A DNA stretch of 64,000 nucleotides from Alphaproteobacteria bacterium (lineage in GTDB: Bacteria > Pseudomonadota > Alphaproteobacteria > Sphingomonadales > Sphingomonadaceae). Location of the stretch: NCBI GenBank assembly GCA_018823905.1, contig JAHJHL010000033.1:31938-95937 (forward strand). The letters are read 5' to 3'. The notes below the pieces were generated by a model, which was not told the DNA's origin, ran no database searches, and saw only the letters and a list, made by a program, of their open reading frames with translations. This document shows positions 1-64,000 of this stretch, in pieces. The first letter of the stretch is position 1; each line of letters begins with the position of its first letter. The translations under genes and the position numbers were made by a program.

Positions 1-779
1 CCGGCGGTTCGTTTCAGATCCTCGGCGACGACGGCTAGCGGGGCACCGTTATAAACCAGCAGCCCGGTGCGCCAGCCACCGATACTGGCGACATCGACAT
101 CCTGCACGATCGGCGCTTGGCTATCGCCGTCGCGGGCCTCAATTGCTTTGCCAGCGACCAGACGGACCTTGTCGCGATCGGGGTTATAAAGAACGACGCC
201 TTCCGACACCGCGACCGATGTCTGCCGCTCGCGCCGGACGACGTTAAACGCAGTGCCCAGATCGACAATGCGGTCGCCGCCTGCTTCCACCACGAAAGGA
301 TCGTCGTCGCGGTGGACAACATGGAACATCGCTTCGCCTTCTTCCAGCCGGGCAAAGCGCGGGCGATCCTTGTCGATTTCGACCACAGAGCCGCCGTTGA
401 TATCGATCCGCGATCCGTCGGCGAGTTCGATCGTGCGATGTTCGCCCGCTGCCGTCTCGATCCGGTTGGCGTTGCCGAATGGGTTCAGCGTCGACAGGCC
501 GACAACCGCGACCAATGCTGCTGCTATAGCGCCGCCAAACCAGCCGCGACGCGAGGTGCGGCGCGGCGCGGTCGGCATTGCCGCTGGCAAGGGCTTGGCC
601 ACCGGGGGCAGCGCGTCGAGATCCTGATCGAGGCTCGCGATGGCATCATAGATCGCGGCATGTTCGGGATCTTCGCCGAGCCAGTCGGCAAAGCCGTCCC
701 AATCGTCGAACGCCGGGTCGCGCTGGCGGATCAGCCAGTCGACGGCGCGTGCTTCGGCGGGGTTGATCTCAGGACGCAT
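1..779 (-). CDS. FecR-family anti-sigma/sensor protein (C-terminus runs off window start)
   Basis: Minus-strand reading from ATG at 779: MRPEINPAEARAVDWLIRQRDPAFDDWDGFADWL...RRGWFGGAIAAALVAVVGLS...GEHRTIELADGSRIDINGGSVVEI, a typical FecR N-terminus, TM segment and FecR domain; overlaps the end of the upstream sigma gene. Confidence 0.85.
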   Translation of the reverse strand, partial: MRPEINPAEARAVDWLIRQRDPAFDDWDGFADWLGEDPEHAAIYDAIASLDQDLDALPPVAKPLPAAMPTAPRRTSRRGWFGGAIAAALVAVVGLSTLNPFGNANRIETAAGEHRTIELADGSRIDINGGSVVEIDKDRPRFARLEEGEAMFHVVHRDDDPFVVEAGGDRIVDLGTAFNVVRRERQTSVAVSEGVVLYNPDRDKVRLVAGKAIEARDGDSQAPIVQDVDVASIGGWRTGLLVYNGAPLAVVAEDLKRTA

Positions 780-1290
780 CGAACTGCCTCCGTAGCGCGG
801 CAAGCGTCGCATATACCTTGCGCAAATCGGCTTCGACGGTGCTCAGGCTGATCCCCATTTCGCTGGCTATATCGCGATGATTGGCTCCGTCGACGCGGAA
901 CCGGCGAAAGATGCGGGCAGGGCGTTCACCGGTACCCGTAATCGCCGCCTCGACCAGCAGCAGCTGCTCGCGCGAGATCAGCGCGGTCTCCGCCGACGGT
1001 TCGTGACCCGCCGCCGTCTCACCCCACGCCTGATCGCGCAGCGCGCTCTGCCGCGCCGAGCGATAACGGTCGAGCATCAGATTGTTCGCGGCGCGCATGA
1101 CATAGGGCAGGGGATCGGCAACCGGACCCATCGGGCGATCGGTCAACCGCATCCACAAATCCTGAAACAGATCCTCGGCAGCATCACCCGCGCCGCGCAC
1201 TTGCAAAAACCGGACGATCCGATCCCGGTTGGCGAGTAATACGCCTTCGATGCCTTGCACGGCGTCGGTTCGGTCTTGCGAACTGGTCAT
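769..1290 (-). CDS. ECF RNA polymerase sigma factor (sigma-70 family)
   Basis: DAAEDLFQDLWMRL (region 2) and FRVDGANHRDIASEMGISLSTVEADLRK (region 4); start chosen at MTSSQDRTDAV; stop overlaps fecR start. Confidence 0.88.
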   Translation of the reverse strand: MTSSQDRTDAVQGIEGVLLANRDRIVRFLQVRGAGDAAEDLFQDLWMRLTDRPMGPVADPLPYVMRAANNLMLDRYRSARQSALRDQAWGETAAGHEPSAETALISREQLLLVEAAITGTGERPARIFRRFRVDGANHRDIASEMGISLSTVEADLRKVYATLAALRRQFDAS

Positions 1291-1524
1291 GAATTGCTTG
1301 CTCTGGAACGCCATTTTCTGCCGGTTAGCGCCGCCCCGGCGCGCGCCATAGGTTCCCCTGATGCCGCCGTCATATAGCGCCCGTGTCCCGCCGCGCAACC
1401 GCGGCGCCGGGAAAGAGAGGAGAAGCAGTGCAAACATCGGTGCCTTCGTTCATTTCTGTCTAAGCAAGGGGGAGGCGGGGGTAGGGAGGGAGCCTCCCCC
1501 TTGCACGCGGGGCCGGCCGGGGGG

Positions 1525-4500
1525 CTAGAGGCCGACCCGCAGACTCGCACGGAACGCCCAACCGATGTGGTTTTGCTGTTCCTCCGCGGACATTTCGCCA
1601 GCGACCTGAAAGGCCGAGTTACCAGCGATGCCACGGAGACGGCCGACCCAGCCGCTCGTGCGATCTTCAGGAGTAAGGGTGAACGGCGTACCGTCCTTGA
1701 ACGACGCCGTGGTCGAGCCCAGCGTGCCGCCGACGATCTGGCGGCGACCGCCTTCGATTTCGAAGCGCGTCCACCCGTCATATTGGTCGAGACCGCCGAA
1801 ATCCATGCCGAGCGCAACGGTGCCGGAGACTGCCAGCTCATCGCTATCGCGGCCGAGGACCTTCAAGTCGAGCGCATCGCCGCCGCCGGTTTCCTGATAG
1901 CCCTTCTCGGTCAGCTTGAAATAGTCGACTGCGACCATCGGGCGGATCGTGATTCCGCCCGCATGGGCGTCATAGGCAAGCGAACCCGAAGCCGACCACA
2001 AGGTGCCGTCCCATTTCCCCTTCATCGTCTTTTCGATGTCATCGGCGCCCGCCTCGGCGCTGAAGATACGAGTTCCCTTCATCTTGATGGGCGCGCCCGA
2101 TACGCGAGCGTTCGCCATGAAGCCCTTGGAGCGCAGCCGCCAGTGCAGCGCGCCTTCGAACTGGCTGGTGGCGACCTCATTGGCGTTGCTGCCATTGCCG
2201 TCCTTGCCGCTGAGAAAGGCGATCGAGCCGCCGAAGTTGCCGGCGTCGCTTTTGATCTCGGCACCCAGCCCGATGCCCCAGCCGCTGACGTCATAGCTGG
2301 CGGTGTCGCCGACGCTCTTTGACGTCCCCCACACCGCCTGGTTGACCCAATAGCCCCATTTGCCTTCGTCCTGGAACGGTGCATTGGGATCCTGCAGGTG
2401 GCGCGAGAGCGCGCGCGAGCCCGACGTGACCGTTTCGAAAACACCGCCCTCATGCTCGGGCAGCATCTGGCCGAGCTGGTTGCGGAACTGATCGCCGTCG
2501 ACGATGCTCAGGAACACATCTTCGATCTTCTGATCGGCCACGACAGCGTCGAGCACCGCGTCAAACGCTCCGGCCTCGGAACGGTTGAGCCCGAGTTCGG
2601 TCGTGCTTTTGCGCGATACATCGACGATAAGCTGCGTGGTGTTCGAAGTCAGCGTGCCCTTGTACAAGAAGGGTAGCAGCGTCTGCGACGCGGTCAGGTT
2701 GCTCGCGCCCGTCAACGTACCCGCGGTCAACACGATATGCTGGCCTTCGGCGTCCTCGATGCTGGTAAGGCGGAGTGCGAGTTTCGATTCGGCGCCGAAA
2801 CTTGCGTTCCCGCTGACTTGCAGCGCCGTGCCGGTACTGCCGGTGTCGAGCAGCACGCCCAACACGCCCTTGTCGGTCACCGCCAGCGAAGAAATCGTTG
2901 TCGCGCCGGTCACGTCGAACGTCCCGCCGCTGACCGAGACGGCCAGTCCTTGCGCATTCGCCAGCGTACCCGAAAAGATCGACGTGCCGCCGATGTTCAG
3001 CGTATCGGCGCCACCGCCGAAATCGACAGCTCCCGTATATTTGGAGGTTCCGGCAAGGGTCATCGTATCGCTACCGGTGCCGAACCGCGCGGTCCCCGCG
3101 TAAGTCGCGTCACCCGACAGCGCGAGGCGGTTGTTGCCGGCACCGAAAAAGCTGTTTCCCTTCACCGAACCGTCGGCGATGTCGAAAACATCGTTGCCGC
3201 CGCCAAAGCGGACGTCGCCAATTATGCTCGGAGCGGTGACGCCCGATGCGACCGCAGTCTGCTTCACCGTCGCGCCAGTTGCATGCGCGGACAGATCGAT
3301 CGCTACGTTTCGGTCAGAGCTGGCCAGCGCACCGGTCGCGCTGATCGTTCCGCTGTTCTCCACGACATCGACATTCCCCGACAGGTCGACAATCGCGCGC
3401 GCCGTGCCATTGTCACCGCCGGTCTTCGCCGCGATCGTGCCGCTGTTGCGGATCAGCGCGACATCGCCGCCTGCTTCAACCAGCACTGCCGTGGCGACCG
3501 AGCCCGCGACATTGCCTGCGGTGGTCGCCTCGATCTTGCCTGCGTTGCGCAGTTCCGGCGTCGTCGCCCCGCTGCCGATCCGCACTGCGGTGGCCGCGAC
3601 ATCTTTCGACAGCGCCGAGACGCTGCCGGTCGCGCCGATGCCGATCCCGCCAGCGATAGTCACTGCGCCGCCCAGGCCACCGATCTGCATCCCGTTGCCG
3701 TCCTTGCCGGCATAGAGACCGTTGCCGATCACGCTGCCGTCGATGATCAGGCCGAGGCCCGTTCCGGTTCCGGCAACCGGACCGATCGTCACGCTTTGCA
3801 TGGCGGATCCGATGCGAACAGCCGCCGCCGACCCGAAGGAGCGCACCGCCGCGCTGCCTTCCTTGTCGTCGGGGATGCCGTCCTTATCCTCGTCATTGTC
3901 GGTGGTGCTCGAATCTTTGGGCGGAACCGCAAGAACGATACCGCCGGTCACATTGCCTTCGACGGACAGCGCCGGGCCACCGATCAGCAGATCGTCCGCA
4001 TCGAGCTTCGACGGATCGGCGGGCGGCGTCGTAAAGCGATAGCCGGTCGCGGTCAGGTTGCCCTGAACCACCAGCGCGCCGGTGATGTTGCCCGCCAGTC
4101 GCGCCGCCGTTGCGTCGAGGCCGGTGGCGGTGATCGTGCCGGCGAGGCGAACATTGCCCGTCACATCCTGTAAACCGACGCCGAGCGCGCGGTCGCCCAG
4201 CACAGTGATCGTCCCGTCATTGGTGAAGTTGCCGGTCAGGGGGCCGCCGAGGCGGATGCCCGCCGAATCATTACCCTCGATCGCGATCGATCCGCTGTTG
4301 ACGATATTGCCGGTAAAGGCACCCGCGGTGGCGATACCGACGCGGTTGCTGCCCAAGGCGAACGGCCCATCGATGTCGCCATCATTGTCGATGTCGGTCG
4401 GCGCATAGGGTTCGTCGATGATGATCTTGCCGGTCGCGGCGTTGGTGATCGATCCGACCGTCCCGGCGTTGGCGACGATGCCGCGCGCGCCATCGACGTT

Positions 4501-4737
4501 GCTGATTTCGATCGTGCCTTCGTTGATCACCTTGTGGTTGCTGTCGATGGTGACCGCAGTGCCCGTCGTCGGCTTCACCGAACCCGTCGAGGTGATCTTG
4601 ATATCGTCGGGCGCGCCCGACTTGATCGTCGACGTCCGCACTGGCGCGGTTGTCGCGGTGGTAATCGTCGTTTCCGCCTGGGCAGTCGTCGAAAGCAGGG
4701 CGGCCAGACAGGTGGTAGCCAGCAAGGTGTTGCGCAT
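1525..4737 (-). CDS. Autotransporter (signal peptide, repetitive beta-helix-like passenger, C-terminal autotransporter barrel)
   Basis: MRNTLLATTCLAALLSTTAQAE signal peptide; Gly/Ala/Thr/Asn-rich passenger; C-terminal WGYWVNQAVWGTSKS...barrel ending FRASLRVGL. Confidence 0.85.
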   Translation of the reverse strand: MRNTLLATTCLAALLSTTAQAETTITTATTAPVRTSTIKSGAPDDIKITSTGSVKPTTGTAVTIDSNHKVINEGTIEISNVDGARGIVANAGTVGSITNAATGKIIIDEPYAPTDIDNDGDIDGPFALGSNRVGIATAGAFTGNIVNSGSIAIEGNDSAGIRLGGPLTGNFTNDGTITVLGDRALGVGLQDVTGNVRLAGTITATGLDATAARLAGNITGALVVQGNLTATGYRFTTPPADPSKLDADDLLIGGPALSVEGNVTGGIVLAVPPKDSSTTDNDEDKDGIPDDKEGSAAVRSFGSAAAVRIGSAMQSVTIGPVAGTGTGLGLIIDGSVIGNGLYAGKDGNGMQIGGLGGAVTIAGGIGIGATGSVSALSKDVAATAVRIGSGATTPELRNAGKIEATTAGNVAGSVATAVLVEAGGDVALIRNSGTIAAKTGGDNGTARAIVDLSGNVDVVENSGTISATGALASSDRNVAIDLSAHATGATVKQTAVASGVTAPSIIGDVRFGGGNDVFDIADGSVKGNSFFGAGNNRLALSGDATYAGTARFGTGSDTMTLAGTSKYTGAVDFGGGADTLNIGGTSIFSGTLANAQGLAVSVSGGTFDVTGATTISSLAVTDKGVLGVLLDTGSTGTALQVSGNASFGAESKLALRLTSIEDAEGQHIVLTAGTLTGASNLTASQTLLPFLYKGTLTSNTTQLIVDVSRKSTTELGLNRSEAGAFDAVLDAVVADQKIEDVFLSIVDGDQFRNQLGQMLPEHEGGVFETVTSGSRALSRHLQDPNAPFQDEGKWGYWVNQAVWGTSKSVGDTASYDVSGWGIGLGAEIKSDAGNFGGSIAFLSGKDGNGSNANEVATSQFEGALHWRLRSKGFMANARVSGAPIKMKGTRIFSAEAGADDIEKTMKGKWDGTLWSASGSLAYDAHAGGITIRPMVAVDYFKLTEKGYQETGGGDALDLKVLGRDSDELAVSGTVALGMDFGGLDQYDGWTRFEIEGGRRQIVGGTLGSTTASFKDGTPFTLTPEDRTSGWVGRLRGIAGNSAFQVAGEMSAEEQQNHIGWAFRASLRVGL

Positions 4738-5133
4738 CGGTTTCCTCTTGTGATCTGGGCCGGATGTTGTTCCGGCGACAATCACAAGACGGAGCAGGTG
4801 ACGCGCAGCCTTGGAAAAAGGGTCAGACTTTTGGCAGTGACGTTCGCATCGATGCCGTCGCCATTGATCAGCAGCATTTTGCCTGAGTCCGTCGTGTCGA
4901 ATATTGACGGCCGACCCGAAGCGAAATCTGTTGCGTGATCGGAATGATGCACTGGTTATCGTTGCGACACGGGCGTCGGAACCCTATCCGACTGAACAGA
5001 CATTATATCGATCGCCCAGCATGAGCTAACCTGCGATCCGTCGCGGAATTGCGTGCTTGTCGTGCGGTCTGGTTTCACGCGATAATGTCGTTGCCAGTTT
5101 CGATCGTTTTGCGAACACCGCTCTGGAGGACTC

Positions 5134-6336
5134 ATGAAAGGCTTTGCACTCGGGCTCGCCTTATCGCTTGCATCCATAAGCACAACTGCGTCGGGTGAGG
5201 CGCCGCGCAGCATGGGCGTTTTCGTGGACCCGGATAGCACGACGGCGCAGGCCGCCTCGCGGCTAGAGGGGCAGCCGCGGCACGACGCCATGCTATTGTC
5301 GCGTATCGCATCGGCGTCATGGTTCGCCGGTGGCACGCCCGAAATGGTTGAAGCCAGGGTTCGCGACATCGTTGACCGCGCAACTGCTACTGGACAGACT
5401 CCCATCCTCGTCGCTTACAACATTCCGTTCCGCGACTGTGCGCTCTATTCGGCAGGGGGGGCGTCCGATAGCGCTGCCTATCTTGCGTGGGTCAAGGGTT
5501 TCGCCACCGGTATTGGCAAGCGCCAAGCCGTCGTCATTCTTGAACCCGATGGCCTTGGCATTATTCCCTGGCACCGGACGCTCGACGGAACGCTCGAACA
5601 TTGCCAGCCCCAAGGACAGGACGGCCGGGCTTCCGATGCGCGATACGACCAACTGCGCGGGGCGGTCGCGATCCTCGCTGCCTTGCCCAATGTGCGCGTG
5701 TATCTCGATGGAACCGGCAGCAGTTGGCTCGCGCCTGGCGAAGCTGCAAATCGGCTGATCAAAGCCGACGTTGCCAGCACCGCGGGCTTCTTTCTCAACG
5801 TGTCAAATTTTGAGAGCGACGCGCGCGTTGTTCCTTATGCGCGCTGGGTCAGCGACTGCATCGCACTTCTCACGCGCGGTGGCATCGACCCGCGCGACTG
5901 TCCCAGCCAATATGCGCCTGCCGATTTCAAGGATCATACGACATGGCGTGCGACCGACGCAGCATTTGACCGATTGTTCGAAAAGGCCGCGCTACTGCGC
6001 GATCCCGCATCGCAAAAACATGCGGTGATCGATACCAGCCGCAACGGAAGGGGATCGTGGCACCCGCCGACCGGAAAATATTCGGATGCCGAGGTCTGGT
6101 GCAACCCGCCCGACCGCGGATTGGGTCGCCGACCGACATTGGAGAGCGGCAATCCCTATGTCGATGCGTTTCTGTGGATCAAGATTCCTGGCGAATCCGA
6201 CGGACAATGCCATCGCGGACGCGGTGGTCCGGCGGATCCCGAACGCGGCGTTGCGGCGCCGCCAGCGGGGTCGTGGTTTCCGGAACAGGCGCGCGAACTG
6301 ATCGAATTTGCGAACCCGCCGATTTCACAGGATTGA
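5134..6336 (+). CDS. Glycoside hydrolase family 6 (cellulase/cellobiohydrolase-like)
   Basis: GVFVDPDS...ILVAYNIPFRDCALYSAGG...VVILEPDGLGIIP...FFLNVSNF...VIDTSRNGRG...WCNPPDRGLG, characteristic GH6 motifs. Confidence 0.9.
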   Translation: MKGFALGLALSLASISTTASGEAPRSMGVFVDPDSTTAQAASRLEGQPRHDAMLLSRIASASWFAGGTPEMVEARVRDIVDRATATGQTPILVAYNIPFRDCALYSAGGASDSAAYLAWVKGFATGIGKRQAVVILEPDGLGIIPWHRTLDGTLEHCQPQGQDGRASDARYDQLRGAVAILAALPNVRVYLDGTGSSWLAPGEAANRLIKADVASTAGFFLNVSNFESDARVVPYARWVSDCIALLTRGGIDPRDCPSQYAPADFKDHTTWRATDAAFDRLFEKAALLRDPASQKHAVIDTSRNGRGSWHPPTGKYSDAEVWCNPPDRGLGRRPTLESGNPYVDAFLWIKIPGESDGQCHRGRGGPADPERGVAAPPAGSWFPEQARELIEFANPPISQD

Positions 6337-6360
6337 TTGGCGGCGGGACCGGGACTTTGA

Positions 6361-7389
6361 TTATTCGGCGGAGGACGGCGCGGCAGTCGAAGCACGAACC
6401 AGCAATTCGTGCAGATGGTCGCGTCGTCGCGGCGCGTCGGAATCGGCGTCCCCGTCGAGCATGGCAATGAGCCGGTTTGCCGCGTCCCATGCCATTTCGC
6501 GTACGGGTTGATGGACAGTGGTGAGCGGCGGCCAGGCGGTTCGCGACACTTCCGAATTGTCGAAGCCCGCGACCGAGAGATCCTGCGGAACGGACAGGCC
6601 AAGGTCGCGCGCCGCCGCAATCGCGGCGACCGCCATGTCGTCGTTCTGGGCAAGAATCGCGGTGGGGCGGACAGGGCGGTCGAGGAGCTCCAGCGCGACC
6701 CGGTAACCGACGTCGTAGGTGAAGTCGCCCGTGCCGACGAGCGAATCGTCGATCGCAACCCCCGCTTCGTCAAATGCCTGCCGATAGCCCTCCAGGCGCC
6801 CCCTGCTTGCGGCGTGCGATGGATCGCCAAGGATGATGCCGACGCGCCGGTGTCCGAGCGATAGCATATGCGCGGCAACAGTATGGCCGGCGGCGACCTC
6901 GTCCATCGCCACGACCAGCCCGCGATCAAGATCGCTGTGCGGCGTGATACGGGCGTAAGGAAGCCTTTGCCGTTCGATCATGTCGAGCAGCACGGGCTGG
7001 TCGCAGGCGGGCGGCGCCAGCAGTACCCCGTCGAGTCCGGCGCGCAGGAGCAGCTTGCCAAGTTCTTCCGGCCGACTCGCGACGTGATTGAAAGGAAGCA
7101 CGACGAGACGGTAGCGCTCGTTCTCAAGGCGGCCGAGCGCGCCATTCTGGAGTTCGACGACATAGCTCGGGCTAGGGCGTTCGTAAGTCAGACCAATCAG
7201 GTACGATCGCCGCGCGATCAGGCTCTGCGCGGCGAGGTTGGGATGATAGTCGAGCGCGGCCGCGGCCTCCTTGACCTTGCGGCGTACCGCTTCGCTGACA
7301 TGGGGGGCGTCGTTGAGGGCGCGCGACACCGTCTTGGGGGTGACCCCGGCGACCCGCGCAATATCGACGATCGTTGATCGTTTCGAAAT
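6361..7389 (-). CDS. LacI-family transcriptional regulator (probable ATT start codon)
   Basis: HTH ISKRSTIVDIARVAGVTPKTVSRALNDAPHVSEAVRRKV followed by periplasmic-binding-like domain; no ATG/GTG/TTG between the upstream in-frame stop and the HTH; ATT at 7389-7387 preceded by GGAG with 6-nt spacing. Confidence 0.85.
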   Translation of the reverse strand: MSKRSTIVDIARVAGVTPKTVSRALNDAPHVSEAVRRKVKEAAAALDYHPNLAAQSLIARRSYLIGLTYERPSPSYVVELQNGALGRLENERYRLVVLPFNHVASRPEELGKLLLRAGLDGVLLAPPACDQPVLLDMIERQRLPYARITPHSDLDRGLVVAMDEVAAGHTVAAHMLSLGHRRVGIILGDPSHAASRGRLEGYRQAFDEAGVAIDDSLVGTGDFTYDVGYRVALELLDRPVRPTAILAQNDDMAVAAIAAARDLGLSVPQDLSVAGFDNSEVSRTAWPPLTTVHQPVREMAWDAANRLIAMLDGDADSDAPRRRDHLHELLVRASTAAPSSAE

Positions 7390-7488
7390 TTCCGTCTCCG
7401 ATCAAGCAGGTAGCTCGCCTTGCGGCGTTGCCGCCGCGTCCCACGCTTCCCCTTTAGCGCCTCTATTGACTTCTGTCGAGAATCGACG

Positions 7489-7522
7489 GTAAACGTTGAC
7501 CGACAAAACGGTAAACGTTTAC
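7489..7522. promoter_or_regulatory. Pair of LacI-family operator-like sites upstream of the GH3 gene
   Basis: GTAAACGTTGAC (7489-7500) and perfect palindrome GTAAACGTTTAC (7511-7522), starts 22 bp apart, in the lacI/GH3 divergent intergenic region. Confidence 0.7.
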
Positions 7523-7540
7523 ATAAATAGGGAGAGGGAA

Positions 7541-10051
7541 TTGAGTCTGTCACGCGCAGCAGTCTTGGCGCTGGGGGCGACGTCGCTCGTCGCGCTCCTT
7601 GCCCCCAATTTTATCGAACGCGCCGCCGCCCAAACGGCTGACGCGGCAATGAATGCGCTGGCCACACCCGAAAACTGGCCCGCGCGCGCCGTGACGGTTG
7701 TTGCCGATCCGGCGGTGGAACGCCGGGTGGACGCGCTGCTGGCCGCCATGTCGATCGAGCAGAAGGTCGGGCAGATCATCCAGGCCGACATCGCCAGTGT
7801 CACGCCCGACGACGTTTATCGCTATCATCTCGGCTCGGTGCTCAACGGCGGCAATTCGGATCCGGGCGGGCGCTATAATGCGCCGGCGAAGGACTGGCTG
7901 GCCGCCGCGGACGCCTTTTACGCCGCGTCGATGAAGCGTCATGGCACGCTGCCCAGAATCCCGGTGATCTGGGGCAGCGATGCGGTCCACGGCCACAACA
8001 ATGTCGTCGGCGCGACGCTGTTTCCGCACAATATCGGGCTGGGCGCAGCACGGAATCCCGATCTCATCCGGCGGATCGGCGCCGCGACCGCGATCGAGAT
8101 GCGCGTGACCGGGCTCGACTGGACCTTTGCCCCGACACTGGCCGTCGTCCGTGACGACCGCTGGGGCCGCACCTATGAGGGCTTTGGCGAGACCCCCGAA
8201 ATCGCGACCAGCTATGCTGCGCCGCTGATCGAAGGTTTGCAGGGCCGAATCGGCGACAAGGACTGGCTGCGCGGGCCGCATATTGTCGCCACCGCCAAAC
8301 ATTTCCTCGGCGACGGCGGCACCAGCGGCGGCAAGGATCAGGGCGACGCCGTGATGCCCGAAGCGCAACTCCGCGACCTGTTCAGCCCGCCCTATCTCCC
8401 TGCGCTCGACGCGGGCGTGCAGTCGGTGATGATCAGCTTCTCGAGCTGGAACGGCGTAAAAATGCATGGGCATCAGTCGCTGATGACCGGCGTGATGAAG
8501 GACCGCTGGAATTTCGACGGCTTTCTCGTCGGCGATTGGAACGGCCATGGCCAGGTCGCCGGCTGCACTGCCACCGATTGTCCGCAATCGGTGATCGCCG
8601 GGCTCGATATGTATATGGCGCCCGACAGCTGGAAAGACCTGTACCGCACCACGCTCGCCCATGCGCAGAGCGGAACGTTGCCGCTAGAGAAGCTCGACGA
8701 CGCGGTACGCCGTGTCCTGCGCGTCAAGGTCCGCGCCGGCATGTTCGAAGCGGGCAAGCCGTCGTCGCGACCCTATGGCGGCCGGTTCGAACTGCTCGGG
8801 AGCAAGGAGCACCGCGCCCTGGCGCGCGAGGCGGTGCGCGAATCGCTCGTCCTGCTTAAAAACGCTGGCGGATTGCTGCCGCTCAAGGCGGGTAGCCATA
8901 TATTGGTCGCGGGCGACGGCGCCGACAATCTGACCAAGCAGACCGGCGGCTGGACGCTCAGCTGGCAAGGCACCGGGACCAAGCGCAGCGATTTCCCTAA
9001 TGCCCAGTCGATCTGGGAAGGGATCGACGCGGCGGTCAAGGCCGCTGGCGGTACCGCGACCCTGTCGGCCGATGGCCGTTACGCCCGCAAGCCGGACGTC
9101 GCGATCGTCGTGTTTGGTGAGGATCCCTATGCCGAATTCCAGGGCGATCGTCCCGATGTCGGCTATGACGACGCCAAAAACCTGGCCTTGCTGCGTTCGC
9201 TCAAGGCGGCGGGTGTCCCGACGGTTTCGGTGTTCCTGTCGGGGCGCGCCATGTGGGTCAATCCCTTCCTCAACACGTCGGATGCGTTCGTCGCGGCCTG
9301 GCTGCCGGGATCGGAAGGCGGCGGCGTGGCGGACATTTTGTTCGGCAAGGCCGATTTCCGCGGCAAGCTGCCCTACAGCTGGCCGCGATCGAGCGATCAG
9401 ACCGCGGTCAATATCGGCGACGCCAACTATGATCCGCTGTTTGCCTATGGCTATGGCCTAACCTTCGCGGACAAGGGCGATCTCGCACCGCTACCCGAAC
9501 AACGCGCAACCGCGGCGATAGAGGATCCCGGCACTCTGTTCGCGGCCGGAAAGCCGGGGAGCGGCCGCCGCATGTTGCTAGGCGCGCCCGGCGCGCTGTC
9601 GACCAATCCCGGCCCGCAATTGATCGAAGCGCGCGCCGCCGACCGGACAGCGCAGGAGGATTCGGTACGTCTCCGCTGGACGGGGGCGGGGCATGCCGTT
9701 GCGACAATTGTCCAGGACACGCCTGCCGATCTGACCCGCCAGACCAACGGCGACCTCGCGCTGGAACTTGAGTTAAAGGTCAACGCGGCCCCGTCCGCCG
9801 ACGTCAGCCTCCTGATGGGATGCGGCGCGAGCTGTGCGGGGGGCATCCCGGTGCGCAGCCTGCTCACGGAAGCAGCGAAATCAGAAAAATGGACGCGCAT
9901 CGCGGTGCCGCTGCGCTGCTTCGAAAAGGCCGGGGTCGACATGGCCCGCGTCGAGACGCCGCTGACTTTCGCGACTGCCGGCAGTCTCGACATCACCTTG
10001 TCCTCGGCGCGCATCGTCTCGCCGTCGGGCCCACAACTTGCATGCAAATAA
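7541..10051 (+). CDS. Glycoside hydrolase family 3 beta-glucosidase (exo-1,3/1,4-beta-glucanase-like), TTG start
   Basis: MSIEQKVGQIIQADIASVTP...IPVIWGSDAVHGHNNVVGATLFPHNIGLGA...VATAKHFLGDGGT...FLVGDWNGHGQV; gggagaggga RBS before TTG at 7541. Confidence 0.93.
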   Translation: MSLSRAAVLALGATSLVALLAPNFIERAAAQTADAAMNALATPENWPARAVTVVADPAVERRVDALLAAMSIEQKVGQIIQADIASVTPDDVYRYHLGSVLNGGNSDPGGRYNAPAKDWLAAADAFYAASMKRHGTLPRIPVIWGSDAVHGHNNVVGATLFPHNIGLGAARNPDLIRRIGAATAIEMRVTGLDWTFAPTLAVVRDDRWGRTYEGFGETPEIATSYAAPLIEGLQGRIGDKDWLRGPHIVATAKHFLGDGGTSGGKDQGDAVMPEAQLRDLFSPPYLPALDAGVQSVMISFSSWNGVKMHGHQSLMTGVMKDRWNFDGFLVGDWNGHGQVAGCTATDCPQSVIAGLDMYMAPDSWKDLYRTTLAHAQSGTLPLEKLDDAVRRVLRVKVRAGMFEAGKPSSRPYGGRFELLGSKEHRALAREAVRESLVLLKNAGGLLPLKAGSHILVAGDGADNLTKQTGGWTLSWQGTGTKRSDFPNAQSIWEGIDAAVKAAGGTATLSADGRYARKPDVAIVVFGEDPYAEFQGDRPDVGYDDAKNLALLRSLKAAGVPTVSVFLSGRAMWVNPFLNTSDAFVAAWLPGSEGGGVADILFGKADFRGKLPYSWPRSSDQTAVNIGDANYDPLFAYGYGLTFADKGDLAPLPEQRATAAIEDPGTLFAAGKPGSGRRMLLGAPGALSTNPGPQLIEARAADRTAQEDSVRLRWTGAGHAVATIVQDTPADLTRQTNGDLALELELKVNAAPSADVSLLMGCGASCAGGIPVRSLLTEAAKSEKWTRIAVPLRCFEKAGVDMARVETPLTFATAGSLDITLSSARIVSPSGPQLACK

Positions 10052-10074
10052 CAAGACAAACTAGGGAGGATGTT

Positions 10075-12705
10075 ATGAACAAGGGTATTTTCGGGCGTTC
10101 CGCGCTGTTGGTGCTGCTTTCCACCGTCGCCACCATTCCGGCTTATGCGCAGGAACCGGTGGCCACCGAAACGGCGGCCGAGGATCGCGACGATATCATC
10201 GTCGTCACCGCGAACCGCCGCGAGGAAAATCTGCAGGATGTGTCGGGCGTCGTGCAAACGCTGGGCGCCGACCAGTTGCGCCGCGATGGCATCAGTGATC
10301 TGCGCAATCTGCAGGTCGCTATCCCCGGCCTCAGCATCTCCAATCAGGAGGGCAATGTCGAAATCTTCATCCGCGGCGTGGGTTCGGCGAACAGCACCGA
10401 GCTGGGCGATCCCGGCGCGGCGCCGCACCTCAACGGGACCTATATTCCGCGCCCGCGCGGGTTGGGGCTGATGTTCTATGACCTTGAACGCGTTGAGGTG
10501 AACAAGGGGCCGCAAGGCACGCTCTATGGCCGCAACGCGGTTGCCGGTACGCTCAACATCATCACCGCGAAACCGCGGCTCGGTGAATTTGGCGGCTATG
10601 CGCAGGCCGAGTTCGGCAACCGTTCCTCCTACGGCGCCGAGGGGGCGATCAATATTCCGCTCGGCGAAACCTTCGCGCTGCGCGCCGCGGGCTATTACAT
10701 CAATCGCGACTTCGGCTTCAAAAATGTCTCGACCGGCGCGCTCGCTAGCGGACTGAAGCCCGCAGGCCTCGAAGAGAATTACGCCGGCCGTCTGTCGCTG
10801 CTCTGGGAACCGAGCGACCAGCTCAGCATCTCGATCGTCGGCGACTATGGCAAGGAAACTGGTACCGGCTATCCCGGCGCGAACATCTTCAGCGCCGTTC
10901 AGGCGACCGGCCTCCGCCCCGACAAGCTCAACCTGAAAAATGTCGTCTATCGCGGCCTACAGGGCGAAATGGAAAACGAACTGTGGGGTGTGCAGGGCAA
11001 GATCAACTATGACTTCGGCAGTTTTGGCGCCGAGCTGACCGGCAGCTATCGGTCGGTCGATTTCTACCAGGTCAATGCGTCGAGCGAAGGCATCGATTAT
11101 CCGGGCCGCGACCTTTCGGCGGTCCTTTACGACAATTTCTCGGGCAATTTCTGGCAGACCAAATCGAAGAGTCAGGTCTATGAGGCGCGGGTGTTTGCCA
11201 ATGAGGATCAGCGCTTCCGTTGGAACCTTGGTGGCTTCTACTTCAATGAAGACCAGGCCGTTGGCTATCTCGCGCTCGCCGACCGGGGCTATTGCTGTTA
11301 CTCTGGAACCGAGTTCACGATGCCCGACGTCAACGGCGAGAGCTATGCCTTCTATGCCGATGGCACCTTCGACGTCACCGACCGGCTACGCTTCCTCGGC
11401 GGCATTCGCTACACCGATGAGAAAAAATCGCGCTATGGCATCGGCGGTAACTGGGCGCTGACGCTGGGCGGCGAAGATTTCGCCTGCTGCTTTGCGACCC
11501 GCCTTGGCACCGAAGGCTTCAAGCCCAACCTGCTCGACCGGCCGAATTTCGACGTCACCGGGATCAACACGCCGCAGGGACTGGCGCAATTCCTGATCGA
11601 AGGCATCAAGACGCCGGGGCTGCGCGACACGCTGATCCAGCAGATCGGCGCGATCGCCAACGGCACCAACCCGAACGGCACTTGCATCGACCGCCCCGAC
11701 ATCGACAATGGTTTCGTCAACTGCCCGGCGCTCAACCCGTCGAACACGAATGGCGGGTTCAGCTATGCGAACCTGACCATCCCGGGCCAGCAGATCGGCA
11801 GTTCGAAGTTCAACTTCGTCGATTGGCGCGCGGGCATCGAATTCGACGTCAGCGACGACAATATGCTCTATGCCAAGGTTTCGACCGGACACAAATCGGG
11901 CGGCTTCAACGACAGCTTCAACGGATCGACGATCCCCGAAACCTTCAGCCCCGAAAAGCTGCTCGTTTATGAAGTCGGCAGCCGCAACAGCTTCGACGCC
12001 TTTGGGCGGCGGGCGGTCTTGAACCTCACTGGCTTCTATTACGACTATTCGAACCAGGTGTTTCAGGATCTCACCTGTATCAACCTCGACAGCACCCAGA
12101 CCCCGCCGGTCTGCAACGGCTATTCGCTGGTCAACCGCAACATCGGCGCATCGCGCATCTATGGTGCCGAAGCCGAGTTGCGTTTGAACCTGCCGGGCAA
12201 TTTCGGGCTCGACATCAATGCCGCCTATCTCGACACCAAGATCACGCGCGGCACCGTGGCCGATGCGCGCGCGCAGGATTTTGGCGCGGGCGGCAATTCG
12301 CCGCTGATCAGCCTGGTCGGCAACCCTTTGCCGCTGTCGTCGAAGATGAACGTCAGCGCGCGGCTGTCGCAGTGGTTCGACGTGGGGCCGGGCCGTCTCG
12401 ATTGGCAGGCGCTGCTCAACTACCGCTCGTCCTACTTCCTCAGCCAGTTCAACGAGGATGATATCGTGTTCCTGAGCGGGGCGCGGCAGACGTCGCTGGC
12501 GGCGGGTTTCCCTGACCGGCAAAAGGGCTATGCGACGCTCAATCTGGGGATCGGTTATACGATCGACAATTTCCGCCTCGAAGCCTGGGCGAGCAACTTC
12601 CTCAACGAAGAAGTCTCACAAAAGGCGCTGGTCGGTTCGTCGCTGAACATCCGCTTCCTGAACGACGCGCGCAGCTATGGTCTGCGAGCGCGGGTGACCT
12701 TCTAA
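10075..12705 (+). CDS. TonB-dependent receptor
   Basis: Signal peptide, then DDIIVVTANRREENLQDVSGVVQTL plug; GVGSANSTELGDP; VEVNKGPQGTLYGRNAVAGTLNIITAKP; ends YGLRARVTF. Confidence 0.95.
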   Translation: MNKGIFGRSALLVLLSTVATIPAYAQEPVATETAAEDRDDIIVVTANRREENLQDVSGVVQTLGADQLRRDGISDLRNLQVAIPGLSISNQEGNVEIFIRGVGSANSTELGDPGAAPHLNGTYIPRPRGLGLMFYDLERVEVNKGPQGTLYGRNAVAGTLNIITAKPRLGEFGGYAQAEFGNRSSYGAEGAINIPLGETFALRAAGYYINRDFGFKNVSTGALASGLKPAGLEENYAGRLSLLWEPSDQLSISIVGDYGKETGTGYPGANIFSAVQATGLRPDKLNLKNVVYRGLQGEMENELWGVQGKINYDFGSFGAELTGSYRSVDFYQVNASSEGIDYPGRDLSAVLYDNFSGNFWQTKSKSQVYEARVFANEDQRFRWNLGGFYFNEDQAVGYLALADRGYCCYSGTEFTMPDVNGESYAFYADGTFDVTDRLRFLGGIRYTDEKKSRYGIGGNWALTLGGEDFACCFATRLGTEGFKPNLLDRPNFDVTGINTPQGLAQFLIEGIKTPGLRDTLIQQIGAIANGTNPNGTCIDRPDIDNGFVNCPALNPSNTNGGFSYANLTIPGQQIGSSKFNFVDWRAGIEFDVSDDNMLYAKVSTGHKSGGFNDSFNGSTIPETFSPEKLLVYEVGSRNSFDAFGRRAVLNLTGFYYDYSNQVFQDLTCINLDSTQTPPVCNGYSLVNRNIGASRIYGAEAELRLNLPGNFGLDINAAYLDTKITRGTVADARAQDFGAGGNSPLISLVGNPLPLSSKMNVSARLSQWFDVGPGRLDWQALLNYRSSYFLSQFNEDDIVFLSGARQTSLAAGFPDRQKGYATLNLGIGYTIDNFRLEAWASNFLNEEVSQKALVGSSLNIRFLNDARSYGLRARVTF

Positions 12706-12830
12706 AAAAGGGGCAGCCGCCCGGGCCGCGACGCGGTCTGGGCGGCTGTATTATGCCGGTTGGTAACGCTATGCAGGCTGTAGGTTGGCAATGGGCGGCG
12801 TGCCCAAGCGGAGGCTTGAAAGCATTGGCG

Positions 12831-14024
12831 ATGGACAATGGGGCCGGGGGAGCGGCGCGGCAGCCGCTTGGCTTCCTGCTTCTCTATGCGCTCGCCTACG
12901 CGGGCGGCGTTACGGCCTACACCCCCTTTCTCATGCTCGTCCTGCCGGCGCGGATCACCGAACTCGCCGGTGCCGACGATATTGTCTGGCTGGGCTATAT
13001 CGTGTTTGCGGGCGCGGTCGCGGCCAGCGTTTCGGGCGTCCTGTCGGGATGGCTGAGCGACCGCACCAACAGCCGCCGTTTGTGGGTCGCCGTTGGCATG
13101 GTCGCGACGATCCTGCTCCAGCTTGCCATGATGCAGTGCGACAGCATCGGCGCCCTGCTCTGGTTAGTCGTGGCGTGGCAACTGGCGCTCAACCTGATGC
13201 TCGTGCCGCTGATCGCGTGGGCGGGCGACTTCGTTCCCGACACGCAGAAAGGGCTGCTCGGCGGCCTGCTCTCGATTGCGCCCGCGCTGGGCGCCTGGTC
13301 GGGCATCTTGTTTGCCGCCGGAGCGGCGGCGTCGTTCGAGGGCAAAGCCGTGATCATCGCGGCGATGACCGCTGCGTTGATGCTGCCGTTGCTGCTTTTG
13401 GGCCAGCCGCGACGCCTGACAGCCTCGCCGGACGTATCACCGGCGAGCCAAGCGACGTCGTCGCACCTCCAATCCGCCGCGGTTCGCATGTGGGTCGCGC
13501 GCCTCCTGATGCAGATTTCCGGCGCGGCGCTCGCCAGCTATCTCTATTTCTGGCTCCGCGCGCTCGACCCCGCCATGGGGGATGGGGAAAAGACCATCTT
13601 GTTCGCGGGCGGCCTATCGGCGTCGATCGTCGTTGCGTTGTTCCTCGGCCGCTGGTCGGACAGATATGGGCATCCTTTTGCGGTCTTGTCGTTGATTGCC
13701 GCGCTCGCGGGTTTTGCGCTCGCCGCGATGGCGCTGGCCGACGACCCGGCGATGGCAAAGCTTGCCTATGTCCTGTTCGCGATCGCGGGCGCGACCTTTC
13801 TGGCGCTCCATGCCAGCCAGACGCTTCGTGTCCTGCGCGACCCCGCACAGCGCGGGCTGGGCATCGGGCTGTTCAACCTGACCAACACCGCGCCGTCGCT
13901 CGTCATGCCCTGGATCGCCATCTCGGTGGTTCCGGGTTTCGGCTTCGGCAAGCTGTTTCTGGTGCTCGCCCTGCTCGCCCTGTGCGCCGCCGCGCTGCTG
14001 GCGACGATGCCGCGCGATGTTTGA
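12831..14024 (+). CDS. MFS transporter
   Basis: 12-TM hydrophobic protein; GWLSDRTNSRRLWVAVG and GRWSDRYGHPFAV MFS loop motifs. Confidence 0.85.
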   Translation: MDNGAGGAARQPLGFLLLYALAYAGGVTAYTPFLMLVLPARITELAGADDIVWLGYIVFAGAVAASVSGVLSGWLSDRTNSRRLWVAVGMVATILLQLAMMQCDSIGALLWLVVAWQLALNLMLVPLIAWAGDFVPDTQKGLLGGLLSIAPALGAWSGILFAAGAAASFEGKAVIIAAMTAALMLPLLLLGQPRRLTASPDVSPASQATSSHLQSAAVRMWVARLLMQISGAALASYLYFWLRALDPAMGDGEKTILFAGGLSASIVVALFLGRWSDRYGHPFAVLSLIAALAGFALAAMALADDPAMAKLAYVLFAIAGATFLALHASQTLRVLRDPAQRGLGIGLFNLTNTAPSLVMPWIAISVVPGFGFGKLFLVLALLALCAAALLATMPRDV

Positions 14025-14141
14025 TGCGCCAGCGCCCTTGCTTGGGCGAGCAATCGTGCCGCACGGTCCAACCGGCAGACAAGCGAGACTTTGTTCGGAT
14101 TATCGGGCAGCATGCCCACACCGCTTGAGGGAGACATAGAC

Positions 14142-15437
14142 ATGGCGATTGTGCCGCAGGATAGAGCGATGGAAGCGGGCAGGGGAACCGAGCCGGGCGG
14201 CCATGTCGATGCCCCCGAGCTACGCCTGTTCGTGATGGGCCTGTTTTTCATCTTCGGCGGCATCACGTCGCTGAACGACGTGCTGATCCCCAAGCTTAAG
14301 GAGCTGTTCACGCTCAATTACACGCAGGCGATGTTGGTGCAGTTCTGCTTCTTCACCGCCTATCTGCTGATCGGTATCCCGGGCGCCAAGCTGGTCAAAA
14401 GGATCGGCTATATGCGCGGCGCCGTCGCCGGACTGGTGACGATGATGGTCGGCTGCCTGCTCTTCATCCCGGCATCGCAGACCGCGACCTATGGGCTGTT
14501 TCTCTTCGCGCTGTTCGTCCTCGCCAGCGGGGTGGTGATCGTGCAGGTCGTCGCCAACCCGCTGATTTCGCTGCTGGGCAAACCCCAGACCGCGCATAGC
14601 CGCCTGACCTTTGCGCAGGCGTTCAACTCGCTCGGGACCACCATCTTCCCGCTCGTCGGCGCGGGCCTGATCCTCGGCTCGCTCAAGGATGTGTCGGCCG
14701 AGGATCTGTCGGGCACCGCGCTGGACGCTTATCGCGTCGCCGAGAGTCAGGCGATCGTTCACGGCTATCTCGGGATCGCGGCGGCGCTCGCGGTCGTTGC
14801 CGTGGCGGTGTGGATGTTCCGGGGGCGGCTCAAGGACGAAAAGCATGAAGCCAGCAGCGGCTTTGCGGGCCTCGATCTTCTCAAGCGGCCACGCTTCAGC
14901 TTCGGCGCGCTGTGCATCTTCCTCTATGTCGGCGCCGAGGTGTCGATCGGCTCGCTGGTCATCAACTATCTCGCGCTCGATCGCGTGCTGGGTCAGCCCG
15001 AGTCCGCCATCGGCTGGATGATTGCGCTCTATTGGGGCGGCGCGATGCTCGGGCGCTTCATCGGCTCTGGTGTCATGTATCTCGGCGTCAGTCCCGGCAA
15101 ATTGCTCGCAGCGGTGGCGGTCGGCGCCATCACGCTGATCCTCGTCTCCGCCAGCAGCAGCGGGACGGTCGCGGCCTATTCGCTGCTCGCGATTGGACTG
15201 ACCAACGCGATCATGTTCCCGACGATCTTCAGCCTCGCGTCCGAAAAGCTTGGGCCTCGCGCGGCGGACGGGTCGGGGATCATCAACATCGCGATCTTCG
15301 GTGGCGCCGTCGTCCCGCTCGCGACCGGCGCGCTCGCCGATCTGACGGGCAGTCTGGCGCTGGCGTTGTTGCTGCCCGCCCTTTGCTATGCGGTGATCGC
15401 ATGCTTTGGCTACTACGCCCGGCGCCCGGCGGCGTAG
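14142..15437 (+). CDS. Sugar MFS transporter (FucP/GluP-like)
   Basis: FFIFGGITSLNDVLIPKLKELFTLNYTQAMLVQFCFFTAYLLIGIPGAKLVKRIGYMRG and NSLGTTIFPLVGAGLIL are typical of the FucP/GluP family. Confidence 0.9.
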   Translation: MAIVPQDRAMEAGRGTEPGGHVDAPELRLFVMGLFFIFGGITSLNDVLIPKLKELFTLNYTQAMLVQFCFFTAYLLIGIPGAKLVKRIGYMRGAVAGLVTMMVGCLLFIPASQTATYGLFLFALFVLASGVVIVQVVANPLISLLGKPQTAHSRLTFAQAFNSLGTTIFPLVGAGLILGSLKDVSAEDLSGTALDAYRVAESQAIVHGYLGIAAALAVVAVAVWMFRGRLKDEKHEASSGFAGLDLLKRPRFSFGALCIFLYVGAEVSIGSLVINYLALDRVLGQPESAIGWMIALYWGGAMLGRFIGSGVMYLGVSPGKLLAAVAVGAITLILVSASSSGTVAAYSLLAIGLTNAIMFPTIFSLASEKLGPRAADGSGIINIAIFGGAVVPLATGALADLTGSLALALLLPALCYAVIACFGYYARRPAA

Positions 15438-15487
15438 CACGCGCGGTGGATTTGGATAAATGACGTAGGCGCGACTATGGTTCGTGA

Positions 15488-16246
15488 ATGTCGTTCTCCA
15501 AACCAGCCATCGCCAGCCGGTTGACGTCCCCTGCGCCGCTGCGCGCGTTGGACGCCAGCCTTTTGCTCGATTTCGACGGGACGCTTGTCGAACTTGTCGA
15601 CCGTCCCGACGCCGTCGTTGCCGACCTGCCCCTCAAAGCCCTGCTCGACCGATTGGCCGGAACCTTCGAAGGACGCATAGCTTTGGTAAGTGGGCGCTCG
15701 ATCGCGCAGCTGTTAGACTTTTTCGGAAACGCGCTGACCCGATTTGGATTTGTCGGAAGCCATGGCGCGGAGGTCCAGGTCGGTGTGCAGCGGGTCGCGC
15801 CCGTGCGCCCGGCGGCGCTTGATGCGGTGGAACGGTCGATGCGATCGGCATTTGGTCAAGAGGAAGGGATCATCGTTGAACCCAAGTCGCTCGGTGTCGC
15901 GTTACACTATCGCCTCGCGCCAGCGGCCGAAACGAAGGTTCGGTCATTTGCAAGCGAGCTGGCCGAGGCGAGCGGACTCATGATCCAGGAAGGCAAGATG
16001 ATGATCGAACTTCGCGCTTCCGGGCATGACAAGGGGACAGGGATTGTCGATTTGATGGCGCATGCCCCCTTCTTTGGCACGCGCCCGATCTTCATCGGCG
16101 ACGATCTCACCGACGAAGCGGGCTTTGCCGCTGCCGAACGTCTGGGCGGATTCGGCGTTGTGGTCGGGACGGAACGGCCAACCGCGGCTCGCTATCGGCT
16201 GGGCGATGTGGCCGCCGTGCGCCATTGGCTGGGCGAAGCGACATGA
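15488..16246 (+). CDS. otsB: Trehalose-phosphatase
   Basis: LLLDFDGTLVELVDRPDAV, IALVSGRSIAQL, GHDKGTGIVDLM, IFIGDDLTDEAGF (HAD-IIB). Confidence 0.92.
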   Translation: MSFSKPAIASRLTSPAPLRALDASLLLDFDGTLVELVDRPDAVVADLPLKALLDRLAGTFEGRIALVSGRSIAQLLDFFGNALTRFGFVGSHGAEVQVGVQRVAPVRPAALDAVERSMRSAFGQEEGIIVEPKSLGVALHYRLAPAAETKVRSFASELAEASGLMIQEGKMMIELRASGHDKGTGIVDLMAHAPFFGTRPIFIGDDLTDEAGFAAAERLGGFGVVVGTERPTAARYRLGDVAAVRHWLGEAT

Positions 16247-18039
16247 CCGCAACGCTCGACCTTTGGCCGATTGGAAATTGCCAGGTCTCGGCGCTCGTCG
16301 ATCGGGCAGGCCGCTTCGTGTGGGGCTGTACGCCGCGGGTCGATGGCGACCCCGCCTTCTGCTCATTGCTCGACGACGCGCCGCCCGCCGGCGAGCAGGC
16401 TTTCGGCTTTTGGGAAATCGACCTCGACGGCGTTGTCGAAACACATCAATCCTATCTTCGCAACACGCCGGTGCTTGTCACCCGGCATGTCGACGAGCGC
16501 GGCAATTCGATCGAGGTCATCGATTTTTGTCCGCGCTTCAAGCGCAGCGGCAGAATGTACCGCCCTGTTGCGTTCGCCCGTATCGTCCGGCCGCTGTCGG
16601 GCAGCCCGCGCATCCGGGTGCGCCTGCGTCCGGCGCGGCAATGGGGCGCGTCGCGCGCGCCGACCACGCGCGGTTCGAACCATATCCGCTATCAGGTGGA
16701 CAGCAGCGTATTGCGCCTTTCGACCACCGCGGCGATCGGCTGGATTGAGGATGAGCGCCTGTTTCGCGTCGAACGGCCACTCTATTTTTTCCTTGGCCCT
16801 GACGAGAGTTTTGTCGGCGAAATCGGCAGCAGCGTGGAATCGATGCTCGACCAGACGGTCGATGAGTGGCGGAGCTGGGTTCGCGGCCTCGCGACGCCTT
16901 ATGAGTGGCAAGAGGCCGTCATTCGCTCGGCCATCACGCTCAAGCTGTGCCAGCATGAAGAAACCGGTGCGATCGTCGCGGCGTTGACCACCTCGATCCC
17001 CGAACATGCGGGGTCGGGGCGCAATTGGGACTATCGTTACTGCTGGGTGCGCGACGCTTATTACACCGTGCAGGCGCTCAACCGGCTCGGAGCACTCGAT
17101 GTGCTGGAAGGTTATCTCGAATATCTGCGCAATATCGTCGACAACGCGGCCAGTGGCCACATCCAGCCGCTCTACGGCGTGGGCGGCGAAGCGAGGCTCG
17201 TGGAGCGCGAGGCAACGGCGCTCAGCGGCTATCGCGGCATGGGTCCGGTTCGTGTCGGCAACCAGGCCTATGAGCAGATCCAGCACGATGCCTATGGCCA
17301 GATCATCCTGTCCAATGCCCAAGCCTTTTTCGACCATCGATTGCTGCGCGTCGCGGGCGTCGAGGATTTCGAGGCGCTGGAACCGGTCGGCGAGCGCGCC
17401 TGGGAAAATTTCGACAAGCCCGACGCCGGGCTTTGGGAGCTGCGCACCAAAAGCCATGTTCACACCTATTCGGCTGCCATGTGCTGGGCCGCATGCGACC
17501 GGCTGGCGAATGCCGCCGATGTGCTCGGGCTCGCGGATCGGCACGCGTTCTGGAGCGACCGGGCGGACAAGATGCGGCTGCGGATTGAACGGGCGGCCTG
17601 GCGGGCGGACAGCGACCGCCTTTCGGCGACCTTTGCCGGCGACGATCTCGACGCGAGCCTCCTGCAACTGCTCGATCTCAGATTTCTCGCCCCCGACGAT
17701 CCACGCTTTCTGGGGACGTTGGCGGCGGTCGAGGACGGCCTGCGGCGCGGCTCGCACATGCTGCGCTACGCCATCGAGGATGATTTCGGACTGCCCCACA
17801 CCGCATTTAATGTCTGTACCTTCTGGCTGATCGAGGCTTTGCATTTTACGGGCCGCGACGCCGATGCGCGCTTGCTGTTCGCTGAAATGCTCTCACGCCG
17901 GACGCCAGCAGGGCTTTTGTCCGAGGACATCGATCCGGTTACCGGCGAACTGTGGGGGAATTATCCCCAAACTTATTCGCTCGTGGGGCTCATCAACTGC
18001 GCCGTGCTGCTCAGCAAGCCGTGGAGCGCCATCCGATGA
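16243..18039 (+). CDS. Glycoside hydrolase family 15 protein (glucoamylase/trehalase-like)
   Basis: NWDYRYCWVRDAYYTVQALNRLG, GYRGMGPVRVGNQAYEQIQHDAYGQII, EALHFTGRDADAR, LWGNYPQTYSLVGLINCA; ATGA overlaps with otsB and otsA. Confidence 0.92.
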   Translation: MTATLDLWPIGNCQVSALVDRAGRFVWGCTPRVDGDPAFCSLLDDAPPAGEQAFGFWEIDLDGVVETHQSYLRNTPVLVTRHVDERGNSIEVIDFCPRFKRSGRMYRPVAFARIVRPLSGSPRIRVRLRPARQWGASRAPTTRGSNHIRYQVDSSVLRLSTTAAIGWIEDERLFRVERPLYFFLGPDESFVGEIGSSVESMLDQTVDEWRSWVRGLATPYEWQEAVIRSAITLKLCQHEETGAIVAALTTSIPEHAGSGRNWDYRYCWVRDAYYTVQALNRLGALDVLEGYLEYLRNIVDNAASGHIQPLYGVGGEARLVEREATALSGYRGMGPVRVGNQAYEQIQHDAYGQIILSNAQAFFDHRLLRVAGVEDFEALEPVGERAWENFDKPDAGLWELRTKSHVHTYSAAMCWAACDRLANAADVLGLADRHAFWSDRADKMRLRIERAAWRADSDRLSATFAGDDLDASLLQLLDLRFLAPDDPRFLGTLAAVEDGLRRGSHMLRYAIEDDFGLPHTAFNVCTFWLIEALHFTGRDADARLLFAEMLSRRTPAGLLSEDIDPVTGELWGNYPQTYSLVGLINCAVLLSKPWSAIR

Positions 18040-19403
18040 GCCGGTTGATTGTCATATCGAACCGCGTGTCGGCCCCAACGGCGGACCAACCGGGATCGCA
18101 GGGCGGGCTAGCGGTCGCGCTCACCGCGGCGCTGCGTGAAGCCGACGGCATATGGTTCGGCTGGTCGGGCGAAACCGGAGAAACCGTCGCGCCTAAGTTC
18201 GAAACCTATGACGGGGTAACGTCCGCGACGATCGATCTACCCGAGCAGGACGTCGAGGAATATTATGACGGCTACGCCAATCGAACCTTGTGGCCGCTGT
18301 TCCACTATCGCCTTGGCCTGACCGAATTCGAACGCGATTTTCAGGGCGGGTACGAGCGCGTCAATCGCTTGTTCGGCGAATTCATCGGCCCGCATATCCT
18401 GCCGGACGACCTGATCTGGGTGCATGATTATCACATGATCCCGCTCGGCTGGGTGCTGCGCCAGCGCGGCCTGACCAATCGCTTGGGCTTTTTTCTGCAT
18501 ATCCCTTGGCCACCGACGCGACTGCTCACCGCTTTGCCCGACCACCGGCGGCTCGTCGAAGCCTTGTTCGCCTATGACGTTATCGGCTTCCAAACGCCGG
18601 AATGGCTCGAAACCTTCCACGACTATGTTGTCACCCAAATGGGCGGGACGATCCACGATGACGGTTCGATCACCGTCGGCGGCCGCACCATCTGCGCCAT
18701 CGCTTGTCCGATTGGCATCGACGCCCGCGAATTCATTGCGGGGGCGAGCAGCCCGCAGGCCGTCGAGACGCATGCGCGGATGATTGAAAGCTCGATCGGG
18801 CGTAGCCTGATCGTCGGCGTCGATCGGCTCGATTATTCCAAAGGGCTCGAAGAACGCTTTAACGGCTATCAGCGCTATCTCGAAACCAGGCCCGAGGCGC
18901 GGGCCGCGGTCTATCTGCTCCAGATCGCGCCGCCATCGCGCGCCGCCGTCCAAAGTTACCAGGACATCCGCGCGCAGCTCGACGCGCTGTCGGGCCGTAT
19001 CAACGGCGCCTTCGCCGACATCGACTGGGTGCCGCTGCGCTACGTCAACCACGGTTATCCGCGCGACGTGCTGGCGGGCGTTTACCGGGCGGCCCGCATC
19101 GGCCTGGTCACGCCGCTGCGCGACGGAATGAACCTGGTCGCAAAGGAATATGTCGCAGCGCAAGATCCTGAAGATCCGGGAGTTCTCATCCTCTCGCGTT
19201 TCGCCGGCGCCGCTGCGCAGCTCGACCAGGCGCTGCTGGTAAACCCCTACAGCCCCGATGACATTGCCGATGCCATTGACCGCGCTCTTGCAATGCCCAG
19301 AGAAGAACGACTGGCCCGCTGGAAACCAATGTTCGCCAATATATGTCATGAAGACGTCAACTGGTGGCGCGAACAGTTTACCGCCCGTCTATCGGGTAAT
19401 TGA
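18036..19403 (+). CDS. otsA: Alpha,alpha-trehalose-phosphate synthase
   Basis: MSRLIVISNRVSAP..GGLAVAL; LIWVHDYHMIPLGWVLRQRG; VGVDRLDYSKGLEERF; TPLRDGMNLVAKEYVAAQ. Confidence 0.95.
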   Translation: MSRLIVISNRVSAPTADQPGSQGGLAVALTAALREADGIWFGWSGETGETVAPKFETYDGVTSATIDLPEQDVEEYYDGYANRTLWPLFHYRLGLTEFERDFQGGYERVNRLFGEFIGPHILPDDLIWVHDYHMIPLGWVLRQRGLTNRLGFFLHIPWPPTRLLTALPDHRRLVEALFAYDVIGFQTPEWLETFHDYVVTQMGGTIHDDGSITVGGRTICAIACPIGIDAREFIAGASSPQAVETHARMIESSIGRSLIVGVDRLDYSKGLEERFNGYQRYLETRPEARAAVYLLQIAPPSRAAVQSYQDIRAQLDALSGRINGAFADIDWVPLRYVNHGYPRDVLAGVYRAARIGLVTPLRDGMNLVAKEYVAAQDPEDPGVLILSRFAGAAAQLDQALLVNPYSPDDIADAIDRALAMPREERLARWKPMFANICHEDVNWWREQFTARLSGN

Positions 19404-19413
19404 GCGCGAGAGC

Positions 19414-19451
19414 TCGGGAAAATGGGGCGTAGAATATGGCGGACAGGGTGG
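19414..19451 (+). repeat. Left attachment-site direct repeat of the island
   Basis: tcgggaaaatgggg-cgtagaata-tggcggacagggtgg; matches 35080-35118 with only a few differences. Confidence 0.85.
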
Positions 19452-19891
19452 TTTTAAAAAACTAACCCTATGTATTTGATATGTTTTTTCAAATACTAGT
19501 CTGCTAAATTCGGTCCCACACGGCGTTCCCCGTATGCCTGAATACATGATTCAGTCCGTATAACCTCTATGCCATTATAGCCGATTCTTGTCGAACCTTT
19601 TCTAAGCTACGCCAGGCCCCCGCTCGATCAGTCCGACAGCCTGATAAACTTGGATGCGGTCATTCGGGGGAGGGGGCCATTATTTCCAACCGCTTTTTCA
19701 AAGCAAATCGCAGGCAGCGGCCGGAGCGCGCCCATCTCTGCCGTCCGCTGCGATCTCGCGACGCCCGAAAGCCGTCATTCGGCTGACACGAAGACAGCAA
19801 TCGCACCTTTTTGAGCTAAGCTAGGCAAAGTTCCTTCTCAAGGCTGGTAGCGGACTACGGCCTCCTCCAGGCGACGGGCGTTACGAAGCCG

Positions 19892-20815
19892 CTAGGCACC
19901 CGATTTCCAACCTGAGGCACTAACACTATTGGTTTGGTGGAAGTGCTTGACACGCATGGCAAACGACCGGAAATCCGAATTCTCAACCGTAAGTCGATTG
20001 AATGTTTCCCAATCAACCTGTTCGTTTAAACGGGCTGGGATAAGGACTTGGCTGTCGGAGGGATCATCCAAGTCGAGCCGGACCACCCCAATTCCGTGAA
20101 GTCCGTGAAGCATCCGCAGTTCTTCCATGATCTTGCCATCGACCTGAGCGGCCACAAGATAGCCGAAATTTGCCCACGACGAGTTAGATACAGTTTGAAA
20201 AAAAGATTCCCGAACATTTGATCTGTTAAGAACGACTTTTACCTCAATAGAATACAAATATGCCTTCTCTGCCCCCGTTAAGTTCACGAGCGACAGGACT
20301 TCCGCATCCAGCCCTTCGATTAGGCTTTCCATTGCGCATAGATCTGGGAATAGCCACTTATTGCCGTTCAACCCCTTCTTATTAGATGCAGTTTTTTCGT
20401 CCACTCTGACCGCGAACGCTCCGAACTCAGAATGCAAAAAATCCATCACAGGCTGATAGATTGAGTGCTCTGAAGGAAGCGGCGAGACGGGGTCGGGTTG
20501 CTCAAACGAAAGGGGTATCGTCTCTGCCTCTACAACGGCCTGCTCATCCGATTTATCGCTCCAATAATAAAGCCTCGGCCTATCCGCCGTAGTTCTGAGT
20601 TGGGGATGCTTTTTTTCCCACGCTGGCCGATTAGCACCAATCTCTGCGACTAGTTGATTGCGAAGCATGGTTTCCGTGGCGAACCCCGATCTCTGCGCCT
20701 TTTCAGCGCAGACGTCAGGATATGTGATCATCAGCCATTCAGCGAGGTCTCTCGCTTTAAACTGCTCACCGTGGCTAGCCGAGAGTTTCTTAATAACTGC
20801 TTCGCGAAGTTTCAT
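19892..20815 (-). CDS. COG2958/HrgA-like protein (restriction-associated, HARE-HTH-like N-terminus)
   Basis: MKLREAVIKKLSASHGEQFKARDLAEWLMITYPDVCAEK...; central IYQPVMDFLHSEFGAFAVRVDEKTASNKKGLNGNKWLFPDLCAME...YSIEVKVVLN (nuclease-like E-x-K). Confidence 0.65.
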   Translation of the reverse strand: MKLREAVIKKLSASHGEQFKARDLAEWLMITYPDVCAEKAQRSGFATETMLRNQLVAEIGANRPAWEKKHPQLRTTADRPRLYYWSDKSDEQAVVEAETIPLSFEQPDPVSPLPSEHSIYQPVMDFLHSEFGAFAVRVDEKTASNKKGLNGNKWLFPDLCAMESLIEGLDAEVLSLVNLTGAEKAYLYSIEVKVVLNRSNVRESFFQTVSNSSWANFGYLVAAQVDGKIMEELRMLHGLHGIGVVRLDLDDPSDSQVLIPARLNEQVDWETFNRLTVENSDFRSFAMRVKHFHQTNSVSASGWKSGA

Positions 20816-21048
20816 AAATCCCCCCTTTGAGAGAAGTGCTAGACGGTAGCGCCGCAGATGCAACCATAGGTGAGACAGGCTTCCCCAGAGGTTTCAGTCT
20901 GGTGCGCGATTAGTCTATTGCCGGCGCATCCAAATGCGCATCTTATTAGCATCGAGTCGAAAAGGGGGCACCGTATGAACGCGCAAACGATATCCGATCT
21001 GCGAACGCCAAGGCGCTCGCGGCGCTGCCTTATCGAAGGAGCCGGAGC

Positions 21049-22116
21049 GTGACCCTGACCTTGCAGGGACCAGGAGGCGGTGAGACACTACATTCAGCGC
21101 TGGTCGCTGCCGCCACGGGTGCGACAAGTGGTTTTGCCGCATTCGCCTTCGCGACCTCATCAGGCATAGACACGGCTCTTGCGGAACCTGCGGTTCGCCA
21201 ACTGTTAGGAACTGGGCATTTCCATCTCATCGTGGGACTGGACGCAATCACGGACACTGCCGCCGTTTCCGCTATCAAGACAGCGAAAGCGGCAATTCCA
21301 AATGCGACCGTGTCAATGTTTTACAATCCAAAGGGTGGCGTCCTTTACCATCCCAAAACGATGTTTTTTAGAAACCCAGCTGGCGGTCGCTGCCTTACGG
21401 GCTCGGGCAATTTGACCCTTGGCGGACTCCGCAATAACTGGGAAGCATTCTGGAAGGCCGACGTTTCCGACGCTAGTGCGGCAGAACTCGAGGCCCAATG
21501 GACCCAGTGGATCGTTGACCATGCGGACAACCTTCTCCCGCCAGACGATCCACGGGTTACTGCTCAGGCAGCCCTCAATGCCGTGACGAAGGCCAAGATC
21601 CAAAAGGCTGTGAAGGAGACTGATGCTGAGGGGCTTGCCGCCCTGGAAGAGGAGTTAGCTGAAGCCGCTTACCTCAATCCGTTCCTGATTGCTGAAGTTC
21701 CGAAAAACCGGCCAGGTCAGGCAGATTTCGGCATCGACACTTATCAAGGATTCTTTGGCGTCACGATTGGTAAGCCTCGCGAGGTGACATTTTATCAAGT
21801 TCGGCCGGATGGATCGCTTGCGCCGCCGGAACATCGAAAAGCCGTAGCCGTGAAAAGCAGTAACTACCGCTTTGAGGTAGAAGCGCTAGGCGGCTTACAA
21901 CACCCGGCTGAAGGCCACTTTATTCTTATCTTCGAGCGCATGGGGAAGTCTGAGTATCGCTATCTGCTGCTGAAGCCGGGCGAGGTCGGTCATGCAAGCG
22001 TGCAGAAATTCTTGAATGACAATTATTTTGTCTCCGGGAACTCCAAGCGAAGAATTGTTGTGACACAAAATGACATCCAGGCGGCTTGGGCAGATAATCC
22101 GTTACTCCTCCATTAG
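21049..22116 (+). CDS. Phospholipase-D-superfamily nuclease, NgoFVII/BfiI-type restriction endonuclease candidate (GTG start)
   Basis: GGVLYHPKTMFFRNPAGGRCLTGSGNLTLGGLRNNWE: H-x-K plus GSGNLTxGG PLD signature; 355 aa; lies between a COG2958-like gene and two DNA methyltransferases. Confidence 0.75.
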   Translation: MTLTLQGPGGGETLHSALVAAATGATSGFAAFAFATSSGIDTALAEPAVRQLLGTGHFHLIVGLDAITDTAAVSAIKTAKAAIPNATVSMFYNPKGGVLYHPKTMFFRNPAGGRCLTGSGNLTLGGLRNNWEAFWKADVSDASAAELEAQWTQWIVDHADNLLPPDDPRVTAQAALNAVTKAKIQKAVKETDAEGLAALEEELAEAAYLNPFLIAEVPKNRPGQADFGIDTYQGFFGVTIGKPREVTFYQVRPDGSLAPPEHRKAVAVKSSNYRFEVEALGGLQHPAEGHFILIFERMGKSEYRYLLLKPGEVGHASVQKFLNDNYFVSGNSKRRIVVTQNDIQAAWADNPLLLH

Positions 22117-23483
22117 CGGCAAAGGAGTAAGACCTCCGTCGTCCCTTTCGCAGCTTTATTCATCGACGATGAGTTGAGTTTTATGTGGTCTAAGTCGGTC
22201 AGCTGCTCGACTTGTACCTCTCTGAAATAGCGTTCGGCGAGCCCGATAACGGCATCGAGCGCCATCACCCTTGGACGAGCTTCCATACTGGGATCGAAGC
22301 CGGAATACGAAAGGACCAGCGGAACTCCCAAATCCGCGACCCCGGCGAAAAGTGACGAGAATGCTCTGGGAGCCTCGGACTTGATGCAGAACGGCGATTG
22401 GTGCCGTCCGGCTCGGTAGCCGCCACGGCTCTTCACGCCACCCCCACCTAAATTGCTTTTTGTTATGCTCGGCTCATCGCCGAGCGCGATCGTTTCAAGG
22501 CTATGATAGAACCTGCTATAGTGATCCCGCGTATAAGGAGGATCAGCGTAGACCACTGACGGTCTGATTGCAGGATTGGCCAGCGCCTCACGGAAATCAG
22601 CGCGCATCGCTACATGATCGCGTCTCGTGGTTGCTAGGCCCTCATAATGCCAAAGGTAACGCATGAAAATTGACCGTGCGGAAAGCGCCCGCTCCGAAAC
22701 GATCTTTTTGACGACATGCCGTTTCGGCGCGCCAAATTTGTCTCTAGGTCGAATGGGCTGGGCAAATTGCTTGCCAATCGAGTTTACCAACTGGCTAGCG
22801 GTGCTTAGCGTTGCTGCGAGGGCAACGGAGCTGCGGGTTTTATGAGCCATTGCTGCTAATGCGTCGAGCTCTGCCGCTTGTGCATAGCTAAAATATTGTC
22901 CCCCGAAGTGGCGAATGCACACTGTTTCTTCACCACGGAGTCCGAGTGCTTCGATCCTGCGCAGGGTCTCACGTACGGCACCGCTCAGCCCGGACGATAC
23001 CGGCAGGGGCGCGTTTTCCAAACTAGCGAGATTTCCTAGGTCAAGAAGTTCGCAGAGCGGTTCAATGTCGCCACGCAATGCGCGTGTCGCGAACTCATCC
23101 TCCACGCTGACAAGCGGCGCAACCGCTTGGCGAAGAGCCTCACTATGACCTGCTTGGACAACGCTCGCATCGAAATTTTTCGCCATATAGGCTGGAGCGC
23201 CGTTCAAGACCGCGTCGGCAAGTACCCGCGCATATTCTTGGATGTCGACCGCCAGCACGCGACGGCTACGGGAAAGGTATCGCGAAACGGTGGCAGAGCC
23301 TGAAAATAGGTCGCATACCGGTCCGCCCGATGGGTCGACGCGATCGATGGCTTGTCCTATGGATGGCAGAACTCGAAGTTTGCTTCCAAGGTAGTGGATG
23401 GGACGAAAGACGAAGCCAGGCGTCTCCACGTCGAGCGTTTCAGTCTGGTCGTTTTGAGCTTTTACCGCACTGCTTTTTGGCAA
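22113..23483 (-). CDS. DNA N6-adenine methyltransferase, D12/COG3392-like class
   Basis: FRPIHYLGSKLRVLPSIGQAI...VCDLFSGSATVSRYLS (AdoMet motif) then SVVYADPPYTRDHYSRFYHSLE (DPPY). Confidence 0.88.
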   Translation of the reverse strand: MPKSSAVKAQNDQTETLDVETPGFVFRPIHYLGSKLRVLPSIGQAIDRVDPSGGPVCDLFSGSATVSRYLSRSRRVLAVDIQEYARVLADAVLNGAPAYMAKNFDASVVQAGHSEALRQAVAPLVSVEDEFATRALRGDIEPLCELLDLGNLASLENAPLPVSSGLSGAVRETLRRIEALGLRGEETVCIRHFGGQYFSYAQAAELDALAAMAHKTRSSVALAATLSTASQLVNSIGKQFAQPIRPRDKFGAPKRHVVKKIVSERALSARSIFMRYLWHYEGLATTRRDHVAMRADFREALANPAIRPSVVYADPPYTRDHYSRFYHSLETIALGDEPSITKSNLGGGGVKSRGGYRAGRHQSPFCIKSEAPRAFSSLFAGVADLGVPLVLSYSGFDPSMEARPRVMALDAVIGLAERYFREVQVEQLTDLDHIKLNSSSMNKAAKGTTEVLLLCR

Positions 23484-23545
23484 GGCTTTTGTTACCCTTA
23501 TTTATCGGCAAATGGCCGGCGCGAGGACAAGGCACGGTGGAGAAT

Positions 23546-24745
23546 ATGAGAAGTAGGCCGATAACCTCTGACGCTCCGTTTTCGCTAGCGCGCTCGCTGG
23601 ATGGGAGCAACGACTTTACCCGTGAGACAGCACTGTCAGTCGGACAGGCCAACACCGATAGCGCGATCATTCACGGAGAGAACCTCGCTGTCCTCGACTC
23701 GCTTGGCGATGCCATTAAGGGACGGGTAAAATGTGTCTACATAGATCCGCCTTATAATAATGCTGAGGTCTACCGGCATTATGACGACCGGCTGGGCCGA
23801 CGCGTGTGGCTGGACCGCATGACGCATCGCATGCGAGCGTTAAGAGAAACCTTGTCATCTGACGGATCGCTTTGGGTCTCAATCGACGACAGTGAGTTGC
23901 ATAACCTGAGACAAATTGGCGACGACGTGTTCCAGCCGGAAAACTTCATCGCCACCGTCGTCTGGAATCACCGTAAAACGAGGGAAAACCGCCGGCCGTT
24001 TTCTACTAACCACGAGTACATCCTATGTTTTGCAAAGAATGCCGAGGCGTTCAAGCGCTCGCGAAACCTTCTAGCTGCAACCCCGGAGATACTCAGTCGC
24101 TATAAAAACCCCGATAAAGATCCGAGAGGCGCATGGCAGTCGATAACTGCCAATGTGCAAGACGGCCACGCCACGAAGTCCCAGTTTTATACCCTCGTCT
24201 CGCCTAGCGGTCGACGACACGAACCGCCGAAGGGTCGCTGCTGGGTATACAGCCAAGCCAAGATGGAATCCGAAATACGGGCAGGACGCGTTTACTTTGG
24301 ACGTGACGGCAATGCCGTGCCGCGCCTGAAGAAATATCTGAGTGAGGCAAAAATAGGAATAGCCCCGTCTACATTGTGGATGGCCGACGAGGTCGGCACC
24401 ACCGACTCTGCGAAAAAGCACTTATTGTCAGTTTTGACAAAGGAGGACGTTTTTGACACGCCCAAGCCGGAGGAGCTTATCCAGCGCATTTTGCACGTTG
24501 CGAGCAATCCGGGCGATTTGATCTTGGATGCATATTTGGGGTCTGGCACGACTGCGTCAGTCGCAATGAAGATGGGTCGTAACTTCCTTGGGATCGAGCA
24601 GGGGCCACACATCGCCACCCACTGCGTGAAAAGGCTGCGCGCCGTTCATGACGGCGAGGGAGGGGGCATAAGTCCGTTAGTTGGATGGGAAGGTGGGAGC
24701 GGCTGCGCCTTCTATTCTCACCGGTCAAAGCTCACGCGGGTTTGA
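23546..24745 (+). CDS. Site-specific DNA adenine methyltransferase (beta-class/type III Mod-like order)
   Basis: IIHGENLAVLDSLGDAIKGRVKCVYIDPPYNNAEVYRHYDD...SLWVSIDDSELHNL...PGDLILDAYLGSGTTASVAMKMGRNFLGIEQ: DPPY precedes the FxGxG-like motif. Confidence 0.9.
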   Translation: MRSRPITSDAPFSLARSLDGSNDFTRETALSVGQANTDSAIIHGENLAVLDSLGDAIKGRVKCVYIDPPYNNAEVYRHYDDRLGRRVWLDRMTHRMRALRETLSSDGSLWVSIDDSELHNLRQIGDDVFQPENFIATVVWNHRKTRENRRPFSTNHEYILCFAKNAEAFKRSRNLLAATPEILSRYKNPDKDPRGAWQSITANVQDGHATKSQFYTLVSPSGRRHEPPKGRCWVYSQAKMESEIRAGRVYFGRDGNAVPRLKKYLSEAKIGIAPSTLWMADEVGTTDSAKKHLLSVLTKEDVFDTPKPEELIQRILHVASNPGDLILDAYLGSGTTASVAMKMGRNFLGIEQGPHIATHCVKRLRAVHDGEGGGISPLVGWEGGSGCAFYSHRSKLTRV

Positions 24746-25170
24746 GACGGGGATTCGCTCATCCAACTGCCTCGGCGCCTTGGCGGGGTGGCCCGTCTGC
24801 AAATTTTCGGGCGATGAGGCGAGGGGCTCGAACAGGGTGCTTGTGACGATCCATATCATTATCGCCTCTTTGAAAAATCCTTAAACTGGTGTAAGGCATA
24901 ATCACCGCGACGCAGTGATGCGGGCACTTCACCTCATTTCCGTAAGGATTCGAGGGCGGCAACGCGAGGTTTTCCGGGCAACCGGCACCCCGTACGTCTT
25001 GGAATCGCTCGAAGAGCTGTCGCCGCCTTCGGTGACGTCGGATTTTTTCCGGCAAGCGGAAGGAGGATGCGCAAGGAGCACTCCATTCTCCCTGGCACCT
25101 CGGATCGTCAACCATGTGTTGCGGTCGGGAAAGCTGCGTGCTGTCGGCCGCCTGCCAGAAGGTACTGAAT

Positions 25171-25380
25171 ATGAGTGCAAGTTCCCAAATGAAGGAAGTC
25201 CGCCGCGACCTTGAACGTCGCGGCTTTAACATCAGCAAGACTCGTGGTGGCCATTGGCGCTTCGATCATCCGAACATGGACGGGCCGGTTTTCGGACCTG
25301 ACACGCCTTCGGACCGTCGCGGCATCAAGAATCTGCTCGCGCAGATTCGCCGCAAGCTGCGCGTGGCAAACGACGTCTGA
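25171..25380 (+). CDS. HicA-like (dsRBD-fold mRNA interferase-type) small protein
   Basis: MSASSQMKEVRRDLERRGFNISKTRGGHWRFDHPNMDGPVFGPDTPSDRRGIKNLLAQIRRKLRV; matches the HicA pattern (K..GSH..F.HP...P..K...G....I..). Confidence 0.65.
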   Translation: MSASSQMKEVRRDLERRGFNISKTRGGHWRFDHPNMDGPVFGPDTPSDRRGIKNLLAQIRRKLRVANDV

Positions 25381-25455
25381 TGCTTCCCGCCGGCGGACGT
25401 GATCGTCCGCCGGCACACTCAACACTTGCCATCAAGATGGCCTGGAGAACCCAAT

Positions 25456-27474
25456 ATGATCAAGCTTACTTCGGACGATAGTGTCCTTCCGCGTCCCGTC
25501 GACGTGCTTCCCGAACTTGCGAATGCAAAATCACGTCAGACATTGGCGCAAAAGCTCTCGGATGCGTTCGAACTCTCGGACGCCTCAGCAATGGCGATCG
25601 CGAACGCGGTCGTAGATCCTAGCGCGGTCCGCAAATCGATCGGTGAACCGAGCGATCCGGAGGTCGAACGAATTCCGGTGCCGGGCGGCACGTTGCTCGG
25701 CATCCGGACGACGGTATGGACGCGCCGCACAATGCCCGACCCCCGGAACCCCCGCACGCTTCCGTCCCGCCGCCATCCGTTCGCTATCGAGCCGGGCACT
25801 GGCGCGGAGGATTCCCGGTTCCGTCCGGTTCCCGAGCCCCAGCCGCTCGATCCCGAATATCCCCAGCTTGCAGAACTGGCTGTCGACATCGAAAATCGCG
25901 AGCATCTTACTTGGGCGTCGCAACAGGCCAAGGCATACGTTTTGGCAGAGAACGATTGGCGCGTTTCCATCGCCTCACAGGGCGTAATGGAAGCGGTGTG
26001 GCTGGTTGCGACGACCTATCGGCACAAGGACGGAACCGAACCGGCGACGACTTTGACCACTGCCGAAGGGTCATCGCGAGATACCGCTGCCCACTCGATT
26101 TTGGGCGTTCAGTCGGCGGATGTTCCCTATGATGAGGCAGACGCGCGCATGCGGTCGCACATCCGCAAGCTTAATGAAGCCTTCATCGCTGGCGAACGGG
26201 ACCCGGAATTGCTGGCGACGCTGCGCTGCGAGCGCATTCCTGCGTTGATCCTTGTCGGCTTTGAACCGCATGATGGAGCGACGACGGGCTTTCCGACCGC
26301 CGTGAAGTCTCTCGTCGCGCTCCGTCACGTCGATCCGCCGAAACCTTGGGGCGAAGGTCCTGAAAATGAATCCTTGGCTGACGAGGTTCTTGACGAGCTT
26401 TACCGCCGTTCCTTGATTTCGGCGACGCAGCGCGATTATTATGCTGGCTCATGCACTCGGGCCGAGGCACTCACGGCGCATCTGTCCGATGACCCCGTGA
26501 TCCGTGCCGCCGAAATCATCCGGCTGTTCACCAGTGATGATGGTGAGGTTCACGACGCAATCCGGATTGCGGTAACGAGCCAGTCGACACGAAAGCGTAT
26601 GACACCCAAGTTGATGAATGAACTCTCGACGGCACTGATTTTGCGCGCAGTATCTGATGATCGCGACCGCGTTGACCAAGTGCGACGTTATCTTCGGTAC
26701 GCATTTAGCAAGGCGGTGCATCGCGAAACTTGGACCGCGACGCGCCGCCCCATCGAGACGCTCAAGTCTCTTGCACTTGAAGAGGTGCGCGAGGCAATTG
26801 GATCGGGAAATGACGAACCGGGTTCCGCTTCGCTGGAATTGGCGGTGCGAGCGGCCTTTCCCCTCGTAGTCTCTGGCAGGCTCAACGCTGACCGTGGCAC
26901 GTCCGGGAACCAGCAGCCTGACCGTCGAACACCTGGCGAAGTACTCGATGCAATGCGCCGCACGCCGCAGGGCGTGCGGCAGCTCGCTCAGGCACTTGAT
27001 GACTTCGGAGCCGGTATCAACGCAATTCGTGCCGTTGACGACGATGGAAACATCCGCGCTCGGCCCAACGGTTCCGAACTCACCATTAGCGATGTGTTCT
27101 TGCGTGGCGAGTTTCCGGCCCCTGGAAAGGCCAAGGCTGCAAAGCCGGGCGACACCCCGACTGACTACTACGAAGCAGCGGTCGAGCGTCTCGCCATCGC
27201 CTTTCAGAACGTCGAAACGGCCTTCGAAGAACTCGCAGCGGTTAGCGGCGATGACGGCCAGCCGCTCGTCGAAACCCGTGGCGTCGATGTTCGGCTTACC
27301 GACGTTTGGCGCACCTTGCTTCGCCGTATGGCAGACGACATGGTAGTGTGGTCGGCCACCTATCGGCGCGCATACGGCAAGCCGCAGACTCCGTCTTTTG
27401 CGGCCGTGGACGACGAGAACGAAGTCGATGACCCATACGCCGATGCGGCCGATCTCGACGACTCGCAGGACTAG
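25456..27474 (+). CDS. Large uncharacterised protein (672 aa), partner gene of the HicA-like ORF; possible ParB-like segment
   Basis: Single long ORF with RBS-preceded ATG at 25456; SIASQGVMEAVWLVATTY...TLTTAEGSSRDTAAHSILG loosely resembles a ParB-type EG-x-R-x-x-A segment; acidic C-terminus DDENEVDDPYADAADLDDSQD. Confidence 0.6.
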   Translation: MIKLTSDDSVLPRPVDVLPELANAKSRQTLAQKLSDAFELSDASAMAIANAVVDPSAVRKSIGEPSDPEVERIPVPGGTLLGIRTTVWTRRTMPDPRNPRTLPSRRHPFAIEPGTGAEDSRFRPVPEPQPLDPEYPQLAELAVDIENREHLTWASQQAKAYVLAENDWRVSIASQGVMEAVWLVATTYRHKDGTEPATTLTTAEGSSRDTAAHSILGVQSADVPYDEADARMRSHIRKLNEAFIAGERDPELLATLRCERIPALILVGFEPHDGATTGFPTAVKSLVALRHVDPPKPWGEGPENESLADEVLDELYRRSLISATQRDYYAGSCTRAEALTAHLSDDPVIRAAEIIRLFTSDDGEVHDAIRIAVTSQSTRKRMTPKLMNELSTALILRAVSDDRDRVDQVRRYLRYAFSKAVHRETWTATRRPIETLKSLALEEVREAIGSGNDEPGSASLELAVRAAFPLVVSGRLNADRGTSGNQQPDRRTPGEVLDAMRRTPQGVRQLAQALDDFGAGINAIRAVDDDGNIRARPNGSELTISDVFLRGEFPAPGKAKAAKPGDTPTDYYEAAVERLAIAFQNVETAFEELAAVSGDDGQPLVETRGVDVRLTDVWRTLLRRMADDMVVWSATYRRAYGKPQTPSFAAVDDENEVDDPYADAADLDDSQD

Positions 27475-27482
27475 GTAAGTTG

Positions 27483-27516
27483 CCCCGGCCAGCGATCCAC
27501 TGGCCGGGGTTTCTGT
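27483..27516 (+). terminator. Rho-independent terminator after the 672-aa ORF
   Basis: CCCCGGCCAG-CGATCCA-CTGGCCGGGG perfect 10-bp stem followed by TTTCTGT. Confidence 0.85.
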
Positions 27517-27733
27517 GATGTTTTAAAACTATCTGACTTCGGTGGCACATCTATTGCGACTGCGCTCTATTCCGCGTCGATTCACTGAGCCGCCGCTTAC
27601 TGGCCGTCCCATTTGCTGATCGACTGACCCGCCAGGTCGGAGCCTGATTCCGACGTGGCCGCAAACGGTAGTTTTGCCGAAAATCCGCCGTTGAGGGTTC
27701 TACAAGAAGGGTGTTTCGATCAGAAAAGGCGAC

Positions 27734-28027
27734 TTAATCTTCCTCGAATAATGGCATCGAACCGCGCGGCACTGTTGTGGGAGGTTGGTCGGACGTTCGC
27801 GATTGATCATAGGTGTTGGCCATCTGCCCGGTCGGTGAGCGCCGGATTGGGATCGCGGTTCGGCTCAGCCGACTACCACGTTGCCGCTCGATCAAATTGC
27901 GCAGACTTTCGGTGAGGACGAGCGTGGCGGCCCCCATCTTGACGATCTCGACCTCTCCCCTGGCGATAAGCAGGTAGAGTGAGCTGCGACTGATCCCGGT
28001 GAACCGGCAAGCATCGTGAATGCGCAT
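27734..28027 (-). CDS. Small HTH (MerR/excisionase-like) DNA-binding protein
   Basis: MRIHDACRFTGISRSSLYLLIARGEVEIVKMGAATLVLTESLRNLIERQRG, excisionase/HTH_17 pattern. Confidence 0.75.
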   Translation of the reverse strand: MRIHDACRFTGISRSSLYLLIARGEVEIVKMGAATLVLTESLRNLIERQRGSRLSRTAIPIRRSPTGQMANTYDQSRTSDQPPTTVPRGSMPLFEED

Positions 28028-28505
28028 GCTGATTGGCTCGATCGCTAGGGGCGACGAAGGCGGCGGGGAAGAGGGCAGGGCGGGCATAAACACCAACATT
28101 CGTTGAGAGTGGTGACAGGATGGCCGGGAAGAGAGGGCGGCCACCCGGTCGCATCCGATTATCTGAAATTGCGTCGCGACTTGCCACCCGACGTTTCTTA
28201 CCCAACGTGGCCGTTTCTACGCCTGTAGCCGGTTTTCCGTTCGGCCGGACGTCGCCAGACAGTAAGGGATGCATTAGAATGTTTCGAGTCGCGAGGCGGT
28301 CCGATCCTTACTGCACAGCTTGAAGCCTCGACCATAGGCGACTGATTGTCCATCCACCGGGCCCTCATTACGCTGTCCGGGAGACCGATGTTTGCAAGCG
28401 GCCGATCTACGGCTCGCGACAAATTCCGTCCGCCATATTCGCGTCCGACAAGAGTACGATTCGCAGCCTCGAAACGTCCCAGAAAACCGTCATTTTGCCC
28501 CCGAC

Positions 28506-28525
28506 GAGGCAGCGCGCGCTGCCTC
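28506..28525. repeat. 20-bp perfect palindrome flanked by ~32-bp imperfect direct repeats
   Basis: GAGGCAGCGCGCGCTGCCTC; flanking copies at 28462-28493 and 28528-28559 (27/32 identical by eye). Confidence 0.8.
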
Positions 28526-28827
28526 AGCGCAGCCTCGAAAAGTGGCAGAAAAGCGTGATGAACCCGTGCGTAAGGTGTGTGATTATAATATGTGGGTCCG
28601 GTGCGAAGCATCGCGGCCCGGAAAACGCGGACGGGTCGGCTGAGACAGCCCAGGGGCGTTTGACCGTTTTATTGGTCAGGTTGCAGGCTGCCCGCTTTCT
28701 CAAATTTGGAACGGATGGGTTCATGTTCCAGACAAACACGTTGGCGGATCGCTGCGAATAGAAGCATCTCGAGCGGCAGAGAGTAACTTGGTTAGGCGGA
28801 GCAAGCTTCGCTTGGCGCTTCCAGCTG

Positions 28828-30576
28828 CTAGGGCCTCAGCCGCCGCGCTGCGGGCCTGAAGATTTCGGTCGGGACCGCGGACTGGGCCGGTCTGTTCACC
28901 GACCCTTTCGGAACCAGCACGCCGCCTTGGCTTTCGAACGCGCCGCTGCCGGCCACGAGGCGTTCGCAATATAGAGCGCGAACCTCCTCGTCGCTCAGGT
29001 TGGCGGCCTGCGCTTCCGGCAACTTCAGCCGCTCGAGGAGGTTGTCGCGTGGCCAATCCGAATGAATGCGCATGAGCGCGCAGAAGAACTCATACGGTGT
29101 TTTCGATACGTTAGGGACAGGGCGCACCTGTCCGAAATAGGCGTCCGGATGATTGCGATAATCGGCGAACTGTGCGTCGCTCATATTTTCCTTGAGGAGG
29201 TAGGCCTTTTTGTTCGCCTCGTCGTGGACGGCTATCGTCACCGTCTGGTTTGCTTCCATGACGATGGCGTCAGTAACGGTCGCAATCATGTCACCGCCGT
29301 CTTCGCCAGCACCCTCGAAACTATAAGTTTGCCCAATCATCACTGGCGGCCTCTCGCCATGCAGCGTTACTCCCGGCAGCGAGCCGTCAAAAGTAGAAGG
29401 AATCGAAAGCAAGGAGGACAGGCCCTCGGCGACAAGGTTCGCATCCGCGTGCTTCTGCTCTCGCTTATAGGCCTCGTAGAGCGTCATATGGCCCGACCGG
29501 TTGAAGTCCGGGATACCGACACCGATGGGCAGGGCGACCATTTGAGCTGGCCCTTCAAGCTCCCGATGGAAGGTCATGTTCGTGATGAACAAATAAGCGG
29601 ACTGGCCGTCGGCCAGCTCTTCGCGCTCGTAGCGGTGAACCCGATCTGTCGCTTTCGCGAGAAATGGCGGACGATCATCCTCCGTGACGTCGCTGCGCAT
29701 TTCGCAATTAAGATCGATGAAGATCATGCGTCGATCTGCCGCAGGTTTCTTGAAGGCACCGTTAAGCTGCGGAATCAGGCTGGAGATCGCGCTGGGGTTC
29801 CTGGTGCCATCCGCATCGGTTCGACCGAGCAGCCCGGCCACGCCGCGCATCTTCGCCTCGATCCAGAACTTCTCGCCCGTGGCCTTAGACACGGCCGCGA
29901 ATTCGCAATGCTTCTCACGCTTGTCTGTCTCGTCCTCAAGTGTCAGCTCGAATCCTGCGGAGATGAGTGCGCGAGCGACGAGAATTTCATAATAGGCGCC
30001 CTGAAAGTTGCCGGGATCCTTCAGGCGGGCGAGCAATCGTTTCTGCAGTTCAACATTGTGGTCGAGCAGATAGAGACCATAGGCGAGCCCGAAATAGCAG
30101 CCCAGGACGCCTACGACGTCGGTGCTCGTTGGCACGCCCGCCTTCTTCACCCATTTACGTTGAAAGTGGCAAAGCGCCTCATACCATTGCATGATCGTGT
30201 GCCGCTGTTCGAGCGGTTTGGCGATTTCTGCATTGCCCCAAGCAGGATCGAGTTTCGTTTTGAGATAGTCCTGCAGGAAATCGGGAAACGTCTTCCAGTT
30301 CCGGGAAGAAACCAGCTTGTTGCCGATCGCGACGACCTGTTCGTCTCCGACTTTAGCGGCAATTATCGGGCGTCCGAGGCCCTGCTGCTTCTCGCGAACC
30401 CTCTCGCGCGCTTGCCACTGGGTCCGTGCTTGCTCGATGTCCTTGGGAAAAAGTCGAGGTGCTCGCCCATTCGAAGCGACAGTGCCGTGGCAATGCTTGA
30501 ATTTGCGCCCGCTGCCGCATGGGCAACGTTCGTTGCGTCCGATCTTTCGCTTCCTTCTTGACGGGCTACTGGTCAT
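28828..30576 (-). CDS. SEC-C zinc-motif protein with putative PD-(D/E)xK nuclease-like core
   Basis: N-terminal KIGRNERCPCGSGRKFKHCHG (SEC-C); ALISAGFELTLEDETDKREKHCEFAAVSKATGEKFWIEAKMRG (E...ExK arrangement). Confidence 0.7.
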   Translation of the reverse strand: MTSSPSRRKRKIGRNERCPCGSGRKFKHCHGTVASNGRAPRLFPKDIEQARTQWQARERVREKQQGLGRPIIAAKVGDEQVVAIGNKLVSSRNWKTFPDFLQDYLKTKLDPAWGNAEIAKPLEQRHTIMQWYEALCHFQRKWVKKAGVPTSTDVVGVLGCYFGLAYGLYLLDHNVELQKRLLARLKDPGNFQGAYYEILVARALISAGFELTLEDETDKREKHCEFAAVSKATGEKFWIEAKMRGVAGLLGRTDADGTRNPSAISSLIPQLNGAFKKPAADRRMIFIDLNCEMRSDVTEDDRPPFLAKATDRVHRYEREELADGQSAYLFITNMTFHRELEGPAQMVALPIGVGIPDFNRSGHMTLYEAYKREQKHADANLVAEGLSSLLSIPSTFDGSLPGVTLHGERPPVMIGQTYSFEGAGEDGGDMIATVTDAIVMEANQTVTIAVHDEANKKAYLLKENMSDAQFADYRNHPDAYFGQVRPVPNVSKTPYEFFCALMRIHSDWPRDNLLERLKLPEAQAANLSDEEVRALYCERLVAGSGAFESQGGVLVPKGSVNRPAQSAVPTEIFRPAARRLRP

Positions 30577-30769
30577 ATGTTCCCTTTTTGTCCGAAACTT
30601 CTACATCGGTCAAATTGAGCGCGGCATTTTTCGGGCGCACTCTGGTCTCACGGGCTAGGTCAGGGGTCGCGCCGATGCTCGGCCTCGCGCGCATGCGCGG
30701 CTTTGCTCCTTGGCGGGGGGAGACCTGCCGTCCCTTCCGCACGCCGCCCCAGATGCTCGGTGGTTGCGC

Positions 30770-30845
30770 TCGAATATGGACCATTACTTCGCATGAAGGA
30801 GCGATGGAGATGGCAGGAACTTCAAAAATCAGGGAGCCAATTAGG
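30770..30845 (+). repeat. Left copy of 76-bp imperfect direct repeat flanking the IS110 transposase
   Basis: tcgaatatggacc-attacttcgcatgaaggagcgatggagatggcaggaacttcaaaaatcagggagccaatta versus copy at 32362-32437. Confidence 0.8.
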
Positions 30846-30980
30846 AATGCCGCCGTATTTGGCGAGGACTTGGCGTTGCTTCCGACCAGCACGGCCGCTG
30901 CGCCCAATGAGAAACCTTGCGCTGCGGACGCCAGCGGCGCGACCCTCGCTCCGGTCAAACGGAAGCGAAGGAGTCGTGTG

Positions 30981-32069
30981 ATGGAATATTTTACCGGCCT
31001 TGATGTCTCGATCGACGAAACCGCGATCTGCGTTGTCGGCGACGACGGGAAAGTCGCGTTCGAAACTGCTGTGGAAACCGATCCGGCTGCGATCGCGGAG
31101 GCATTGCGACCCTATGCGGATCGCATGCGCCGCGTCGGCCATGAAGCCGGATCGCTATCGCCGTGGCTGCATACCGAGCTGCTGGCGGAAGGTGTTCCAG
31201 CGGTCTGCCTTGAAACGCGTCATGTGCGCGCGGCGCTGTCGGCGCAGCGCAATAAGACCGACGCCAACGATGCGCTCGGTATCGCGCATATCATGCGGAC
31301 TGGCTGGTTCCGCCAGGCGCACGTCAAGACGGACGCCTGCTATCGCATCCGCTTGCTGCTCGTTCAGCGCCGAAATCTCAAGCGCAAGTTCCTCGACCTC
31401 GAAAATGCCATCCGTCACTCGCTGAAAGTGTTCGGAATCCGGCTCGGCAAAGTCGGCCGCGGCGCCATGGAAAAGGCCGTGCGCGAGTCTGTGGCCGGCG
31501 ATGCGATGACCGCTGGACTCATGGACTGCATGCTTCGCGCGCGCGCGGCGCTGTGGGCTGAATATCTGACGCTGCACAAGCTGGTCGTGCAGATCGCCAT
31601 GCGCGACGAGCTATGTCGGCGGTTTATGGCAATCCCCGGTGTTGGTCCCGTCACCGCGCTCAGCTTCAGCAGCGCGATCGACGACCCGCAGCGCTTCCGT
31701 CGTTCGCGCAATGTCGCGGCCTACTTCGGGCTGACGTCGAAGCGATGGCAGTCGGGCACCTCGATCGATGTCCACGGTCGCATCAGCAAGGCGGGCGATC
31801 CCGACGTGCGCCGCGCGCTCTACGAGGCTGCGTCGGCGATGCTCACCCGGTTCAAGGGCCGCGACATGATCAAGACATGGGGGCTGAAGCTCGCGAAGAC
31901 CAAGTGTCACGCGAAAGCCCGCGTCGCCGTCGCACGCAAACTTGCCATCGTGATGCACGCAATGTGGCGCGACGGTACCTTTTACGTCGGCGATCCAGAC
32001 GCGACTGCGCAGGACATCGACGCATCGAACGCAGCGAAACTGCAACGGCTCAGCCTCGCGAACTCATGA
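30981..32069 (+). CDS. IS110-family transposase (possible in-frame N-terminal extension from 30804)
   Basis: MEYFTGLDVSIDETAICVV...KTDANDALGIAHIMRTGWF (DEDD) ... FMAIPGVGPVTALSFSSAIDDPQRFRRSRNVAAYFGLTSKRWQSGTS (Transposase_20). Confidence 0.93.
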   Translation: MEYFTGLDVSIDETAICVVGDDGKVAFETAVETDPAAIAEALRPYADRMRRVGHEAGSLSPWLHTELLAEGVPAVCLETRHVRAALSAQRNKTDANDALGIAHIMRTGWFRQAHVKTDACYRIRLLLVQRRNLKRKFLDLENAIRHSLKVFGIRLGKVGRGAMEKAVRESVAGDAMTAGLMDCMLRARAALWAEYLTLHKLVVQIAMRDELCRRFMAIPGVGPVTALSFSSAIDDPQRFRRSRNVAAYFGLTSKRWQSGTSIDVHGRISKAGDPDVRRALYEAASAMLTRFKGRDMIKTWGLKLAKTKCHAKARVAVARKLAIVMHAMWRDGTFYVGDPDATAQDIDASNAAKLQRLSLANS

Positions 32070-32361
32070 ACAACCACCGCCCCATCGACTGCCGGTTGAC
32101 GGCGCAACGAGCTTAGGAGGTCCGCGCAAGCGGCAGAGGAATGATACAGACCTGGAAAACGGGAAGCACGATATCTTGCCTGTGGCCGACATCCTCGGAC
32201 CACGCACGAATGCCTGTGATGCTGCCCCGTAAATCCGATAGCGACATGTGCCGCGACGGCTCGAACACCGCGAAAGTGCGGTTCCAACATCCCGTCGATG
32301 AGCCCGGAAGAGTGCACGGCGTATCAGACCCTCGTCACATCGCAGATCTTGCAAGCCTGTC

Positions 32362-32437
32362 GTCGAATAGGGGCCAATTACTTGCTATGAAGGAGAGATG
32401 GAGATGGCGAAAACTTCGAAAATCAGGGAGCCAAATA
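32362..32437 (+). repeat. Right copy of 76-bp imperfect direct repeat (truncated IS110 leader?)
   Basis: tcgaataggggccaattacttgctatgaaggagagatggagatggcgaaaacttcgaaaatcagggagccaaata; encodes MEMAKTSKIREPNKRAR* versus MEMAGTSKIREPIRN... in the left copy. Confidence 0.8.
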
Positions 32438-32582
32438 AGAGGGCAAGATAAAAGCGGTGCCAGCTTCTGGCCCGCAATGGTTGGTTTTCTGCGGCTTCGA
32501 GCGTATGGCATGTCTCGAAACTGCCATACAGGCCGCACGAAAACGGCCCGCAGCGCGTGTTTTTCGTATGGCTTAAGCGAAA

Positions 32583-33512
32583 TCAGGGGTGAGTTGCGGC
32601 TTTCGCTTCGAGTTCGGCGATCCGCTCGCAGCAAATCGCATGGACAGCGCGGCCAAGCTCCTCGATGCAGTCGCTGAGCCATTTCAGCTCTTCGTTGGTG
32701 ATGCGATAATGTTTCGAGTAGCGGGCCTTCACATAGGCCTCTTTCAGCTTCTCGAAGCGCGCCCGATCCGATTTCAGTTCACGAGGCCAGGCGTCGACGA
32801 GGCGCATGTCAATTCGCTCAGCCTGGGTGCGCAGGAAGGCGAGATTGTGGACATGAGGCGTGTAGAAAGAGCAGACCAAGAGAACGCAGTGGTAAAGGCG
32901 CTCGGTCGCTTGATGAGTGTCGAAGGCTGCGTCTTTCAAATAGCCCTTCTCGAGATCGAATTTGGAAATTTCGAAACGCTTCATCGCCGAAGGAAACCAC
33001 TCGTCGAAATATTCGCGCGCCATCGCCAACGCCTGTTCGGGCGTCTTTGGCTTGGGGGTGTGAAGCGGCTTGTCATCGTATTCGTAAAGCGCGATCCCAT
33101 CGCGGGCGACGTCCATGAAGAAGTAGCGCCCGTGCGCGAGGCCGTCGTTCACCTCCTGCAAGGTGTGAACAATGAAATTGACCGGCGTCTTGAGCGTCTT
33201 GTCGATTGCGAGCTCGCGAATGAGCCGGTCTTCGAGCTTGCCCCAGAAATCGACCTTCTCAGTTAGCCGCTTGTCGTTGACGATGATGAGAAGATCGAAG
33301 TCGGAGCGATAGCCCTTGGCGGTGTGGGGCTCATCGACCCAGCCGCCGCGCGCATAGCTGCCGTAGAGGATGATCTTGTCGATCCGGCCTTTCTTCTTCC
33401 AGCCCATTGTGCCGAGCGCGATGGCATCCTCGAATTCTTCGAAGACGATTGCCTTAACGCGGTCGAGTTCGCGCTGCTTGTTCGCCGGAAGATGATCAAG
33501 GTCGGTTTTCAT
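32583..33512 (-). CDS. Fused nucleotidyltransferase-HEPN domain protein
   Basis: IILYGSYARGGWVDEP...GYRSDFDLLIIVND (GS-x-D-x-D NTase) plus AAFDTHQATERLYHCVLLVCSFYTPHVHNLAFLRTQAE...YVKARYSKHY (HEPN). Confidence 0.85.
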   Translation of the reverse strand: MKTDLDHLPANKQRELDRVKAIVFEEFEDAIALGTMGWKKKGRIDKIILYGSYARGGWVDEPHTAKGYRSDFDLLIIVNDKRLTEKVDFWGKLEDRLIRELAIDKTLKTPVNFIVHTLQEVNDGLAHGRYFFMDVARDGIALYEYDDKPLHTPKPKTPEQALAMAREYFDEWFPSAMKRFEISKFDLEKGYLKDAAFDTHQATERLYHCVLLVCSFYTPHVHNLAFLRTQAERIDMRLVDAWPRELKSDRARFEKLKEAYVKARYSKHYRITNEELKWLSDCIEELGRAVHAICCERIAELEAKAATHP

Positions 33513-33563
33513 GCTGGCGGCACCCTGTCGAGACGGCGGCAAATTGGCAAGGTCGAAGCGCCG

Positions 33564-33812
33564 TCACCGGCGCCAGAATTGCCACCGCTTGCGGTTCTTT
33601 CTATCAACCGTTTGCGCGATGACGCGCAGGCTTCGGATCATTGCCTGTTCGATCTCAGCAATGCTGACGCCGTGCCGTTCGGCAAGCTGGCGATAGCTTA
33701 GCTCCTCGACCCGATGGCCGAGAAAGACTCGGCGGTCGAACTCGTCCAGCCGATCGACAGCGCACTCGTAGAGGCGTAGCAGGCGGCGCCGCGCGCGGGT
33801 GAAGCGATTCAC
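33564..33812 (-). CDS. Small sigma-70 region-4-like HTH protein, overlapping the integrase stop
   Basis: VNRFTRARRRLLRLYECAVDRLDEFDRRVFLGHRVEELSYRQLAERHGVSIAEIEQAMIRSLRVIAQ; GTG start overlaps the TGA of the integrase (GTGA). Confidence 0.75.
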   Translation of the reverse strand: MNRFTRARRRLLRLYECAVDRLDEFDRRVFLGHRVEELSYRQLAERHGVSIAEIEQAMIRSLRVIAQTVDRKNRKRWQFWRR

Positions 33813-34972
33813 CGCTTCTTGCCTTCGCAGAAGTTGGCCCAATCCTCCATCATCACGCGGCGCTTTTCGAGCAGATTGCCGCGCCGGTAAGCGGCCTCGG
33901 TTTTGTTCGCGACCGTGTGGGCGAGGGCGGCTTCGGCGACATCGCTCTGATGGTCGGTTTCTTCGCTCACCCAATCGCGGAAAGACGAACGGAATCCGTG
34001 CGCCGTGAATGGCTCGCCCAACTCCTTGACCAACTTCGACAAAGTCATATCGGACAAGCGCTGGTTTCTACGGATGCCGGGGAATACCAACTCGCAACCC
34101 GCGATGCGAAGTCGCGCGCAACGCTGAACGATGCGGAGCGGGCGGCGGGAAAGGGGCACCACATGCTCGCGGAACGCCTTCATGCGCTCCTTCGAGAGCG
34201 TCCACAGTCCCTTTTCTAGGTCGAACTCATCCCATGTCGCGCCGCGCACCTCGCCGGATCGCGCGGCCGTGAAAATAGCAAATTCCAGCGCCAGCCGACT
34301 GAAAGATTCCTTCTCGCGCAGCGTCTGCACGAACGCTGGCACGTCTTCATAGGGCATGGAGGCAAAATGATTGTCTCGGCGAGGTTGGCGCGGCAATCCC
34401 TTCGTGATCGCCCGCATAGGCGCTTCGGTGTCGCGGTAACCCGACGCGTATGCCCAATCGAGGACAGCGCCGACACGCTGCCGCACGCGGCGCGCCGTCT
34501 CCGGCTTCTCAAGCCAGATTTCCTCAAGCAAGTCACGGATCATCGGGCCGGTGATCTGATCGACCCGAAATTTTCCGATGTGCGGGAAGGCATAAAGCTC
34601 AAGCGTCCGGGTCCATTGCGCGTGGTGCTTGCCGTTGCGCCACGTCTTGGAATGGACCTCGTAAAACTTCGCTGCCGCTTCCTTGAATGTCGGCACGGCC
34701 TGCCGCTTGCGCCGCTCGAATTGCGGGTCGATCCCCAACTCGATCTGGCTGCGAATTTCGCGCGCCAGCTCGCGGGCTTGCGCCAAACTGACCTTCTGAC
34801 AGCTGCCTAGGCCGAAGTCGCGGCGGTTGCCGTGCTTCTGCACCCGGCACACCCAACTGCTTGTGCCTCCCGGCCGATCCAATCTGATGAGTCCGTCACC
34901 GTAGCTAACCCGGCTCGACTTGCCCTTGGACTTCACAGCCCCGTTTTGCGCATTTTTCATCGTGGTAATCAT
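33809..34972 (-). CDS. Tyrosine recombinase/phage-type integrase of the island
   Basis: DUF4102-like N-terminus (GLGSCQKVSLAQARELAREIRSQIELGIDP); catalytic AARSGEVRGATWDEFD ... FTAHGFRSSFRDWVSEETDH ... ALAHTVANKTEAAYRRGNLLEKRRVMMEDWANF. Confidence 0.93.
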   Translation of the reverse strand: MITTMKNAQNGAVKSKGKSSRVSYGDGLIRLDRPGGTSSWVCRVQKHGNRRDFGLGSCQKVSLAQARELAREIRSQIELGIDPQFERRKRQAVPTFKEAAAKFYEVHSKTWRNGKHHAQWTRTLELYAFPHIGKFRVDQITGPMIRDLLEEIWLEKPETARRVRQRVGAVLDWAYASGYRDTEAPMRAITKGLPRQPRRDNHFASMPYEDVPAFVQTLREKESFSRLALEFAIFTAARSGEVRGATWDEFDLEKGLWTLSKERMKAFREHVVPLSRRPLRIVQRCARLRIAGCELVFPGIRRNQRLSDMTLSKLVKELGEPFTAHGFRSSFRDWVSEETDHQSDVAEAALAHTVANKTEAAYRRGNLLEKRRVMMEDWANFCEGKKR

Positions 34973-35079
34973 AATTTTCAGTCCCACATTGGCAAAAATG
35001 TCGGACTGGATCCTGTGGGACACACAGGGACCCGAATCGCTTCTCAAACCCGCAGCAAAGCTGAGGTGCCGGAAACGGT

Positions 35080-35118
35080 TCGGGAAAATGGGGGATTAGA
35101 ATTTGGCGGACAGGGTGG
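35080..35118 (+). repeat. Right attachment-site direct repeat (overlaps tRNA-Ser 3' end)
   Basis: tcgggaaaatgggg-gattagaatt-tggcggacagggtgg; pair of 19414-19451. Confidence 0.85.
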
Positions 35119-35193
35119 GATTCGAACCCACGGTGAGCTTGCACCCACGGCGGTTTTCAAGACCGCTGCCTTAAACCACTCGGCCACCTGTCC
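35104..35193 (-). tRNA. tRNA-Ser(UGA), CCA encoded
   Basis: GGACAGGTGGCCGAGTGGTTTAAGGCAGCGGTCTTGAAAACCGCCGTGGGTGCAAGCTCACCGTGGGTTCGAATCCCACCCTGTCCGCCA; long variable arm, anticodon TGA. Confidence 0.95.
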
Positions 35194-35343
35194 GCACGGT
35201 CGTCGCCATAGCGTGATGGGCCGATGCGGCAAGAAAAACCTTGCCGTCGCAGCCTGCCGCGCGAATGACTCCGCTCATCTCGCCGCAATCTAGCCAAGCC
35301 GCTCGCATCTGTGCGAGACACGCCTTATGGGTGGGGACATCAT

Positions 35344-36403
35344 GCACGCTATTAGTTTCAGAATCAGTCGCCTTTTTGCTCTCGCCGCCGCCGTCCTGTC
35401 GGCGTGGCTGCTCACGGCATCGGCGCCGCTGCACGCGCAGAGCGGCGACAGCGGCTTTGATACCTATGTACAGTCGCTGTGGCCCAAGGCGCAGGCGCGC
35501 GGTGTTTCGCGGCAGGTGTTTGATCGTGTCACGGCTGGGCTGCGCTATAATCCACGCGTGATTGCGCTCGATCGTGACAATCTGGGCAGTCCGCCGACCA
35601 ACGACACGCCGATCCCGAATTTTGCGCCGTACAAGGCGAAGCATGTAGATGCCGCGCGGATCAATGGCGGGCGCCGAGTTCATGATCGCCTCTTGCCCCT
35701 GCTGTCACGGATCGAGGCGCGCACCGGGGTGCCGACCAGTATCATGATCGCGATTTATGGCCACGAAACGGCCTATGGTCAGGTGACGGGCAGTTTCGAC
35801 CTCCCCGAAGCTCTGGCGACGCTGGCCTATGAAGGGCGCCGCCGCAGCCTGTTCGAACCCGAATTCATCGCGACGCTGGAGATGGTCCAGCGCGGTGTCC
35901 CGCGCGAGGTGCTGAAGGGCAGCTGGGCGGGTGCGTTCGGCTATCCGCAGTTCCTGCCGTCGGTTTATCTCGCGGTGGCCGAGGATGGCGATGGTGATGG
36001 CCGCGCCAATATCTGGTCGAGCGAAGCGGATGCGATTGAATCGATCGGCGCCTACCTGCGCCGCGCCGGCTGGCGCGCCGGACAGCCGTGGGGCGTGGCC
36101 GTAACCGTGCCGAGCAGCTTCGACCGCAGTCGCTTCGCCACCCGCCTGGCGCCCACCCGCTGCCCGCGCGTTTTCGCGCGCCACAGCCGCTGGCGCTCGA
36201 TGGCCGAATGGCGCGCCGACGGCATCCAGCCGGTCGGCGGACGCTGGCCCGAAGGCCAAATTCAAGCGGTGCTGCTCGAACCCGACGGCCCCGGACGGAC
36301 CGCATATTTGCTGACCGGTAACTATCGTGCGATATTGGACTATAATTGTTCCAATTTTTACGCATTATCAGTGGGGTTGCTGGCGGATGAAATCGATCGG
36401 TAG
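35344..36403 (+). CDS. Lytic murein transglycosylase (MltB-like)
   Basis: Signal peptide; ARTGVPTSIMIAIYGHETAYGQVTGSFDLPEALATLAY; AGAFGYPQFLPSVYLAVAEDGDGDG. Confidence 0.9.
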
Positions 36404-37349
36404 AAAAACGGGGCTGATGGCCGGGGCGATGCTGCTGCTCGCCGGCTGCGGCAGTTTCGGCGGCGAGCGCGAAGGCGGGCCGACCGCCAGCCCAACCCCG
36501 GCCCAATCGGCGAACGGCGTGAGCGACACGCCGGTCAAGATCGGCGAACCCTATACGATTGGTGGCACAACCTATACGCCCGCCGATACGGCCGACTATG
36601 ACGAGGTGGGCTATGCCAGCTGGTATGGCGAAGAACTGGCCGGACGGCCGACAGCCAATGGTGAGATCTTCGACCCCGCCGGGATCAGTGCCGCACATAA
36701 GACTTTGCCGCTGCCCAGCTATGTCGAGGTCACGTCGCTCGACACCGGGCGGACGATCCTGGTCCGCGTCAACGATCGGGGACCAATGGTGAACGATCGC
36801 CTGATCGACCTGTCGCGCGGCGCGGCGGAGCAACTGGGACTAAGCGCTGGCGTTGCCGCGGTCCGCGTCCGCCGGACGAGCCCGCCCGCCGCCGAGCGTG
36901 CGCAACTCCGCGCCGGAGGACCGGTGCGCGAGCGCATCGCGACCCCCGGGTCGCTGCTGGCAATCTTGCGCACCAAAATAAAGGCGATGCCGGTTCCCAA
37001 AGGCATGGCGCCGACACCCGCTATCGAATCGCAACCAGCGCCGCCGGTTGCATCGGGAAAAGCCAAGCCGGGTGATGACCGATTGGCTGTCGAGGGTAGC
37101 CCGCCTGCAAAACCCGTCAGCAAACCCGTTGTGGCAAACACCGGAAAATATGTTGTGCAGGTCGGGGCGTTCAGCAGCGAGAGCCGGGCCAATGCCGCGG
37201 CGAAATCGGTTGGCGGTACCGTGAGCAAGGCGGGCAATTTGTGGCGGGTCCGGATCGGCCCCTTCGCCAGCGAAGCCGAAGCACAGGGCGGGCTCGCCAC
37301 GGCCAGGACCAAGGGCTTTCGCGACGCGCTGGTCCAACGCGATCGCTGA
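36387..37349 (+). CDS. RlpA-like lytic transglycosylase lipoprotein with SPOR domain
   Basis: Lipobox LLLAGCGS; EVGYASWYGEELAGRPTANGEIFDPAGISAAHKTLPLPSYVEVT; C-terminal KYVVQVGAFSSESRANAAAKSVGGTV...RVRIGPF. Confidence 0.92.
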   Translation: MKSIGRKTGLMAGAMLLLAGCGSFGGEREGGPTASPTPAQSANGVSDTPVKIGEPYTIGGTTYTPADTADYDEVGYASWYGEELAGRPTANGEIFDPAGISAAHKTLPLPSYVEVTSLDTGRTILVRVNDRGPMVNDRLIDLSRGAAEQLGLSAGVAAVRVRRTSPPAAERAQLRAGGPVRERIATPGSLLAILRTKIKAMPVPKGMAPTPAIESQPAPPVASGKAKPGDDRLAVEGSPPAKPVSKPVVANTGKYVVQVGAFSSESRANAAAKSVGGTVSKAGNLWRVRIGPFASEAEAQGGLATARTKGFRDALVQRDR

Positions 37350-37359
37350 CGAGCTTCGC

Positions 37360-38325
37360 TTGATAAAAAATCTATCCGTTACAAAGCGAAGTGCTGCGAC
37401 TTTAGTAGCGCTTGCGATCGTGATTGCGGCGCCGCCGATCGCGGCGAGCGAAGCTGGTCCGACAGCGGCAACAACAGCGCGTCCACTCTACACCAGCCAA
37501 GCGCCGATTGTGATGCTGAAGGATCTTGATTCGGGCAAGATCCTGTTTGCGCGCGGCGCCGACAAGCGGTTCGCGCCAGCGTCGATGGCAAAGGTGATGA
37601 CGGCTTATGTCGTTCTCGACCTGATTAAAAAAGGCGACCTCGCCCGCGACAAGCAATTCACCGTCAGCGAAGCGACGTGGAAGAAGTGGCGGGGCAGCAA
37701 CGGCGGATCAACGATGTTCCTGAGCCCTGGCGAGAAAGTTTCTGTCGATGACCTGCTGAAAGGCCTGATCACCGTATCGGGAAACGATGCCGCCGCGGCA
37801 CTGGCGGTAGGAATCGACGGCAGCGAGGCCGCTTTTGTCAAAAGAATGAATGTTGTAGCCACACAAATTGGCATGGGATCGAGTAACTTCGGGACGCCGA
37901 ACGGCTGGCCGGACGGCGGGGTGACTAAGGTCAGCGCCAGTGACCTCATCACGCTTGCCGACCGGCTGATCCACGATCATCCCGCTGGCTATGCGCGCTA
38001 TTTTTCGATGCCGAAGCTTCAGCATGGCAAGTCGCCCGACGGCAAGCCGATCGTTCAGGCGAACCGCAATCCGATTCTGGGCCGGGTGCTCGGGGCAGAT
38101 GGGCTGAAGACGGGCTACACGACCGAAGCGGGCTATTGCTTGCTGGGCTCCGCGAAGCGCGACGGGCGGCGGCTGATCATGGTCGTTGCCGGTTTGCCGA
38201 GCGACAAGGCGCGGCGCGAAGAGGCCGAGCGGCTGATGACCTGGGGTTTCTCCGTAGCGTTGGCTTCGAACGACAGCCGCCAAGGCAAAAAAGCCGCGAG
38301 TGGCGGCGCTCGCGCTGCGCCGTGA
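37360..38325 (+). CDS. D-alanyl-D-alanine carboxypeptidase (PBP5/6-type)
   Basis: FAPASMAKVMTAYV (SxxK), SGNDAAAALA (SxN), LKTGYTTEAGYCL (KTG). Confidence 0.93.
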   Translation: MIKNLSVTKRSAATLVALAIVIAAPPIAASEAGPTAATTARPLYTSQAPIVMLKDLDSGKILFARGADKRFAPASMAKVMTAYVVLDLIKKGDLARDKQFTVSEATWKKWRGSNGGSTMFLSPGEKVSVDDLLKGLITVSGNDAAAALAVGIDGSEAAFVKRMNVVATQIGMGSSNFGTPNGWPDGGVTKVSASDLITLADRLIHDHPAGYARYFSMPKLQHGKSPDGKPIVQANRNPILGRVLGADGLKTGYTTEAGYCLLGSAKRDGRRLIMVVAGLPSDKARREEAERLMTWGFSVALASNDSRQGKKAASGGARAAP

Positions 38326-38403
38326 TGACAAAGCGCGTGCTGGCGGCTACCGCCGTGTGATGCACGCGTGCTTCCTCCTTCTACACCCTTGCAGGCTTTC
38401 GGC

Positions 38404-39024
38404 ATGACGCTCGGGCGATTTGTCACGCTGGAGGGCGGAGAGGGTGTCGGCAAATCGACGCAGATCCGCGCGTTGGCGGCCGCGCTGGCCGCACGCGACA
38501 TCGACGTCGTCACGACGCGCGAGCCCGGTGGCAGCACCGGCGCCGAAGCGATCCGGACGCTGTTGATGGAAGGCAGCGACGACCGCTGGGACGCGCGCAG
38601 CGAAGCCTTGCTGTTCGCCGCGGCGCGCGCCGACCACGTCGCGCGGACGATCCGACCGGCGCTGGCGCGCGGCGCGTGGGTATTGTGCGACCGGTTTGTC
38701 GATTCGAGCCGCGCCTATCAGGGTGGCGGTGGCGGCATCACCGATGCGGACATCTTGGCGCTCCACGGCGTGGGGTCCGAAGGGTTGCTGCCCGACCTTA
38801 CCTTCCTGCTGACCGTCAGTCCTACCGAAGCGGTGCGCCGCCTCGCGGTACGCGGCGGTAGTGATCGGATGGGCAGCAAACCCGCTGATTATCAGGCGCG
38901 TTTGGCCGCGCGCTTCGTCGAAATGGCCGAGGCGGAGCCCGACCGCTGGCGGGTTATTGACGCCGATGCCCCCGCCGAGCAGGTAACGGCAGCAATCTTG
39001 GCCGGACTAGCCGAATGGCTATGA
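38404..39024 (+). CDS. tmk: dTMP kinase
   Basis: MTLGRFVTLEGGEGVGKSTQIRAL; TTREPGGSTGAEAIR; CDRFVDSSRAYQG. Confidence 0.95.
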   Translation: MTLGRFVTLEGGEGVGKSTQIRALAAALAARDIDVVTTREPGGSTGAEAIRTLLMEGSDDRWDARSEALLFAAARADHVARTIRPALARGAWVLCDRFVDSSRAYQGGGGGITDADILALHGVGSEGLLPDLTFLLTVSPTEAVRRLAVRGGSDRMGSKPADYQARLAARFVEMAEAEPDRWRVIDADAPAEQVTAAILAGLAEWL

Positions 39025-40001
39025 TCGGCCATCAGGACGCCGAGGCAGCCTTTCTTGAAGGCTGGCAGGGGGGCCGGCTGCATCACGCCTGGCTGCTCGC
39101 CGGACCGCAGGGGATGGGGAAGGGGGGTTTTGCCGCCCGCGTCGCGCGCTTCCTCGTCACCCATGGCCGTGGCGGCGACGGGCAGGCGGTTTTGCTCGAC
39201 GATCCGGGCGATAGCGCTGCGGGCCGGCTGGTCGAGGCGGGCAATCACCCCGAAATCCTTCACCTGACGCGCCAGCTCAAGGACAAGAGCAAAGAACTCG
39301 CGCGGAACATCACGATCGATCAGGTGCGGACGATGATCCGCCGCCTGCATCTGTCGCTATCGCTCGGCGAGTGGCGCGTCATCATCGTCGATGCGATCGA
39401 CGATTTGGAGACCGACGCCGCTAACGCCTTACTCAAGACGCTCGAGGAACCGCCAGCCAAAACGCTGTTCCTGCTCGTCAGCCACTCTCCGGGACGCTTG
39501 TTGCCGACGATCCGGTCGCGATGCAGAGCGCTGCGTTTTCAACCAGTTGATCGTGACGTCATGACCGCATGGCTGCACGAGCTGCGCCCGATGCTCGAAA
39601 TCGCCGAGGTGCGCGCGATCGTTGCCGCGTCGGGCGGTGTGCCGGGCAAGGCGCTGGCGTTGATCGACAGCGATGTTGCCGCGATGGAGAAAAAACTGCT
39701 CGCGATTGCCGCGACCGGCGACCCCGAAAATCGCCTGCGTGAGGCGCTGGCGCGCGAGGTTGGCGGCACCAGCAATCGCGCGAAGCTCGAACTCGTCATC
39801 GATATCGTGCTCGGGCTGCTCGCGCAGTTGGCGCGCGAGCGTTCAGTGGCAGAGATTGCGCCGATCCTCGCGCAATGGGACCGCGTCCAGCGTACCGTAC
39901 GCGACGCGATCCGCGGCTCCTATGATGGCACGATGGTTGGGTTCGAAATCGGCAACTGCCTTGCTGAACTGGCGCCGCGTTCGACGCATCCGGCACGCTG
40001 A
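39015..40001 (+). CDS. holB: DNA polymerase III subunit delta'
   Basis: HHAWLLAGPQGMGKGGFAARVARFL; IIVDAIDDLETDAANALLKTLEEPPAKTLFLLVSHSPGRLLPTIRSRCR; follows tmk. Confidence 0.92.
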   Translation: MAMIGHQDAEAAFLEGWQGGRLHHAWLLAGPQGMGKGGFAARVARFLVTHGRGGDGQAVLLDDPGDSAAGRLVEAGNHPEILHLTRQLKDKSKELARNITIDQVRTMIRRLHLSLSLGEWRVIIVDAIDDLETDAANALLKTLEEPPAKTLFLLVSHSPGRLLPTIRSRCRALRFQPVDRDVMTAWLHELRPMLEIAEVRAIVAASGGVPGKALALIDSDVAAMEKKLLAIAATGDPENRLREALAREVGGTSNRAKLELVIDIVLGLLAQLARERSVAEIAPILAQWDRVQRTVRDAIRGSYDGTMVGFEIGNCLAELAPRSTHPAR

Positions 40002-40039
40002 CGCTTTCCCTCGCGCGCGCCAGCGGCTAAGGCGCGGCC

Positions 40040-41617
40040 ATGTCCGAAAACAGTGCACCTTTCTACATCACCACCGCGATCAGCTACCCCAATGGCCGCC
40101 CGCATATCGGCCACGCCTATGAAGCGATCGCCACCGATGTGATGGCGCGGTTCCAGCGCGCGCGCGGCCGCGACGTGCGGCTGGTCACCGGGACCGACGA
40201 ACATGGGCTGAAAATGTTTCAGACGGCGCGCGATCAGGGCCGCGAGACGATCGATCTGGCCGACGAAATGTCGTCCTATTTCCGTGAGATGTATGCCAAG
40301 CTGAATATCAGCTATGATAATTTCATGCGGACGTCGGATGCGGCGCATCATGCGGCCTCGCAGGCGATCTGGAAAGCGATGGAGGCCAATGGCGATCTTT
40401 ATCTCGACCGTTACGAGGGTTGGTATTCGGTTCGCGACGAAGCCTTTTACGATGAAAGCGAGCTCGTCGATGGGGAGGGCGGCGCCCGCCTGTCGCCGCA
40501 AGGAACCCCGGTCGAATGGACCGTCGAGGAAAGCTGGTTCTTCCGCCTGTCAAATTATCAGGACCGGTTGCTCGCGCTGTACGAAGAGCAGCCCGACTTC
40601 ATTCGCCCGGAAAGCCGCCGCAACGAAGTGATGCGCTTCGTCGAAGGCGGGCTCAAGGATCTCAGCGTCTCGCGCACCAGCTTTGACTGGGGCGTACCGG
40701 TGCCGGGATCGCCCGGGCATGTGATGTATGTGTGGGTCGACGCGCTCACCACCTATCTCTCGGGGCTCGGCTATCCCGATCTCGATGGCGATTTCGGCAA
40801 GTTCTGGCCTGCGAATATCCATATGATCGGCAAGGATATTGTGCGTTTTCATACGGTTTACTGGCCAGCCTTTCTGATGAGTGCCGGTCTGCCGCTGCCC
40901 AAGCAGGTGTTCGGTCACGGCTTCCTGCTCAACCGCGGCGAGAAGATGTCGAAGTCGCTCGGCAATGTCGTCGATCCGATGGCGCTCGCCGACACCTTCG
41001 GGGTCGATCCGCTGCGCTATTATCTGCTGCGCGAAGTCAGCTTCGGGCAGGACGGCACTTACTCGGCCGAGGCGATCGTGCGCACCGCCAATGCCGATCT
41101 GGCGAACAGCTTCGGCAACCTGGCGCAGCGCAGCTTGTCGATGATTTTCAAGAATTTGGATGGCGTTCTGTCGGCGGATTATGCGTTACACGAGGACGAT
41201 CGCGCGTTGCTGTCAATCGTCAACGACGCCTGTCGCAACCTGCTCCCGCGCGAATTTGAACAGCTCGCTTTCTCGGTCGGGATCGAGGAGTGGCTGCGCG
41301 CCGTGTTCGCGTGCAACCAATATGTCGATACACAAGCCCCCTGGGCGCTGCGCAAGACCGACCCTGATCGGATGCGCGCGGTGCTGATGACCTTGTTTCA
41401 GGTCGTCCGCACGCTAGCCATCGCGATCCGTTCGGTGGTGCCGACCGCCGCCGACACGCTGCTCGATCAGATGTGTATTGCCGAAGAGGCGCGCGATTTT
41501 TCGGCGCTCGACGACGGCGAGTGGTTTGCGAACTTGGCTGCCAGCGGATTTACCGTTAGCCAGCCAACTCCGCTCTTCCCGCGCCTTGACCTGCCCGAAG
41601 GGGAAGGGGAGGCCTGA
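40040..41617 (+). CDS. metG: Methionine--tRNA ligase
   Basis: FYITTAISYPNGRPHIGHAYEAIATDVMARF; VTGTDEHGLKM; RGEKMSKSLGNVVDP (KMSKS). Confidence 0.97.
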   Translation: MSENSAPFYITTAISYPNGRPHIGHAYEAIATDVMARFQRARGRDVRLVTGTDEHGLKMFQTARDQGRETIDLADEMSSYFREMYAKLNISYDNFMRTSDAAHHAASQAIWKAMEANGDLYLDRYEGWYSVRDEAFYDESELVDGEGGARLSPQGTPVEWTVEESWFFRLSNYQDRLLALYEEQPDFIRPESRRNEVMRFVEGGLKDLSVSRTSFDWGVPVPGSPGHVMYVWVDALTTYLSGLGYPDLDGDFGKFWPANIHMIGKDIVRFHTVYWPAFLMSAGLPLPKQVFGHGFLLNRGEKMSKSLGNVVDPMALADTFGVDPLRYYLLREVSFGQDGTYSAEAIVRTANADLANSFGNLAQRSLSMIFKNLDGVLSADYALHEDDRALLSIVNDACRNLLPREFEQLAFSVGIEEWLRAVFACNQYVDTQAPWALRKTDPDRMRAVLMTLFQVVRTLAIAIRSVVPTAADTLLDQMCIAEEARDFSALDDGEWFANLAASGFTVSQPTPLFPRLDLPEGEGEA

Positions 41618-42393
41618 TGCTCGTCGATTCGCACTGCCACCTCAATTACAAGGGGCTCGCCGAACAACAAGGCGAAGTGCTCGAGCGCGCCCGCGCCCGC
41701 GGCGTCACTGCGATGCTCAACATCGCAACGCGCGAACGCGAGTGGGACGATGTGTTGGCGGCGGCCGAAGCCAATCCCGACGTGTGGGCCAGCGTCGGCA
41801 TTCATCCGCACGACGCCGACCATCACCCCGACGTCGATACCGCCAAGCTCGTCGAGCGCGCCGCGCATCCGCGTGTGATCGGCATCGGCGAAACCGGGCT
41901 CGACTATTATTACGACAAAAGCGACCGCGTTCGGCAGCAGGACAGTTTCCGCCGCCATATCCACGCGTCGCAGGCGACCGGGCTGCCGATCATCGTCCAC
42001 ACCCGCGATGCCGAGGCCGACACGCTGGCGCTGCTCGGTGAGGAGATGGGCAGGGCGACCTTCCCCGGCGTGATCCATTGCTTCACCGCGAGCGACGATT
42101 TCGCACGCCAGGCGCTCGACCTGGGGCTGTTCATTTCGATCTCGGGGATCGTGACCTTCAAGAACGCCGCCGATCTGCAGGCGACCGCCAAATGGCTGCC
42201 GCAGGACCGGCTGCTGATCGAAACCGACTCCCCTTTCCTCGCGCCTGTGCCGCACCGCGGTAAGACCGGGGAACCAGCGTTTGTCGCCGACACGTTGGCG
42301 TTCCTCGCGGCCCTGCGCGACGAAGATGCGGAAGCCCTCGGCGCCGCAACGAGCGCGAATTTCTACGCGCTTTTCGACAAGGCGGCGCCATGA
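41617..42393 (+). CDS. TatD-family metal-dependent hydrolase
   Basis: MLVDSHCHLNYKGL; VIGIGETGLDYYYDKSDR; LIETDSPFLAPVPHRGKTGEP. Confidence 0.95.
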   Translation: MLVDSHCHLNYKGLAEQQGEVLERARARGVTAMLNIATREREWDDVLAAAEANPDVWASVGIHPHDADHHPDVDTAKLVERAAHPRVIGIGETGLDYYYDKSDRVRQQDSFRRHIHASQATGLPIIVHTRDAEADTLALLGEEMGRATFPGVIHCFTASDDFARQALDLGLFISISGIVTFKNAADLQATAKWLPQDRLLIETDSPFLAPVPHRGKTGEPAFVADTLAFLAALRDEDAEALGAATSANFYALFDKAAP

Positions 42394-42406
42394 CGTCATA
42401 CGCGCC

Positions 42407-43171
42407 ATGAAGGTTCGTATCCTGGGTTGCGGGACGTCGTCGGGGGTGCCGCGGATCGGCAACGACTGGGGGCAGTGCGACCCCGACAATCCGCGCAACC
42501 TGCGCAGCCGGTCCTCGATCCTGATCTCGCTCGGCGGCTTCCGCCTGCTTGTTGACACCAGTCCCGACATGCGGCTGCAACTACTCGATGCCGAGGTCGG
42601 TGTTGTCGATGGCATCATCTGGACCCACGAGCATGCCGACCATTGCCACGGCCTCGACGATCTGCGCCAGATCATGCACCTGCGCGGCTCGCTGGTGCCC
42701 GCCTATGCCCGCAACCATGTGCTCGACACGCTCAAATGGCGCTTCACCTATGCCTTTGCCGGAAACGCCGGTTATCCAGCGTTGGTCGATCCGATCGATT
42801 TGCTCGATCACCAATCGATCGGGCCGATCGAGGTTTCGGCGATCGAAATGCCGCATGGACCGATCAAGGCCAGCGGGCTGATCTTCAGCGATGGTGTCCA
42901 CAAAATCGGTTACGCGACTGATTTTTCAAAGTTTACTGATGAGATGGTCGAGTTTTTCCAAGGCGTCGATCTGTTCGTCATCGATGCGCTGCGCCGCTAT
43001 CCGCACCCGACGCATCCGCATCTGGCGATGACCCTCGCAGCGCTCGAAAAATGCGGCAATCCGCGCGCGATCATCACGCATATGGACAATACGATGGATT
43101 ATGACGACCTTGCAGGCGAATTGCCGCCGGGTGTCGAGCCGGGCTATGACGGGTTGGAGGTGCAGCTATGA
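42407..43171 (+). CDS. MBL-fold metallohydrolase (PhnP-like)
   Basis: MKVRILGCGTSSGVPRIGNDWG; IIWTHEHADHCHGLDDLR. Confidence 0.92.
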   Translation: MKVRILGCGTSSGVPRIGNDWGQCDPDNPRNLRSRSSILISLGGFRLLVDTSPDMRLQLLDAEVGVVDGIIWTHEHADHCHGLDDLRQIMHLRGSLVPAYARNHVLDTLKWRFTYAFAGNAGYPALVDPIDLLDHQSIGPIEVSAIEMPHGPIKASGLIFSDGVHKIGYATDFSKFTDEMVEFFQGVDLFVIDALRRYPHPTHPHLAMTLAALEKCGNPRAIITHMDNTMDYDDLAGELPPGVEPGYDGLEVQL

Positions 43172-43344
43172 GCGGTGATACGGCGGTGCAGCTGATCTGG
43201 TTTGTCGGCGCGCTGACGCTGGTTGTCAGTTCGCTGCTGGCGCGGCGGTTACCAATGGCCGACTGGCTCAAGATGGGGTTGGCGTGGGCGGCGATTTTTG
43301 GTCTGGTTTTTCTGGTCATCCGGACGTGGCAGATGGTCACCTGA
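43168..43344 (+). CDS. Small membrane protein, hypothetical (58 aa)
   Basis: ATGA overlap with the MBL gene; MSGDTAVQLIWFVGALTLVVSSLLARRLPMADWLKMGLAWAAIFGLVFLVIRTWQMVT, two TM segments. Confidence 0.6.
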   Translation: MSGDTAVQLIWFVGALTLVVSSLLARRLPMADWLKMGLAWAAIFGLVFLVIRTWQMVT

Positions 43345-43456
43345 TCGCCTGGTAATCATATGGTTGAACAAAAGTCGTATGATTCCAACGGCAGGGGGGG
43401 ATCCCCCGTCCCATACATACCACAATTTAACATAATATATATTATCGGATAAGTCC

Positions 43457-44233
43457 ATGACCGACGCGACGCTTCAGTCCCCCATCGATCGCCTGTTGGC
43501 CGTGATGGCCAAATTGCGCGACCCCGACGGCGGCTGCGAATGGGATCTCGCGCAGAGTTTTGCGACCATCGCCCCCTACACGATCGAAGAAGCCTATGAA
43601 GTCGCCGATGCGATCGCTGGCGGCGACCCTGCGGCGATCTGTGACGAGCTTGGCGACCTGTTGCTGCAAGTTGTCTTCCACAGCCAGATCGCAGCCGACG
43701 ACGGTCTGTTCGGCTTTGACGACGTCGCCACGGCGATCAGCGACAAGATGGAACGCCGCCATCCACACATCTTTGGCGACCACAAGACCGATGACGTCCG
43801 CCAGCAATGGGAACAGATCAAGGAAGATGAACGCGCCGCCGATGGCCCCAAGGGCGCGCTGTCGGGTGTCGCTCTATCCTTGCCCGCCTTGTTGCGTGCC
43901 CAAAAGCTCCAGTCGCGCGCCGCACGCGTGGGCTTCGACTGGCCCGATGTTAACGGTCCGCGCGATAAGATCGCCGAAGAACTGGTCGAAGTTGCCCTCG
44001 CGACTGATCAAGCGGAACGCCACGAAGAGGTCGGCGATCTGCTGCTCGCGGTCGCCAACTACGCACGCCACCTAGGAGTCGATGCAGAAAGCGCGCTGCG
44101 CGATGCCAACATCAAATTCGAACGTCGCTTTGCAGCAATGGAAGATCGCGCAGGTGGAAGCCTGGCGGGCCTGTCGCTCGACGAACAGGAAGCCCATTGG
44201 GTCGCGGTCAAGGCGTCGGAGCGTCGTCCGTAG
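43457..44233 (+). CDS. mazG: Nucleoside triphosphate pyrophosphohydrolase
   Basis: LRDPDGGCEWDLAQSFATIAPYTIEEAYEVADAIAGGD...ELGDLLLQVVFHSQIA (MazG). Confidence 0.95.
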   Translation: MTDATLQSPIDRLLAVMAKLRDPDGGCEWDLAQSFATIAPYTIEEAYEVADAIAGGDPAAICDELGDLLLQVVFHSQIAADDGLFGFDDVATAISDKMERRHPHIFGDHKTDDVRQQWEQIKEDERAADGPKGALSGVALSLPALLRAQKLQSRAARVGFDWPDVNGPRDKIAEELVEVALATDQAERHEEVGDLLLAVANYARHLGVDAESALRDANIKFERRFAAMEDRAGGSLAGLSLDEQEAHWVAVKASERRP

Positions 44234-45497
44234 GCCACAGCCGCTCAAACCGCGCGCTGTCGGCGGGATCGAGCCGGACCGTCAGCACATGCCCCTCACC
44301 CTCAGGCTCATCCGCCAGCACCTCGCCGCGCGCGTGAAGCCACGCCGCCGCTTCGCCGTCCTGATAGTCGAGGTAAATCCGCTGGACCTTGTGCAGTGCG
44401 GTCAGCTGCGACGCCATCAACACGCGCGCAGCTTCGACGCCTTCGCCCGTCGCCGCGGACATGACTGCGACGTCAGAACGGCGCGCCGCTATTTCCTCAA
44501 TCGCGGCGCGACCATCGGCGTCCGCGGTATCGATCTTGTTCCAGATTTCTATCTGGGGGATCACGGGCGCCGCGTCGCCCTCCCCGTCATCCTGCGGCCC
44601 ATTGACGCCGAGCGAGCTTAGGATCGCGCGAACATCGTCATATTGCGCGTCGCTGTCGGGATGGACGATGTCGCGGACATGGACGATCAGGTCGGCCGTC
44701 GTGACCTCTTCGAGCGTCGCGCGGAACGCCGCGACCAGTTCGGTGGGCAGGTCCGATACAAATCCGACGGTATCGGACAGGATCGCCTTGTCGATTCCGG
44801 GTAGCCTTATCTCGCGCATCGTCGGATCTAGCGTGGCGAACAGCATATCTTCCGCCATGACGTCACTGCCCGTCAACCGATTGAAAAACGTCGATTTACC
44901 CGCGTTGGTATAACCGACAAGCGCGACCACCGGCCATGGCGCGCGCTGACGCTTCGCTCGCTGAAGCTGGCGCGTGCGCCGCGCGTCGTCGAGCGACCGG
45001 CGGATGCGCGCCATCCGGTTGCGGATCATCCGCCGGTCGGCTTCAATCTGCGTTTCGCCGGGGCCGCCGAGGAAGCCGAAGCCGCCGCGCTGGCGTTCGA
45101 GGTGGGTCCAGCTGCGCACCAGCCGCCCGGCCTGATAATCAAGATGCGCCAGCTCGACCTGTAACCGCCCCTCGGCGGTCGCAGCGCGCTCGCCAAAGAT
45201 TTCGAGGATCAGCCCGGTGCGGTCGATCACTTTTGTGCCAAAGGCGGTTTCCAGATTGCGCTGCTGGATAGGGCTGAGCGCCGCATCGACGACAACCAAC
45301 TGGACACCGTGCTTTTCGATGTCGGGCGTAATGGCTTCGATCTGCCCGACGCCCAGGAGCGTGGCAGCGCGCGTCTGGCGCAGCCGCAAGGTGTGGACCG
45401 CAACCACGTCGAGCCCGATCGCCAGAGCAAGTCCCCGCGCCTCATCGGCGCGCGCGTCAAGGTCGCGCGTCAGCCGCTGGCTATGCCACTCAGGCAC
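44208..45497 (-). CDS. hflX: GTPase HflX (start may lie further upstream toward hfq)
   Basis: LGVGQIEAI...[15 protein letters not shown]...[28 protein letters not shown]...[20 protein letters not shown]. Confidence 0.95.
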
Positions 45498-45556
45498 GAC
45501 GAGGAGCGCGGCGGCGCCGCGGGTGACTTCTTCTGGACTGTCAATAATCGAGGCGA

Positions 45557-46057
45557 TCAGGCGTTGTCCGCTTCTGCGTCCGGCTCGCTATCGGTCAGGT
45601 TGATCGGGCCGTTCGGCTGCACCGTCGAAATGGCGTGCTTATAAACGAGCTGCACCTGCCGCTCGCGCTCGAGCAACATGCAGAACAGGTCAAAGGCGAC
45701 GATATCGCCCTGCAACATCACCCCGTTGACCAGGAACATCGTCACCGATTCATCGGATTTGCGCACTGCGTTCAAGAATACGTCTTGCAACGCCTTGCCC
45801 TTGCTGGCCGGCGCATCGCGCAAATTGCCGCCGAGCAGCGACAGGTCGAAGTCGTGCGAAGGCATCACTGTCGAGATCGCATGTTTGTAAACCAGCTGCG
45901 ACTGGCCATCGCGGCGCAGCAGCAACGAGAAGTTGTCAAACCAGGTGATGATGCCCTGAAGCTTCACCCCTTTGACCAGGAACATCGTTACCGGGGTTTT
46001 GCTCTTACGTAGCGCGTTGAGAAAAATATCCTGGAGATTCTGGTTCTTATCGGACAC
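45557..46057 (-). CDS. hfq: RNA chaperone Hfq, tandem two-domain form (166 aa)
   Basis: Two Hfq cores in one [63 protein letters not shown] and [60 protein letters not shown]. Confidence 0.96.
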
Positions 46058-46173
46058 ATTTGCCTCCTGTTTTTGGCGGTACGACCGCGGGTATGCGCCG
46101 GTTTTCCGGCTTTAAGACCTTCTTATTCGCATCAATATGCGGCAAAGCTTGCGCAAGGTCTAGCGCAAAGCCT

Positions 46174-47553
46174 TTACCCCTCGCCGTCGGAACTCTCGGT
46201 GAGGCCCAAAAGTTTCAGTTTTCGGTGCAATGCCGAACGCTCCATGCCGATAAAGGTCGCGGTGCGCGAAATATTGCCCGAAAACCGGTTGATCTGTATC
46301 CGCAGATATTCGCGCTCAAAATTCTCGCGCGCTTCTTTCAGCGGGATCGCGGTGATCGATTCCGAATTGGGCAGGATGTCGGCTCCGCCACGCACCAACT
46401 CACTCGGCAGCATATCGGCATCGATCCGCGCCAGCCGGTCGCTCGGCGCCAGGATCATCACGCGCTCGATCACATTGCGCAGCTCGCGGACATTGCCCGG
46501 CCACTCATGCGCCTGCAAGGCCGCCATCGCTTCCGAACTGATCTCGGGCGGTGGCACCCGGCGGTCGGCGGCGTAGCGACGGATATAATGGTCGCAGAGG
46601 CTGGCTATGTCGTCGCGCCTCTCGCGCAGCGGCGGGATGTGCACGGGTACGACGTTGAGGCGATAATAAAGATCCTCGCGAAAGCGGCTCTCAGCGATTT
46701 CGGTCGTCAGGTCGCGTGCCGAGCCCGAAATAATCCGCACATCGACGCGGATCATCGTCCGCCCGCCAACCCGCGTAAAGCTCTGGTCGGTCAGCACCCG
46801 CAGGATTTTGCCCTGCGTCGTCAGCGGCATGTCGGCGACCTCGTCGAGGAACAAGGTGCCGCCGTGCGCCTGTTCGAGCAACCCGACGCGAATCGCGCCG
46901 TCGTCGCTTTCGGACCCGAACAATTCGGTTTCGACCGTTTCCGGGTCCATGCGCGCCGACGAAATCACGCGGAAGGGCGCATTGTGTCGCCCGCTCCACC
47001 CGTGCAGCACGCGCGCGGCGACTTCCTTGCCGACCCCCGCAGCACCGGTGATCAGCACCCGGCTGCCGGTCCCCGCCACACGCTTCAGCGTAGCGCGGAC
47101 ATTGTTGATCGAAGCACTGGTCCCGGTCAGCTCATCCGACGGCCCCGCCTTTTCACGCAGCTGCTCATATTCGAATTTCAGCCGTTCGCTTTCGGTCGCG
47201 CGCGCCACTAGGTGGAGCAGGCGCGATGCCTCGAAAGGCTTTTCGATGAAATCATAAGCACCGCGGCGGATGGCCGCGACGGCGGTGTCGAGCCCACCAT
47301 GACCCGAAATGACGATGATCGGCAGTGTCGGGTCGAACGCCTTGATCGCCTCAACCAGCCCCAGCCCGTCGAGCCGCGATCCCTGCAACCAGACATCGAT
47401 TAGCGCCAGCGACGGCCGCCGCTGGCGGATCGCTTCGAGCGCGGAATCGCTGTCAGAGGCAATGCGCGCCTCATAACCTTCGTCTTCCATGACGCCGGCG
47501 ACGAGGTCGCAAATGTCGCGCTCGTCGTCGACAATCAGAATATCAAGCGCCAT
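46174..47553 (-). CDS. ntrX: Sigma-54-dependent response regulator NtrX
   Basis: MALDILIVDDERDICDLVAGVMEDEGY receiver; AAA+ VLITGAAGVGKEVAARVLH; C-terminal Fis-type ISRTATFIGMERSALHRKLKLLGL; follows ntrY. Confidence 0.95.
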   Translation of the reverse strand: MALDILIVDDERDICDLVAGVMEDEGYEARIASDSDSALEAIRQRRPSLALIDVWLQGSRLDGLGLVEAIKAFDPTLPIIVISGHGGLDTAVAAIRRGAYDFIEKPFEASRLLHLVARATESERLKFEYEQLREKAGPSDELTGTSASINNVRATLKRVAGTGSRVLITGAAGVGKEVAARVLHGWSGRHNAPFRVISSARMDPETVETELFGSESDDGAIRVGLLEQAHGGTLFLDEVADMPLTTQGKILRVLTDQSFTRVGGRTMIRVDVRIISGSARDLTTEIAESRFREDLYYRLNVVPVHIPPLRERRDDIASLCDHYIRRYAADRRVPPPEISSEAMAALQAHEWPGNVRELRNVIERVMILAPSDRLARIDADMLPSELVRGGADILPNSESITAIPLKEARENFEREYLRIQINRFSGNISRTATFIGMERSALHRKLKLLGLTESSDGEG

Positions 47554-49834
47554 TTTCTTCCCTGTCCTGTCGGTTGCGGATCCGCCCCGGAACCGATTCT
47601 GCGTACCCCATGCTTGTTTCGTCGCCTTTCCCTGCCAATCCTTGCAGCCGGTCAGGATGAAGCGTCAGCGTGACGCACGTCCCCTGCCCCGCCGGATTGT
47701 CCGAAAACTCCAACTCGCCATAATGCTGCTCGACGATCTTTTTCACGATCGCGAGGCCCAATCCGGTGCCGCCCTGCCGCGTCGTCATATAGGGTTCGGC
47801 GATGGTATCGCGCGCCTGTGGCAAGCCGATCCCGTCGTCGGCAACACGGATCAGGATTTCACCGTGCGGCCCGCTAGCCAGCTCGGCATTGATATGTCCG
47901 ATAGGCGTTGATTCCGAATTTTTCGAATTTTCTTCAATCGCTTCTACCGCGTTTTTAACAATGTTCGTCATGGCCTGTGACAGGAGGCGGCGATCGCAAA
48001 CCAGCGGTTCGATCCCGTCGGGCGTTTTCACCGTAAAGACGATATCGGGTTTGGCGACCTCGAACAGGAACACCGCTTGCCGCAATATGTCCCGCACATC
48101 CTCCACTCCAAACGTCGGCTTCGGCATCCGGGCAAAGCTGGAAAATTCGTCGACCATCCTCCGCATGTCGTGAACCTGACGGATCACGGTATCGGTCAAT
48201 TTCTTGAAGGTCGCACCGTCGCCCTCAATCTTGTCGCCGAACCGGCGTTGGAGGCGCTCGGCAGCAAGTTGGATCGGGGTCAGCGGATTCTTGATCTCAT
48301 GCGCGATGCGCCGCGCAACATCGGACCAGGCGGCGCGCCGCTGATCGAGCAATTGCTGCGTAATATCCTCGAAACTCAGGACAAAGCCGTCGCCTTGCGC
48401 AACTGCTTTGGCAGCAAGCGTGGCAGGCTCCGCGTCGGGACGGGCCAATTGCACGATCGCCTCGCGCTCGTCACCGATCAGCAACTGCGCCAGTTCGGGC
48501 GCGACCTCAGCCAAAGGCCGTCCGGTCAGACAGTCGGTCGACTGGCAAATCAGCCGTTCGGCTGCGGCGTTGGCGAGCTGGATTCGGTGATCGGCATCGA
48601 CCGAAATCACCGCCGACGAGACCCCGCTGAGCACCGCCTCGATAAAGCTGCGCCGTGCCTCGAGCTGTTCGTTGACGCTGACCAGCGCCCCAGTCTGCCC
48701 CTCCAACTGCTCGGTCATCCGGTTAAAGGCGCGGGTCAGCACCGAAATCTCGTCATCGCGCGCCGGCGGCGTCACGCGCACCGACAGATCACCGCCAGCC
48801 GCGGTGCGCGTCGCGCCGATCAGCGTCCCGAGCGGCCGCACAATGCGGTCGGCAACCACGATGGCCGCGATCACAGCGAGAGCGAGAAGGAGGAGCGAAC
48901 CCAAGTAAAGGGCGCCGTTGAATTGCAACTGCAACAGCTGTGATCGGTCAAACAGCGCATTGTAGTCTGCGAGCACCGCCCCTGCCCGAGCTGATTGCTG
49001 GAAGCCAGGCACATTTGTGTCGCGTGAGGCATATACATAGGCTCTTCCGGTCCCCGGCAACCGTGCGGCAGCTTCGATCCGGTTTGCTTGGCGGACCACA
49101 ACAACGTCTTCACCGGCATCAAGGCGTTGGACCATCTCTGAATTCAAACGGTTTTCCGCGGAGCGATCGTCGGGATCGATAGCTGCAGCCGTGCGCGCTA
49201 CGCCGTCTTTTCCGATTTCAATGACAGCCGATTCGTTAAGGCTGCGAACGACCACCTGTTGCAGATAATAACTTGAGAAATTTGCGCTATTTATAGGAAA
49301 AACAGTCAGGCGGTTTCCCAGATCTTGGGCCATCGCGAATGTGTTGTCGCCGACTTGCCGTTGGTTCTCTTGATAGTAACCTTCCGCCAGATTTGCGGCA
49401 TTCTCAAACATACCGCGCGATTTGTCAGAGAACCAGAAATCCACACCAAACTGAAACAGCAGCGACGCAAAGATCACGACGAGCAAGGTCGGCGCAGCAG
49501 CAATCAGCGAAAACAGCGCGACAAGTCGAACGTGGAGGCGCCCATTGCCTCCCTCCATCGAACGAACCGCCCGGGCGCGCGCTATTCGACTGCCGATCAG
49601 CACGATCAGCGCCATTGCCGGTACGAGATTCGCGATCATGATCGCCGCGACCAGCGCAGGTGTGAGCAAGCGCTCGCTTTGCGCATCGCCGGTGACAAAG
49701 ATGTAAGTTGCGATGCCGATGCTGACGATGAGCGCCAGCGTATAATATTCGGGCGCGCCAAAGCGCCAGAAGCCCAGGCGCGCGTCCTGATCGGCGGAGT
49801 CGGTGTCGTGAGTCAGGGGAGCCGCGTGCGCCAT
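47543..49834 (-). CDS. ntrY: Nitrogen-regulation sensor histidine kinase NtrY
   Basis: N-terminal TM region, HAMP (RIVRPLGTLIGATRTAAGGDLSVRV), [27 protein letters not shown], ATPase RQGGTGLGLAIVKKIVEQHYG. Confidence 0.95.
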   Translation of the reverse strand: MAHAAPLTHDTDSADQDARLGFWRFGAPEYYTLALIVSIGIATYIFVTGDAQSERLLTPALVAAIMIANLVPAMALIVLIGSRIARARAVRSMEGGNGRLHVRLVALFSLIAAAPTLLVVIFASLLFQFGVDFWFSDKSRGMFENAANLAEGYYQENQRQVGDNTFAMAQDLGNRLTVFPINSANFSSYYLQQVVVRSLNESAVIEIGKDGVARTAAAIDPDDRSAENRLNSEMVQRLDAGEDVVVVRQANRIEAAARLPGTGRAYVYASRDTNVPGFQQSARAGAVLADYNALFDRSQLLQLQFNGALYLGSLLLLALAVIAAIVVADRIVRPLGTLIGATRTAAGGDLSVRVTPPARDDEISVLTRAFNRMTEQLEGQTGALVSVNEQLEARRSFIEAVLSGVSSAVISVDADHRIQLANAAAERLICQSTDCLTGRPLAEVAPELAQLLIGDEREAIVQLARPDAEPATLAAKAVAQGDGFVLSFEDITQQLLDQRRAAWSDVARRIAHEIKNPLTPIQLAAERLQRRFGDKIEGDGATFKKLTDTVIRQVHDMRRMVDEFSSFARMPKPTFGVEDVRDILRQAVFLFEVAKPDIVFTVKTPDGIEPLVCDRRLLSQAMTNIVKNAVEAIEENSKNSESTPIGHINAELASGPHGEILIRVADDGIGLPQARDTIAEPYMTTRQGGTGLGLAIVKKIVEQHYGELEFSDNPAGQGTCVTLTLHPDRLQGLAGKGDETSMGYAESVPGRIRNRQDREENGA

Positions 49835-49927
49835 TGTTGCTATGCTACGACAAACCTGTTGCATAGAAAACACACAAACTGCGCTGGGGCCGGTCGAGCG
49901 CCGCTATTTTGAGCTAGTTGCCGTCAT

Positions 49928-51337
49928 TCAAGGATTCGTGGGATCGATATCCAGCTGCCCCAGACGCTTGCGCAGCGTATTGCGGTTGATGCCGAGCCGC
50001 CTCGCGGCTTCCAGTTGATTGCCGCGAACATCGCGTAGGACGCGGCGAAACAGCGCGGCTTCGACGATCGCTTCGAGTTGACCGTGGAGTTCGCCATCGG
50101 GCGCATCGCTCGCCATCTGCTCGCGCGCCCAATCATCAACCGCCCGCGCGATCAGGTCGGCGGGAGCCTCCGCACCGCCGCCTTCGCCATTTTCGTGCAA
50201 CACCGTTTCGACATCGCGCACGGTCACGACCGTATCACGCGACAGCACCGCCAGCCGCTGAACGACATTGCCAAGCTCGCGGACGTTCCCCGGCCAGTCA
50301 TAGCGTTCGAGCCACTGCATTGCGTCAGGCGCGAACTGGCGGTCGGGGAGACCTGACGCACGCCCCGCGTCGACAAAATGGCGCACCAGCGCCGCGATGT
50401 CGCTGCGGCGATCGCGCAGCGGCGGCAGCGTCACCGGGATGACGTTGAGGCGGTAAAACAGATCCTCGCGGAAGCGGCCATCGGCCACGAGCGTCCGCAT
50501 GTCGCGGTGGGTCGCAGCGATGACGCGGACGTCGGCGCGCAACGCCTGATTGCCGCCGACGGTGGAATATTCGTTGCTCTGCAGGACACGGAGCAGCCGC
50601 GTCTGCGCCTCAAGCGGCATGTCGCCGATTTCGTCGAGGAACAAGGTTCCGCCCGCCGCTTGCTCGAAACGTCCCGCGTTACGGCTATGCGCGCCTGTAA
50701 AGGCGCCCTTTTCGTGGCCAAACAGCTCGGCCTCGATCAGTTCGCGCGGGATCGCGGCCATGTTGATCGCCACGAATGGCCCCGCCCGGCGCAGCCCGGT
50801 CGCGTGGATCGCGCGTGCGACAACCTCCTTGCCGGTTCCCGATTCGCCGAGGATCAGCACCGCCAAGTCATTCGATGCGAGGCGCGCTATGGTCCGATAG
50901 ACGGCCTGCATCGCGGGCGCGCGACCGACCAGCCCGTGACTGTCCGCCTGCGCCGGATCGGTGCCGGTCATTGGCTCGGACCTTCGTTGCAACGCGGCGC
51001 GAACGCTCGCGGTCAGTTCGTCCAGATCGAACGGCTTGGGCAGATAGTCATAACTGCCGATCCCGGTCGCGCGCACCGCGGTGTCGAGCGTGTTCTGCGC
51101 CGACAGCACGATCACCGGTGTGCCGGCATCCACCCGCAACGAGTCGATGCCGTCACCATCGGGCAGCACGACATCGGTAATGATCAGGTCGGGGCTGTGG
51201 TCGGCAAGCCAGGCGTTGCGTTCGGCGATGCTGCCCACCGACGCAAAATGCGCGCATTCGCCGATCAGCGTCTCGCGAATGATCATCGCGATTGCGGAGT
51301 CATCCTCGACCAGCAGGATCGTCCTGGCGCTGCTCAT
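49928..51337 (-). CDS. ntrC: Nitrogen regulation response regulator NtrC
   Basis: [52 protein letters not shown]; Fis-type QLEAARRLGINRNTLRKRL. Confidence 0.95.
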   Translation of the reverse strand: MSSARTILLVEDDSAIAMIIRETLIGECAHFASVGSIAERNAWLADHSPDLIITDVVLPDGDGIDSLRVDAGTPVIVLSAQNTLDTAVRATGIGSYDYLPKPFDLDELTASVRAALQRRSEPMTGTDPAQADSHGLVGRAPAMQAVYRTIARLASNDLAVLILGESGTGKEVVARAIHATGLRRAGPFVAINMAAIPRELIEAELFGHEKGAFTGAHSRNAGRFEQAAGGTLFLDEIGDMPLEAQTRLLRVLQSNEYSTVGGNQALRADVRVIAATHRDMRTLVADGRFREDLFYRLNVIPVTLPPLRDRRSDIAALVRHFVDAGRASGLPDRQFAPDAMQWLERYDWPGNVRELGNVVQRLAVLSRDTVVTVRDVETVLHENGEGGGAEAPADLIARAVDDWAREQMASDAPDGELHGQLEAIVEAALFRRVLRDVRGNQLEAARRLGINRNTLRKRLGQLDIDPTNP

Positions 51338-52425
51338 GCCGCGGCTCCCTTTTGCGCCACCGGCAGATGGACACGAAAGCGCGTCCATTCGCCGTCGCGC
51401 ATATGCTGGACGGTGCCGCCCATGTCGCGCGCCAGCTTGGCGACGAGCGCGAGGCCGAGCCCCCGCCCCTCGCGCTTCGTCGTCACGAACGGGTCGAACA
51501 GGTCGCCCCGAATGTCGGCGGGAACCCCGGGGCCATTGTCGCTGACGCTCACCTCGATCGGCAGCGCGATGCGGCCGCGCCCGTCGCCATTGTCGATCGA
51601 CAGGCCGTGGCGATAGGCGGTCGCCAGCCGCACGACGCCATCGTCGCGCCCGCCAAGCGCCTCGCAGCCGTTGGTCACGAGGTTCAGCAAGATCTGCACC
51701 ATGGCGTCATGGTTGCCATGCACCAGCGGCAGCGACGGATCGAAATCCTCGGCAAAGCGCACGCCCGGAAACTGCCGCGCCCGCGCGGTTTCCATCGCCT
51801 GATGGATCGGCTGATACAGGTTGATCGGCGCGCAGGCGATCGGCTGGCCACGCGAGAAATGCTCCATCTGGTCGATCAACGTCGCGATCCGGTCGACCTC
51901 GGTACAGATCAGCGTTGTGAATCGTTCGCCGCTGGCGTCGGTCTTGCGCGCCAAGAGCTGCGCCGCGCCCTTGATCCCCGCAAGCGGGTTCTTGATTTCA
52001 TGCGCCAGCATCGATGCGGCTCCGCCAGCCGCGCGCCCCGATCGCCCAATCGCACCGCCCATCAGCTCGGCATCGCTCTGCGCGGGGATCAGCGCGAGGA
52101 TGCGGTGACCGCTTTGACCATAGGGGACCATCTGCATATCGACGAAGATCGCCTTTCGACCGCCCACCGAAATCTCGGCCCGATGCGCGAACAACGCCGA
52201 CGTCGCGGTGTCGCTCATGCGCTGGCGATAGCTGCGATCCATGTCGATGACGTCATAGACGACACGCCCTACCATCGCCGACCGACTGACGTTACACATC
52301 TGCTCGGCAGCGGCATTGACGAACAGGACGACGCCGCCCTTGTCGATCAACAGCGTCGGGACGGGGTGCGAGTGGATCAGCTCGTCATGGTCGAACGTCG
52401 GGATGCTCGACGTGAGCGCGCTCAC
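51334..52425 (-). CDS. ntrB: Nitrogen regulation sensor histidine kinase NtrB
   Basis: PAS plus [46 protein letters not shown]. Confidence 0.94.
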
Positions 52426-53420
52426 GCCGCAGCCTTGCTCAGGAATGGCGTATAAAAGCGTTCGAGCGCGTCGAGCACGTCGCGGCTGCTCGGGATCTGG
52501 TTGACCATGTTGCGAAACTCGGCCGACCCATGCAGTCCCTTGACGTACCAGCCGAGATGCTTGCGCGCCATATTGACCCCGGTGATCTCGCCATAATGTT
52601 CGATCATCGCGCGATAATGCGATGTAATGACGTCATATTGTTCGTCGATGCCTGGGTCGGGCCGATCGCCCTCCCCGCGCAGCGCCGCCATCACCTGCCC
52701 CAGCAGCCACGGGCGACCATAAGCACCGCGGCCGATCATGACGCCATCGGCGCCGCTCTGCGCCAGCGCAGTGCGTGCGTCGTCGGCGGAGCAGATGTCG
52801 CCATTGGCGATCACCGGGATCGATACGGCATCCTTGACCGAGCGAATAAAGCTCCAGTCGGCCTCGCCGCGATACATCTGGTTACGGGTGCGGCCGTGGA
52901 CCGTCACCAGCTTGGCGCCCAAATCCTCGGCAATATGCGCGAGTTCGGGGGCGTTCAGGCTGTCGTGGCACCAGCCCATACGCATCTTGACCGTCACCGG
53001 CACCGACACCGCCTTGACGCAGGATTCGATGAGCGCCGCGGCGAGCTTCAGGTCGCGCATCAACGCCGACCCCGCATCGCCGCTGGTCACCTTGCGCACT
53101 GGGCAGCCCATATTGATGTCGATGATCGCGGCGCCGCGATCTTCGTTGAGTTTCGCCGCCTCGCCCATTTCATAGGGGGTGCAACCGACCAACTGCATCG
53201 ACACCGGTTCTTCGACCGGATCCCACGCGGCTTTCTGGATCGACTGGCGCGTTTCGCGGATCGCGGCCTGGCTCGCGATCATTTCGGTGACGTTAAGCCC
53301 CGAGCCATAGCGGCGCACCAGAGTGCGGAACGGCATGTCGGTGACGCCCGTCATCGGCGCGAGGATCACGGGATCCGCGATGGTGATGTTGCCGATCTGG
53401 ATGGGCCGCAGCGGCGCCAT
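52422..53420 (-). CDS. dusB: tRNA-dihydrouridine synthase
   Basis: [63 protein letters not shown]. Confidence 0.95.
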
Positions 53421-53515
53421 GGCGGGAGCTTTCGTCTGATTGCCTAAAATTTGAGCAGCCCGTACACGCTAAGCCGCTTTCCCGCAAGCCGCGGCTGCGC
53501 TAACCGGCGCGCAGC

Positions 53516-54694
53516 ATGACCGAGTCCACTCCCTCCACCACGCCGCGCGCGATGGTCATATTGCTTGCGGGCGGTCAGGGCAGCCGGGCCGGTTTCGCCG
53601 TGCCGAAGCAGCTGGCAACGCTAGGCGGCAAGCCGGTGCTGCGCTGGAGCCTCGATGCCTTTGCCGCCCACCCGGCGATTGCTGGCGGCGTGCTGGTGGC
53701 CAATGATGACGTCATGGCGGCGCTCGGACCGCTGCCGGATGGCTGGATTTCCGCCGCTCCCGGAGACGAACGGCAGCAATCGGTCGCCAACGCGCTGAAC
53801 GCGCTAGCCGACCGCGAAGACGCCATACCGGTTTTGGTCCACGACGCCGCTCGGCCGGGGGTGACCGCCGAAGTCATCGTCCGACTGCTCGCCGCACTGG
53901 ACGTTGCCGAAGCCGTGATCCCTACCCTGCCCGTCCCCGATACGCTGGTCGAGCAAACCGGAGCCGCCGCGGGCGACGTTGTCGACCGGAGTGCGCTCGC
54001 CCGCGTCCAGACGCCGCAAGCGTTTCGTCTTGGGACGCTGCGCCTCGCGCATGCCAACGCCGTAGAGGCCGGCGCGACCGACGATGCGCAACTCGTCCGC
54101 CGTCTGGGCGTCACGGTCGCAACAGTGGCAGGCGACGCGCGGCTCCACAAACTGACATATGCCGAGGATATGGCGATCCTCAACGGCTTGCTGGGGATTG
54201 AGACAATGACGCGTACCGCCGTCGGCATGGGCTATGACGTTCACCGCCTCGTTGCCGATAAGCCGCTTTGGATTGGCGGCATAGAAATCGCGTATAGTCA
54301 TGGACTTAAAGGCCATAGCGACGCCGACGTCGGGCTTCATGCGCTCACCGATGCAATCCTCGGCGCGCTGGCTGACGGCGACATTGGCGACCATTTCCCG
54401 CCCAGCGACCCGCAATGGCGCGGCGCCGCGTCGCATCGCTTCCTGGAATTTGCCGCAAACCGCGTGGTCGAACGCGGCGGCCGGATCGAGCATGTCGACC
54501 TGACGATTATCGCTGAGGCGCCGAAAATCGGTCCCCACCGCGCCGCGATGCGCGCCCGGATCGCTGAAATCCTTGCGATTCCGCTCGATCGGGTTAGTGT
54601 GAAGGCCACAACGACAGAGCGGCTGGGGTTCACCGGTCGCCGCGAGGGGATCGCTGCGCAGGCTGTCGCGACTTTGCAACTTCCGGAGAAATGA
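53516..54694 (+). CDS. ispDF: Bifunctional IspD/IspF (MEP cytidylyltransferase / MECDP synthase)
   Basis: IspD: VILLAGGQGSRAGFAVPKQLATLGGKPVL, VHDAARPGVT; IspF: GMGYDVHRLV, GLKGHSDADVGLHALTDAILGALADGDIGDHFPPSD. Confidence 0.96.
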   Translation: MTESTPSTTPRAMVILLAGGQGSRAGFAVPKQLATLGGKPVLRWSLDAFAAHPAIAGGVLVANDDVMAALGPLPDGWISAAPGDERQQSVANALNALADREDAIPVLVHDAARPGVTAEVIVRLLAALDVAEAVIPTLPVPDTLVEQTGAAAGDVVDRSALARVQTPQAFRLGTLRLAHANAVEAGATDDAQLVRRLGVTVATVAGDARLHKLTYAEDMAILNGLLGIETMTRTAVGMGYDVHRLVADKPLWIGGIEIAYSHGLKGHSDADVGLHALTDAILGALADGDIGDHFPPSDPQWRGAASHRFLEFAANRVVERGGRIEHVDLTIIAEAPKIGPHRAAMRARIAEILAIPLDRVSVKATTTERLGFTGRREGIAAQAVATLQLPEK

Positions 54695-55254
54695 CCGTGC
54701 TGCCTGACGATGAAACGCGGTTTGCCGTGCGCAATACGCTGGCGACCAGCGTGCTCGCCAATAATCGCGCCGCGGGTCGCAAGATCGCGGTCGCCGAAAG
54801 CTGCACCGGCGGCATGGTCAGCGCCGCGCTGACCGATATCGCGGGCAGTTCGGACGTCTTTTCAGCGGGCTTCATCACCTATTCGGGGCATGCCAAGCAG
54901 AGCCAGCTCGACGTCAGCAGCGAGATTCTCGAGACCTTTGGCGAAGTATCGCTCGCGACCGCATGGGCGATGGCGACCGGCGCGCTCGCCAACAGCGACG
55001 CCGATATTGCGGTCGCGGTCACCGGTATCGCCGGCCCCGGCGGCGGATCGGCGAAAAAGCCAGTAGGGCTGGTCGTTTTCGCCCGTGCGCTGCGCGGCCA
55101 AGATCCCGACGATTATTTTACCCAGCGGGTACAGTTTGAAGGCGGAGATCGCGCCGCGATCCGCCATCACGCGACACTGTTCGCGCTCGATCTGCTTCAG
55201 CCTGAAAGGGACGAATTGCGTCCTTCGGAGGACATCGCCCTTCCCGCCGCATAA
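54691..55254 (+). CDS. CinA-family nicotinamide-nucleotide amidohydrolase
   Basis: KIAVAESCTGGMVSAALTDIAGSSDVFSAGFITYS; AVTGIAGPGGGSAKKPVGLV. Confidence 0.93.
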   Translation: MTVLPDDETRFAVRNTLATSVLANNRAAGRKIAVAESCTGGMVSAALTDIAGSSDVFSAGFITYSGHAKQSQLDVSSEILETFGEVSLATAWAMATGALANSDADIAVAVTGIAGPGGGSAKKPVGLVVFARALRGQDPDDYFTQRVQFEGGDRAAIRHHATLFALDLLQPERDELRPSEDIALPAA

Positions 55255-55676
55255 AGATCATCCGCGCGCGTTTCGAACGCTGCGATCATCTTGCGCAGCG
55301 CCTTGTCGAACATCTGCCCCGCAAGCGCCTCAAACATCCGGCTGCGAAATGCGAAGTCGACCATGAAATCGACGCGGCAACCGCCACCTTCGACCGGCGC
55401 GAATTGCCATTCATTGCTCAGGTGGCGCATCGGGCCGTCGATGTAGCTGACGGTGACGGCGCGCGGGCGGTCCTTGTGAACGCGGCAGGAAAAGCTTTCG
55501 CGTAGCCCTTTGAAGCCCACGATCATGTCGGCGACCGCCTCATGCTCGCTATCGCTGCGAATGCGCAGCGCGATCACCCAGGGCAGGAATTCGGGATAGC
55601 GCTCGATGTCGGTGACGAGCGCAAACATCTGCTCGTCGCTATACGGCAGGACGCGGGTTTCGTGATGCCTGGGCAA
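55197..55676 (-). CDS. RatA/Coq10-type START-like protein
   Basis: MPRHHETRVLPYSDEQMFALVTDIERYPEFLPWVIALRI...VDFAFRSRMFEALAGQMFDKALRKMIAAFE. Confidence 0.9.
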   Translation of the reverse strand: MPRHHETRVLPYSDEQMFALVTDIERYPEFLPWVIALRIRSDSEHEAVADMIVGFKGLRESFSCRVHKDRPRAVTVSYIDGPMRHLSNEWQFAPVEGGGCRVDFMVDFAFRSRMFEALAGQMFDKALRKMIAAFETRADDLYAAGRAMSSEGRNSSLSG

Positions 55677-55684
55677 GAGCGGGA

Positions 55685-56617
55685 TCAGCCAGCGGCGCGC
55701 GCCAGCTGCGCCTCGCGCGCCGCCCGCATCCGCTCGAAATCGTCACCCGCGTGATAGCTGGAGCGCGTCAGCGGCGACGACGCGACTTGCAGGAAACCTT
55801 TGGCGCGCGCGATCTGCGCATAAGCGTCGAATGCTTGTGGCGTCACGAAGTCGATCACCTTGGCATGCTTCGGTGTCGGCTGAAGATATTGGCCCATCGT
55901 CATGAAATCGATGTCGGCGCTGCGCATGTCGTCCATCACCTGATGCACCTCCATCCGCTGTTCGCCCAGCCCGAGCATGATCCCCGACTTGGTGAAGATC
56001 GACGGATCGCGGCGCTTGACGCTTTCGAGCAGGCGCAGCGACGCATAGTAGCGCGCACCCGGGCGGATCGTCGGATAGAGCCGCGGCACGGTTTCGAGAT
56101 TGTGGTTATACACGTCGGGCCGCGCATCGACGATTGCCGCGATCGCGCTTTCGGGTTTGTTGCGGAAATCCGGCGTCAGAATCTCGATCGTCGTCTGCGG
56201 CGTTTCGCGGCGCAGTGCATTGATAACCTTGACGAACTGGCTCGCACCGCCGTCGGGCAGGTCATCGCGATCGACCGAGGTGATGACGATATGGCTGAGC
56301 CCCATCTTCGCCGCCGCAATCGCTGTATGTTCAGGCTCAAGCGGATCGACCGAGCGCGGCATCCCCGTCTTGACGTTGCAGAACGCACAGGCGCGGGTGC
56401 AGGTGTCGCCCAGGATCATCACCGTCGCATGCTTTTTGGTCCAGCATTCGCCGATATTCGGGCACGCCGCCTCTTCGCACACGGTGTTGAGGTTCAGCTC
56501 GCGCATCAGCTTGCGCGTCTCGGCATAGCCGGGGCTGGTCGGCGCCTTGACGCGAATCCAGTCGGGCTTGCGGGTGCGCTGGCTGGGCGTCGAAACGGGC
56601 TGTGCGGGAGCGTTCAT
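55685..56617 (-). CDS. lipA: Lipoyl synthase
   Basis: [40 protein letters not shown] (both Fe-S cysteine motifs). Confidence 0.96.
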
Positions 56618-56679
56618 TTCGCCCACATAGTCGCGCGCGCGCCTCTTCTCAACCTCCCTGGCTATGCTAAGGCGCGTGC

Positions 56680-57321
56680 ATGACTCACTTTGCAGATATG
56701 ATCGACGGTTACCGTCGTTTCCGTAACGGCGGTTGGCAGGAACAGCGCGAGCGTTGGGACGGGTTGGCCGAGGGACAATCGCCCAAGGTGATGGTGATCG
56801 CCTGCTCCGACAGCCGCGTCGAACCATCGCAGATTTTCGACACCAACCCCGGCGAAATCTTTGTCGTCCGCAATGTCGCGGCGCTGGTCCCGCCGTTCGA
56901 AACGACGCCGGGCCGCCACGGGGTGTCGGCGGCGCTCGAATTCGCGGTCCAGTTCCTGCGCGTCGAGGAAATCGTCGTGATGGGCCACGGCCTGTGCGGT
57001 GGTTGCCACGCCGCGCTGCACCGCTCGATGGCGGGCGCCGAGCCGGGGCGCGGCGGCTTTATTGCCGACTGGATCGCGATGCTCGACGACGCCAGCGAAC
57101 AGGTGCGGCGCGATCATAGCGACATCGACACCCGCGACGCCGGACGGGCGATGGAAATGGCGGCCGTTCAAGTCAGCATCGCAAACCTGCGCACCTTCCC
57201 CTGCATTCAGGAAAAGGAACGCCGTGGGACGCTGCGGCTGCGCGGCGCCTTTTTCGCGATCAGCGACGGGGTGCTGCACCTATTGGACGAAGCGACGGGG
57301 GAGTTTGAACCCGCCGCCTGA
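56680..57321 (+). CDS. Beta-carbonic anhydrase
   Basis: [51 protein letters not shown]. Confidence 0.95.
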
Positions 57322-57335
57322 ACAGGAGACGCGAT

Positions 57336-57920
57336 ATGAGCAAGAATGCGATGTGGCTGACGCTGATTTTTGTGGCAGCGATCGTCGGCGCGTTTCTGGG
57401 GCCATCGCTGGCCAGCGTCCTGTCACCGGGAACCTTGCTTATCCTGTCGGTGCTGCTGATCGGCGGTATCGTGATCTTCTGTTTCTGGGCGCTGTCGAGC
57501 AACAAGAGCGGAGCCAAGGCCGACACAGCGGCGATTGCCGACGCGCGAACGATGCAGGCGCCTGCGGGCAAAGCACGCATCTATGTGACGCGCCGCGGCT
57601 TTGTCGCCGCGCTCCAAGGCATGAACGTCACTCTGGACGGCACGGCGAAAGGCCAGATCAAGTCGGGGCAGATGCTGATGGCCGATGTCGAACCCGGACA
57701 ACATCGCCTGCATATCGCAACCGCCAAAGCCAAGCTGGCGCACCCCGCCGAATTTGACATCGATGTCGGTGCGGGCGGGGTCGTCGTGATCGGCGCGATG
57801 ATCGAAATGGGCGCGTTGAAGGGCAGCATCAAGCTGGAGAGGCTCGACGCCGCGAAGGCGCGTGAGAATGTTCACGCCACCAAATTGGTGTTGTGGGAAG
57901 TGCCGCCTGCGGCAATCTGA
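57336..57920 (+). CDS. Hypothetical membrane-anchored protein
   Basis: Two N-terminal TM helices followed by a small beta-rich domain; RBS and short gap after the carbonic anhydrase gene. Confidence 0.7.
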   Translation: MSKNAMWLTLIFVAAIVGAFLGPSLASVLSPGTLLILSVLLIGGIVIFCFWALSSNKSGAKADTAAIADARTMQAPAGKARIYVTRRGFVAALQGMNVTLDGTAKGQIKSGQMLMADVEPGQHRLHIATAKAKLAHPAEFDIDVGAGGVVVIGAMIEMGALKGSIKLERLDAAKARENVHATKLVLWEVPPAAI

Positions 57921-57977
57921 TCACATGCACCGTTACTCGGTTTAAGTCGGCTTTGGGGAGGGGAGCGGTCATTAAAT

Positions 57978-58110
57978 CCTCCCCACTTGTGGGGAGGTGG
58001 CAGCGCGAAGCGCTAGGGGGTTGGCGTCTTCGCGCCATCCTTGCGTCAGGCCGCCCGCCCCTTCCACCACCTTCGGTGGTCCCCCTCCCCGCAAGCGGGG
58101 AAGATCTTGT
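57978..58110. repeat. Intergenic palindromic repeat cluster
   Basis: CCTCCCCACTTGTGGGGAGG, CCACCTTCGGTGG and CCCCGCAAGCGGGG hairpins in one intergenic gap. Confidence 0.75.
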
Positions 58111-58149
58111 GGCGGCTACGGGTTGTTAGCAGTCGGCGATCGTCCCCAT

Positions 58150-58596
58150 CTAAGGAATCGCGTAAGTCACATTCGCCTGCCCGACCGGCTTGTCGGGATC
58201 GTCAGTCCATATCCGCACATCCATCACCGCAAGCCGCTTGCCGAGGTGCAGCATATGGGCGTCGGCGAACAGCTGCCCGGGGCGGCATGGACGCAGGAAC
58301 TGGTAGTTGAGCGCACTCGTCACCGCCATCGCGACCGGGCCGATATGCGCAAGGACGAGCGCATAGGCGGCCATGTCGGCAAAACCCATCTGCGTCGGAC
58401 CGGAGATCAGCCCGCCGGGGCGTAAAGCCAATTCGGTCGGGATCATCCGGGCCTGAATATGGCCCGGCACGGCCGAGATGACTGTGCCCCGCGAGCCCGG
58501 CGCAGAATTAGGGAAGGCTTCGGCCATGAACGCATTGAGCGCATCCGCGTCGAGGCGAAGTGTGCTCGACGAGATTGGCGGCTGCCCTTCCCCCAT
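58150..58596 (-). CDS. PaaI-family thioesterase
   Basis: Hotdog pattern: LRPGGLISGPTQMGFADMAAYALVLAHIG...TSALNYQFLRPCRPGQLFADAHMLHLGKRLAVMDVRIW. Confidence 0.85.
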   Translation of the reverse strand: MGEGQPPISSSTLRLDADALNAFMAEAFPNSAPGSRGTVISAVPGHIQARMIPTELALRPGGLISGPTQMGFADMAAYALVLAHIGPVAMAVTSALNYQFLRPCRPGQLFADAHMLHLGKRLAVMDVRIWTDDPDKPVGQANVTYAIP

Positions 58597-58601
58597 CGCG
58601 G

Positions 58602-60281
<1,680 letters not shown>

Positions 60282-60414
60282 GGAAGTGCTCCGGATTTGG
60301 GCTGGGCCGCGGGCGCGGCCGGAAGAGAATGAATCGTGGGCCGGTTAGCGAATGGGGGCGAACTTGGCAATCGACGCTTGCCGTTGGCAACCGCTCGTCG
60401 CTAGGGATGCACCC

Positions 60415-61824
60415 ATGAAAAACATTGGTCGCACCGCTCGCCTTCTCACGCTCAGCGCCGCTGCGCTCGCCGCAGCCAGCGCTGGGGCAGCCCCCTCACC
60501 CACCGCGGTCGAGCTGGCGCAGCAGGGCAAAGACCTTGGCTGGTGGATCGTCGAAGACCTCACCACTGAAATCGGGCCGCGGCAGGCGGCGACCGAGGCC
60601 GAAGCCGCGGCGCGCGTCTGGGCGGTCCGTCGCCTGAATGAAATGGGTTTCCAGAACGTCCGCGAAGAAAAGTTCACGATGCCGACTTGGGTGCGCGGGG
60701 ACGAACAGGCATCGCTGGTTGGCCCCTTTCATCCGCAAAAGCTGGCGGTTACGGCGCTAGGCAACAGCGCATCAACTGGCCCGAAAGGCATTGAAGGCGA
60801 GGTTGTCTATTTCGCGAGCTTCGATGCGTTGCAGGCCGCGCCCGACACGATGGTCAAAGGCAAGATCGTCTTTATCGATCACCAGATGGCGCCGACGCAA
60901 GACGGCAGCGGCTATGGCACTTACGGCCGCGGGCGCTTCACTGGCCCCAATGTAGCTGCGAAAAAGGGCGCGATGGCGATCGTCATCCGCTCGATCGGTA
61001 CCGATGACCACCGCAACCCGCACACCGGCGTGACCAATTTCGACGCTGGGGTAAAGCCGATCCCGGCAGCCGCCCTGTCGAATCCCGATGCGGACCAGCT
61101 GGTTCGTCAATGGGAACGCGCGCAAGCGATGCGACCGGCGGGCGGACATGGTGGCGATCCCGAAACGCTACGCATGAAATTGCTACTCACCCCACGCAAT
61201 CTGGGCCAGCAGACCTCGGGCAATGTCATTGCCGAAGTTCCCGGCAGCGATCCTGCCGCAAGCCCGATCATCATCGCCTGCCATCTCGACAGCTGGGATC
61301 TGGGTACCGGGGCGATAGACGACGCCGCGGGTTGCGGAATCATTACAGCAGCCGCCAAATATGTCATGATGGCGGGTCAGCCGCGCCGCACGATCCGTAT
61401 CCTTTGGGCGGGCGCCGAGGAGGTCGGCGTGTTCGGCGGCAAGGCCTATTTCGACGCTCACGGTAAAGAGAAGCACGCCGTCGCGCTCGAATCCGATTTC
61501 GGCGCCGACCGCGTCTGGCGGATCGATTTCAAGCTGCCCGACAGCGCGAAGCAGCTCGCCGATCGGCTTTCCGCGGCGGTAGCGCCTTTTGGCGTCGTGC
61601 GCGGCCGACAGCCCGCGAACGGCGGAGCCGATATCGGCGCATTGGTCGCGGCGGGCGTTCCGGCGATCGACCTGGCGCAGGATGGCACGCGCTATTTCGA
61701 CCTGCACCACACGCCCGATGACACGCTGGACAAGATCGATCCGGTCCAGCTGCGGCAAAATGTGATGGTCTGGACGGCAGTTTTGGCGATTCTCGCCAAC
61801 AGCAGCGATGCCGAGCTGCCGTAA
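60415..61824 (+). CDS. M28-family metallopeptidase (exported)
   Basis: Signal peptide MKNIGRTARLLTLSAAALAAASAGA; IIIACHLDSWDLGTGAIDDAAGCGIITAA; LWAGAEEVGVFGGKAYFDAH; FDLHHTPDDTLDKID. Confidence 0.93.
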   Translation: MKNIGRTARLLTLSAAALAAASAGAAPSPTAVELAQQGKDLGWWIVEDLTTEIGPRQAATEAEAAARVWAVRRLNEMGFQNVREEKFTMPTWVRGDEQASLVGPFHPQKLAVTALGNSASTGPKGIEGEVVYFASFDALQAAPDTMVKGKIVFIDHQMAPTQDGSGYGTYGRGRFTGPNVAAKKGAMAIVIRSIGTDDHRNPHTGVTNFDAGVKPIPAAALSNPDADQLVRQWERAQAMRPAGGHGGDPETLRMKLLLTPRNLGQQTSGNVIAEVPGSDPAASPIIIACHLDSWDLGTGAIDDAAGCGIITAAAKYVMMAGQPRRTIRILWAGAEEVGVFGGKAYFDAHGKEKHAVALESDFGADRVWRIDFKLPDSAKQLADRLSAAVAPFGVVRGRQPANGGADIGALVAAGVPAIDLAQDGTRYFDLHHTPDDTLDKIDPVQLRQNVMVWTAVLAILANSSDAELP

Positions 61825-61970
61825 TTGTTGCGCAGGAATGACAGTTTTCCGCCAGCGCGGGACATCTCAATTATTTTTGTTGACGATCCATACGGAACGG
61901 CTAAATCCCGCCGCTCGCGGGACGGGAAGTTTCCCCATCGCGGTAAGGCATTTTAGGGAGCCCACACATC

Positions 61971-62246
61971 ATGAAGAAATTTGCTGCTATCGCCGTTGCT
62001 GCCAGCATGTTCGCCCTCGCCGCTTGCGGTGAAAAGGCTGCTGAAGAAGCCACCACGGAAGCTCCTGCTGCTGAAGCAGTTGCTGAAGAAGGCGCTGACG
62101 CCGCTGCTGCTGGCGCTGACGCCGCTGCTGCTGGCGCTGACGCCGCTGCTGCTGGTGCCGAAGCTGCTGCTCCGGCCGACGCTGCTGCGACCGCTGAAGC
62201 TCCGGCTGCTGACGCCGCTGCTGCTCCGGCTGAAGAAGCTAAGTAA
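61971..62246 (+). CDS. Small Ala/Glu-rich putative lipoprotein
   Basis: MKKFAAIAVAASMFALAACGEKAAEEA (lipobox LAAC); low-complexity AADAAAAG repeats. Confidence 0.75.
   Translation: MKKFAAIAVAASMFALAACGEKAAEEATTEAPAAEAVAEEGADAAAAGADAAAAGADAAAAGAEAAAPADAAATAEAPAADAAAAPAEEAK
62091..62153 (+). repeat. Three perfect tandem 21-bp repeats in the lipoprotein gene
   Basis: GGCGCTGACGCCGCTGCTGCT x3. Confidence 0.9.
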
Positions 62247-62284
62247 GTCACAGCCCTTCGGGGCGTTGACTGAAACGAGAAACG

Positions 62285-62316
62285 GGCGGTCTTCCTTCGG
62301 GAAGGCCGCCTTTTTC
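62285..62316 (+). terminator. Rho-independent terminator after the lipoprotein gene
   Basis: GGCGGTCTTCC-TTCG-GGAAGGCCGCC stem followed by TTTTTC. Confidence 0.9.
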
Positions 62317-62395
62317 TTTGCGCGCCTTTTTCGTCAAAGGGGCTCACGCGGGATAGACTTGCGCTGCCGCGCTGTCTAAGGCGCCCCTCAGTAGT

Positions 62396-62472
<77 letters not shown>

Positions 62473-62686
62473 CTGCCATTTTTCGGCGTGATTTCAATGC
62501 TTTAGAGCGAAAATCACGCCGAAAATGATACAGCAAAATGATACAGGCATTTGGCCGTTGGCCTTCGGCTTCGTCTTCCGGGCCATGCAGTCGTACGAGC
62601 GAGTGTGATCGAACCGGCAATGGCAACATTGCGCCAGCTTGACGCGAATGCCCTACTGCTCAACAACCTTCAAAATCGAAGTATGA

Positions 62687-63583
62687 ATGTGGAGAGCGCA
62701 TTTCGTGGCTTTTGAGGAACATCCGAGTTTCCGGCGCCCAAGCGTCACGACAAAACTTTGGAGATATGTCGATCTGCCAAAGTTCGTCGCGCTGCTCACT
62801 GCTCGAAAGCTCTGGCTGACCAATGCAGAAGTTTTGGCGGCCGATGATCCTCATGAGGGGACGCTGTCATCAGGTCAGTTTGCACATCGAATTTTGAAGT
62901 CTGTCGATGACTTAGGGGGCAGGCACAAAGAATTTATCATAAAAAATTACAGCGAACGCAGCACTGAAAAAACACCTGAGGGCGCCTTCAATGCATATAT
63001 GATGGAGCAAGAACAAATAAATATAATGACTCTATCGGGCCGCAGGAATTATTTTATAAATTGCTGGCATTCTGCTGAACATGAATCGGTAGCGATGTGG
63101 CGCATATATGGATCACCCGGCCCCGGTATCGCTATAATATCTAATAGTGCTCGAATTGAATCGGCGATAGATAACAAAGATAAAAAGATATATATTGGTC
63201 AGGTTACTTATTTTGATGAATTTCGAGATAGCATTGACTGGTCAAACCAGTTTAATGTCATAATGTCAAAACGAATTAGTTTTGAATATGAGAAAGAGGT
63301 GCGGATAGTATATTGGAGAACCGGTAGTTATCATGATCCAATATCGAAGTTTTCATGGAACAAAGACACGTTTAGGTTTGAAGAATTAATTGATAACCCA
63401 AATCCGCTCGACGCGGGCATCGAGCTATCTTGTGATATTGACACCTTGATTGAGTGTGTAATCGTTTCGCCGCTTGCACCCCCTTGGTATGCCGCTGCAA
63501 TCGTCGCACTTCGAGACAAGCTCGGATACAAATTTCCAGTCGTTGAATCCAACCTGTTGAAAGCGCCCGCGACATTGGCTTAG
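62687..63583 (+). CDS. DUF2971-like protein
   Basis: KLWRYVDLPKFVALLTARKLWLTNAEVLAADDPHEGTLS...NYFINCWHSAEHESVAMWRIYGSPGPGIAIIS...FEYEKEVRIVYW; exact start uncertain; AT-rich relative to the rest of the window. Confidence 0.7.
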   Translation: MWRAHFVAFEEHPSFRRPSVTTKLWRYVDLPKFVALLTARKLWLTNAEVLAADDPHEGTLSSGQFAHRILKSVDDLGGRHKEFIIKNYSERSTEKTPEGAFNAYMMEQEQINIMTLSGRRNYFINCWHSAEHESVAMWRIYGSPGPGIAIISNSARIESAIDNKDKKIYIGQVTYFDEFRDSIDWSNQFNVIMSKRISFEYEKEVRIVYWRTGSYHDPISKFSWNKDTFRFEELIDNPNPLDAGIELSCDIDTLIECVIVSPLAPPWYAAAIVALRDKLGYKFPVVESNLLKAPATLA

Positions 63584-63703
63584 CAACGGCGTTTGGGAAA
63601 TCGACTGCATGTCGTTTGACACACACCCGACTCATGCCCTTATGAGGCTCCCGACCGATGCACCCGCCGCTTTTTGAGCGGGTGTCGGTTGGAGTAAACC
63701 AAC

Positions 63704-63868
63704 ATGGCAATCACTACCCTCCCCGCTCGCGACGTGGTGTTTCTGACTGCGCTCGCCGACTTCCTCTTGGCGTCTGGCAGCGACCGGGCCGCCGATGCCG
63801 TTCTCTCAGCGATTAAACCCGCATGTGCCGACGGACACACCGACGATGAAGCTTTCCCGCGCGGTTGA
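63704..63868 (+). CDS. Small hypothetical protein
   Basis: MAITTLPARDVVFLTALADFLLASGSDRAADAVLSAIKPACADGHTDDEAFPRG; good start context, but only 54 aa. Confidence 0.4.
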   Translation: MAITTLPARDVVFLTALADFLLASGSDRAADAVLSAIKPACADGHTDDEAFPRG

Positions 63869-64000
63869 TTCATACACCATGGTTGTGGTGTTCTATTGAA
63901 CGAAAAGCTCTAGGTTGAGAGGCTGTTTCGAAGGGCGAGGTTAGGCAGGAAAAATGACACAAGACGAAATTGATATGAAGGTGGCTACCATCTTTTATCA

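Follow-up and report, generated by a model that had tools for sequence, protein, structure and literature searches.

What unit do the two ORFs at this locus belong to? The window (the whole stretch of DNA that we analysed, 64,000 nt in length, from a genome that its relatives suggest to be sphingomonad-like) carries a HicA-like ORF and, 75 bp after it, an ORF for a 672-aa protein, and the initial annotation took this pair as a candidate two-gene system in which HicA is paired with a large protein instead of HicB. Both ORFs and their spacing are as annotated (Table 1). However, this pair does not form the unit's core. The element common to every locus with intact upstream sequence is a conserved non-coding leader RNA of about 265 nt at 24904-25170, which the annotation did not include. 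A better description of the locus is a new cassette led by an RNA, with an orphan protein and, through a single addition, HicA. Our best explanation, to which we give a probability of roughly 0.58, is that the leader is a cis-acting translational switch that controls the orphan, possibly defence-related protein.

Table 1. Features of the cassette and its island, in window coordinates.
Feature	Position	Strand	Evidence
Integrative island with the cassette	19414-35118	.	15.7 kb; direct repeats, integrase and GC shift
Promoter region	24870-24903	+	sigma-70-like hexamers; start inferred at RNA 5' end
Leader core domain	24904-25072	+	alignment A4 (20 loci), covariation counts; covariance model R1, 130 bits
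Core helices	24907-24909/25070-25072; 24911-24916/25016-25022; 24923-24930/25002-25009; 24953-24958/24995-25000; 24966-24970/24987-24991; 25023-25029/25060-25066; 25032-25033/25056-25057; 25037-25042/25048-25053	+	alignment A4
Expression platform of the leader	25075-25163	+	partner-shuffle tests
Platform hairpin	25075-25091	+	
Closing helix, which abuts the HicA-like ORF's Shine-Dalgarno (GAAGG)	25092-25097/25153-25158	+	476 vs 359 +/- 15
Helix H1	25099-25106/25123-25129	+	340 vs 301 +/- 11, partner shuffles
Alternative helix H2	25121-25128/25144-25151	+	380 vs 310 +/- 15, partner shuffles
HicA-like protein, 69 aa, optional component	25171-25380	+	PADLOC/Pfam matches and motif conservation
Strong inter-ORF hairpin lacking a T tract	25389-25414	+	fold z = -4.45 for 25381-25458
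Small hairpin just 5' of the large ORF's Shine-Dalgarno	25428-25441	+	sequence inspection and fold
672-aa orphan protein, cassette-defining	25456-27474	+	ORF call and relatives
GC-rich closing hairpin, likely terminator	27482-27516	+	sequence; stem 27482-27509; T tract interrupted

The large protein fits no family, as had been stated: it has no significant profile match in Pfam, NCBIfam, PADLOC or PHROGs, and no match among PDB sequences. Matches to Pfam EAD2 in 5 of 22 members were not significant and we rejected them. The pI is acidic (5-6) and gives no hint of RNA binding; the acidic tail pointed out in the annotation recurs in about half of the relatives. A likeness to ParB had also been proposed. 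By eye the order of motifs (NPR - SIxxQGVMEAVWLV - TAEGSSRxTA - RIPALILV) does resemble the ParB boxes, but profile comparisons with ParB, DndB and GmrSD_N gave nothing, by a method that also missed the link between DndB and ParB. AlphaFold models of the full protein (pLDDT 69, pTM 0.43) and of residues 62-322 (pLDDT 47) were both too poor, and Foldseek with the low-confidence full-length model returned no match. Our literature search found no description of this protein or of the leader RNA.

More than 20 loci carry a member of this protein family, spread over Pseudomonadota, Acidobacteriota, Planctomycetota and Myxococcota. Public genome scans turned up 21 of them, which share 50-72% identity if the fragment L023 is set aside; further relatives are a Mesorhizobium plasmid copy, a Shinella remnant and copies on two viral contigs, L026 and L092, the latter with both RNA and hicA. 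Locus L004 is from the laboratory strain Sphingomonas echinoides ATCC 14820. The gene is rare, with 2 of 401 genomes of the family and 2 of 399 of the phylum carrying it; in an Acidobacteriota sample it was in 1 of 247 genomes, that one being the centre genome itself. High identity across phyla combined with sparse occurrence points to horizontal spread of the cassette. Some copies are decayed. A Sphingobium remnant (L023:909-1612) is broken or rearranged, 90% identical with one piece inverted, and a Shinella plasmid keeps a C-terminal fragment (L025:11968-12237).

We spotted the leader RNA through similar residues in meaningless upstream reading frames of several loci. It starts with ACCGCGAC at the 5' end, and its 3' limit is the start codon of the next ORF, which is hicA if present and otherwise the large ORF. 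RNAalifold on the 20 aligned loci predicted 51 pairs, 31 of which have compensatory (double-sided) changes. Leader cells were paired in 91.1% of cases, against 80.5% when the 3' letters were shuffled and 39-47% when partners were slid by 1-3 columns, and the covariation score was 0.435, against 0.237 +/- 0.010 shuffled and 0.08-0.154 slid. These counts use the alignment from which the structure itself was predicted, so support from outside it matters. The covariance model of the core domain (R1) gave out-of-sample matches 5' of relatives at L092 (128 bits) and at the most divergent member, L022 from Sorangium in the Myxococcota (51 bits, E=1e-10). L019, which keeps the ORF, matches weakly (26 bits) because the 5' half of the RNA is missing there, and the L026 sequence begins too near the ORF to show a leader. 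Taken singly, the window's leader does not outdo its shuffled versions in folding (z=-1.15), whereas that of L008, a relative with no HicA, does (z=-3.35). The leader RNA is a class absent from Rfam (no plausible match in Rfam 15 at E<=1 for four leader copies) with strong covariation. A small upstream ORF within the leader was considered and rejected, as its start-like site GGAGGATG is not conserved (L014, L015, L020, L021).

RNA and protein are strictly linked. The RNA was found exactly once per genome, at the cassette locus, in all 12 carrier genomes searched, and among 201 Sphingomonadaceae genomes only the window's own has it. Wherever it was found, it stands upstream of this one protein family. 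RNA and protein distances are correlated (Mantel r=0.76, with 0 of 5000 permutations as high). A 20-mer of the core also hit eight viral contigs (L084-L091); the covariance model finds nothing on them, and we put these hits down to chance.

The 3' part of the leader has the look of an expression platform. In the closing helix, the strand CCUUGGCA pairs with a strand in which the next ORF's Shine-Dalgarno lies, and the predicted helix covers that site in most loci; in the window it has 6 pairs and abuts the site rather than covering it. Compensations in this helix include UUGGC/GCCAA, UUAGC/GCUAA, CUCAGC/GCUGAG and CUUUGGC/GCCAGAG. Inside the closed region, a middle strand (of the GCGACCGAG type) is predicted to have two possible partners, the strand before it (H1) and the strand after it (H2). 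For the closing helix, H1 and H2 alike, 0 of 1000 partner shuffles scored as high. As a control we set the two outer strands against each other, and they came out slightly above shuffles (23 of 1000), so kinship of the loci inflates these tests somewhat. Two helices that share one strand are the usual sign of a switch, although H1 and H2 may coexist without switching. We had also predicted that AAGGAGG in the core pairs with the anti-Shine-Dalgarno strand as an alternative, and this failed the test.

The leader is probably transcribed from its own first base. Over 21 loci, sigma-70-like hexamers placed for a start at that base scored 163, against 120 +/- 4.6 for shuffles (maximum 136); the window itself matches weakly (7 of 12). 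In most loci no leader hairpin is followed by a T run, from which we conclude that there is no terminator between RNA and ORF. At the far end, the initial annotation described a strong terminator at 27483-27516. The hairpin is indeed present, but with an interrupted T tract, and a terminator scan passed it over.

The borders of the cassette come from comparing related loci in pairs. Homology starts at or within about 15 nt of the first base of the RNA in most pairs (window/L009, L003/L004, L010/L011, L014/L020 and L015/L021) and inside the RNA in L018/L019, and it mostly ends with the large ORF or the closing hairpin. As these stretches of homology open with the RNA and usually close with the protein, we regard leader, optional hicA and large ORF as a discrete cassette. 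In L005/L007 homology starts about 40 nt earlier and continues through one more ORF downstream. That ORF, directly 3' of the cassette in these two Sphingomonas-type loci (L005:10142-11542 and L007:10158-11516), encodes a protein of about 460 aa, for whose L005 copy Pfam and PADLOC gave no match. As the homology runs through it, it may be a further add-on.

Put together, the unit would be a mobile, one-transcript cassette made of a structured leader RNA, an optional HicA-like ORF, the orphan protein of about 670 aa and a closing hairpin. A cis-acting switch is best supported because the RNA includes the ribosome-binding site of the first ORF, no terminator separates them, and no copies of the RNA exist apart from the gene. 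We imagine that the core domain would act as a sensor and that the 3' part would close its helix and so hide the first ORF's Shine-Dalgarno. The likely switching point would be the two mutually exclusive helices inside the closed region. The most likely ligand would be the cassette's own product, in autogenous repression, because a single protein family follows the RNA wherever it was found, with one copy per genome. A change caused by phage or stress would then release translation, and in one branch the HicA-like protein would have been added under the same leader. Several observations speak against this model: the unexceptional fold of the window's own leader and its closing helix that only abuts the Shine-Dalgarno, the failed AAGGAGG pairing, the acidic protein, and the ORF of L019 that persists with half of the RNA gone.

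The main alternative, possible but unlikely, is an RNA that acts in trans as in AbiF-RCd22 or ToxIN: it would be processed from the transcript and bind the 670-aa protein as antitoxin, guide or scaffold, and the protein would be an abortive-infection effector held in check by RNA. The strict linkage and co-divergence of the RNA with one protein family would be expected in this case, the defence-island setting would suit it, and AbiF provides a precedent, where an ncRNA in front of the Abi gene neutralises it by binding (PMC12373285). However, the leader has no tandem repeats and no terminator before the ORF. It also reaches the start codon, with the Shine-Dalgarno inside its conserved last helix in most loci, and the protein is acidic. 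These features argue against a trans-acting RNA.

The HicA-like ORF turned out to be an optional part of the cassette. The assignment to HicA is real but modest, resting on PADLOC HicA-like (E=6e-7), on Pfam HicA_toxin (E=3.6e-5, with a score just under the family cut-off) and on PHROGs matches (3e-9) to families of unknown function. In the GGH..HP motif, G27, H28, H33 and P34 are invariant in nine relatives, and the protein is probably RNA-binding or mRNA-cleaving. In the seven HicA-bearing genomes that we searched with the window's protein, the sole match in each was the cassette copy. The recurrence of the pair in other genomes was confirmed: the HicA-like ORF precedes the large gene in 9 of 22 aligned loci (window, L003, L004, L005, L006, L007, L009, L014 and L020), and the pair is also on the viral contig L092. 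The other 13 aligned loci (L008, L010-L013, L015-L019, L021, L022 and L024) have the large protein and no HicA, which means that the large protein has a function of its own. All 13 match the RNA leader model, L019 only weakly, so we consider HicA to be an add-on of one branch. On the protein tree the presence of HicA needs only one change, a gain or a loss (support 77/99; mean of 7.2 with shuffling), so HicA most simply joined once.

These counts bear directly on the system as first proposed, in which the HicA-like protein would be a toxin and the large protein its antitoxin in HicB's place. The catalytic-type His and the GGH..HP motif are conserved, and the pair is stable within its branch. 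The reported lack of a HicB nearby also held up, with no PF15919 match anywhere in the window's own genome (the search covered PF15919, one of two HicB families, the other being PF05534). Nevertheless, a definition by HicA in place of HicB does not fit the 13 loci with no HicA, where the common feature is the RNA, and we find this reading very improbable. Two further structures lie around the junction of the ORFs. The hairpin separating hicA from the large ORF is similarly strong at matching places in L003-L007, L009, L014 and L020, and most HicA-bearing loci have a small hairpin abutting the large ORF's Shine-Dalgarno.

Weakest of all, and hardly to be expected, is an ordinary metabolite riboswitch in front of an accessory gene for metabolism or plasmid maintenance that has nothing to do with defence. 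The riboswitch-like anatomy would allow it, as would the loci on plasmids or near ParA/partition and conjugation genes, but the metabolite riboswitches known so far usually stand before several families of genes, whereas this RNA was found only in front of a single rare one, and no enzyme family is recognised in the large protein.

The window's cassette sits in a complete integrative island. The direct repeats that bound it (19414-19451 and 35080-35118) are the end of a tRNA-Ser(TGA) and are imperfect, 90% over 39 nt. The integrase gene lies at 33809-35047, and GC is 0.577 inside and 0.636/0.622 outside. The island contains type III-like and D12 DNA methyltransferases, a PLD-like protein, a nucleotidyltransferase-HEPN protein and an IS110-family transposase. 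The stretch 19892-24745 is likely a restriction-modification cluster, with the D12-class methyltransferase at 22113-23483, the type III-like N6/N4 methyltransferase ending at 24745, the PLD-like protein at 21049-22116 and a 323-aa protein with no family at 19892-20863. In a 582-aa protein (28828-30576) a SEC-C zinc motif lies at the N terminus, and the rest has no assignment. The IS110-family transposase (30519-32069) adjoins the cassette and is possibly a bridge-RNA element. At 32583-33542 a single 319-aa protein fuses an MNT-like nucleotidyltransferase to a HEPN domain; the two are normally separate genes that form a type VII toxin-antitoxin pair.

The initial annotation placed the pair in a defence-laden setting, and we agree. 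Defence or candidate-defence neighbours were present at 6 of the 16 loci examined, a count of neighbours picked by nearness that has no background rate. They are the methyltransferases in the window, an AccI-type restriction enzyme (L020), the SIR2 candidate PDC-S65 (L014), a NACHT protein (L018), Abi_2/PD-T4-5 (L021) and PDC-S64 (L008). Others adjoin integrase, transposase, VapE-like primase or conjugation genes, and several cassette loci are on plasmids or near ParA/partition and conjugation genes. A comparison of conserved neighbours across loci found no recurring gene beyond the RNA, HicA and the large ORF. Antisense ORFs that recur around the loci are shadows of the coding frame and not conserved genes.

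The cassette might be a new RNA-protein anti-phage system, in which the leader would sense infection, by a phage molecule or by loss of its own repressor protein, and release translation of a new effector family, with the HicA-like protein as an RNA-acting accessory in one branch. We hold this to be rather doubtful. If the leader does sense infection, it would trigger immunity in the manner of a riboswitch, and if it binds the protein, the RNA-controlled effectors ToxIN and AbiF would have a further counterpart. In either case, an RNA that is absent from Rfam, covaries and is tied one-to-one to an annotation-free protein family, spread on islands over four phyla, makes a concrete and testable unit.

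Among known systems, the cassette resembles AbiF/Abi_2 with the ncRNA RCd22 (the Rfam abiF motif RF03085, C. difficile), where a structured RNA also lies directly 5' of one orphan-like family on mobile elements in defence settings and represses the abiF gene (PMC12373285). Here, however, there is no Abi_2 domain (PF07751) and no RF03085 match, and instead of a repeated 36-nt motif there is a single fold that includes the Shine-Dalgarno. Type III toxin-antitoxin systems (ToxIN, AbiQ, CptNI, TenpIN) likewise have an RNA gene and then a protein gene on one transcript, but with tandem repeats and a terminator between RNA and gene, and our cassette has no match to a ToxN-like endoribonuclease in Pfam or PADLOC. 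The repeats, terminator and protein families that define AbiF and ToxIN are thus lacking, although the cassette could work alike. With HicAB type II toxin-antitoxin systems it shares the small HicA-like protein and its conserved motif, but here that protein is preceded by an RNA leader and followed by a 672-aa protein, has no PF15919 partner and is missing from more than half of the relatives. The likeness to ParB/Srx-type N-terminal domains (ParB, DndB, GmrSD_N) lies in the motif order, and neither profiles nor low-confidence models added to it. Finally, while the leader has no Rfam match and precedes one rare, island-borne protein family, it shares with translational riboswitches and with autogenous leaders of the ribosomal-protein type a conserved covarying core, a helix that masks the Shine-Dalgarno and alternative helices that share a strand.
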